DNA from: Bacteroidia bacterium
GTDB taxonomy: Bacteria > Bacteroidota > Bacteroidia > CAILMK01 > JBBDIG01
Assembly (NCBI GenBank): GCA_040880525.1
Contig: JBBDIG010000027.1
Coordinates: 1-32,388 of the forward strand
Direction: 5' to 3'
DNA: 32,388 nucleotides
Of the stretch, positions 1 through 32,388 are shown piece after piece. The position numbers were made by a program, and so were the translations under genes. How positions within the stretch are numbered: the stretch's first letter is position 1; each line of letters starts with the position of its first letter. Below the pieces are notes generated by a model. It did no database searches, was not told the DNA's origin, and saw only the letters and a program-made list of their open reading frames with translations.

Positions 1-47
1 AATGGAATTAACAATAAACCTGATTACATTAAATTTTAAAATAAAAA

Positions 48-557
48 ATGCAGTACTGTCTTCAACGATGTATGTTTCTCCTGGTGCTTCCATTGCTTCT
101 GGTAGCCGCAAGACCGGCAAATGCACAAATGCCGGGTGATCCCGATACCACCTTCCGTTATTTCAAAAACGCATCAATTAATGCGCAGCCCCAATATTTC
201 TCCCGCCAGAAGGGCGACTCGCTGGTTTTTGAATATGAAGTAAAAAATGCCGGCAAAGATGAGATTGCCGATGATGAATGGACCATGCGGCTGATGTGGC
301 AAATTCCCGCCAAAGCAAAGAGTTTCTCGCTAAAAGCTGAAGACCTTAGTGATGCAAGAGCCAATTATCTGGTTGGTTGCTTCTGCCTGGGCCGAGGGTA
401 TTATGCCATAAACGAGGGAGAAATAAGCGGGATCCGGAGCAAAAATGGCGTCTGGCAGGTGCATGGCTCCATACAGTTCCAGGGTCGCGATGATAAGTAT
501 CACTCAGTAGATTTTTCGGGCAATTTCCTGCTTGTGGCTTCCGAAGGTGAGGAGTAA
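48..557 (+). CDS. Secreted protein of unknown function
   Basis: This is a 169-residue protein of no family I recognise. The N-terminus is a clear signal peptide: a hydrophobic run at about residues 9-21 followed by an Ala-rich ANA-Q cleavage site near residue 26, so the mature protein is about 143 residues and is exported. The mature part is polar and beta-rich in appearance, with a stretch about an inter-residue KNAG that resembles proteins with an immunoglobulin-like fold, but this is only an impression. It has a single CFC pair near residue 112. No T9SS tail or lipobox is present, so a periplasmic location is likeliest. The ATG at 48 is the first in frame and directly precedes the signal peptide. 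The gene ends at a hairpin terminator shared with the convergent gene at 639. Confidence 0.75.
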   Translation: MQYCLQRCMFLLVLPLLLVAARPANAQMPGDPDTTFRYFKNASINAQPQYFSRQKGDSLVFEYEVKNAGKDEIADDEWTMRLMWQIPAKAKSFSLKAEDLSDARANYLVGCFCLGRGYYAINEGEISGIRSKNGVWQVHGSIQFQGRDDKYHSVDFSGNFLLVASEGEE

Positions 558-581
558 ATGACGCAAGCCCCAATAAATGAT

Positions 582-614
582 AAGAGCCGCTACCTTTTTA
601 CAGGAGCGGCTCTT
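582..614. terminator. Bidirectional intrinsic terminator
   Basis: Perfect 10-bp inverted repeat, AAGAGCCGCT at 582-591 and AGCGGCTCTT at 605-614, with a 13-nt loop. It is followed by CTTTATTT on the plus strand and by a weaker T-rich tract on the minus strand. It lies between the convergent stops at 557 and 639 and so probably serves both genes. Confidence 0.85.
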
Positions 615-638
615 CTTTATTTAATTGTAATTTAATTC

Positions 639-1697
639 TTAATGCAGTGCAACACGCCTGGTGCTTACACCTTCAGCGGATTCAACGCTAAGAAGATACA
701 CACCACGGGGCAAACCGCTTACCTCCAGTGCTTTCTGCTGAAGACCTGTAACAGCCGTAAACGACTCCTGCATTACACTTTTACCAAGAAGATTGTACAG
801 CGTAATCTTCACCGGTTGATTTACCTTCACGGTAAAATTCACCATAATGCGATCCTTAGCCGGATTTGGCATAATGCGAAAATCTTCCGCAGCTTCCGCG
901 CGTTGTGCAATGCCAACCTGGCCTGATCCCTTCGGCACTATACCGGCAGTTGTTGATTTACGCAACACATTGCCATTGCTGCGATTAACTTCGAGAATGC
1001 GCTGGTGCCTGGCCAAATAACCCTTTTCAGTTTCAGAATACCAGTAATAAATTTCCTGCACTCCGTCCGTATAAAATGGAGTAGTGCCGGTAGGATTCGT
1101 GCTGTCCGTATAGTTCCGGATAACTTTGATGCGAAGTACATCATAATAGTTACGATTGCCAGGCAGTCTCAGCGTGCCGTAACCATCGGCTTCCACTGTG
1201 GTTTCGCCTTTCCTTTCAGTGCTCATTCCCTGCGCAGTTGTATATGCTACTATATCTGTTGTGATCATATCCTGATATTCCATTGGGAATTCAGCAAGTT
1301 TCTCAGGCCTGCTATGCTGCATCAAAATGTTGATTCCGCCATCCTCATAGCCTTCGCCTAATGAGGTAAATCCACCACTATTGAGCAAATAATAACGGTA
1401 AACATCATCTTCTTCTATGGCTAAATCAGCAGCGTCAAAGTCATCCTCATAAGGGGTTCCGGTAATCACTGTGGCATCCATAAAGACCTTAGTCCCATTA
1501 AGGGTAATACCGCTCAGATCCCAGGTTTCGTTACTTCCGGCATTGCCTATTGAAAACGAAGTGGTATCCGCCATCTGCAGTGTAAAGGTATCTCCGGCAG
1601 CAGAGTAGTTGCTTTGAGTAATTTCCGGTGATTGCGCCTTAGCCGGCAGGCCTGCGATTAATAATGCACCAAATAAACTAAAGTAGTTTCTTTTCAT
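639..1697 (-). CDS. Secreted protein with T9SS type A sorting domain
   Basis: A 352-residue exported protein. Residues 1-21 form a signal peptide (Lys/Arg start, hydrophobic core, AKA-Q cleavage). The last ~75 residues are a typical type IX secretion sorting domain: a PNPAKD motif, alternating beta strands, an LYNLLGK motif, a GLPRGVYLLSV motif and a basic last strand. This tail sends the protein through the outer membrane by T9SS and is normally removed. The central ~250 residues match no domain I can name; they are acidic and rich in Tyr, with an extracellular look. The ATG at 1697 is supported by the signal peptide and by a promoter at 1730-1758. The gene is monocistronic and ends at the terminator at 582-614. 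Confidence 0.85.
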   Translation of the reverse strand: MKRNYFSLFGALLIAGLPAKAQSPEITQSNYSAAGDTFTLQMADTTSFSIGNAGSNETWDLSGITLNGTKVFMDATVITGTPYEDDFDAADLAIEEDDVYRYYLLNSGGFTSLGEGYEDGGINILMQHSRPEKLAEFPMEYQDMITTDIVAYTTAQGMSTERKGETTVEADGYGTLRLPGNRNYYDVLRIKVIRNYTDSTNPTGTTPFYTDGVQEIYYWYSETEKGYLARHQRILEVNRSNGNVLRKSTTAGIVPKGSGQVGIAQRAEAAEDFRIMPNPAKDRIMVNFTVKVNQPVKITLYNLLGKSVMQESFTAVTGLQQKALEVSGLPRGVYLLSVESAEGVSTRRVALH

Positions 1698-1729
1698 AAT
1701 ATAATTTTTGAACTTTAAAAATGAGGCGG

Positions 1730-1758
1730 CAAAATTAACCTAATTTTTATTAGCCCAA
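1730..1758 (-). promoter_or_regulatory. Bacteroidota-type promoter of the T9SS gene
   Basis: Read on the minus strand, TTGG at 1758-1755 is followed after 17 nt by TAATTTTG at 1737-1730, a perfect match to the phylum's TAnnTTTG -7 element. Transcription would begin near 1724, giving a leader of about 27 nt before the ATG at 1697. Confidence 0.65.
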
Positions 1759-1891
1759 TGTGGAATATTAGTGACAAAAGAAAAGAGTTCCACGCCAGTA
1801 CGACATTCGCTGTTCAATGTGTTCACTGATCACTCGTAAACTCTTTTATCCCGGGCACGTTCAGATAATTCATAAATTTATCACAGCGAAA

Positions 1892-3193
1892 ATGGAAAGT
1901 ACGGAAGAAGCTGTACTGCTGAAACCGAAGGTGGCGCGACAGCAATTGATTCGGTTTTTTGAAGAAGTAAGGCAGCAAACAGAAAGACTTTGCGAACCCC
2001 TTGAAAAAGAAGATTATATTCCACAACCCGTGGTGGATGTAAGTCCTCCCCGCTGGCACCTCGCCCATACTACCTGGTTTTTCGAAACCTTTCTGCTACA
2101 AGAATTCCAGCCGGATTACAAGCCTTTTCATCCAGCATATGCCTTTATCTTCAATTCCTACTACAATTCTTTTGGTGAAAAATGGGAACGGCACAAGCGC
2201 GGCCATCTCTCCAGGCCCACAGTTAAGGAAGTTTACAGCTACAGGGCAAAGATCAATGAGCGCATGATCCACCTGCTGGAGAATGCTGACGAACAGGATT
2301 GGGATGACATCAGGGAAATCACCCTTATCGGAACGCAACATGAGCAGCAACACCAGGAGTTGCTGGTAACCGACCTTAAATACATATTGGCTAAAAACCC
2401 GCTGCATCCTGTATATCAGAACATCTCTCCACCGGCACCCGCTTCGCAAATTATGCCTGAGTATGTTCTATATCCAGAAGGCATCTATGATATCGGATTT
2501 GAAGGAGACGGATTTGCCTGGGACAATGAACGCAAGAAACATAAGGTCTTCAGCCAGGGTTTTAAATTGCGTAATACGCTGGTTACCAATGGTGAATATC
2601 TGGAGTTTATGCACGATGGCGGATACGAAGATTTCCGGCATTGGCTGGGCGAAGGCTGGGACCTCGTAAACCTCCACGGATGGAAAGCCCCGGAATATTG
2701 GGAACAGATTGATGGCGAATGGCACGAAATGACGCTTCAGGGATTGCGAAAAGTAGATCCAAAAGTGCCCGTCACACACATCAGCTTTTATGAGGCAGAA
2801 GCCTTTTCAAGCTGGGCAGGCAAACGATTGCCCACAGAAGCCGAATGGGAAATTGCCGCCCGGAAAATAATGCCGACAGCTTCAGAAGGCCATTTTGCCG
2901 AAAATGGATTTCTGCATCCTGTTTCGCCTGCTGAAGATGAGCAGGCCGCCATTAAACAAATGCTGGGAAATAACTGGGAATGGACGCACAGCGCTTACCT
3001 CCCCTATCCTGGCTATTCACGCGCAGAGGGCGCAATTGGCGAATACAACGGCAAGTTCATGATAAACCAGATGGTGTTGCGCGGAGGCTCCTGCGCCACA
3101 CCCCGCAGTCATATCCGTATCACTTACCGTAACTTCTTTCATCCTGACAAACGCTGGCAGTTTTCCGGAATTCGCCTGGCAGAAGACCTGTAA
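1892..3193 (+). CDS. egtB: Ergothioneine biosynthesis sulfoxide synthase EgtB
   Basis: EgtB is a non-haem iron enzyme that joins N-alpha-trimethylhistidine (hercynine) to a thiol donor with O2 to make the sulfoxide precursor of ergothioneine. The N-terminal DinB-like half carries the three iron ligands: His59 in a WHLAH motif and His150/His154 in HEQQHQE. The C-terminal half is a formylglycine-generating-enzyme/C-lectin fold with GKRLPTEAEWE, a GNNWEWT motif, LRGGSC and the family's ending FSGIRLA. An in-frame ATG at 1817 would add 25 residues not expected in the family, so I start at 1892 (433 residues, usual length). egtD follows after 10 nt, so the two are almost certainly co-transcribed. 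No egtA, egtC or egtE is visible nearby, which suggests free cysteine as donor, but this is inference. Confidence 0.93.
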   Translation: MESTEEAVLLKPKVARQQLIRFFEEVRQQTERLCEPLEKEDYIPQPVVDVSPPRWHLAHTTWFFETFLLQEFQPDYKPFHPAYAFIFNSYYNSFGEKWERHKRGHLSRPTVKEVYSYRAKINERMIHLLENADEQDWDDIREITLIGTQHEQQHQELLVTDLKYILAKNPLHPVYQNISPPAPASQIMPEYVLYPEGIYDIGFEGDGFAWDNERKKHKVFSQGFKLRNTLVTNGEYLEFMHDGGYEDFRHWLGEGWDLVNLHGWKAPEYWEQIDGEWHEMTLQGLRKVDPKVPVTHISFYEAEAFSSWAGKRLPTEAEWEIAARKIMPTASEGHFAENGFLHPVSPAEDEQAAIKQMLGNNWEWTHSAYLPYPGYSRAEGAIGEYNGKFMINQMVLRGGSCATPRSHIRITYRNFFHPDKRWQFSGIRLAEDL

Positions 3194-3203
3194 ATAAATA
3201 TAG

Positions 3204-4220
3204 ATGACCCAAACCACCAAACCCCGATTCGAGATATTGGCGGACACTGATCCCACCCAGGAAAATACACGCTTCGAGGGTTTCCTCACCGATGTATTGT
3301 TGGGCCTGACCAGCGACACTAAGCGGCTTCACTCAAAGTATATCTACGATAATGAAGGGAGCAGGCTCTTCAGCCAAATCATGGAACTGGAGGAATATTA
3401 CCCCACCCGCTGCGAAAAAGAGATCCTCGAAAACCATAAAGAATACTTTGCCGCCCTTGCTGCAGGCGAGCCTTTTAATCTGGTGGAACTCGGAGCGGGT
3501 GACGGCCGCAAAACCAAAATTTTGCTGAAGCATTTTCTGGAAAAGGATCTTGACTTCCAGTATATTCCCATTGATATCTCCGAAGAGGCAATTAAAGGTT
3601 TGCTGGCTCAATTTGCAGAAGCGTATCCGGGTTTGGAAATGAAAGGACTGGTGGCAGAATATTTCCGCGGGTTGCGGTGGCTAAAGAATAGTTCTGAAAG
3701 GCGCAATTTCGTATTGTTCATGGGCTCCAACATCGGCAACTTCAACCTGCCCCAGGCCGGAGATTTCCTCAGGAGCCTGTGGAACAGCCTTCATGATGGC
3801 GATCTGGTGGCCATTGGTTTCGACCTGCAAAAAGACCTTGATACTCTGCGCAGCGCCTATAATGACTCCAAAGGGGTGACGGCTCAGTTCAATCTGAACC
3901 TGCTAAAACGCATAAACCGCGAACTCGGTGGCGAATTCGATCTGGACAATTTCCGCTTTTACTCCACCTACAACCCGAATTCAGGCGCCATAGAGAGTTT
4001 TTTGATAAGCCTAAAAGAGCAGGAGGTGCATATTGCGGAGCTCGACAGAAGCTTTACCTTCCATAAATGGGAGCCGATACATACTGAATATTCCTTCAAG
4101 TATAACCTTCGTGGTGTTGAGCAACTTGCAGCCTCCGCAGGATTTAAGATTGAAAAACACCTGACGGATTCCCAGGGCTATTTCCTGAATTCGCTGTGGC
4201 GGGTGCGGAAGGACGTTTGA
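3204..4220 (+). CDS. egtD: L-histidine N(alpha)-methyltransferase EgtD
   Basis: EgtD uses three S-adenosylmethionines to trimethylate the alpha-amino group of histidine, giving hercynine, the substrate of the EgtB encoded 10 nt upstream. The 338-residue protein has the expected length. Visible marks are the SAM-binding loop VELGAGDGRKT starting at residue 94, the MGSNIGNF motif in the middle of the fold, and TEYS at 294-297, whose Glu295 and Ser297 match the residues that bind the histidine carboxylate/amino group in mycobacterial EgtD. An early YYPTRCEKEIL segment is also characteristic. The gene ends 6 nt before the stop of the convergent HMG-CoA lyase gene with no room for a separate terminator. 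Confidence 0.94.
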   Translation: MTQTTKPRFEILADTDPTQENTRFEGFLTDVLLGLTSDTKRLHSKYIYDNEGSRLFSQIMELEEYYPTRCEKEILENHKEYFAALAAGEPFNLVELGAGDGRKTKILLKHFLEKDLDFQYIPIDISEEAIKGLLAQFAEAYPGLEMKGLVAEYFRGLRWLKNSSERRNFVLFMGSNIGNFNLPQAGDFLRSLWNSLHDGDLVAIGFDLQKDLDTLRSAYNDSKGVTAQFNLNLLKRINRELGGEFDLDNFRFYSTYNPNSGAIESFLISLKEQEVHIAELDRSFTFHKWEPIHTEYSFKYNLRGVEQLAASAGFKIEKHLTDSQGYFLNSLWRVRKDV

Positions 4221-4226
4221 TCCAAT

Positions 4227-5084
4227 TTATTTTGTCCCCTGAGGAAATATGCTATTTGCCATGATCAGAGCTTCCTGTAGTGCATCCTGGTCTATACCCG
4301 TTTTTACTCCCTCTTCCTCTAAAAACTGGACGATGTTTTCCGTGGCAATATTTCCGGTCAGTTCGTCTTTGGCCATGGGGCAGCCGCCAAATCCTTTAAG
4401 TGCCCCATCAAATCGTTTGCATCCACCTTTGTAGGCGGCTTCTATCTTTTCATACCATTTGTCAGGGTGTGAATGAAAATGCGCCCCGATCTCCACATCA
4501 GGATAAAGATGATTGAGCGTAGAAAACAGGTACGAAATATCCTCCGGTTTCGCTGCGCCTATGGTATCAGAAAGGGATATGATCTTCAAATCAAAGCTCC
4601 GGAGCCGGTCTACCCACTCAGCCACACCCTCCACGCTCCACTCTTCATTATAGGGATTTCCAAAGCCCATTGAAATGTAGGTTACGAGGCTCCTTTCTTT
4701 TTTCAAACACAGATCCTTGATCGTGTCCAGGTCATTGAGCGCATCATCTATGGTTTTATTGGTATTGCGAAGCTGAAACATTTCAGAGATGGAAAACGGG
4801 TAGCCGATGGCATTGATCTCCTCATGGGAGAGTGCATCCTCAGCGCCTCTCACGTTGGCTACTATGGCCAGCAATTTTGTTTGGGTTGATGATAAATCCA
4901 GCTTTTCCAGCACTGCTGCCGTATCCTTGAGTTGTGGAATTGCCTTGACTGAAACAAAACTGCCGAAATCTATCGTGTCAAAGCCTACCTTTAGAAGCTG
5001 GTTAATGTAAGCCGCTTTCTTTGCTGTGGGAATAAATTCTTTAATACCTTGCATGGCATCACGGGGGCATTCAATAATCTTCAT
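4227..5084 (-). CDS. Hydroxymethylglutaryl-CoA lyase
   Basis: A TIM-barrel enzyme of the HMGL-like family that cleaves 3-hydroxy-3-methylglutaryl-CoA to acetyl-CoA and acetoacetate, the last step of leucine catabolism. Residues matching the catalytic set of the human enzyme can be seen: Arg8-Asp9 in ECPRD, His202 and His204 in AHFHSH (metal site), and Cys235 in the GFGGCPMA signature loop, followed by TGNIATE. The length of 285 residues fits. Other family members (homocitrate or isopropylmalate synthases) are longer and lack the GCP loop, so HMG-CoA lyase is the best call. No other leucine-degradation gene is in the window. It is a single gene, convergent with egtD and divergent from the DUF349 gene. 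Confidence 0.9.
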   Translation of the reverse strand: MKIIECPRDAMQGIKEFIPTAKKAAYINQLLKVGFDTIDFGSFVSVKAIPQLKDTAAVLEKLDLSSTQTKLLAIVANVRGAEDALSHEEINAIGYPFSISEMFQLRNTNKTIDDALNDLDTIKDLCLKKERSLVTYISMGFGNPYNEEWSVEGVAEWVDRLRSFDLKIISLSDTIGAAKPEDISYLFSTLNHLYPDVEIGAHFHSHPDKWYEKIEAAYKGGCKRFDGALKGFGGCPMAKDELTGNIATENIVQFLEEEGVKTGIDQDALQEALIMANSIFPQGTK

Positions 5085-5120
5085 TTAGCTGAAATATTAG
5101 GTTTATCAATAGTTTCGCAA

Positions 5121-5152
5121 TTTCCTAATAAAATTCTATTCCGTTAATTTTG
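5121..5152 (+). promoter_or_regulatory. Probable promoter of the DUF349 operon
   Basis: TAATTTTG at 5145-5152 is a perfect TAnnTTTG -7 element. TTTC at 5121-5124 lies at about the right distance for a -33 element but has one mismatch. The predicted start near 5160 leaves a leader of about 36 nt before the ATG at 5196. Confidence 0.55.
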
Positions 5153-5195
5153 CTTCCTTGCACTAGAGAGTGGCTTTTGTATTGGATAAATTAAT

Positions 5196-7253
5196 ATGAT
5201 AATGTCAGAACAAGACTTGCCGAAAAAAGAAGAAACAAACACCGGGATGGAGCAGGCGTCCAATCCGGAAAATGGATCTTCTGAAATGACTGGCGGACAG
5301 GAAGAGGAAAGCAGGAAGATCAGTGATTCTCCTGAACCTGAAAGCACCGAAAATATTGCTTCCGGGGAAAGCCCTGCGAAATCCGAACCCGAAGCGGCCT
5401 CTTTGGATAATTCAAAAACTGAAGACGAGCATTCGGATGAATCCAAAGATGATGAGGCTACCCATCATGATGAACAGGAAGACACCGAAGATCAGCACGA
5501 TAGCGAGGAGGATGACCAGGAGGAAGCTGATCTGGAAACAATGACTCCGGAAGAGTTGGTGGAATTTGTGGAAAAGGCATCTACAGGAGAAGACATTATC
5601 CGGCTGGCCGTGAGGGTAAGGCAAGCCCGCTCCCTTTTCGAGGAAATTGTGAACGAAGAACAAGCCGCGCAGTTGGCCAGTTTCCTTGAAGATGAAGAAA
5701 ACCAGGCGGAGGATTTTGTTGCTACACCCAACCCGCTCAGGGAACGCATGAGCGTTGCCAGCCGCAACTACCGGAAACTCCGGAAGGAAAAAATAAATGA
5801 GCTGAACCGCCAAAAGGAGGAAAACCTGGAGCAAAAACAGGCCATCCTTGAAAAGCTTAAAGAGATCACTGAAAACCTCAGCAACGCCAATCATTATCAC
5901 GACTTCCGCTCGCTGCAGGATCAATGGCGCAGTATAGGTCCCGTTCCCCGCACTGAATATGAAAACCTGAAGAAGCTGTATAATTTTCATGTTCATAAAT
6001 TTTTCGATAACCTGTCGCTCTATTCTGAACTGAAGGAGCTGGACCGGAGAAAGAATATGGAGAGCAAGCAGGAGATCATCAGTAAGGTGGTTGCGCTCCG
6101 GGAATTGGATGACGCGCTGGAGGCAATGCATCAATTGCGAACGCTGCAAAAGGAATGGAAGCGTACAGGCCCGGTACCTGAAGATGACTTCAAATCCTTA
6201 AATGAAGCATACAAAGAAGCTGTAGATACCATATACCAGCGAAAAGAAAAGCATGACGAACAGTGGCAGGAACAGCGCGAACAAAACCTGGCTGCCAAAC
6301 GCGAAGTGCTGGGAAAACTTCAGGAACTGGCCGCATTCCAGACCGAATCAACGGATCAGTGGCTGGAAAAGAATAAGGAGCTTTCATCCTGGATAGAGGA
6401 ATGGAAAAAGATAGGTTCGGTACCTAAGGAAATCCGCAAAGAGTTGTCAGCAGAATTCCGCGAAGCCGTGAAACAATTCAATGCTAACAAAAACAACTTC
6501 TTTAAAGAGCGGAAAAAACATCTTGCTGAGTACCTGAGAGAAAAAGAAGTGCTATGCGAAAAAGTGGAAGCCATCCTGCAGGAAGAAGGTGACATCAGCC
6601 AGCATAAGCGCGAAGTCATCAAGCTTCAGGACGACTGGAAGAAAACCAAACCGGTGCAGCGGAAATATTCACAGAAAATATGGAACCGGTTCAGGAAGGC
6701 GTGCGACCAATATTTTCAGCGGCTCACGGAGGCCAATCAACAGCAACATGCCGAGCAGCAAGAAAACCTGAAAGCAAAAGAAGCCATCTGCGAAAAGCTG
6801 GAAGAACTCGCAGCCAACCCGCCTGAAGATGTGAAGGAAGCAGTTAAAAATTATCAGGAAGATTTTAACCAGATAGGTTTTGTTCCATTCAAGGTTAAAT
6901 CCGCAATCCAGGAACGGTTTCAAAAAGCCGTGCGCAGCCTGATGCTAAAAGGTAAATTTGATAAAGACCTGGACCCGAAGCTCATGAGCTATGCCCTGCA
7001 CCTTGATAACCTGGTACAGGATAGGGAAGCAGCCGGCAAGCTTGACAATGAAATATGGAAACTGAACCGCGACATCAAGCGCATTGAGAATGACATGGTA
7101 ACGCTGGATAACAACCTGGCTTTTTTCAGCAATTCAAAAAATGCTGACAAACTGAAGAAAGATTTTGAGAAGAAAATCCAGGATTACGAAGAAGAAATTA
7201 AAACGCTGAAACAAAAAATAAGCATGGTGCGCAAACGCTCATCCCTCGTTTAA
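5196..7253 (+). CDS. DUF349 repeat protein with acidic N-terminus
   Basis: A 685-residue cytoplasmic protein without signal peptide or membrane segment. Residues 1 to about 125 are a low-complexity acidic tail dominated by Glu, Asp and Ser. The rest is long charged helix with five DUF349 units, each marked by a Trp/Phe-x2-(I/T)GxVP-like turn: WRSIGPVP near residue 243, WKRTGPVP near 321, WKKIGSVP near 402, WKKTKPVQ near 480 and FNQIGFVP near 557, a spacing of about 78 residues. The C-terminus (about 615-680) is a predicted coiled coil. The function of DUF349 proteins in Bacteroidota is not established. A second ATG at 5202 is equally possible as start. It heads a likely operon with the two genes downstream (gaps of 37 and 8 nt). 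Confidence 0.88.
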   Translation: MIMSEQDLPKKEETNTGMEQASNPENGSSEMTGGQEEESRKISDSPEPESTENIASGESPAKSEPEAASLDNSKTEDEHSDESKDDEATHHDEQEDTEDQHDSEEDDQEEADLETMTPEELVEFVEKASTGEDIIRLAVRVRQARSLFEEIVNEEQAAQLASFLEDEENQAEDFVATPNPLRERMSVASRNYRKLRKEKINELNRQKEENLEQKQAILEKLKEITENLSNANHYHDFRSLQDQWRSIGPVPRTEYENLKKLYNFHVHKFFDNLSLYSELKELDRRKNMESKQEIISKVVALRELDDALEAMHQLRTLQKEWKRTGPVPEDDFKSLNEAYKEAVDTIYQRKEKHDEQWQEQREQNLAAKREVLGKLQELAAFQTESTDQWLEKNKELSSWIEEWKKIGSVPKEIRKELSAEFREAVKQFNANKNNFFKERKKHLAEYLREKEVLCEKVEAILQEEGDISQHKREVIKLQDDWKKTKPVQRKYSQKIWNRFRKACDQYFQRLTEANQQQHAEQQENLKAKEAICEKLEELAANPPEDVKEAVKNYQEDFNQIGFVPFKVKSAIQERFQKAVRSLMLKGKFDKDLDPKLMSYALHLDNLVQDREAAGKLDNEIWKLNRDIKRIENDMVTLDNNLAFFSNSKNADKLKKDFEKKIQDYEEEIKTLKQKISMVRKRSSLV

Positions 7254-7290
7254 CGGTTTTATTATTCTATTTAATAAAAAGTCAAAACCC

Positions 7291-8109
7291 TTGAGCGCAG
7301 CCAGTTTGTGGCACAGGTTCAATAGCTGTTTTCGCTATCTGTTTTCCGCCAGTTCCCGCCACGGCATTCATTCCCCGTTTATGTATGAGTTTTATTGCAA
7401 GGTGTTGCTGGACATGAACTATTATCCGGTTTATAATTCGATCGCCCGCTTCCGGCATTCGCTTGAGCATGATGAAAGCTGGCTGTCAAAAAAAGAATTG
7501 GGGGCGGGCTCAAATGCGGGATTAACCACCAGGCGCTTACTGCGGAAAGAAGCAAAACATTCAGGAATCCCTGCAGATTACGGCCGGTTATTGTATCGCA
7601 TCGTCCGGCATTTCCAACCCCGATATGCGCTGGAATTAGGAACATCCCTGGGACTAAGTGCATTCTACCAGGCAGCAGCAATGGCGCAAAACAGCGGGAG
7701 CGAATTTGTGAGCATTGAAGGTTGCAGCGACACGCACCAGGCAGCCACACGAAATCTGAACGCCATTGCTCCGGAGCTGGGCATTGACCATTTCGTTCAG
7801 TTCCGCCTGGGTGATTTTAATGATGAACTGCCAAAAGTGCTGAAGGAATGGCCGCGGCTTGATTATGTATTTATTGATGGCGATCACCGGGAAGAGCGGT
7901 TGCTCCATTACTTTCGGCTTTGCCTGCAAAAAGTGAATGAAAACTCTGTGATAGCGGTAGATGATATCTACTGGTCTCCGGGGATGACCCGCGCCTGGCA
8001 AGCTATTAAGCAGATGCCGGAAGTAAGGCAAACGGCAGATTTATATCGCTTTGGATTGGTATTTTTCAGGAAAAGTGCAGCACCTCAACATTTTATATTG
8101 AAGTTTTAA
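7291..8109 (+). CDS. Class I SAM-dependent methyltransferase
   Basis: A 272-residue methyltransferase of the O-methyltransferase-like (Methyltransf_24) type. The SAM-binding motif I is ALELGTSLGLS at about residues 109-119; an acidic residue ends the next strand (VSIEG), and VFIDGDHREER near 193 followed by VDDIYWSPGM near 225 are the expected later motifs. The N-terminal SRHGIHSPFMYEFY segment recurs in a family common in Bacteroidota. The substrate is unknown. The start is a TTG at 7291: no in-frame ATG exists before residue 31, and starting there would remove the conserved HSPF segment. It lies 37 nt after the DUF349 gene and 8 nt before the membrane protein gene. Confidence 0.82.
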   Translation: MSAASLWHRFNSCFRYLFSASSRHGIHSPFMYEFYCKVLLDMNYYPVYNSIARFRHSLEHDESWLSKKELGAGSNAGLTTRRLLRKEAKHSGIPADYGRLLYRIVRHFQPRYALELGTSLGLSAFYQAAAMAQNSGSEFVSIEGCSDTHQAATRNLNAIAPELGIDHFVQFRLGDFNDELPKVLKEWPRLDYVFIDGDHREERLLHYFRLCLQKVNENSVIAVDDIYWSPGMTRAWQAIKQMPEVRQTADLYRFGLVFFRKSAAPQHFILKF

Positions 8110-8117
8110 AATCAGCA

Positions 8118-8756
8118 ATGGAGGGAATTTATGAAGTAATAGTGGGGAGCCTGGTGTTGAGCCTTGTTCATGCTGCCATTCCCAGCCACTGGTTGCCGGT
8201 GGTGGCAATAAGCAAAACGGAAAACTGGTCCCTTCGTGAAACGCTGGTGGTAACGCTGATTGCCGGCTCTGCCCATACCATCAGCACGATTTTGCTGGGC
8301 CTGCTTATCGGCTATATGAGCCTTCAGTTGTCATCCATTGAGATCGTGCAACGCTATATTACGCCCGGCATCCTCATGGCATTAGGTGTTTATTATCTGG
8401 TGCGTACCTGGCAGAGCCAGACGCATCATCATCATATTCCTGAGCACCTGCATTCTTCACGCTCAAAAGCGGCTATTATAATTTCCCTCGCTGTTGGGAT
8501 GTTCTTTTCTCCATGCCTGGAACTTACCTTCATTTATTTGCGGGCAGGCTCTTTTGGATGGGCCGGTTTGGGCGCAGTAACAATGATTTACCTGATTGTG
8601 CCTGTGCTGGCTATGGTGATTCTGGTAACGCTCAGCGTAAAAGGCATTCAAATGCTAAACCTGCACATTCCTGAAAAATATGAAAAGCTGGTAACAGGGA
8701 TTGTTCTGGTTTTGCTGGGCCTGGTAGCCATGCTCGCTGAAAACGTGCAGCATTAG
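8118..8756 (+). CDS. Membrane protein, NicO/RcnA-like putative metal exporter
   Basis: A 212-residue integral membrane protein with about six hydrophobic segments. The first segment contains HAAIPSHW, which recalls the HAxxPDH motif of NicO/RcnA nickel-cobalt transporters, and segment two has GSAHTIST, also with a buried His as in that superfamily. A loop after the third segment is very His-rich (HHHHIPEHLH, about residues 98-107) and is a probable metal-binding site. The SPCLEL motif in the fourth segment resembles the CcdA/LysE-like fold. These marks suggest transition-metal export, but the ion is not readable and the family link is tentative. It is the last gene of the putative 5196-8756 operon, and its stop lies 4 nt from the convergent stop at 8761. 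Confidence 0.65.
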   Translation: MEGIYEVIVGSLVLSLVHAAIPSHWLPVVAISKTENWSLRETLVVTLIAGSAHTISTILLGLLIGYMSLQLSSIEIVQRYITPGILMALGVYYLVRTWQSQTHHHHIPEHLHSSRSKAAIIISLAVGMFFSPCLELTFIYLRAGSFGWAGLGAVTMIYLIVPVLAMVILVTLSVKGIQMLNLHIPEKYEKLVTGIVLVLLGLVAMLAENVQH

Positions 8757-8760
8757 CAGA

Positions 8761-9546
8761 TTAAATCATACGCCTGATAAATGCCAGTGGGTGTGTGATT
8801 ATCCCTGTTTCAGCGTTAATGATCCCGTGCTCTGAGAGTTTATCATTCCTGACTTTAGAACCTCCCACCGAAGTCGCATGGATCAAACCATCATTTGCTG
8901 CTAAAATTCCAACATGCGTGATCCTTCCATTTGCGCTGCTGAAAAAGGCAAGATCGCCTGGCTGCCGGTCATGCCAGTCCACCGCATTCCCCTGTTTGGC
9001 CTGGAGGCTTGCATCCCGTGGCAGGCTATAGCCTGCTATTCTGAATAGCGTTTGCACCATCCCGGAGCAGTCGGTTCCGAAAGTAGTTCGGCCACCCCAC
9101 AAATAAGGAGTTTCGAGAAACCGCGTTGCCATCTCTAAAATAAGAGAAACGTCAAGAGTTTCAGGCAAATGAACTTTTCCTTCAAAAGCAAACTCCTCAT
9201 CTCCCGCAGTGCAACAGCCCTTCGCGGAGCGGTAAATGGTGCTGCCAAAATATATCGGAAATCGCCTGCTTTTATTCTCAATTCGTACGATGGAATCCAC
9301 CGCATAGAAAGGCTTTTGTTGCCTTAATACCTGGCAGGCAGATGCCTCCAGAATCGCAAGGGAAGCATTCTCAATCCAGCCCTCATATCCGTCAGCTTCC
9401 AGCGTTACTCTATGCCACGCCTCTAGCGACTCATGTACCTTGAAAATTTCTCCGAAAAGGACTGAAGTCACCATCTCGCTTCGATGGCTTTTATCCGCGC
9501 GTACCGGCATCCAGCTTAGGTTACAAATGCCGAAAGGAACTGACAT
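8761..9546 (-). CDS. NlpC/P60 (C40) peptidoglycan endopeptidase
   Basis: A 261-residue cysteine peptidase of the NlpC/P60 family, which cuts gamma-D-Glu-diaminopimelate bonds in muropeptides. The N-terminal ~125 residues look like bacterial SH3 domains (GYEGWIENASL). The catalytic domain carries the Cys-His-His triad: Cys160 in TDCSGMV, His211 in THVGI and His223 in HATSVGG, with the YLWGGRT segment typically found before the Cys. The layout is like the YkfC group that acts on free peptides. I see no signal peptide, which would fit cytoplasmic recycling of wall peptides, but an unconventional export route is not excluded. It lies 18 nt after the ferredoxin gene on the same strand and may be co-transcribed with it. 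Confidence 0.88.
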   Translation of the reverse strand: MSVPFGICNLSWMPVRADKSHRSEMVTSVLFGEIFKVHESLEAWHRVTLEADGYEGWIENASLAILEASACQVLRQQKPFYAVDSIVRIENKSRRFPIYFGSTIYRSAKGCCTAGDEEFAFEGKVHLPETLDVSLILEMATRFLETPYLWGGRTTFGTDCSGMVQTLFRIAGYSLPRDASLQAKQGNAVDWHDRQPGDLAFFSSANGRITHVGILAANDGLIHATSVGGSKVRNDKLSEHGIINAETGIITHPLAFIRRMI

Positions 9547-9564
9547 AAATAGCAGAAGCGGTAA

Positions 9565-9912
9565 TTAATCCAAATGAAGTTTGGCTTTGCGCGCCAGGAG
9601 GGTTTCTTCGCTTTCTCTGCGATCAGGATCATCCACGCAACAATCTACGGGGCAAACAGCCGCACATTGAGGCTCTTCATGAAATCCCATGCACTCAGTG
9701 CATTTATCAGGAACAATAAAATACACCTCATCCGAAACAGGCTGAAAGCGCTTATTAACATCTACCTGTTCTCCTTCAAAATCTATCGTCCCGGTTACTT
9801 CAGTTCCATCACTAAAGGCCCACTCAGCACCAGGTTCATAAATGGCATTATTAGGGCATTCCGGTTCGCAAGCCCCGCAATTGATGCACTCATCTGTGAT
9901 CATTATTGCCAT
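9565..9912 (-). CDS. 4Fe-4S dicluster ferredoxin
   Basis: A 115-residue soluble iron-sulfur protein. The first cluster site is CINCGACEPECP with Cys9, 12, 15 and 19; the second is Cys71, 74, 83 and 87, spaced C-x2-C-x8-C-x3-C, the longer spacing found in YfhL/Allochromatium-type ferredoxins. The ~50 residues between the sites form an insert carrying acidic and beta-like sequence. It would act as a one-electron carrier in the cytoplasm. It is divergent from the acyl-CoA reductase gene, a neighbour pair seen in other Bacteroidota. An AAGGAG Shine-Dalgarno sequence stands before the ATG, stronger than is usual here. Confidence 0.9.
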   Translation of the reverse strand: MAIMITDECINCGACEPECPNNAIYEPGAEWAFSDGTEVTGTIDFEGEQVDVNKRFQPVSDEVYFIVPDKCTECMGFHEEPQCAAVCPVDCCVDDPDRRESEETLLARKAKLHLD

Positions 9913-9933
9913 ATCTGCTCCTTTTTATTGTTT

Positions 9934-9941
9934 TAGTTTTG
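9934..9941 (+). promoter_or_regulatory. Probable -7 element of the acyl-CoA reductase promoter
   Basis: TAGTTTTG matches TAnnTTTG exactly. Transcription would start near 9948, about 47 nt before the ATG at 9995. No good -33 element can be seen at the expected distance, so this half of the divergent pair is less certain. Confidence 0.45.
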
Positions 9942-9952
9942 CAATTCGTCTA

Positions 9953-9976
9953 CAAAACTATATCCTTTTTGTTCAA
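9953..9976 (-). promoter_or_regulatory. Promoter of the ferredoxin gene
   Basis: On the minus strand, TTG at 9976-9974 is followed by TAGTTTTG at 9960-9953, an exact -7 match, at a slightly short spacing. Transcription would start near 9946. Its -7 element is the mirror image of the plus-strand one at 9934-9941. Confidence 0.55.
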
Positions 9977-9994
9977 CCCTTATGATTTACTTTA

Positions 9995-11011
9995 ATGACC
10001 CAAACTAACCAGACAACCCAAGTGTTGGATGCCTGGGGTTCTTTGTTGAATAATCAACTTCAGAAAGGACAACTGGACCACGCAACTCAAAAAGCCCATG
10101 AGGCAAATGCCTGGTTCACGCCAGAAAACCTGCGTTTTTCCTTGCAATCCATTATTCACAATTTTCTTAATTCTGATAAGTTGGATAACTGGCTTTCAAC
10201 TTATGACATTCCGGAAAACCACGCGCCCAAAACCGTAGCCCTTGTAATGGCCGGCAATCTCCCGCTCGTGGGACTTCATGACCTGCTTGCGGTAATGGTG
10301 ACCGGCAACCGGGCAATGGTAAAAATGTCATCCAAAGACCAGATTTTGCTGCCGGCATTGCTTGATGAATTATTTGAGATAGAACCTGCCTGGCGGGATA
10401 CAATTTCGTTGGTAAAAAAACTGGAGAATTTTGATGCCGTGATCGCGACCGGTTCAGATAATACTGCCCGTTACTTTCATTATTATTTTGGAAAATACCC
10501 GCACATCATCCGGAAAAACCGCAACTCAGTTGCCATCCTCACCGGTAACGAAAGCGAGAAAGACCTCCGGGGATTGGGTGAGGATATGCTGCGCTATTTT
10601 GGTCTCGGTTGCCGCAATGTCTCCAAAATATATGTACCGGAAAACTTCAGCTTTATTCCGCTCTTCGAAGCGATAGAACCAATGGCTACAATAGGTGACC
10701 ATAACAAGTATTACAATAATTATATGTTTCACAAAAGCCTGATGCTGATCAATAAAGTCCCACATCTGGATAATGGATTTTTATTGCTGAAGGAAGATGA
10801 GCAAATTGCTTCCCCTTTATCTGTAGTACATACCCATCACTACAAATCGCTTGACGAGGTAAATGCTGATATAGCCGCCAAAAAGAAACAAATACAGGTA
10901 GTAGTGGGATATGAAAAACCCGGGGAACTGCTGCCCGGTGAAGCACAACAACCTGAATTATGGGATTATGCTGACAAGGTTGACCCTCTCAACTTTCTGC
11001 TGAACCTCTAG
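9995..11011 (+). CDS. Acyl-CoA reductase (LuxC family)
   Basis: A 338-residue member of the aldehyde-dehydrogenase superfamily related to LuxC, which reduces fatty acyl-CoA (or acyl-protein thioester) to the aldehyde with NADPH. Visible features are the nucleotide-binding segment VALVMAGNLPLVG (near residue 80), a VKMSSKDQ segment, the IATGSDNTARYF region near 150, and GLGCRNVSK with the likely catalytic Cys206. The length is shorter than Vibrio LuxC (~480), as is usual for the Bacteroidota branch. The physiological substrate is unknown; no luxD or luxE is near. The 3' end overlaps the convergent aroA by 23 nt. Confidence 0.85.
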   Translation: MTQTNQTTQVLDAWGSLLNNQLQKGQLDHATQKAHEANAWFTPENLRFSLQSIIHNFLNSDKLDNWLSTYDIPENHAPKTVALVMAGNLPLVGLHDLLAVMVTGNRAMVKMSSKDQILLPALLDELFEIEPAWRDTISLVKKLENFDAVIATGSDNTARYFHYYFGKYPHIIRKNRNSVAILTGNESEKDLRGLGEDMLRYFGLGCRNVSKIYVPENFSFIPLFEAIEPMATIGDHNKYYNNYMFHKSLMLINKVPHLDNGFLLLKEDEQIASPLSVVHTHHYKSLDEVNADIAAKKKQIQVVVGYEKPGELLPGEAQQPELWDYADKVDPLNFLLNL

Positions 11012-12221
11012 CTGGCGATCTTTTCAAACGTTCCAGTTCCCGCCAGAATCCCGGAAAGGATTTCTGCACAACCTCCGGATCATCAATTTTCACGTTTGGA
11101 TATATCATGCCGAAAGGCGCAAAGCTCATGGCCATCCGATGATCATTGTAGGTGCTGATTCGCACTGGATGCCTCGGGACTTCTCCAAAACTCAGGCTTT
11201 GCAGTGAATCAGCCCCGGCTTCAGTTTCTGTTCCCAGTTTGCGAAGCTCGGTTTCCAGAGCCTTCAATCGGTCGCATTCCTTGACGCGAAGATTCTTTAT
11301 GCCCTTTAGGTGAAATGGAATTTTCATCAGGCTGCACAGCACGGCAAATGTCTGCGCCAGATCAGGATAATCAGTCAGATCCTTATTGAATTCTGAAGGA
11401 AAGTTGGTATTTGATTTTTGAATAAAACATTTACGGTTGAAATACTGAGTTTTTATGCCGAACGCTTCCATCCATTCCACCATGATGCTGTCACCCTGCC
11501 AGCTTTGGGGATGCAGGCCCGGCAGCAGTATTTCAGCTTTTCCGGCCAGTGCGGCAAGTGCGTAAATATAGGATGCAGCCGACCAGTCATTTTCTATGAG
11601 CATAGGCCGCAAAGTCACTGGCTGCTCCGGCACATCTATCCTGTCTATGCTCCTTTCGAATTCTACTCCGTGATATGCCAGGAGCCGCAATGTCAGCTCT
11701 ACGTAAGGTTTTGAAACCTGATCGCCTCCTATTTCCAATTGCAGCCCGTTTGGTAAAAAAGGCGCTATGAGCAATAATGCGCTGATATACTGGCTGCTTA
11801 TACCGGCTTTTATTTTAACACTTCCGCCCCTCTGTATTCCCTGAATTATTTCTACCGGAGGATAACCTTCCTTGCCGTGGTAGCGAAAATCTGCACCCAA
11901 TTGCCGAAGCGCATCCGTAAGCTGTGCTACAGGGCGCTTCTGCATTCGCTTGCTTCCAGTGAGGATTTTCTTCATGCCTTTCGCAGCAAAACATGCAGTA
12001 AGAAAGCGGAAGGCAGTACCGGCATTTTCCAGGTCAATTTCATTGTTTTCGCTTGTCAAGGCGTTTAGCATCAACAGCGTATCCTGCGCTTCTGAAAGGT
12101 TTACAATGGCAGCATCATTATCATCCGCCATAAATTGAAGTGCAATCATGCGGTTGCTCAGGCTCTTGGAAGCCGGTAAATTCACCGTTCCCGATATTGA
12201 TTGAAAAAATGGCTGGCTCAC
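10989..12221 (-). CDS. aroA: 3-phosphoshikimate 1-carboxyvinyltransferase (EPSP synthase)
   Basis: Transfers the enolpyruvyl group of PEP to shikimate 3-phosphate, the sixth step of chorismate synthesis. The 410-residue protein shows the N-terminal PASKSLSNRMI substrate motif, the AGTAFRFLTA motif that contacts PEP, SSQYISALLL in the middle, KECDRLKALE and the late YNDHRMAMSFAP motif. The start is GTG at 12221, overlapping the aroB stop as GTGA, so translation is probably coupled. Length is slightly under the ~430 of proteobacterial enzymes. Its last 23 nt are shared in antisense with the acyl-CoA reductase gene. Together with aroB it makes a two-gene shikimate operon. Confidence 0.94.
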   Translation of the reverse strand: MSQPFFQSISGTVNLPASKSLSNRMIALQFMADDNDAAIVNLSEAQDTLLMLNALTSENNEIDLENAGTAFRFLTACFAAKGMKKILTGSKRMQKRPVAQLTDALRQLGADFRYHGKEGYPPVEIIQGIQRGGSVKIKAGISSQYISALLLIAPFLPNGLQLEIGGDQVSKPYVELTLRLLAYHGVEFERSIDRIDVPEQPVTLRPMLIENDWSAASYIYALAALAGKAEILLPGLHPQSWQGDSIMVEWMEAFGIKTQYFNRKCFIQKSNTNFPSEFNKDLTDYPDLAQTFAVLCSLMKIPFHLKGIKNLRVKECDRLKALETELRKLGTETEAGADSLQSLSFGEVPRHPVRISTYNDHRMAMSFAPFGMIYPNVKIDDPEVVQKSFPGFWRELERLKRSPARGSAES

Positions 12222-13261
12222 GCTGTTCTGCTTCCGGTTATTGTTATCTGTTTCAATTCCTTCTTCAGATCTTCAGTAGTCAGTTCCACACCGGTTTCGC
12301 AACTCCCTATTTTATTGAGAAGCGAAAACCGGAACGTACCTAGGATATTTTTTTTATCAGCTTTTAAAAAAGAAAACAGTTGTTGTGGTTCTGGAAAATT
12401 TAAAACCGGAAAGTGTTGTTTAATGAAATTCACGATGGAGTGAAATTCTTCCGGAGGCAGGCCGGAATAGGCAACTGACAAGGCGGCTTCTGCCATCATT
12501 CCGGCAGCTATGGCTTCTCCGTGCTTTAAGGGTGTAACAGCCTGCTCCAGAGACCAGCTCTCCAAAGCATGGCCTATGGTATGTCCGAAATTCAATTTCA
12601 GTCGCGCACCCTGCTCAGAGAAATCTTCCTTCACCAGCCGCTCTTTCACCTCCATAGATTGCTGAAGCAACGGCTGAAGGCTCTCCTGCGACACTGCTGC
12701 TGATTGAAGTTTTTCCCACAAATCCCGGTCTGCGATAAGCGCATGTTTCACCATTTCTGCAAATCCTGAACGCAATTCCGGAACCGGTAATGTATGCAGA
12801 AAACCTGGATGCACTACCACCTGATGTGCTTCGCTAAATGTTCCAAGCTGGTTCTTATAATGCCCAAGGTTCAGCCCTGTTTTCCCGCCCAAAGCAGCAT
12901 CTGTCATGGCCATCAGCGATGTTGGAATATGGATAAGGCGAATTCCTCTTTTGAAGATCGCAGCCGTAAACCCGCCAAGATCGGTTACTACTCCTCCTCC
13001 CAGATTTAAAAGCACCGATTGCCGGTCTGCTCCTTTCTCCATCATTTCATGGCAAAGGCGCAGGCAAACCTTCATTTCCTTGGAAGCCTCTCCGGCTTCA
13101 ATTTCAAGGTGATGAAATTGCCGTGGCTTCAGGTTGCGCTGCAGGATGGGGAGGCAGTGCCGTGTGGTATTCTTATCCGTCAGCACAAAAACCGAAGAGG
13201 GATTCAGCTCTTGCAGCAACTTGTCCGGCATCTCCAGCCGCGGATCCATTATATAGCCCAT
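12218..13261 (-). CDS. aroB: 3-dehydroquinate synthase
   Basis: Converts DAHP to 3-dehydroquinate using NAD and a divalent metal, the second shikimate step. The 347-residue protein carries the NAD/metal signature GGGVVTDLGGFTAA, the IPTSLMAMTDAALGGKTG motif and the FGHTIGHALE motif with metal-binding histidines, preceded by the Glu of GFAEMVKHALI. The start at 13261 (ATG) has a second Met at residue 5. It is the first gene of the aroB-aroA pair, ending in a 4-nt overlap with aroA. The 93-nt gap to the VOC gene on the other strand should hold the promoters of both, but I see no clear match there. Confidence 0.94.
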   Translation of the reverse strand: MGYIMDPRLEMPDKLLQELNPSSVFVLTDKNTTRHCLPILQRNLKPRQFHHLEIEAGEASKEMKVCLRLCHEMMEKGADRQSVLLNLGGGVVTDLGGFTAAIFKRGIRLIHIPTSLMAMTDAALGGKTGLNLGHYKNQLGTFSEAHQVVVHPGFLHTLPVPELRSGFAEMVKHALIADRDLWEKLQSAAVSQESLQPLLQQSMEVKERLVKEDFSEQGARLKLNFGHTIGHALESWSLEQAVTPLKHGEAIAAGMMAEAALSVAYSGLPPEEFHSIVNFIKQHFPVLNFPEPQQLFSFLKADKKNILGTFRFSLLNKIGSCETGVELTTEDLKKELKQITITGSRTA

Positions 13262-13354
13262 GATGAGTTTTCAGATGAAAATTCTGTTGTCAATTATTTC
13301 GCAACAATACCCTTTTCCTGCCCGTTTTGAATGGCGTATAAAAAGATAATAATT

Positions 13355-13732
13355 ATGAGCGATTTGATCAATTGGTTCGAGATTCCGGTAAATGACTTTG
13401 ACCGTGCAGAGACTTTTTATAATGGCTTATTTGAAATAGAGCTCGAACGGACAGTACTCAATGATGCCACTTACGGCAACTTTCCCCGCACGAGCCGTTC
13501 CAGGAACCAGGTTGGCGGTGCTATTGTGAAGGGCGGACAGAATAATCCAAGTTCTACAGGCACTATTGTTTACTTCGATGTAACAGGAGAAATGGAGGCT
13601 GTGCTGAATCGTGCTGAGCGTCTTGGCGGCAAGATAGAAGTAAACCGCACACTCATTGACGTGAACCGTGGATATTTTGCGCTTATCCATGACAGCGAAG
13701 GAAACCGGGTAGGTTTATTCTCAGAAGAATAA
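13355..13732 (+). CDS. VOC family (glyoxalase/bleomycin-resistance fold) protein
   Basis: A 125-residue protein of the vicinal-oxygen-chelate superfamily. It opens with the family's INWFEIPVNDFDRAETFY strand-helix unit and closes with GYFALIHDSEGNRVGLFS, the second beta-alpha-beta module. VOC proteins include metal-dependent dioxygenases, isomerases and binding proteins, and the specific activity cannot be read here. An in-frame ATG at 13331 would add eight residues (a Lys/Ile-rich stretch) not expected in the family, so I prefer the ATG at 13355. It is monocistronic and divergent from aroB. Confidence 0.85.
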   Translation: MSDLINWFEIPVNDFDRAETFYNGLFEIELERTVLNDATYGNFPRTSRSRNQVGGAIVKGGQNNPSSTGTIVYFDVTGEMEAVLNRAERLGGKIEVNRTLIDVNRGYFALIHDSEGNRVGLFSEE

Positions 13733-13788
13733 TCGCCTATTTAATTCCGGAATAATGCTGTTGCTGAAATTTTAAGAAGCTCTTTCTT

Positions 13789-14424
13789 TCAGGTTTCGGC
13801 CTTTGAACCGCTTTCAGAAGGATCGAGCCGGTGATGGCGCAAAGCGTAAAGCAGAATAATATCCACCACCACGTGGGCAGTAATGGCAGCAATAATTCCG
13901 GCATATTCAAATAAATATCCCAGTCCGGCTGACAAGAGGATCATGTATATCCCATATAATGTAAGGCTCCAGTTATACGGATTGAGATAGCCGTGGAGGG
14001 CCACAAATATGATAGCTGTGGGCCAGATAGTAAGCAACGGCTGCACAGCCCCCCGAAACAGCAGTTCTTCTCCAATCCCAGCTGAAAAGGAAAGCAACAG
14101 GATCTCGAAACCGTTGAGCCGCATTCGGTATAACAAACTGCTGAAAAAGCGCCTGACGCCACCCATTGCAGGTGTCCGCAGTATTTCCCGTGCAATCCAG
14201 GCGCTGCCCATTCCATAGGCGCTTCCTGCCAAAACCTGCCATTGCCATTCCCAACCTTCCTGGAATACGTCAATGAGTGGACGCGGAATAAATGCACGGC
14301 TAATGAACTCTCCCACAATTGGTAATACCAGCAACGTAATAGCGCAAAGCACATACAGCCGGTGCTTAATATTGGGTGGGTTATTCTTCTTCTCTTCGGT
14401 GCTCATCATTGGGCCATGAAACAT
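13789..14424 (-). CDS. CPBP family intramembrane metalloprotease
   Basis: A 211-residue multi-spanning protein of the CPBP (Abi/CAAX prenyl endopeptidase-related) family. Motif 1 is GIGEELLFRG with the paired glutamates and Arg; motif 2 is VALHGYLN with a His; motif 3 is ITAHVVVDI with the last His and an Asp. These form the membrane-embedded metal site of the Rce1-like fold. Some members process prenylated proteins or peptides; the role in Bacteroidota is mostly unknown. Three ATGs cluster at the 5' end (14424, 14409, 14406), and MSTEEKK from 14406 is an equally good start. A hydrophilic Lys/Asn-rich stretch precedes the first membrane segment. Confidence 0.85.
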   Translation of the reverse strand: MFHGPMMSTEEKKNNPPNIKHRLYVLCAITLLVLPIVGEFISRAFIPRPLIDVFQEGWEWQWQVLAGSAYGMGSAWIAREILRTPAMGGVRRFFSSLLYRMRLNGFEILLLSFSAGIGEELLFRGAVQPLLTIWPTAIIFVALHGYLNPYNWSLTLYGIYMILLSAGLGYLFEYAGIIAAITAHVVVDIILLYALRHHRLDPSESGSKAET

Positions 14425-14565
14425 TCATGGGCAATGTTAGAAATAATATTATCCGTAAATGGATGTTTGATATTAGATTTGCCGCCTATGTAAGGATGAA
14501 GGAACAAAGGATGTTATATTGTATTTTATGAACTTTCTTGTTTTTTAATCCTTCTTATGAACATG

Positions 14566-14600
14566 TTTAGTGAGTATCACACTTAACTCATGTATTTTTG
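14566..14600 (+). promoter_or_regulatory. Promoter of the 57-residue protein gene
   Basis: TATTTTTG at 14593-14600 is an exact TAnnTTTG element, with a weaker TTTAG at 14566-14570 at -33 distance. The predicted start near 14607 falls after the upstream in-frame ATG at 14570, which supports the ATG at 14645 as the real start. A second exact -7 match (TAGATTTG) is at 14474-14481. Confidence 0.5.
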
Positions 14601-14644
14601 AACACAGCTTAAAACAATTTTTCACTTATAAAATTCCATACGAA

Positions 14645-14818
14645 ATGGCAAAACAGAAACTGAGCTTCTATGATGTGAAGACTAAAGACAAATTTGAAAC
14701 TGATAAATTTGATATCAGGGAAAAAGGCGGAAGAAACTTTGCTGTGGCAAAGTCCCCGGCAGGCACGCATGAATGCTGGCGCGTTCTTTCAAAAGACCAG
14801 GCAGCTAAGCTTAAGTAA
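14645..14818 (+). CDS. Small basic protein, 57 residues, unknown function
   Basis: A Lys-rich soluble protein without signal or membrane segment. It has the feel of a compact beta-rich domain: FYDVKTKDKFETDKFDI, then a REKGGRNFAVAKSP turn, then CWRVL and a short charged helical tail. I recognise no named family. An in-frame ATG at 14570 would add 25 residues, but it precedes the predicted transcription start, and that extension (Phe- and Tyr-rich, unlike the rest) looks untranslated. The gene has its own promoter and a strong terminator, so it is probably expressed as a separate, perhaps abundant, unit. Confidence 0.75.
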   Translation: MAKQKLSFYDVKTKDKFETDKFDIREKGGRNFAVAKSPAGTHECWRVLSKDQAAKLK

Positions 14819-14837
14819 TCAAATTATCTAAGGCAAA

Positions 14838-14884
14838 AAGCTGAGGCAGGTGATTCAGAACTTTCACCCACCTCAGCTTTTTTT
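14838..14884. terminator. Strong bidirectional intrinsic terminator
   Basis: Outer stem AAGCTGAGG at 14838-14846 pairs with CCTCAGCTT at 14871-14879; after a 2-nt internal bulge on each side GGTGA (14849-14853) pairs with TCACC (14864-14868). Seven Ts follow on the plus strand (14878-14884) and five on the minus strand. It separates two convergent small genes. Confidence 0.92.
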
Positions 14885-14889
14885 ATGTT

Positions 14890-14997
14890 TTAATCAAAAT
14901 AGAAATACCTGAAAAGCAGCAGAATCACAAGCAGGATCACCGCAATGATCACTGCAATCCTGTTTTCCTTTTGCTGCTGTTTTAATTCCCTGTCCAT
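14890..14997 (-). CDS. Small membrane protein, 35 residues
   Basis: A short gene easily missed by length cut-offs. It encodes a charged N-terminus (MDRELKQQQKENR), then one hydrophobic helix of about 15 residues dominated by Ile, Val and Leu, then an aromatic end (RYFYFD). The codons are clean with no stop, the N-in topology obeys the positive-inside rule with Lys/Arg before the helix, and the stop lies at the edge of the bidirectional terminator at 14838-14884, which would end its transcript. No family can be named. It may be co-transcribed with the putative lipoprotein gene 56 nt upstream. Confidence 0.6.
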   Translation of the reverse strand: MDRELKQQQKENRIAVIIAVILLVILLLFRYFYFD

Positions 14998-15053
14998 ATT
15001 TGTATTGATTTAAAGGTTATGAGCACTTCTTCAGACCGGGGGAAATGTAGGAG

Positions 15054-15356
15054 CTAAGGCGCGTTTATGGACAGATGAATTCTGCAAAGAAGAATAGGTT
15101 CCGGATCCACAGAGGCGATTTCTTCAGCATGGTCCAGGAACGGGAAATAAACCGGTAAACTGAGACCAGCATCCGCAAATGGAGTAAGTAATACAGGTTG
15201 CGGCTTGCAACCATCCTCATTCTGCTCGTCTGCTGCAGTTCCTATCGCTGTATTATTCAGTTCTTCACCCTGCCATGAATAAGAAATAGGTGAGGAGCAG
15301 CTTCCAAAGCCGAGGAGGTAAAGGAGTAAAAAGCCAGCAAAGCAGGATGGCAACAT
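15054..15356 (-). CDS. Possible small lipoprotein or secreted protein
   Basis: A 100-residue reading frame with a signal-peptide-like start: a hydrophobic core (GFLLLYLLGFG) ending at Ser-Cys near residue 20, which could be a relaxed lipobox. The mature part is acidic, Pro-rich and matches no family I know. The ATG at 15356 sits inside the left arm of the inverted repeat at 15352-15442, and no promoter or Shine-Dalgarno sequence is evident, so this could also be a chance frame across a structured element. The signal-like start and the same-strand 35-residue gene downstream argue for a gene. Confidence 0.42.
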   Translation of the reverse strand: MLPSCFAGFLLLYLLGFGSCSSPISYSWQGEELNNTAIGTAADEQNEDGCKPQPVLLTPFADAGLSLPVYFPFLDHAEEIASVDPEPILLCRIHLSINAP

Positions 15357-15442
15357 AGCGAAAATGGCAACAAAAACGCAGTGAATTTCTGCGATGCCCT
15401 GCGGCTAAATGTGCGCCACATTTTTCGTGTATTCGCTATGTT
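15352..15442. repeat. 91-bp palindromic element with nested hairpins
   Basis: Perfect 11-bp inverted repeats, AACATAGCGAA at 15352-15362 and TTCGCTATGTT at 15432-15442, enclose 69 nt. Inside are CGCAG/CTGCG around a 7-nt loop and AAATGTG-CGC-CACATTT (a perfect 7-bp stem with 3-nt loop, followed by a run of T). It may be a mobile palindromic repeat, a structured RNA, or a small invertible segment. Confidence 0.6.
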
Positions 15443-15684
15443 TTGATTTATTATTTAAATAATCTGACACAGCAGCCATTTTGACAAAATGGTAAAGAAA
15501 GGGAGATTGAAGTGCTACAGCGGCTTTTCAAATTCTTTCTTCATTGAATAGAGTGTGGTTTCAGGTTTTTATACAACACGAAAAAGTAATTTTCTTACAA
15601 ATCAGCCTTTGGTGCTGGTTTTAGTGATGCAGGTGAATATGCTGCACTTACTTTTGGAGGCATAATGAGAAAACATTATTTCCA
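15443..15684 (+). promoter_or_regulatory. Control region upstream of the hybrid sensor gene
   Basis: No gene longer than 13 codons is seen. The region holds a 14-bp AT palindrome (ATTATTTAAATAAT, 15450-15463), a 17-bp operator-like palindrome at 15476-15492 (CCATTTTG-A-CAAAATGG), a TAATTTTC sequence near 15588 with one mismatch to the -7 consensus, and a GGAGG at 15656-15660. Confidence 0.5.
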
Positions 15685-15706
15685 ATGCCTCGACTTACAA
15701 CCTTAA
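15665..15706 (+). CDS. Putative 13-codon leader ORF overlapping the kinase start
   Basis: ATG at 15665 stands 4 nt after GGAGG (15656-15660), an unusually good Shine-Dalgarno match for this phylum. The frame encodes [13 protein letters not shown] and stops at 15704-15706, overlapping the first 22 nt of the sensor kinase gene in another frame. It could couple translation to the kinase gene; it could also be fortuitous. Confidence 0.3.
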
Positions 15707-18700
15707 CAATTCTTCTTTGCCTTTTGCTGTCATCCGCGGCAGGTGCAACTTCCGGAATAAAATTCAGGCACCTCACCATTGAACATGGGCTCTCTCAGAA
15801 CACGGTCCATTCCATAACGCAAGACCGCCAAGGCTTTATGTGGTTTGGCACACAGGATGGCCTTAATAGGTATGACGGCTACTCTTTCAAGCACTTCAGA
15901 CATGAGTTTGATGACAGCCTCAGCATCTCGGATAATTTTATTCTTTCGCTTTTTGAGGATTCCAAAGGCCAACTCTGGATAGGAACCGATGGCGGAGGCC
16001 TGAACCGCTATGACGAAAAGAAAGAAAGTTTCGTGAGGTATCTTCAACCTGGTGTACTTTCAGGACAGGAGCAGGCCATTAAGATCACCAATATCGTAGA
16101 GGATAACAACGGAAATTTATGGCTGGGGTCTCAGGGCAACCGTATCATCAAATTCAATCCTTCGACAGGTTCACATAAAGTTATCAGGCTTACCCCTGCA
16201 AAGCAGAAAGAGGCCATGGGAGTAGAGGAGCAGATCAAGCAAATACTCCCTGATAGCAAAGGAAATCTTTACATCACGAGCTATGGGAATGGTCTCTTTT
16301 ACTTTGATCCGTCTAAAGAAAAGATAATCCGGCACTGGGAAATTTCAGACGGCTTGCTGGACAACCGCGTGAACTATCTTTTTCTTGATGAAGTAAAAGG
16401 TGAGTTGTGGATCACGAATCGTAAAGGCCTTACGTTTTTTAATTTACGGGCACAGGAATTTAGCCGCTATCCTCTTTCCTCGTCCTATGGTGGCCATTTA
16501 GAACTTTTGCGCATTCTTCCGGATGGCAACAACGGCTTATGGCTCAGCACGGAGATTGGCGGCCTTTCACATATAAACCGCCTAACACATGAAATTACAT
16601 TAGCAGAAGCTGCCGTTAAAGAACCTGGCCTAAAAAAAAGCGTGGCCGTTATCAGCATGTTCCAGGATCGCTCAGGGTTGGTTTGGCTTGGCAGCAACGG
16701 AGAGGGACTCAAGACGTTTCGCCAAAACCGGTTGTTTGGATTTTATCCTTCGCTTCCTTATGCTTCACTCGTCAACAATGGAACCCGCAGTATCCGGTCT
16801 ATCCTTAAAGACCATGAAGGCATGTTGTGGATTGGCTCTTATCAGGGTTTGGACAAATACAATCCGAAAACAAGGGAAATTACACACTACGGCCAATATC
16901 CTTCTCAGCCTGGCACATTAAAAAATTTAAATATATACTGCCTATATGAAGATGACCAGAACCAGTTGTGGCTTGGGACAGAAGGAAGTGGCATGGCTAA
17001 GCTCGATAAGCGTTCAGACCGGTTCATATTTTATGATGTTGCGCACTACATGCAGGACAGCATTGGGAGTGGCTTTGTATTCGACATTACGCAGGACAAC
17101 AACGGAATATTCTGGATAGCCACAATGAACGGGTTGGAGGAATTTGATCCTGTGCAGGGCAAATTCAAACGACATCTGCAAGGCAATGAAAACCAAGATC
17201 AGCAGATGGTATGGCAGGTGGTCCCGGATTCTGAAGGCAGGCTATGGCTGGCAACTGATGGCGGCCTGCAGATATATAATCCCGCAACCGGTGAGAAATT
17301 ATCCTACAGCATAAAAAACGCATCTGAACTAGGATTGCGGGTTAACCGGATCAAAACAATATTTTTTGATGCTGAAGGAATACCCTGGCTGGGAACAGAT
17401 GGGAAGGGCTTGGTGAAGGTAACGCTTAACACCAACCATGAACCAACCGGGTTCAGGCATTACACCACGAAACAAGGGCTGCCAAATGATGTGGTATATG
17501 GCATCCTTGAATCGCAACAAGGGGATTTATGGCTAAGCACCAATCTGGGCATTGTTCGGTTCACACCAGAATCAGGGATAGTCGCCCACTTTGAAGAAGG
17601 AGACGGCCTGCAGGGAGATGAATTCAATTCGGGTGCTTATTTCCAGGCAGAGGATGGGCAAATGTTCTTTGGTGGAATTAATGGTCTTAATTCTTTTTAT
17701 CCGCATCAAATCACCCCTTCTTCTGTAGTAGCTCCTGTTGTCATCACAGCCGTTATTCAACTTAAAGGCAGCGAGAACAAAAGGCTCGAACCCAAAAACA
17801 AAAAAATTACGCTTCCTTACGGGGAGAGCGTTGTAATGGTGGAGTTTGCAGTAATGGATTTCGTGAGCCCCGAAAATAACAGCTATGCATATAAGCTGGA
17901 AGGATTAAATAAAGAATGGATATATCTGGGAAATCGCAGGAATACCATTTTTACTAACCTGGAACCCGGAGAATTTACCCTGCAACTGAAAGGCCGAGGC
18001 CATGACGGCCAATGGAGCGAAGAAATAGAATCGCTCACCATAACAGTAGTCCCACCATTTTGGATGACCGCATGGTTTAGAGTCCTGTGTATTTTACTTT
18101 TCCTGGCTTTGCTGGTATACCTCTTTTATTATAATACCAAAAGAATAAGACGTCAGAAGCTGAAACTGGAAAGAGAGGTAAACTACCGGACCCAGGAACT
18201 AAACCGGCAAACACGAGAATTGAAATCGGCAAAGGAAAATGCAGAAGAAGCAGTGCGTTTTAAATCTGAATTTCTTGCTACAATGAGCCATGAGATCAGA
18301 ACCCCGATGAATGGCGTGATCGGAATTCTCAATCTTTTGAAAACTACCGAACTGAATGAGGAGCAACGGGAATATCTGCATCTGATCCAAAGCAGTGGGG
18401 AAAATTTAATGAATATCATCAATGATATTCTTGATTTCTCAAAGGTGGAAAGTGGGAAAATGGAATTGGAAGAAGAGCCCTTTGATATGAAGCAGTCGGT
18501 GTGCAATACCATAACCTTGTTCAAGGAAATAGCTCATCAAAAAGGACTAAAGGTCAATTATGTATACGCTGAAGATGTACCGGAGGAATTGATAGGTGAT
18601 GGAATGCGGCTAAAGCAAATCCTGAATAATCTGATCAGCAATGCCATCAAATTTACTAAGGAAGGAGAGGTAAGCCTGGAAGTGAAAAAAGTTGAGGAAA

Positions 18701-19464
18701 ATGATCTTGCTCATACCAATCTTATTAAGCTTGAATTTAATATAAAAGACACGGGCATTGGAATTTCTGAAGAAGGCCAGCAAAAATTGTTTAAAGCATT
18801 CAGTCAGGCACACTCTTCCACATCAAGAAAATATGGTGGTTCCGGCCTGGGCCTGGTGATTTGCCAGCGGCTGATCAACCTGATGGGCGGCACTATATCC
18901 TGTAAGAGCGAAGAAGGCAAAGGTTCTGTCTTCTCATTTACAATTGTGGCCCGGGTCTCCCCCACTGCTGTAAAAAAGGTGGGAAACGCTACCGGATCCG
19001 TCAAAAATATTGCAGCCATCTTTGATGACAAGCTTGGGAAAAATTACCCGATTTCCATCCTGCTGGCTGAAGATGCCAAAATGAACCAACTGGTGATCTT
19101 GAAGCATCTCAGTAAGTTTGGGTATGAAGCTGATGTCGCCAACAATGGCAATGAAGTGCTGGAGATGTTGAGCGAATTCCGTTATGACCTGATCCTAATG
19201 GATGCACAGATGCCTGAGATGGATGGCGTTGAAGCCACCCGCAGAATTCAGCAGAAATACGGAGACGGGTCTCCGGTAATTATTGCCATGACGGCCAATG
19301 CAATTGAAGGCGACCGGGAGCGCTATCTTTCTCACGGCATGGATGATTACCTGAGCAAACCTTTTAAAGTAGGCGATTTCAAAGCTCTGTTGACGCGTTG
19401 GGGTAAAGTCCTGAATAAATCAGCAAAACCTTCAGAAGAGAAGCACCGGCTCAAAGCGAGTTAG
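15685..19464 (+). CDS. Hybrid sensor histidine kinase with two-propeller sensor
   Basis: A 1259-residue membrane sensor. Residues 1-21 are a signal peptide. The periplasmic part (about 25-690) has 14 propeller repeats of the LWIGTxxGLxxYD type, enough for two seven-bladed propellers, followed by a Y_Y_Y domain (about 700-785). A single membrane helix spans about 798-818, then a coiled linker. The kinase has HisKA with His869 in [10 protein letters not shown], an N-box [15 protein letters not shown] near 976, DTGIGI and GGSGLGL. A receiver domain ends the protein with phospho-acceptor Asp1173 in LMDAQMP, plus the conserved MTAN and SKPF. Unlike Bacteroides HTCS proteins it lacks a C-terminal AraC helix-turn-helix, so output must go to another protein. 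No partner regulator or polysaccharide locus adjoins. Its stop overlaps the convergent stop of the next gene. Confidence 0.93.
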
Positions 19465-20195
19465 CGGCCTGACTTCTTGTAGATGATCGGCTGGTTGTTG
19501 ATAACCTGAACCTGTTCCGATCCTTTCCAAACCAGGTAGGCGGTTTCAAATATCTTCCCGCTTTCATCGCGCAATTCCGGGGTGTCGCCCAGTGTATTGA
19601 AAAAAAGCACACCTCCGGCATTCAGGAGTTTCTCTAATTTCCTCAATACCCCACGTTGCTGTAACGGCTCGGGGATCTTTTCCTCCAGGAATACATCCAC
19701 TACGATCAGGTCAAACGTCAGGTTCGTGCTTCGAATGTAATGTACCACATCATCGGTTATCACCTCAGTGCCGCCAAGTTTCTTCAATCCGAAATACTTT
19801 TCAGCCAGGTCTTTCATCACCGGATCGGCATCTACACCGGTTATGGATATTGAAGGATCTTTTTCCTTGAGAATAGTGGCCACATTGCCCACGCCAAATC
19901 CCAGGATCAGGGCAGTTTTTGTGTTTTCGTGTGGAATGCCCGTTTTTTGAAATGCCAGACGAAAGAATGCGTCCAGTCCTTCAAAGGCATAATTAACGCG
20001 CTCGCCATCCAGAATGAACTTTCCCTGAGACAACTTAACCACGAGTACCGGATGCCATTCAGACCGGACATATTCCACCGGCACTTCTTTAAAGTAGCTA
20101 AGCCAGCGCTTTACGAACAATGGCAAATACACCAATGACAAATCGTTTTTGGAAAATAAACTACCGGAAAATGACTTTCCTGACAGAAACGGCAC
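19461..20195 (-). CDS. Spermidine-synthase-like methyltransferase fold protein
   Basis: A protein of up to 244 residues with a Rossmann fold of the spermidine synthase type. The nucleotide loop is [15 protein letters not shown] (near residue 94), followed by the acidic strand end VDAD and by DLIVVDVF near 160. The Asp pair typical of true aminopropyltransferases is not clear, so the activity may be methylation or another reaction. The 20195 start is a GTG located 35 nt inside the upstream T9SS gene, and the first residues are simply that gene read in another frame; TTG at 20141 or GTG at 20132 would begin just after its stop and fit the family better. It is the last gene of the leftward envelope cluster. 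The TAA overlaps the sensor kinase TAG within TTAG. Confidence 0.75.
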
Positions 20196-22104
20196 CGGTA
20201 GCCTGTGAAGTAGCCTTTATAAGATAAAGTCCTTCCGGATAGGAAGAAACGGAGAAAGAAGAGAAACCAGGCGAAACCTCCGATTGCAACACCCTTCCCT
20301 GAACATCCAACAACTCGAGCCGGTATTTTCCTCCGGCTGCAATTCTCACATGTAGCCGGTCAGTTGCCGGATTTGGATATACTTCCACCTCGTACCCAGG
20401 CTCTGTAGGAGTTGTAACGTCCACAAGAGCTGAATCTCCAAAAACCGGCCTGATCATCGGAGCACCATAAGTCACAGAAGGTTTCCAGGTATCCAATACA
20501 TTGAAAAAGAGATTGGAATTAATGGTTCTGTCCCGGAAAAATCGCTGATAATTCAAATCCATCCCAATGTTTATAAAGAACTCCTCACCATGGTTTAATC
20601 CTACGTAAAAGGTACCGTTAACAGGAACCGGTTCATTCAGAACATACAGATGAAATCCGTTCCTCCATCCGGTATAACGGATATTAACATTCTCCTGCCT
20701 GTACAACTCCACATCACTGTTGGCCGGTTGGTTCACGGGCGAGATATGTTCATATACCACAAGGTCAATAAACCGGTTCGCCAAAGTGGTATCTGCTTTA
20801 TTAAAATGTATAGAAATTCCACGCAACGTCTCAGGTTCATTAAGCCGAAACCGGAGCGCTATTTTCCCGCTTGAATTGGCTAATCCATAACCGGCTTCGG
20901 GGGTTCCATCGTCATACGCCAGGTAATTGTAAAACCGCTGGAGGCGAAACGCGGTATCATTTCTCATCACAAAATCCGGAACTGTCTGGGCATGGCTTTT
21001 CACCATCACCTCCACGAGATCACCTGCGGGAGGATTTGCAAAGGTGAAGGGATTCACATGCACCCGCTTTACGTTTCCCGGATTAATGGTATCCGCAAGA
21101 ATACTCAGCCTGTCCAGCAGCACAGTGCCGGTCTGATGATCAGTTAGCGAATATCCGCGATTAAAGGTCCGGGCTACATCCGCCAGGTTGCTTACCTCCA
21201 TTGGAAGCGAATCAATTAACTCCGCATCAGGATTAGACGCAAATTGCTTCCAGGGCATTGAATAATAGGTTTTTAAAATACTATGTACCGGGTAAACGGA
21301 TGAGAGATCTTGAGCCGGTTCATTCTCCGTCCGGTTCTCGTTGAGTTCTACATAGTCCACATGCCAGATATCATAAGATCCGGAGCGTCTTCCGTTATGG
21401 TTTACGCGGCTGCCGTAGCTTATAAATCGAAACTGGAAGGCATTATGAAACCAATTAGTATCTGCCAAATCTGTAAGTTCAATAAATACCTGCTGAAATT
21501 CCTCGGTTCGCCCCGGGCCTGCGGCTGCAAATACCTGAATCCAGTCTGTGCTGTTATACACGCCTCCCGCAAGGAAAGAGTCCGGCTTAAATTCCACCTT
21601 CAGCGAATCGAGCGTAAACGTGTTTGAAGCGCTGCCATCCGGAGGATCGCCAATACCACCCGGCTGATAAAAAAAGCTGAACCAGATATCATCACCGCCT
21701 CCCCTTCCGCTAAGATTGATTGGCGCAGAAGTGAGCGTATCCAGAGCGCCTGCGGCTGTATTGCCACCGCTGTAAATAATTCCGCGGCCATCGTAACCAT
21801 CAAAGGTGGCCACGCCAAGCGAAGGTGGTTCTACGGCCAGATGATCATTAAACAACACATAATCATCCATCCAAAGGGAATCAAAATGATAATGGGGATA
21901 ATTTGAAAAATCATCGAAGAATGGCAATTCAATGGTATCGGTGCTTTGCTTCAGCACGGGTTTCGGGCCACTGTTGGCGTATTTCCAATAAAGAATCTCC
22001 TGATATTCGAGCGGCCTCACCTCTTCCTGGCCTTTCAGGGAAATGGGTAGAAGGAAAATTAGGATGCCGGCCATAAAAATAAAGGGACGATATAAGCTAT
22101 TCAT
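20161..22104 (-). CDS. Large secreted protein with T9SS sorting domain
   Basis: A 647-residue exported protein. The start I choose, ATG at 22104, gives a signal peptide with hydrophobic core FIFMAGILIFLLP and a likely cleavage before QEEVRPLEY; the longer frame from 22182 overlaps the upstream PASTA gene and adds an unlikely basic stretch. The body (about residues 45-565) has an extracellular, Asn/Gly/aromatic-rich sequence with FFDDFSNYP near the N-terminus, a segment resembling secreted peptidase or jelly-roll proteins, but I name no domain. The last ~75 residues are a type A T9SS tail (YPNPATDRLHV, LLDVQGRVL, YPEGLYLIKA, basic end). It lies 28 nt after the PASTA gene in the same orientation and probably shares its transcript. 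Confidence 0.85.
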   Translation of the reverse strand: MNSLYRPFIFMAGILIFLLPISLKGQEEVRPLEYQEILYWKYANSGPKPVLKQSTDTIELPFFDDFSNYPHYHFDSLWMDDYVLFNDHLAVEPPSLGVATFDGYDGRGIIYSGGNTAAGALDTLTSAPINLSGRGGGDDIWFSFFYQPGGIGDPPDGSASNTFTLDSLKVEFKPDSFLAGGVYNSTDWIQVFAAAGPGRTEEFQQVFIELTDLADTNWFHNAFQFRFISYGSRVNHNGRRSGSYDIWHVDYVELNENRTENEPAQDLSSVYPVHSILKTYYSMPWKQFASNPDAELIDSLPMEVSNLADVARTFNRGYSLTDHQTGTVLLDRLSILADTINPGNVKRVHVNPFTFANPPAGDLVEVMVKSHAQTVPDFVMRNDTAFRLQRFYNYLAYDDGTPEAGYGLANSSGKIALRFRLNEPETLRGISIHFNKADTTLANRFIDLVVYEHISPVNQPANSDVELYRQENVNIRYTGWRNGFHLYVLNEPVPVNGTFYVGLNHGEEFFINIGMDLNYQRFFRDRTINSNLFFNVLDTWKPSVTYGAPMIRPVFGDSALVDVTTPTEPGYEVEVYPNPATDRLHVRIAAGGKYRLELLDVQGRVLQSEVSPGFSSFSVSSYPEGLYLIKATSQATGAVSVRKVIFR

Positions 22105-22132
22105 AGGACTGAGAAACGGTATTAAAAATAAA

Positions 22133-22945
22133 TTATTCTTCACCTGGATTTTCATCTTCCGGCATTCCATTTTGAAGTTCATAAACTTCAGGATCCATGA
22201 TCCAAATATCTATAACATCGCCAAGAGCAATTTTTCCAGAACCGGGTTGCGGCCGCTGACGATAAACAATTGCATCGGCAGTGTCAGTAACGCTGCCCAT
22301 CACAATTGGGTTTCCGATGTTTATTCCGGCACCTTTCAGCAGGAATACGGCTTCCTGATACCTCAACCCGGAAAGATTGGGTACAGTGATCTCGCTGTCT
22401 TTTAATCCATCGCCTACCACCAGATCAATCACAGAACCCTCCGCCACGCTGTCATTCTTCGTAATATCCCGGCCTTTATATTTCATACCCAAAACCAGAT
22501 TAGGCGCCCAATGCGGCACATATTCCAGTTCGCCTATCTTTAATTTTTTATTACGCAAAAGATCGCGGGCGTGCGTAACAGAAGAATTGTCAAGATTAGG
22601 AAGCCGGACTTTTGCCGGCTGCCCGGAATTCATCGTCAGGTAGATGGTTCGGTTTCGCTTCACTTTGCTGCCGGGCACCGGATTTTGTTCGATGACCGTA
22701 TTCAAAGGCAAGTCGGAAATATAAACGGTATCGAAAACCTTAAAATTCAGGCTCTTTGCCTCAATTGTTTCTTGTACTGCTTCGATGGATTTTCCGGTTA
22801 AATCCGGAACGGTAAGCGATTCACCATGATTGGTGTAGCTATCAAGAAACTGGAAAAAGAGGAACACGAGAAGTGACAAAAGGCCGATGGCAATCAGAAC
22901 ATTAATCCAGAATGCACGGCTGATCAGGAATTTGAAGAAGCTCAA
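22133..22945 (-). CDS. Membrane-anchored triple PASTA domain protein
   Basis: A 270-residue protein with a short cytoplasmic N-terminus, one membrane helix at about residues 11-33, and a periplasmic part of three PASTA domains starting near VPDLTGKS (residue 46), LPNLDNSS (115) and VPNLSGLR (190), each ending in the usual D/G-xVIDxxV or similar strand. PASTA domains bind peptidoglycan stem peptides or beta-lactams in other bacteria, usually as part of a Ser/Thr kinase or PBP, but here no kinase or transpeptidase domain is attached. The start is TTG at 22945, overlapping the stop of the ligase gene as TTGA, so translation is probably coupled. Its position next to a D-Ala-D-Ala ligase supports a role at the cell wall. 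Confidence 0.88.
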   Translation of the reverse strand: MSFFKFLISRAFWINVLIAIGLLSLLVFLFFQFLDSYTNHGESLTVPDLTGKSIEAVQETIEAKSLNFKVFDTVYISDLPLNTVIEQNPVPGSKVKRNRTIYLTMNSGQPAKVRLPNLDNSSVTHARDLLRNKKLKIGELEYVPHWAPNLVLGMKYKGRDITKNDSVAEGSVIDLVVGDGLKDSEITVPNLSGLRYQEAVFLLKGAGINIGNPIVMGSVTDTADAIVYRQRPQPGSGKIALGDVIDIWIMDPEVYELQNGMPEDENPGEE

Positions 22946-25656
22946 TGGGCGGTAGCTTTTAAAATGCCGAAATTTATAATTTTATCTAAAAACTCCTGGG
23001 GCTTATAACCATTAATAGCCGCCTGGTGAAATATGCACGTGGCAGGAGTAAGGCCGGGAAGCGAATTCGCCTCAATAAATACCACCTCCGTTCCTTCATC
23101 CTCATAAATGCGAACAAAAGCATCAATGCGGCAGTAGCCTTCAATTCCCAATTCTCCTGCCGCTTTTTCCAGTTGTTCCCGCACTTTGGAAGAAATCCGC
23201 TGATTCTTTTCCTTGTCGCGGTGAAAGCGGGCAGGCGTGATGTTCTGGCCCTCACCAGCAAGAAATTTTTCCTCGAGCGAAAGAATGCCTGCTCCCGCCA
23301 GCGCTTCAGAAGGTTCGAATACCTCAAACTGGCTTTCGCTTCCGATGGCTGGTTTTATCAGCATTCCTCCTGTTATTTCCAGGAATTGCTGCGCTCCGTT
23401 CCGGCTGATCAACTCCTCCACTATGAAATAGGTCTTTTGCGGAAATTCCTCGTTCAGCTTTAGGTGTAGCTGGCGGGCAGCTTTTTCCGGCAGAAGTTCG
23501 TCTTTCCGGAAAATGATCTCTGCGAAAAGCTTTAATTCATCTGGCGAGTCAATCTTCTTGACGGCTGAACTGCAGCCATCATCAGAAGGCTTTGCTATGA
23601 GCGGAAATGCTATCTGCTCCTCAATTTGCCCGAGCACCGATGCCGTATCGTCCTCCCAGCGTTTTTTATCAATAAAAATACTTTTAGGAACCTTGAATCC
23701 TTTTTCCTTCAGAATTTGATTAGTTCTGAATTTATCAATCGTGATCTGCGAAGACTCGAATCCGGAGCCGTTGTATGGGATCCGAAGTTCTTCCAGCTTT
23801 TGCTGCAGCGTTCCGTCTTCGCCTGGGCGGCCGTGCAATGCGATAAAAGCGAAATCAATATGCTTATTCAATTGTTCCAGCGGTATTTCCACAGGACTGA
23901 ATTCATATCCCGCTGAAGCATATTTTGCAGTAATATCCTCTGCTTCCCCAATAATTTTTTTAATGATAAGCGGGATAGAAAAGTGTTTAATTTTATGACG
24001 AATGTCGTCTGCGTTATCTTTCAGCAGCAGGTTAAGTGGAAGGATGTGAAATCGCATATCATCAGCCGAACCGGATAGAAACAGGGGTACAGGATCATAC
24101 ATTCCGAAGGATGCCAGCTTTTCAAAAACATTGCGGCCACTCTCCACGCTAATGTGCCGCTCCGTACTATAGCCGCCCAATATTACGCCTACCCGGGTTT
24201 TTTCCTGCACTTCCTTCCTTGTTCCGGCAATGGCTGTATCCAGCTTTTGCAGCAGGCTTTTAAGCGCAAGGGAGGAGAAGCTGAAACGCATTCTTTCCGC
24301 CACCGAAGTGCGGACAATATAGGTGAGAAACTGCGATGGACTCAACCCTATCTCAGCGGCCTGGTGAAAGAAAAATGAAGAAGGCAACATTCCTGAGGTC
24401 GTATTCGGATCATTGAGGTAAATGGTGCCATCATCGCCCAAAATGCCATCCAGCCTGGCGTAGACATTAAAATGAAAGTAGTCAAACAGCTCTTCACACT
24501 TTTGCCTGATCTCTTCAATCTTCTCATCCGGCAGTTCGATAGGTGTAATCTTGTTGCTGATGCCGGGCAGATATTTCGCGCGGTAGTCAAAGAGGTGGCC
24601 CTTCTTGCGGATTTCGGTTGGCGGCAGGGCCACCGGCCTCCCCTGCTCGTTTTGCACTACAATGCACGAAAACTCCTTTCCCTTTATAAATCGTTCAATT
24701 AATACGTGTGGCTCCGTTTGCAGGCTTTCGATAAATGCCTTTCCTTCTCCGGGGAGTTTATCCAGGAGAGTCAACAGTTCTTCCGGATGGTTGGCAATCC
24801 CAGGTTTTGAAACCGGAGAATTGCTTTCAATATCTGATACCTGCCATGTCACTTCCACCGGCAGGCCAATGCCTTCCTGAAAATCCGTCAGGCTTTTTAC
24901 AAGCTTTATTTTTTGTGCTTCGGTGAATTTATTCCATTGATCTAAATCAACGCTTTCTGTAAAAAAACAGCGGTATACAGCTTTTGTAAATTGCGCCTCA
25001 TTCGCTTCATCCAAAATCTGCACGCCTATGGAGGATCCCTGAGAAGATGCCTTTATCACAAGAGGAAACCCGAATCTTGCTATCGCTTCTTCATAAAATG
25101 GGTAATGATCTTCTGCATCAAGCCACTTCTGCCGGGGGATAACCAAATATTCAGGCGTAGCAAAATCTGAATTCTTCAAGAGACGCTTCTGCACCACTTT
25201 ATCAATACCGATGGCAGAAGAAAGAATTCCGGAACCGGTATAGGGAATATGATAAAAATCGAGGATGCCCTGGATAGTGCCGTCCTCACCGTATGGGCCA
25301 TGAAGTGTCAGGAACGCAAAATCCATTAAGCCGGCCAATTCTTCGGGTGATATTTTGCGGCCAATACTGGCGATCATCTCGTCCTGTTGCTTTTCGGTTA
25401 GCGGCTGGAGGCTTTCTATATATACATTGAATTCAGATGACGAACCAGGCAGGAAAGAGGTGGGCGGATAAAAATCGCGGATGCTTCCTTTATATAAATA
25501 TTGCCATTCCAGCAAAATGAAATTGCCCAGACTGTCAATAAACACCGGCACCGGCTCGAACAGGTTTTTTTCAATAATATCATACACCGTCCGGCCGCCC
25601 GCAAAGGATATTTCCCGCTCCCGGGATTTACCGCCAAGTAAAATTCCGATCCTCAT
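22942..25656 (-). CDS. Tandem fusion of two D-Ala-D-Ala ligase (ATP-grasp) units
   Basis: A 904-residue cytoplasmic protein, about three times normal Ddl length, built of two complete ligase units. Unit 1 (about 1-470): GGKSREREIS with catalytic Glu13, LHGPYGEDGTIQG, IPYTGSG, a KASSQGSSIG loop, omega-loop AKYL with Lys361-Tyr362, Arg401/Asp403, and metal segment LNDPNTTSG with Asp416 in place of the usual Glu and Asn418. Unit 2 (about 485-904): GGYSTERHIS with Glu499, ALHGRPGEDGTLQ, IPYNGSG, KPSDDGCSS, EEKFL with Lys797-Phe798, Arg843/Asp845, and IEANSLPG with Glu862 and Asn864. Each unit has an insert in its central ATP-grasp region, larger in unit 1 (about 80 residues). Ddl makes the D-Ala-D-Ala end of the peptidoglycan stem. 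Both units keep most catalytic residues, so both may act, with possibly different second substrates. The ATG at 25656 fits unit 1. Confidence 0.92.
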   Translation of the reverse strand: MRIGILLGGKSREREISFAGGRTVYDIIEKNLFEPVPVFIDSLGNFILLEWQYLYKGSIRDFYPPTSFLPGSSSEFNVYIESLQPLTEKQQDEMIASIGRKISPEELAGLMDFAFLTLHGPYGEDGTIQGILDFYHIPYTGSGILSSAIGIDKVVQKRLLKNSDFATPEYLVIPRQKWLDAEDHYPFYEEAIARFGFPLVIKASSQGSSIGVQILDEANEAQFTKAVYRCFFTESVDLDQWNKFTEAQKIKLVKSLTDFQEGIGLPVEVTWQVSDIESNSPVSKPGIANHPEELLTLLDKLPGEGKAFIESLQTEPHVLIERFIKGKEFSCIVVQNEQGRPVALPPTEIRKKGHLFDYRAKYLPGISNKITPIELPDEKIEEIRQKCEELFDYFHFNVYARLDGILGDDGTIYLNDPNTTSGMLPSSFFFHQAAEIGLSPSQFLTYIVRTSVAERMRFSFSSLALKSLLQKLDTAIAGTRKEVQEKTRVGVILGGYSTERHISVESGRNVFEKLASFGMYDPVPLFLSGSADDMRFHILPLNLLLKDNADDIRHKIKHFSIPLIIKKIIGEAEDITAKYASAGYEFSPVEIPLEQLNKHIDFAFIALHGRPGEDGTLQQKLEELRIPYNGSGFESSQITIDKFRTNQILKEKGFKVPKSIFIDKKRWEDDTASVLGQIEEQIAFPLIAKPSDDGCSSAVKKIDSPDELKLFAEIIFRKDELLPEKAARQLHLKLNEEFPQKTYFIVEELISRNGAQQFLEITGGMLIKPAIGSESQFEVFEPSEALAGAGILSLEEKFLAGEGQNITPARFHRDKEKNQRISSKVREQLEKAAGELGIEGYCRIDAFVRIYEDEGTEVVFIEANSLPGLTPATCIFHQAAINGYKPQEFLDKIINFGILKATAH

Positions 25657-26123
25657 AACTGCAAAGGTAAGGTGGAGTTTTGAGTGAATGTATCAACTGA
25701 TAACGCAGATAAGTGGTACAAGCTTCCAGGCAGGTGATGGGATCAATTAGGATTAAATATTTTGTAGAAAATGAAAGGTAGAATAAAGTGGTAATAATTA
25801 TCGCATATTTTGATTTTTGTTCAAAGCCCAAACTTCACGATAAAATTCAAGTATCTGAAATCTAAAAGAAAAGATTAACTGTGTTCATATTGTACCCAAT
25901 TACACGCCCGGCTTGCCAGATCAGGACAATCAATATTTAAAAAATAAATTCGTTTTTTATCCCTTTGGAATTAAGTATTAATCTTATAACCAAAATTAAA
26001 TGCAATTTGAAAAGAAAATATAAATAATGATTGAGGACTATTACCTCCGGTTGCTTTCGGAGAAGGCCGGTAATAATCTTTTGAGAATGCACTGCCAGCA
26101 AATTCAGGATGTTTTCTCATCCC
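25657..26123. other. Gene-free AT-rich stretch
   Basis: Apart from the ligase promoter at its left edge I see nothing functional here: no tRNA shape, long inverted repeat or convincing gene. Short open frames on both strands lack good starts and have no coding look. Confidence 0.6.
25662..25669 (-). promoter_or_regulatory. Probable -7 element of the ligase-PASTA cluster
   Basis: TACCTTTG on the minus strand is an exact TAnnTTTG match, followed by CAGTT and the ATG of the ligase at 25656. Transcription would start at or within 1-2 nt of the ATG, so the mRNA may be leaderless. A TTG at 25696-25694 is a possible -33 element at a long spacing. Confidence 0.5.
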
Positions 26124-26525
26124 CTACACCTGTTCAGCATCCTTCCTCTGCTGTTTATATTCTTCGAGCCATTTCAGTGCTTCCAATTTCGAATCGAATA
26201 GTCGCAGGGGCAACTGTGGCTTATTAAGGGCAAGGAAAAAATTGCCCGCCATTTTCCCCAGGGAAGAGTCAATCCTGAGAGCACCGGCCGTCAGAAACTC
26301 CATTGCCGGTGGAGATGACATATAACGCCTTGCCTCGTGATCTATATTTTTAACCTGCCTCACATCAAGGTATAATGGATAATGCCTGCCGGCACACAAC
26401 AACAGGCGCAATCGTACGATCACGGTGGCTACCTCGTAATCCCATAAGATTGGTTTGGTGAAGATGCCTTCCACCACATCATTTACAAGAGCAAAATGAA
26501 TATAGTCATTTGCGATTGATCTCAC
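26124..26525 (-). CDS. DUF7793/STAS-like protein
   Basis: A 133-residue soluble protein of a family common in Bacteroidota, often labelled STAS/SEC14-like or DUF7793. Marks are VEGIFTKPILWDYEVA at the start, a PLYLDVRQVKNID strand, EARRYMSSPPA, and the SSLGKMAGNFFLALNKPQLPLRLF segment followed by an EALKWLEEYK helix. In the STAS-type fold the D/S after the second strand could be a phosphorylation site, but no partner kinase is near and the function is unknown. The start is GTG at 26525; a stop lies 12 codons upstream and no ATG intervenes. It is a stand-alone gene. Confidence 0.72.
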   Translation of the reverse strand: MRSIANDYIHFALVNDVVEGIFTKPILWDYEVATVIVRLRLLLCAGRHYPLYLDVRQVKNIDHEARRYMSSPPAMEFLTAGALRIDSSLGKMAGNFFLALNKPQLPLRLFDSKLEALKWLEEYKQQRKDAEQV

Positions 26526-26887
26526 TTCTGATTCCCCCTCAATTTTTTCGTAATAACCCTTTTATAATCCTAAGAGGTACATTAAATTTATCGCCTAAAA
26601 TAAAGATAAATCTATATAATTTCAAGGAAAGACTTGAGGCTGCAGATAAAACCCATGCCTGACTTCGTAGAAACCCCTTCTGAAGTTGCTATTAACACCC
26701 ACCTGCGCGTTCCGTTCAAACCTGCTGTTGACGCGGATGTATTATATCGCTGAAGTCTTAAAAGTGAAGATTAGCAGGGTGATTGGTACAATTTTCCTTC
26801 ATGAAGAACGACCAAAGATTTGCACACTTGCCCGGCAGGTTGTAATTTTCGGCCCTCATAACTTACCCAAATACAATTTTTTTTTAC
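26526..26887. other. Intergenic region between divergent genes
   Basis: Holds the start regions of the STAS-like gene (minus) and the sterol desaturase gene (plus; promoter at 26819-26850). A 32-codon open frame at 26655-26753 has coding-like composition but no recognisable product or ribosome site, and I do not call it. Confidence 0.55.
26819..26850 (+). promoter_or_regulatory. Promoter of the sterol desaturase family gene
   Basis: TTTG at 26819-26822 and TAATTTTC at 26843-26850, separated by 20 nt, match the -33/-7 pair with a single mismatch (final C for G). Transcription would start near 26857, leaving a leader of about 30 nt. Confidence 0.6.
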
Positions 26888-27886
26888 ATGGATATTTCTA
26901 ATCCACTGGTTTACGGTGTACCGGCTTTTGTACTGCTCATGGTGCTCGAAATTATATTAAGTCTTAAATATGAGCGCGGATTGTATCAATGGAAAGATTT
27001 CATGGCGAGCACCTCTATGGGTGCAGGAGCGGTGATTCTGGCCGTTTTTACCAAACTCGGCACGCTTGCCTTGTTCTTCCTGATGTACGAAATTTTCAAT
27101 CCGGAGGTAGATGGCGTTCGCACCAACCTACTTGGATATACGGCCTTTGGCTGGGCATGGTACGTCTGGATCATTTGTCAGTTGTTGGATGATTTCAATT
27201 ACTACTGGCTGCACCGCATGAATCATGAAGTTCGGTTTTTATGGGCTGCCCACATTGTGCATCATTCATCTGAGCACTTCAACCTGGGTACCGGATTAAG
27301 GAATGGCTGGGTGACATTATTATATAAGCCATTGTTCTACCTCTACCTGCCGATTATCGGGTTTCACCCCATTATGGTCAGCACTTGCATGGCCATCGAG
27401 GCAATATGGCAATTTCAGCTTCATACTAAATTTATACCCCGGCTGGGTTTCCTTGAAAAGTTCATGAATACGCACAAGCATCATCATGTGCATCATTCCT
27501 CAGATATTGATTACCTCGATAAAAATCATGGCGGCTTCCTGAATATTTTCGACAAAATTTTCGGCACTTTTAAGGATCTTGATGACAACAGGGACATTAA
27601 GTTCGGTGTGCTGCACGGCCCCGGCTCCTACAATCCTCTTATCATTCTTACCCATGAATACCGCAATATTTGGAATGATGTAAAAAATTCCAAAACCTGG
27701 AAAGAGCGGTTCATGTATGTTTTTGGCCCTCCCGGATGGAGTCCTGACGGATCGCGCAAAACCACCCGGCAGTTGCAGGCTGAATTTATCAAACAGCAGG
27801 AGGAGCTAAAAAGCCTTCAGTTGAATTCCACTGAGAAAGCCGGAAATGAAGAAGTGAAAAAGAAGGAAACGGTTTTGGCTTCATAA
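26888..27886 (+). CDS. Sterol desaturase / fatty acid hydroxylase superfamily protein
   Basis: A 332-residue integral membrane di-iron protein with about four hydrophobic segments in residues 1-180. The eight-histidine cluster of the superfamily is complete: HRMNH at 109-113, HIVHHSSEH at 122-130 and HKHHHVHHS at 196-204. The enzymes hydroxylate or desaturate lipids using O2. The sequence around the clusters is of the type found in alkylglycerol monooxygenase (TMEM195) relatives, so an ether-lipid or carotenoid-like lipid substrate is possible, but this is not provable here. The C-terminal 60 residues are charged (Lys/Glu). The ATG at 26888 immediately follows a poly-T tract and is preceded by a good promoter. 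Confidence 0.88.
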   Translation: MDISNPLVYGVPAFVLLMVLEIILSLKYERGLYQWKDFMASTSMGAGAVILAVFTKLGTLALFFLMYEIFNPEVDGVRTNLLGYTAFGWAWYVWIICQLLDDFNYYWLHRMNHEVRFLWAAHIVHHSSEHFNLGTGLRNGWVTLLYKPLFYLYLPIIGFHPIMVSTCMAIEAIWQFQLHTKFIPRLGFLEKFMNTHKHHHVHHSSDIDYLDKNHGGFLNIFDKIFGTFKDLDDNRDIKFGVLHGPGSYNPLIILTHEYRNIWNDVKNSKTWKERFMYVFGPPGWSPDGSRKTTRQLQAEFIKQQEELKSLQLNSTEKAGNEEVKKKETVLAS

Positions 27887-27896
27887 ACCGCTCTCG

Positions 27897-27946
27897 TTCA
27901 GCCAAATGGATTTGGATATGATCCGAATTTATTTCCACTGGCTGAA
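27897..27946. terminator. Possible hairpin at a convergent gene junction
   Basis: TTCAGCCA at 27897-27904 can pair with TGGCTGAA at 27939-27946, across the gap between the stops at 27886 (+) and 27929 (-). The loop is long (34 nt) and no T-run follows, so its function as terminator is doubtful. Confidence 0.3.
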
Positions 27947-28456
27947 TAATTCCCAGATGACCACCCCCGCGCTCACGGCCACATTCAGCGAATGCTTGGT
28001 TCCACCCTGCGGAATTTCGAGCGCAATATCCAGAAGCGGAAGCACATCATCACTGAGACCGCTGACTTCATTGCCAAAGATGAGCGCACAGGGCTGATGC
28101 TTTGTTGGCTTCCATTCATGTAGCATCAGGCTCTGATCGGTTTGTTCCACCCCGGTTAAAGAATATCCCTGCTTCCTGAGTTTTTCCAGGCAATGAGTTA
28201 CATCCTCAAAATATTCCCAAGCCACACTTTCGGTGGCGCCCAGCGCTGTCTTCTGAATTTCACGATGAGGTGGCTTTCCGGTAATCCCGCACAGAAATAT
28301 TTTGGCTACGCGAAATGCATCCGCAGTCCGGAAAACTGAACCTACATTATGCATACTGCGTACGTCATCCAGCACCACTACCACCGGAAGCTTCTCCTCC
28401 TTCCTGAACTCCTCCAGGCCCAGGCGGTCCAATTCATCCATTCTGAGTTTTCTCAT
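27929..28456 (-). CDS. TrmH/SpoU family RNA methyltransferase
   Basis: A 175-residue SPOUT-class enzyme that 2'-O-methylates rRNA or tRNA. The three family motifs are visible: DDVRSMHNVGSVFRTADAF (motif 1, N and R conserved), IFGNEVSGLSDDVL (motif 2, the Glu of GNE) and IPQGGTKHSLNVAVSAGV (motif 3, knotted SAM site). The protein lacks the N-terminal substrate-binding domain of RlmB, so it belongs to the short TrmH/TrmL-like group; the target nucleotide is not deducible. A longer frame from 28519 adds 21 residues of hydrophobic/basic character that do not fit the family, so I choose ATG 28456 (MRKLRMDELDR). Confidence 0.88.
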   Translation of the reverse strand: MRKLRMDELDRLGLEEFRKEEKLPVVVVLDDVRSMHNVGSVFRTADAFRVAKIFLCGITGKPPHREIQKTALGATESVAWEYFEDVTHCLEKLRKQGYSLTGVEQTDQSLMLHEWKPTKHQPCALIFGNEVSGLSDDVLPLLDIALEIPQGGTKHSLNVAVSAGVVIWELFSQWK

Positions 28457-28538
28457 TCCGGCATGTATAAAATTCTTTAAAAAATCAGGTGTCAATTTTA
28501 AACTAAAACATAGTATCAAGCACCCATAAAATGAGAAA

Positions 28539-28576
28539 GGACGACTGCCTCATGCAATCGTCCACCCTCCTTTTTT
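28539..28576. terminator. Intrinsic terminator
   Basis: GGACGA at 28539-28544 pairs with TCGTCC at 28558-28563, with an inner TGC/GCA pair after one mismatch. TTTCTCATTTTAT follows in minus direction, ending the GIN gene; six Ts (28571-28576) stand a few bases away on the plus strand. Confidence 0.7.
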
Positions 28577-28589
28577 GATTTAGGAATAA

Positions 28590-29309
28590 TTAATTTACCC
28601 TCACCAGTTTTCCCGAACCTGAAATATCAGATTCGATCACGGGATTTCCTTTATAGTAAACATCCCCGCTTCCACTGATCCTTACTTTCAGCTTTTGGCT
28701 CACGTTCACCTCGCACTCACCACTGCCGCTAACATCAATATCAGCCTCTTCACCTTCCAGCGCAAAGGCATGCATGCTGCCGCTTCCGGAGATATTCAGG
28801 TGCTGGAAACCTGCACTGCCACCAAAACGCATACTCCCACTGCCACTGATATCGGCCACGAGATGTTCTGTGAAAATATTCAGATCGGCATCTCCTGATC
28901 CTGAGATACTAGCCTGAAAAGAAGTGCTTTCAAAGGTACCGATGCCGCGTAGCGTACTACTGCCTGAAAGGCTGACACTGATAAGGGAGGGAGTTGTAAT
29001 ATGAATGGTGATATCCTTGTGACCTCTGAAACAATTGTTCTTGCCAATGCGCAGCTCCCCTCCAGTATTGTCTATATCAAGCTCTTCCAGGATGTTTTGC
29101 TGGCCTTCAATGCGCATAGTGGTTGCCGCCCCCTGGGTGATGTAAATATCGCCACTTCCAAAGTAGCTGAACCGGTCGAAAGGCTGAATTGAAAAATCGC
29201 GCGAAACGATGCTGCCTTTGCCCTTAATGCAGCGGTGGCCATCTTTGCTGCAAGCTCCCATTACCAACATGAAAGCGATTATAAGACTGAATGCGAGAGA
29301 CTTTTTCAT
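28590..29309 (-). CDS. GIN domain (DUF2807) lipoprotein
   Basis: A 239-residue envelope protein. The signal peptide (MKKSLAFSL start) ends at the lipobox MGAC with lipid-carrying Cys20. The rest is the head-GIN/DUF2807 right-handed beta-helix type fold, seen as a ladder of short repeats containing SGSG or SGSS about every 20 residues: seven rungs from about residue 110 to the C-terminus (SLSGSS, SISGSG, DISGSG, NISGSG, DVSGSG, RISGSG, DISGSG). Proteins of this family are common in Bacteroidota and often lie beside regulators; their function is not established. It has its own terminator at 28539-28576. The 585-nt gap upstream should contain the promoter (a TATCTTTC near 29368 is one mismatch from consensus). 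Confidence 0.88.
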   Translation of the reverse strand: MKKSLAFSLIIAFMLVMGACSKDGHRCIKGKGSIVSRDFSIQPFDRFSYFGSGDIYITQGAATTMRIEGQQNILEELDIDNTGGELRIGKNNCFRGHKDITIHITTPSLISVSLSGSSTLRGIGTFESTSFQASISGSGDADLNIFTEHLVADISGSGSMRFGGSAGFQHLNISGSGSMHAFALEGEEADIDVSGSGECEVNVSQKLKVRISGSGDVYYKGNPVIESDISGSGKLVRVN

Positions 29310-29894
29310 ACGGATTAAAAAATGATGCGGTCATTTGTTTATTTAGTTTGCCTCTATGACAACAAGAAAGATAAGTACCCTATCCTGTATGCTTAATTTT
29401 TTTAAAAAAATATGTAATTTCCTGTTCTATAGTATAATAAAAATCCATCCTTAGAATTGCAGTGTTTTGACAGGACTATACTTTTTTATAACTTATCCAA
29501 TAATTTTTGCCGCGAAGGCTGAAAACTTCCTTCAATACTTTGTAGATAAAGAAGGTGGCCGTGCGAAATGCACAGAAACTATACAGCAAAAAACTTTCAC
29601 AAATAGTTCCTCAAGCCTCAAATAAATTTTTCTGTCTACCTCCCTAAAAATAGCTAAGTATTAAAAGGAGTTCAATATCAGCATCATACACCTGTAAGAA
29701 AGTTTGTAATAAAGTTCCTGAATTATCATCTCCTAGCTTTCCTGCCAACGCCTGACATTGAAGGGATGCCGCAACTCCTGATAAAAGGAAGAATTTAACA
29801 TATCTAACAAAATATCAAGCGCAACTTACAGGAGGTAAATCATGCATAGAAAACCTTAATTTTGACAATTCTTTGTTCATTAAATAACAAACCA
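29310..29894. other. Long intergenic region
   Basis: 585 nt between divergent genes. It contains a near-consensus -7 site for each gene, a GGAGG followed by a 5-codon frame (29831-29855), and a minus-strand open stretch of 56 codons without a start (29647-29814). No tRNA, repeat or longer gene is seen. Confidence 0.5.
29857..29864 (+). promoter_or_regulatory. Probable -7 element of the CUB/GEVED protein gene
   Basis: TAATTTTG is an exact TAnnTTTG match about 30 nt before the ATG at 29895; transcription would start near 29872. No clear -33 element is present. Confidence 0.45.
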
Positions 29895-32388
29895 ATGAAA
29901 TGTGATAAAACCTTACACGATGTGAGCAGTAAGTATGGTGGTTTTTTCCGTAGTACCATGCTTCCTGAGAATATGAAGTTTCTATTGCTCCTGCCTTTGC
30001 TGGGGCTATTTACGGTAGCACAAGCGCAGCAGTACGAAATCGGAAGTTCACCACCTCACCCTGTGAATGTGGGTGCGGGTGGCGGCACAGGCCTCGGTGC
30101 TAGTTTTAACGTGCATGCTAAAGATCAGATCCAGATATTGGCCTTGAATTATGCCGGATCTGTAAATACTCCAACTTACGAGATTTGGTATAATAAGGAT
30201 AGCATTGATGGCCCTTACAGCAGTGTTACTACGGCTAACGGCTGGGTTCTGCTTCAATCCGGGAGTGCCGGAGCTACCGGCACTTCAGGCCACAAGTATA
30301 CTATTCAAAATCCATTGCTCATACCTGCCGGTGATACTTATGGATTTTTCTTTTATCTTACAGGAGGGAATGGTTCCATAAGTCTGACAAGCGCGGCTGG
30401 AGGTCCTCGTGTTTGGGCTGACCAAAATGCACGCTTTGATATTGGTCCAAACGTAGGTTACGCAGGTTTTAACACCGGCTATGTATGGGACCAGTATTTT
30501 TTCCCAGGCACTGTGACGTATGAAATCGTGCCGCTGGCTCCTCCTGTCGCAAGTTTCAATTCTCCTGATTCAGTTTGCGTTAATACGCCCTACCGCTTTT
30601 TAAACAATACTCCACCTAATGGCGGAACGCACAAGTGGTACATTGATGGTGTGCTGGAATCAACAGACAATAATTTGAATTTCACCCCTTCCTCCACAGG
30701 ATCTGTGGATATAAAGCTTGTAACGACCAATATAAAGGGCTCTGACAGCATTACTAAAACGCTCTATGTGATGAACCCCTGGAGAACACCGGCTGCCAAT
30801 TTCATGGCTTCCAAAAACAGGGTGGAAGTGCTGGAAGAAGTGGAGTTCATTGATTTTTCAACCTATTGCCCCAACTCCTGGGAATGGATCATTTCGCCTG
30901 ACGAATATTTCGATGAACTGGTTGGAATCAATCTGCCTTCCTTTACTTACAGTTCAGGCTATGGCTCCTGGTCGCAAAATCCTAAACTGTTTTTTGAGGC
31001 ACCTGGCACCTACGAAGTTTGCCTGGTAGCTGAAAATAGTTTTGGAAAGGACACGATCTGCTTTGAGGATTATATTCTGGTTGTTCCAACTTATGATGTT
31101 TGCCTGGATGATGCGAGCTATGAACCGAATGGCGTATTGACAGATAACAGTTTCGGACCATACTTCCCGAATGCCAATTGCTCATTCTTCATTAGTAGTT
31201 GTGCGCCCGAAGTGGATTTAAAAATAAGCAGCTTCGATCTTAAGGGTGGAGATTATCTCCGCATTTATGATGGAAGGGACAACACCGGAACGCCATTGTG
31301 GAATGTTTCCGCCTTTCCGCAAGGAATGACGGGTGACATGAGCGACCCAAGCCTGCTCAAGCAACTGAAATCTACCAGCGGATATGTATTTATTGAGTTT
31401 GAAACCGATGCAAATACGGCCACCATTGGAGACGGTTTTAAAATATCGTGGGAATCCACTCAGGGCGTATATGATGCCCCGGATGCAGATTATGAGATCC
31501 CAAGTGTGGTATGCCTGAACACACCCGCCACTTTTATGAATACCAGTGATGGTGAATTCCTTCAGAATACATGGTATGTAGACAACCTGGAAAGAGGAAC
31601 AGACCATGATTTCAACTACATGTTTAATGCAACCGGTACTTATGATGTAAAGCTTGTAAGTATGAATTGTGGTGGTGCTGATTCCATTACCCAGCAGGTA
31701 ACGGTAACAGATCCTACCAATATGCCTACACCCGGTTTTTCAGCAAGCATGACCACAGCCGCTGTTGATGATATCGTTCAGCTTTTTGATACTACTTCTT
31801 TTTGCATTGATGGATGGAAATGGGAAATAACTCCCTCTACCATTGCTTATGTAAATAATACAACTGACGAATCTCAGCATCCTGAAGTACAGTTTAAGGC
31901 CAGCGGATGCTATGATGTGAAACTCACGCTCTATCGTGGCGTATTTTCATCTACGGTAACCCACAACTGCTACATTGATGTAAAGAACTACTGCGATCCT
32001 TCTGTGGTATCACTTAATAGTGATATAGGCATAAGCCAGGTGCGGCTGGCCAATATAAATAATGTGACTGCCGCTGCTGAAGAATATTATACGGATTATA
32101 CAAAAACCCACAGTACGGAACTGACAAGAGGGGGCAAGTATGCCCTTTCTCTTAACCGCCCTACAACATCCAATCCCGTAACTTTTTCAGCCTGGATTGA
32201 CTACAATCAGGATGGTATTTTCCAGTCCTCAGAATTGGTGAGCCAGGACAGCAATAATACGAGCAGCGCCTGGATGGACTCCATCACGGTTCCATTGACT
32301 ACGCCTTATGGTGGCACTCGGATGCGGGTAGGCATCGGACATGCAAGCAATGCTGTTTTCCCTTGCGGACCGCAGTATTATGGCGAGT
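29895..32388 (+). CDS. Large secreted CUB/PKD/GEVED protein, 3' end outside window
   Basis: The open frame runs 831 codons from the ATG at 29895 to the window edge with no stop, so the C-terminus is missing. A signal peptide core (FLLLLPLLGLFTVAQA) lies at about residues 29-44, after a 26-residue polar extension; an ATG at 29973 would start directly before it and is the alternative start. Regions in order: a beta-sandwich-like domain (about 50-210), PKD-like repeats (about 215-395, with VCVN/CPNSWEW-type turns), a CUB domain (about 401-520, CLDDASYEPNG, LRIYDG, GDGFKISW), another PKD-like pair (about 530-700), and the start of a GEVED domain (about 745-831, AWIDYNQDGIFQSSE, MRVGIGH). This set is typical of T9SS-exported adhesins, so a sorting tail beyond the window is expected but not seen. 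Confidence 0.85.
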   Translation, partial: MKCDKTLHDVSSKYGGFFRSTMLPENMKFLLLLPLLGLFTVAQAQQYEIGSSPPHPVNVGAGGGTGLGASFNVHAKDQIQILALNYAGSVNTPTYEIWYNKDSIDGPYSSVTTANGWVLLQSGSAGATGTSGHKYTIQNPLLIPAGDTYGFFFYLTGGNGSISLTSAAGGPRVWADQNARFDIGPNVGYAGFNTGYVWDQYFFPGTVTYEIVPLAPPVASFNSPDSVCVNTPYRFLNNTPPNGGTHKWYIDGVLESTDNNLNFTPSSTGSVDIKLVTTNIKGSDSITKTLYVMNPWRTPAANFMASKNRVEVLEEVEFIDFSTYCPNSWEWIISPDEYFDELVGINLPSFTYSSGYGSWSQNPKLFFEAPGTYEVCLVAENSFGKDTICFEDYILVVPTYDVCLDDASYEPNGVLTDNSFGPYFPNANCSFFISSCAPEVDLKISSFDLKGGDYLRIYDGRDNTGTPLWNVSAFPQGMTGDMSDPSLLKQLKSTSGYVFIEFETDANTATIGDGFKISWESTQGVYDAPDADYEIPSVVCLNTPATFMNTSDGEFLQNTWYVDNLERGTDHDFNYMFNATGTYDVKLVSMNCGGADSITQQVTVTDPTNMPTPGFSASMTTAAVDDIVQLFDTTSFCIDGWKWEITPSTIAYVNNTTDESQHPEVQFKASGCYDVKLTLYRGVFSSTVTHNCYIDVKNYCDPSVVSLNSDIGISQVRLANINNVTAAAEEYYTDYTKTHSTELTRGGKYALSLNRPTTSNPVTFSAWIDYNQDGIFQSSELVSQDSNNTSSAWMDSITVPLTTPYGGTRMRVGIGHASNAVFPCGPQYYGE

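Follow-up and report, generated by a model that had tools for sequence, protein, structure and literature searches.

Two D-alanine-D-alanine ligase modules with different conserved active sites, fused in one gene of Bacteroidia

The window, by which we mean the whole stretch of 32,388 nucleotides analysed here, is one entire contig of a 60-contig assembly of a Bacteroidia bacterium, and it carries on its minus strand a gene whose single open frame contains two D-alanine-D-alanine ligase (Ddl) modules. Ddl is an essential enzyme of cell wall synthesis and the target of D-cycloserine. The initial annotation had given the exact coordinates of the frame but no strand, which is minus. The gene, its parts and the genes that follow it are:

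22942-25656, minus strand: double Ddl gene, an open frame of 904 amino acids plus stop, seen by Pfam and in full-length relatives
24283-25656, minus strand: half 1 (residues 1-458), a Ddl with the canonical Glu15/Ser150/Tyr216 triad and Glu270 replaced by Asp
24568-24591, minus strand: omega-loop motif of half 1, FDYRAKYL (residues 356-363)
24202-24282, minus strand: linker (residues 459-485), mostly helical and poorly conserved (mean identity 0.18)
22945-24201, minus strand: half 2 (residues 486-904), a Ddl with intact ATP and metal residues and with Cys150, Phe216, His17 and Thr281
23248-23298, minus strand: omega loop of half 2 (residues 787-803), overlapping SLEEKFLA, with low model confidence
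22133-22945, minus strand: next gene, a membrane-anchored PASTA protein, whose TTG start overlaps the ddl stop (TTGA)
20161-22182, minus strand: third gene of the run, a protein with a T9SS sorting tail, its role not linked to the ligase
19461-20195, minus strand: fourth gene of the run, a spermidine-synthase-like methyltransferase, its role not linked to the ligase

The gene had been described as the first of a wall-related cluster, and this holds for the PASTA gene that follows it, but not for the two further overlapping genes in the ddl direction, which encode the T9SS-sorted protein and the methyltransferase. A PASTA homologue adjoins the fused ddl in at least 38 of 60 loci (a lower bound, since most fused loci have flanks of 1.5 kb; genome G220 is counted twice, as L070 and L079) and a single ddl in 17 of 39 loci, and this shared neighbour suggests that the fused and the single ddl are alternative forms at one ancestral locus. 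The sequence TACCTTTG sits 5 bases upstream of the ddl start codon (window 25656-25670) and resembles the Bacteroidota -7 element, TAnnTTTG, suggesting a very short ddl leader. An Rfam search of the window gave no match. Elsewhere in the window lie a hybrid two-component protein with regulator propellers, histidine kinase and receiver (15685-19464) and adjacent genes for EPSP synthase and 3-dehydroquinate synthase (10989-13261).

When the whole protein is searched, Pfam finds Dala_Dala_lig_N twice and Dala_Dala_lig_C in each half. Searched alone, each half also passes both Pfam cut-offs, with 90.7 and 110.2 bits for half 1 and 72.6 and 71.8 bits for half 2, so that the description of the gene as two fused Ddls is confirmed, and the sequences of solved Ddl structures align with both halves. 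In TIGR01205 (D-alanine--D-alanine ligase, cut-off 245.65 bits) the whole protein scores 369.2 bits, above the cut-off, while the separate halves score 222.8 (half 1) and 153.1 (half 2), both below it. The further claim of two full sets of Ddl motifs needs a correction: two complete modules are present, but the metal motif of half 1 reads NDPNTTSG, with Asp in place of Glu270, and the omega loop of half 2 reads SLEEKF instead of DYEAKY. The MurC-Ddl fusion (NCBIfam NF011171) likewise joins Ddl to a second wall enzyme, whereas the partner here is another Ddl; this family was rejected for our protein at 179.3 bits against a cut-off of 1015. As for misassembly, or the joining of two adjacent genes in this genome alone, we give it practically no credence, since full-length copies with 42-59% identity occur in many genera. 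These include one-contig assemblies (G276, G478) in which the full frame is present, and the earlier statement that the frame is not an assembly artefact stands.

The fused gene is widespread in the class. In a sample of 396 Bacteroidia genomes with completeness of at least 90%, it is matched at E<=1e-60 in 164 genomes and in 83 of 198 genera, with four of the 164 (family f56) holding a short form. Among 60 relatives, 32 (the window's own genome included) give a strong match (E<=1e-150), in 26 the sole match is a weak one, to a single Ddl of roughly 308-406 residues, and 2 have no match at the threshold. The phylum sample comprised 198 genomes, 49 from Bacteroidia and 149 from other classes. 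In the other classes there is exactly one N-domain match in 148 of 149 genomes and none in the remaining one, and two N-domains in one frame are seen in 4 of the 49 Bacteroidia (G000, G126, G220 and G232), with G244 holding a short form. For nearly all of these 49 genomes the listed completeness is 100% and the contamination 0; in the 396-genome sample, where many assemblies are fragmented and MAG-like, the fused type is more frequent. The double Ddl is carried by many uncultured bacteria related to common inhabitants of gut and soil. Both forms can occur within one group: in family f53 one genus (g82) is fused and several others are single, and the order to which the window belongs has three fused families (f1, f3, f4) and one with singles (f2). 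No double form was found in phages and viral contigs, and a plasmid search returned one short-form relative, from Bernardetia.

Each of the 70 fused genomes counted (51 genera) has exactly two N-domain matches, which share one frame of 880-1389 amino acids, and therefore the fused and single forms look mutually exclusive. The window's genome, too, has only two PF01820 matches. A second ddl there was looked for among the other PF07478 matches and rejected, as these are a 660-residue protein on contig C33 or frames without the N-domain. The C33 protein (L001:1420-3402) joins a methyltransferase to a Ddl-like ATP-grasp domain and has no Ddl N-domain. Both the recurrence of the fused gene in related genomes and the lack of a separate single Ddl, which according to the initial annotation would support an essential bifunctional enzyme, are thus borne out. 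Judged from the genome sequences, this bacterium and a large share of the class Bacteroidia have no D-Ala-D-Ala ligase besides the one that this gene encodes. Other unusual frames were met along the way. In G232 both Ddl halves and the PASTA protein form one frame of 1200 amino acids (L127:3242-6841), and two single Ddls (L121:3077-5908 and L122:2617-4815) carry N-terminal extensions (about 540 and 316 residues) without any Pfam match. The window's genome also has a MurF-alanine racemase fusion of 825 amino acids (L172:1081-3558, contig C39), so that two D-Ala-handling steps are fusion proteins in this genome.

A tree was built from 319 core columns of 20 fused proteins, 4 short forms, 41 single Ddl rows and E. 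coli DdlB. Both halves together form one clade (UFBoot 100), within which half 2 is a clade with support 100 and half 1 one with support 44, while the short forms nest in half 1 beside family f55 (support 92). The branches of the halves are long (0.82 and 1.09), hence where exactly the pair belongs among single Ddls is uncertain. The halves of the same protein share 22-29% identity (mean 25%). The single clade agrees with the earlier view of an old duplication with divergent halves; in phylogenetic terms, a Ddl gene was duplicated internally once, long ago, and one family later lost the greater part of half 2.

The active sites were compared in 96 fused sequences from 96 genomes (4 of them less than 90% complete), in E. 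coli K-12 DdlB numbering and at the catalytic residues of DdlB. This set excludes Bernardetia and the four short forms of f56, contig-end fragments (such as L036, L037, L039, L065, L066, L068, L069, L072, L078 and L081-L084), and part of the fused genomes of the 396-genome sample. Half 1 keeps Glu15, Lys97, Ser150, Glu180, Glu187, Lys215, Tyr216, Arg255, Asp257, Asn272, Gly276 and Ser281 in 96/96 sequences and Lys144 in 95/96 (Arg in one); Glu270 is replaced by Asp, still acidic, in 96/96, and Ser replaces Pro at position 275. In half 2, Glu15, Lys97, Lys144, Ser151, Glu180, Glu187, Lys215, Arg255, Asp257, Glu270, Asn272 and Gly276 are likewise present in 96/96, and four replacements are equally fixed (96/96 each): Ser150 to Cys, Tyr216 to Phe, Glu17 to His and Ser281 to Thr. 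Single Ddl rows have Ser150, Tyr216, Glu270 and Ser281 in 41/41 (40 distinct, as G030 is present twice with the same gene, L077 and L101), and their position 17 is variable. HMMER aligns the Phe of half 2 to residue 216 of 1iow, which by its PDB title is the Y216F enzyme. Compared with the single bacterial Ddl (TIGR01205; DdlA/DdlB), the fold and the ATP, metal and substrate residues are the same, most completely in half 1, whereas the differences are the two modules per chain, the Asp at position 270 of half 1 and the four replacements in half 2.

The two halves change at an equal pace, which argues against a decaying second half: mean pairwise identity is 0.527 for half 1 and 0.537 for half 2, invariant columns number 67/458 and 66/415, respectively, and half 2 is more alike than half 1 in 2795 of 4560 pairs. 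Another idea is that both halves make D-Ala-D-Ala, the duplication providing dose or a covalent dimer only and the residue differences being neutral tuning. Such an arrangement would suit a sole Ddl in which each half belongs to Ddl families. However, more drift or variation would be expected of redundant copies, and four acceptor-site positions of half 2 are fixed to non-Ddl residues in all 96 sequences, while three of them (150, 216 and 281) keep the usual residue in every single row, which makes this idea improbable in our judgement.

The structure model of the 904-residue protein has a mean pLDDT of 86.3 and a pTM of 0.86, with the omega loop of half 2 (787-803) below 50. The best fold match of half 1 is the Thermus Ddl with D-Ala-D-Ala (6u1f, Z 37.2, rmsd 2.0, 320 residues aligned). 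Half 2 matches VanA (1e4e, Z 37.0, rmsd 2.2, 320 aligned), the Leuconostoc D-Ala:D-Lac ligase (1ehi, Z 36.7, rmsd 2.7, 335 aligned) and the ordinary Ddl of Coxiella (3tqt, Z 37.0, rmsd 2.8, 324 aligned), and since these are tied, they say nothing about its product. In lactic acid bacteria, Phe or Tyr at position 216 decides between D-Ala-D-Lac (depsipeptide) and D-Ala-D-Ala (dipeptide) synthesis (PMC5996685). The Phe-type D-Ala-D-Lac ligases described there (Leuconostoc Ddl, lactobacilli) share Phe at DdlB 216 with half 2, but they are single-module enzymes, and half 2 departs further from Ddl at 17, 150 and 281 and scores 86.9 bits in NCBIfam NF000206 (D_ala_D_lac), far under the cut-off of 550. 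A switch to D-Ala-D-Lac accompanied by VanX was considered and rejected: the window's genome has 0 matches to the VanX-type dipeptidase family PF01427, and a wholesale switch is therefore unlikely.

Ddls are homodimers in which the N-domains take part in the dimer. Half 1 is very probably the housekeeping ligase, as it has the canonical site and is the half kept in the short forms, and it would join two D-alanines for MurF, as any Ddl does. Half 2 is its covalent partner, probably with altered specificity, and in a putative pairing it would permanently replace the second subunit of the usual homodimer. As the residues for acyl phosphate formation are present, half 2 may still activate a D-amino acid with ATP. 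Its Phe-type omega loop would then close over the second substrate, so that another acceptor is to be expected, either a hydroxy acid such as D-lactate, for which there is precedent, or a different D-amino acid. Of all steps, what half 2 produces is the least certain. Taken as a whole, this account of a sole Ddl from one internal duplication, with a D-Ala-D-Ala ligase in half 1 and a partner for a different acceptor in half 2, has in our estimate about an even chance of being right.

The short forms bear on what half 2 contributes. Four f56 genomes have a frame of 558-590 amino acids with half 1 intact and about the first 85-100 residues of half 2, without its catalytic motifs, and each genome has one Ddl N-domain match and no other. 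A 623-residue form, annotated as D-alanine--D-alanine ligase, is found in Bernardetia sp. Wsw4-3y2 (Cytophagales), and with it the N-domain remnant of half 2 spans 85-150 residues. AlphaFold2 gives the remnant a pLDDT of about 89-96 and the whole short protein a pTM of 0.89. As the short form is the only Ddl in f56, half 1 with the N-domain of half 2 is enough as the sole Ddl of the cell there, and the reaction of the lost catalytic part is dispensable in that family; in the model, the apparently folded remnant fits a structural role. Therefore, the "bifunctional" enzyme of the initial annotation has to be amended: half 1 does resemble an ordinary D-Ala-D-Ala ligase, but the acceptor site of half 2 is altered, though strictly conserved, and is lost in one family. 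Half 2 could even be a pseudo-ligase: able to bind ATP, and perhaps also D-alanine, it would form no product and would serve to hold or regulate half 1. The survival of its N-domain alone in f56 and Bernardetia would agree with this, as would the altered catalytic triad (Cys150, Phe216) and an omega loop that is the least confident part of the model. Against it, the tested phosphate, magnesium and oxyanion residues of half 2 are all invariant in the 96 sequences and its rate of change is no higher than that of half 1, and we consider a pseudo-ligase less likely than not.

Fused Ddl is known from plants, where two putative DDL enzymes are reported to be encoded by one fusion gene across the whole plant lineage (PMC9954125). 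The plant DDL (Arabidopsis, Physcomitrella) thus has two Ddl modules in one chain, as does the double Ddl of Bacteroidia; unlike the bacterial gene it is nuclear and plastid-related. Two further papers state that the moss Ddl is closest to the Fibrobacteres-Chlorobi-Bacteroidetes group (PMC9434261) and that plastid wall enzymes, a few excepted, came from bacteria other than cyanobacteria (PMC8227023). Among open-licence papers, searched by titles and abstract starts, we found no report of a bacterial double Ddl; the arrangement has so far been reported for plants. Only tentatively, and with the odds against it, do we suggest a two-product ligase, with half 1 making D-Ala-D-Ala and half 2 a different D-Ala-X through its Phe-type site, and as a further step that the fused chloroplast DDL of plants descended from the bacterial double enzyme.

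The unexplained fused chloroplast DDL now has a bacterial counterpart, in a group that had already come under suspicion as the donor. Of the Bacteroidia genomes sampled, two fifths have a double Ddl, in which a Tyr-type site and a Phe-type site are fixed next to each other; this pair might point to a second wall product or to a mode of control so far unknown. If the two-product reading is true, the envelope of these bacteria would contain a further kind of terminus or a further D-Ala compound.

Follow-up and report, generated by a model that had tools for sequence, protein, structure and literature searches.

A tandem D-alanine--D-alanine ligase of Bacteroidia that pairs a canonical half with a conserved, divergent second half

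The minus strand of the window (the whole analysed stretch of 32,388 nucleotides, contig JBBDIG010000027.1 of a Bacteroidia bacterium) carries at 22942..25656 a gene for a tandem D-alanine--D-alanine ligase (Ddl), a single open frame without interruption which encodes a protein of 904 residues with the Pfam domains of this enzyme class in both halves. Based on the sequence, its conservation and distribution, the status of the gene as sole Ddl and its truncated relatives, we consider it moderately probable that the protein is a housekeeping Ddl (half 1) fused to a second ligase (half 2), which would itself probably be active and would use another acceptor or form another product.

Gene and domain organisation

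Pfam analysis of the 904-residue protein gave two passing stretches for Dala_Dala_lig_N and four for Dala_Dala_lig_C, and the N- and C-terminal D-Ala-D-Ala ligase domains were detected in half 1 as well as in half 2. This agrees with the preliminary description of the stretch, which had proposed two ligase halves with Tyr and Phe, respectively, in one polypeptide. Half 1 (residues 1-455; 24292..25656, minus strand, as for all further features of the window) carries the canonical Ddl substrate triad and the catalytic residues and was aligned to E. coli DdlB by hhalign with 99.9% probability. Half 2 (residues 487-904; 22945..24198) is a divergent Ddl-like ATP-grasp ligase with the invariant motifs GCS, EKFL, RIDAF and NSLPG, for which the corresponding hhalign probability was 99.8%. 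The halves are connected by a linker helix (residues 456-486; 24199..24291), modelled by AlphaFold as a helix at 462-485. The models of the full protein and of half 2 alone each reached a pTM of 0.86, and in Foldseek searches solved Ddl structures ranked first for the full-protein model and for the half-2 model. The omega-loop region of half 2 (residues 780-815; 23212..23319) is longer than that of DdlB and was modelled with low confidence. Furthermore, half 1 exhibits an insert of about 80 residues relative to DdlB in its middle (ATP-grasp) domain (residues 222-343; 24628-24993), the outline of which is conserved family-wide.

Downstream of the ligase gene a PASTA-domain protein is encoded (22133..22945), as indicated by Pfam (PF03793) and synteny. 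Both genes overlap by 4 bases at 22942-22945, and this overlap suggests translational coupling. At another locus (L040) the tandem Ddl frame comprises 1200 residues and extends beyond half 2; the extension is apparently the downstream PASTA protein.

The Tyr216 position in the two halves

Tyr362 of half 1 (codon 24571..24573) and Phe798 of half 2 (codon 23263..23265) had initially been placed by hand on the position of DdlB Tyr216, and hhalign, HMMER and a MAFFT multiple alignment agree on this placement and on the codons. In the profile-profile alignment of hhalign and in the MAFFT alignment with single Ddls, AKYL of half 1 and EKFL of half 2 fall on AKYL of E. coli DdlB, anchored by Lys215-Tyr216. 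HMMER against the PDB brings EKFL of half 2 onto the same motif, the Y216F mutant chain 1IOW outscoring wild-type DdlB.

Conservation was evaluated in 115 aligned tandem proteins, which were drawn from two collections, with some species possibly counted twice, and of which 14 were picked for divergence (about 40-48% identity). Tyr362 was found in 115/115 of these proteins and in 32/32 truncated relatives, and Phe798 in 115/115. With both residues invariant in homologues down to about 40% identity, the Tyr/Phe pair is, at the level of the alignment, a rule of the family and not a chance letter. The assignment of Phe798 to the Tyr216 position is likewise made by sequence alignment: its loop has a pLDDT below 50 in both AlphaFold models (full protein and half 2), so that a structural superposition of the Phe798 side chain is unreliable.

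The pocket of half 2

Compared with DdlB, half 2 shows six changes: Ser150 is replaced by Cys, Val152 mostly by Ser, Gly153 mostly by Ala, Tyr210 by Leu, Tyr216 by Phe and Ser281 by Thr. Cys695 at the Ser150 position (23572..23574) and Thr873 at the Ser281 position (23038..23040) were each found in 115/115 tandem proteins, and the triad of half 2 reads E499-C695-F798. All 35 ordinary single Ddls that are readable at these positions, LmDdl2 of Leuconostoc mesenteroides aside, have Tyr216 and Ser150. The equivalents of DdlB Glu15, His63, Lys97, Lys144, Lys215, Arg255, Asp257, Glu270 and Asn272 are kept in half 2, and Lys689, Lys797, Arg843, Asp845, Glu862, Asn864 and Glu499 each occur in 115/115 tandem proteins. 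Conservation is slightly higher in half 2 than in half 1, with mean column identities of 0.69 and 0.63, respectively. A degenerate or neutrally evolving half 2 was rejected on account of the active-site residues (115/115).

The residues for ATP, Mg2+ and the acyl phosphate do not vary, nor does the Glu by which the first D-amino acid is held, so that half 2 would be a further ATP-grasp ligase and probably a catalytically competent one. In view of the triad E499-C695-F798, the longer omega loop and the Thr in place of Ser281, its acceptor or product probably differs from plain D-Ala-D-Ala. Alternatively, half 2 might also form D-Ala-D-Ala, but with changed kinetics or a changed pH range, by which one protein would provide more dipeptide. 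The nearest curated models and structures are indeed ordinary Ddls and the equivalents of Glu15, His63 and Arg255 are retained; however, every member has two altered triad residues, both of which are kept by all single Ddls sampled in the phylum, and one would expect a redundant copy to retain or lose its pocket and not to fix a different one. We regard this alternative as unlikely.

Relation to D-Ala-D-Lac ligases

From the Phe of half 2 the preliminary description had derived a dipeptide ligase and a depsipeptide-type ligase in one chain. The two halves with Tyr and Phe stand, but the depsipeptide step is not supported, as among the compared positions only Phe is common to half 2 and LmDdl2 (1EHI), a D-Ala-D-Lac ligase. 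LmDdl2 shares its fold with half 2 and, unlike the tandem protein, is a single chain; it has Ser150 like the other single Ddls combined with Phe at the Tyr216 position. At Ser150, Val152, Gly153, Tyr210 and Ser281 it is like DdlB, the corresponding residues of half 2 being Cys, Ser, Ala, Leu and Thr; the 1EHI sequence in the comparison agrees with the PDB chain at each of the 377 residues. Since LmDdl2 shares only the Phe, this residue is part of a co-conserved, different pocket and not a Leuconostoc signature.

A half 2 that acts as a Leuconostoc-type depsipeptide ligase would yield D-Ala-D-Lac and mixed stem termini. Apart from the invariant Phe, two literature reports count for this possibility: in lactic acid bacteria this one residue tells depsipeptide and dipeptide Ddls apart (PMC5996685), and DdlB substituted at Tyr216 and Ser150 has weak D-Ala-D-Lac activity (PMC7691350). 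In addition, 1EHI ranked fifth among the structural matches of half 2 in Foldseek (DdlB Y216F ranked eleventh), within a tight E-value band that does not discriminate specificity. The five positions at which 1EHI is DdlB-like and half 2 is not argue against it, as do the loss of half 2 in a whole family (see below) and the score of half 2 with the NCBIfam D_ala_D_lac model, which was 85 bits with a cut-off of 550, the general Ddl models scoring best. Nowhere in the genome was a match to the D-Lac ligase model above cut-off found, and by its 85 bits half 2 itself does not class as a VanA-type D-Ala-D-Lac ligase. No match to a VanX-type dipeptidase (PF01427), which would belong to a VanA-type glycopeptide resistance system and had been suggested at first as a partner, was present in the genome. 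A D-Ala-D-Lac ligase of this type is therefore quite improbable to us, and D-Ala-D-Lac would be one minor candidate among the products of half 2. An effect on glycopeptide sensitivity, which had been anticipated, is likewise not supported; moreover, Bacteroidia have an outer membrane, so that sensitivity is a poor read-out.

The MurF complement, in which a partner of the second product had been sought, did not correlate with a tandem, truncated or single Ddl: stand-alone MurF was found in 25/25 genomes whatever the Ddl type, and a second MurF as partner was rejected for want of any correlation. Nearly all of the 25 compared genomes contained a clear MurF-containing frame of about 800-870 residues, taken as MurF-Alr. 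One genome (G000) harbours a third full-length MurF-like gene (contig C5:2331-3590; L154, 1477-2856), its other MurFs being a stand-alone gene on C26 and an 836-residue MurF-containing frame on C39, presumed to be MurF-Alr; no third MurF match above the curated cut-off was observed in the other genomes of the 25. The same genome also encodes a 660-residue protein (L001, 1420-3402, minus strand) that joins an N-terminal portion resembling a methyltransferase to a Ddl-C-like ATP-grasp part and is no ordinary Ddl.

Half 1 as the probable housekeeping ligase and the loss of half 2

The triad of half 1, E13, S208 and Y362, is invariant where present (Ser208, 25033..25035, at the Ser150 position of DdlB, in 110/110 rows with a residue) and matches E15-S150-Y216 of DdlB. 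Half 1 thus retains the dipeptide pocket with one deviation, Asp416 in place of Glu270, a Mg2+ ligand in DdlB. In 16 tandem genomes the tandem gene is the sole Ddl, as all Dala_Dala_lig_N matches lie inside it, two per genome; with the genome of the window being 98.4% complete, a missing second Ddl is possible but unlikely.

In one related family (f39) the match in 59 of the 61 genomes covers half 1 and ends within half 2, and the majority of the frames have 555-677 residues. The truncated tandem Ddls of this family correspond to loci L184-L213, L042 and L043. Their half-1 active site is intact (32/32 at every catalytic site checked), while the remnant of half 2 consists of the N-lobe only, in which the ERHISVESGRN motif has decayed and from which the ATP-grasp lobes are gone. 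Family f39 clearly illustrates how a fused protein has lost a domain. The truncated form is the only Ddl in 22/22 genomes checked, and since by the established pathway MurF of these cells requires D-Ala-D-Ala, half 1 should be sufficient by itself. From the sole-Ddl status and the truncated relatives we infer that half 1 alone almost certainly makes D-Ala-D-Ala and would be the ordinary D-Ala-D-Ala ligase of the cell. Half 2 is dispensable, as it was lost in f39, yet it is conserved where it was kept.

Ddls are generally known to dimerise, and the N-lobe of half 2 kept in f39 suggests a dimer-like contact with half 1. This lobe would probably pack on half 1 much as one subunit of a Ddl dimer packs on the other, which would make the tandem protein a pseudo-dimer. 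A half 2 that is catalytically dead and serves half 1 as a structural or ATP-sensing partner could also account for the truncated form, in which the N-lobe outlives the catalytic lobes and its own Glu and Gly-loop motifs have decayed, as for a structural interface, and in which half 1 alone should suffice. All checked ATP, Mg2+ and phosphoryl-transfer residues, however, are present in 115/115 tandem proteins, and such residues are usually lost in dead domains; we judge a dead half 2 to be improbable. Several points count against the favoured reading of the protein as a whole: the Phe loop is of low confidence, both halves lie on long branches, Glu270 is replaced by Asp416 in half 1, and the conservation of half 2 could originate from allosteric binding of ATP.

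Distribution and origin

The half-2 domain was found in 133/295 sampled Bacteroidia genomes (71/155 genera), nearly always in a frame of about 900 residues, and many families of the Bacteroidia have homologues of this length that comprise both halves. The best 80 named-genome loci were all fusions, including those of Pontibacter roseus, Adhaeribacter soli, Rufibacter roseus and Cytophaga aurantiaca. No convincing stand-alone half 2 was observed among the 295 genomes of the class or the best 80 named loci. Short half-2 frames (e.g. in G578, G418 and G028) were rejected as stand-alone candidates, as they lie at the end of a contig or close to it, or match pieces that are spread over two contigs. 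Among the matches listed in the sample no tandem match came from same-phylum genomes outside the class, and a search for phage or viral copies returned none.

In the phylogenetic tree halves 1 and 2 cluster together against the single Ddls with a support of 100/94, although both are on long branches and the tree program warns of a possible artefact. After dropping either half the other one stays on a long stem outside the single Ddls. The PASTA gene is present at the ligase locus in 60/100 tandem loci and also at 4 single-Ddl loci, and because these 4 loci adjoin the same PASTA gene, the tandem gene appears to hold the ancestral ddl locus. Judging from the sequences, the tandem gene probably arose by internal duplication at this locus, with the reservation that the grouping may be a long-branch artefact.

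Comparison with known systems and implications

E. coli DdlA and DdlB have the same fold and ATP-grasp residues as both tandem halves, and their E15-S150-Y216 is kept in half 1. They are single chains, however, whereas half 2 deviates by Cys and Phe in the triad, by Thr at 281 and by the longer omega loop, and half 1 by Asp at Glu270. The large subunit of carbamoyl phosphate synthetase (CarB) also consists of two tandem ATP-grasp halves, but its chemistry differs; the halves of CarB perform different steps and are joined by a tunnel. A title cited in PMC11915815 traces them to an internal duplication.

A search of the literature, in a coverage that leaves out most subscription journals, gave no report on a bacterial (Bacteroidetes) tandem Ddl. 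The initial statement that no protein of this kind has been described was nevertheless too strong, since plant DDLs are fusions of two DDLs across the plant lineage (PMC9954125) and proteins of the same kind occur in nearly half of the sampled Bacteroidia. The plastid DDL of plants and mosses (Arabidopsis, Physcomitrium) resembles the bacterial protein in having two DDL domains in one chain and differs in being eukaryotic and plastid-linked; the moss Ddl has been reported to be nearest to the Fibrobacteres-Chlorobi-Bacteroidetes group (PMC9434261). A common origin of the plant and the Bacteroidia tandem DDL is a lead only.

Ddl is essential and is an antibiotic target (D-cycloserine). In a large part of the Bacteroidia this essential enzyme is bound to a second ligase site, which selection holds in a non-standard form, and the lineage with half 1 only (f39) offers a ready natural comparison. 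With the moss version reported to be nearest to the group that contains these bacteria, the tandem Ddl is also relevant to how the plastid DDL fusion of plants arose. Tentatively, and as a possibility that we would still call doubtful, nearly half of the sampled Bacteroidia may have their sole D-Ala-D-Ala ligase fused to a second, active ligase, whose product, D-Ala-D-Lac or some other dipeptide or depsipeptide, would be undescribed and yet in routine use in their wall or metabolism.
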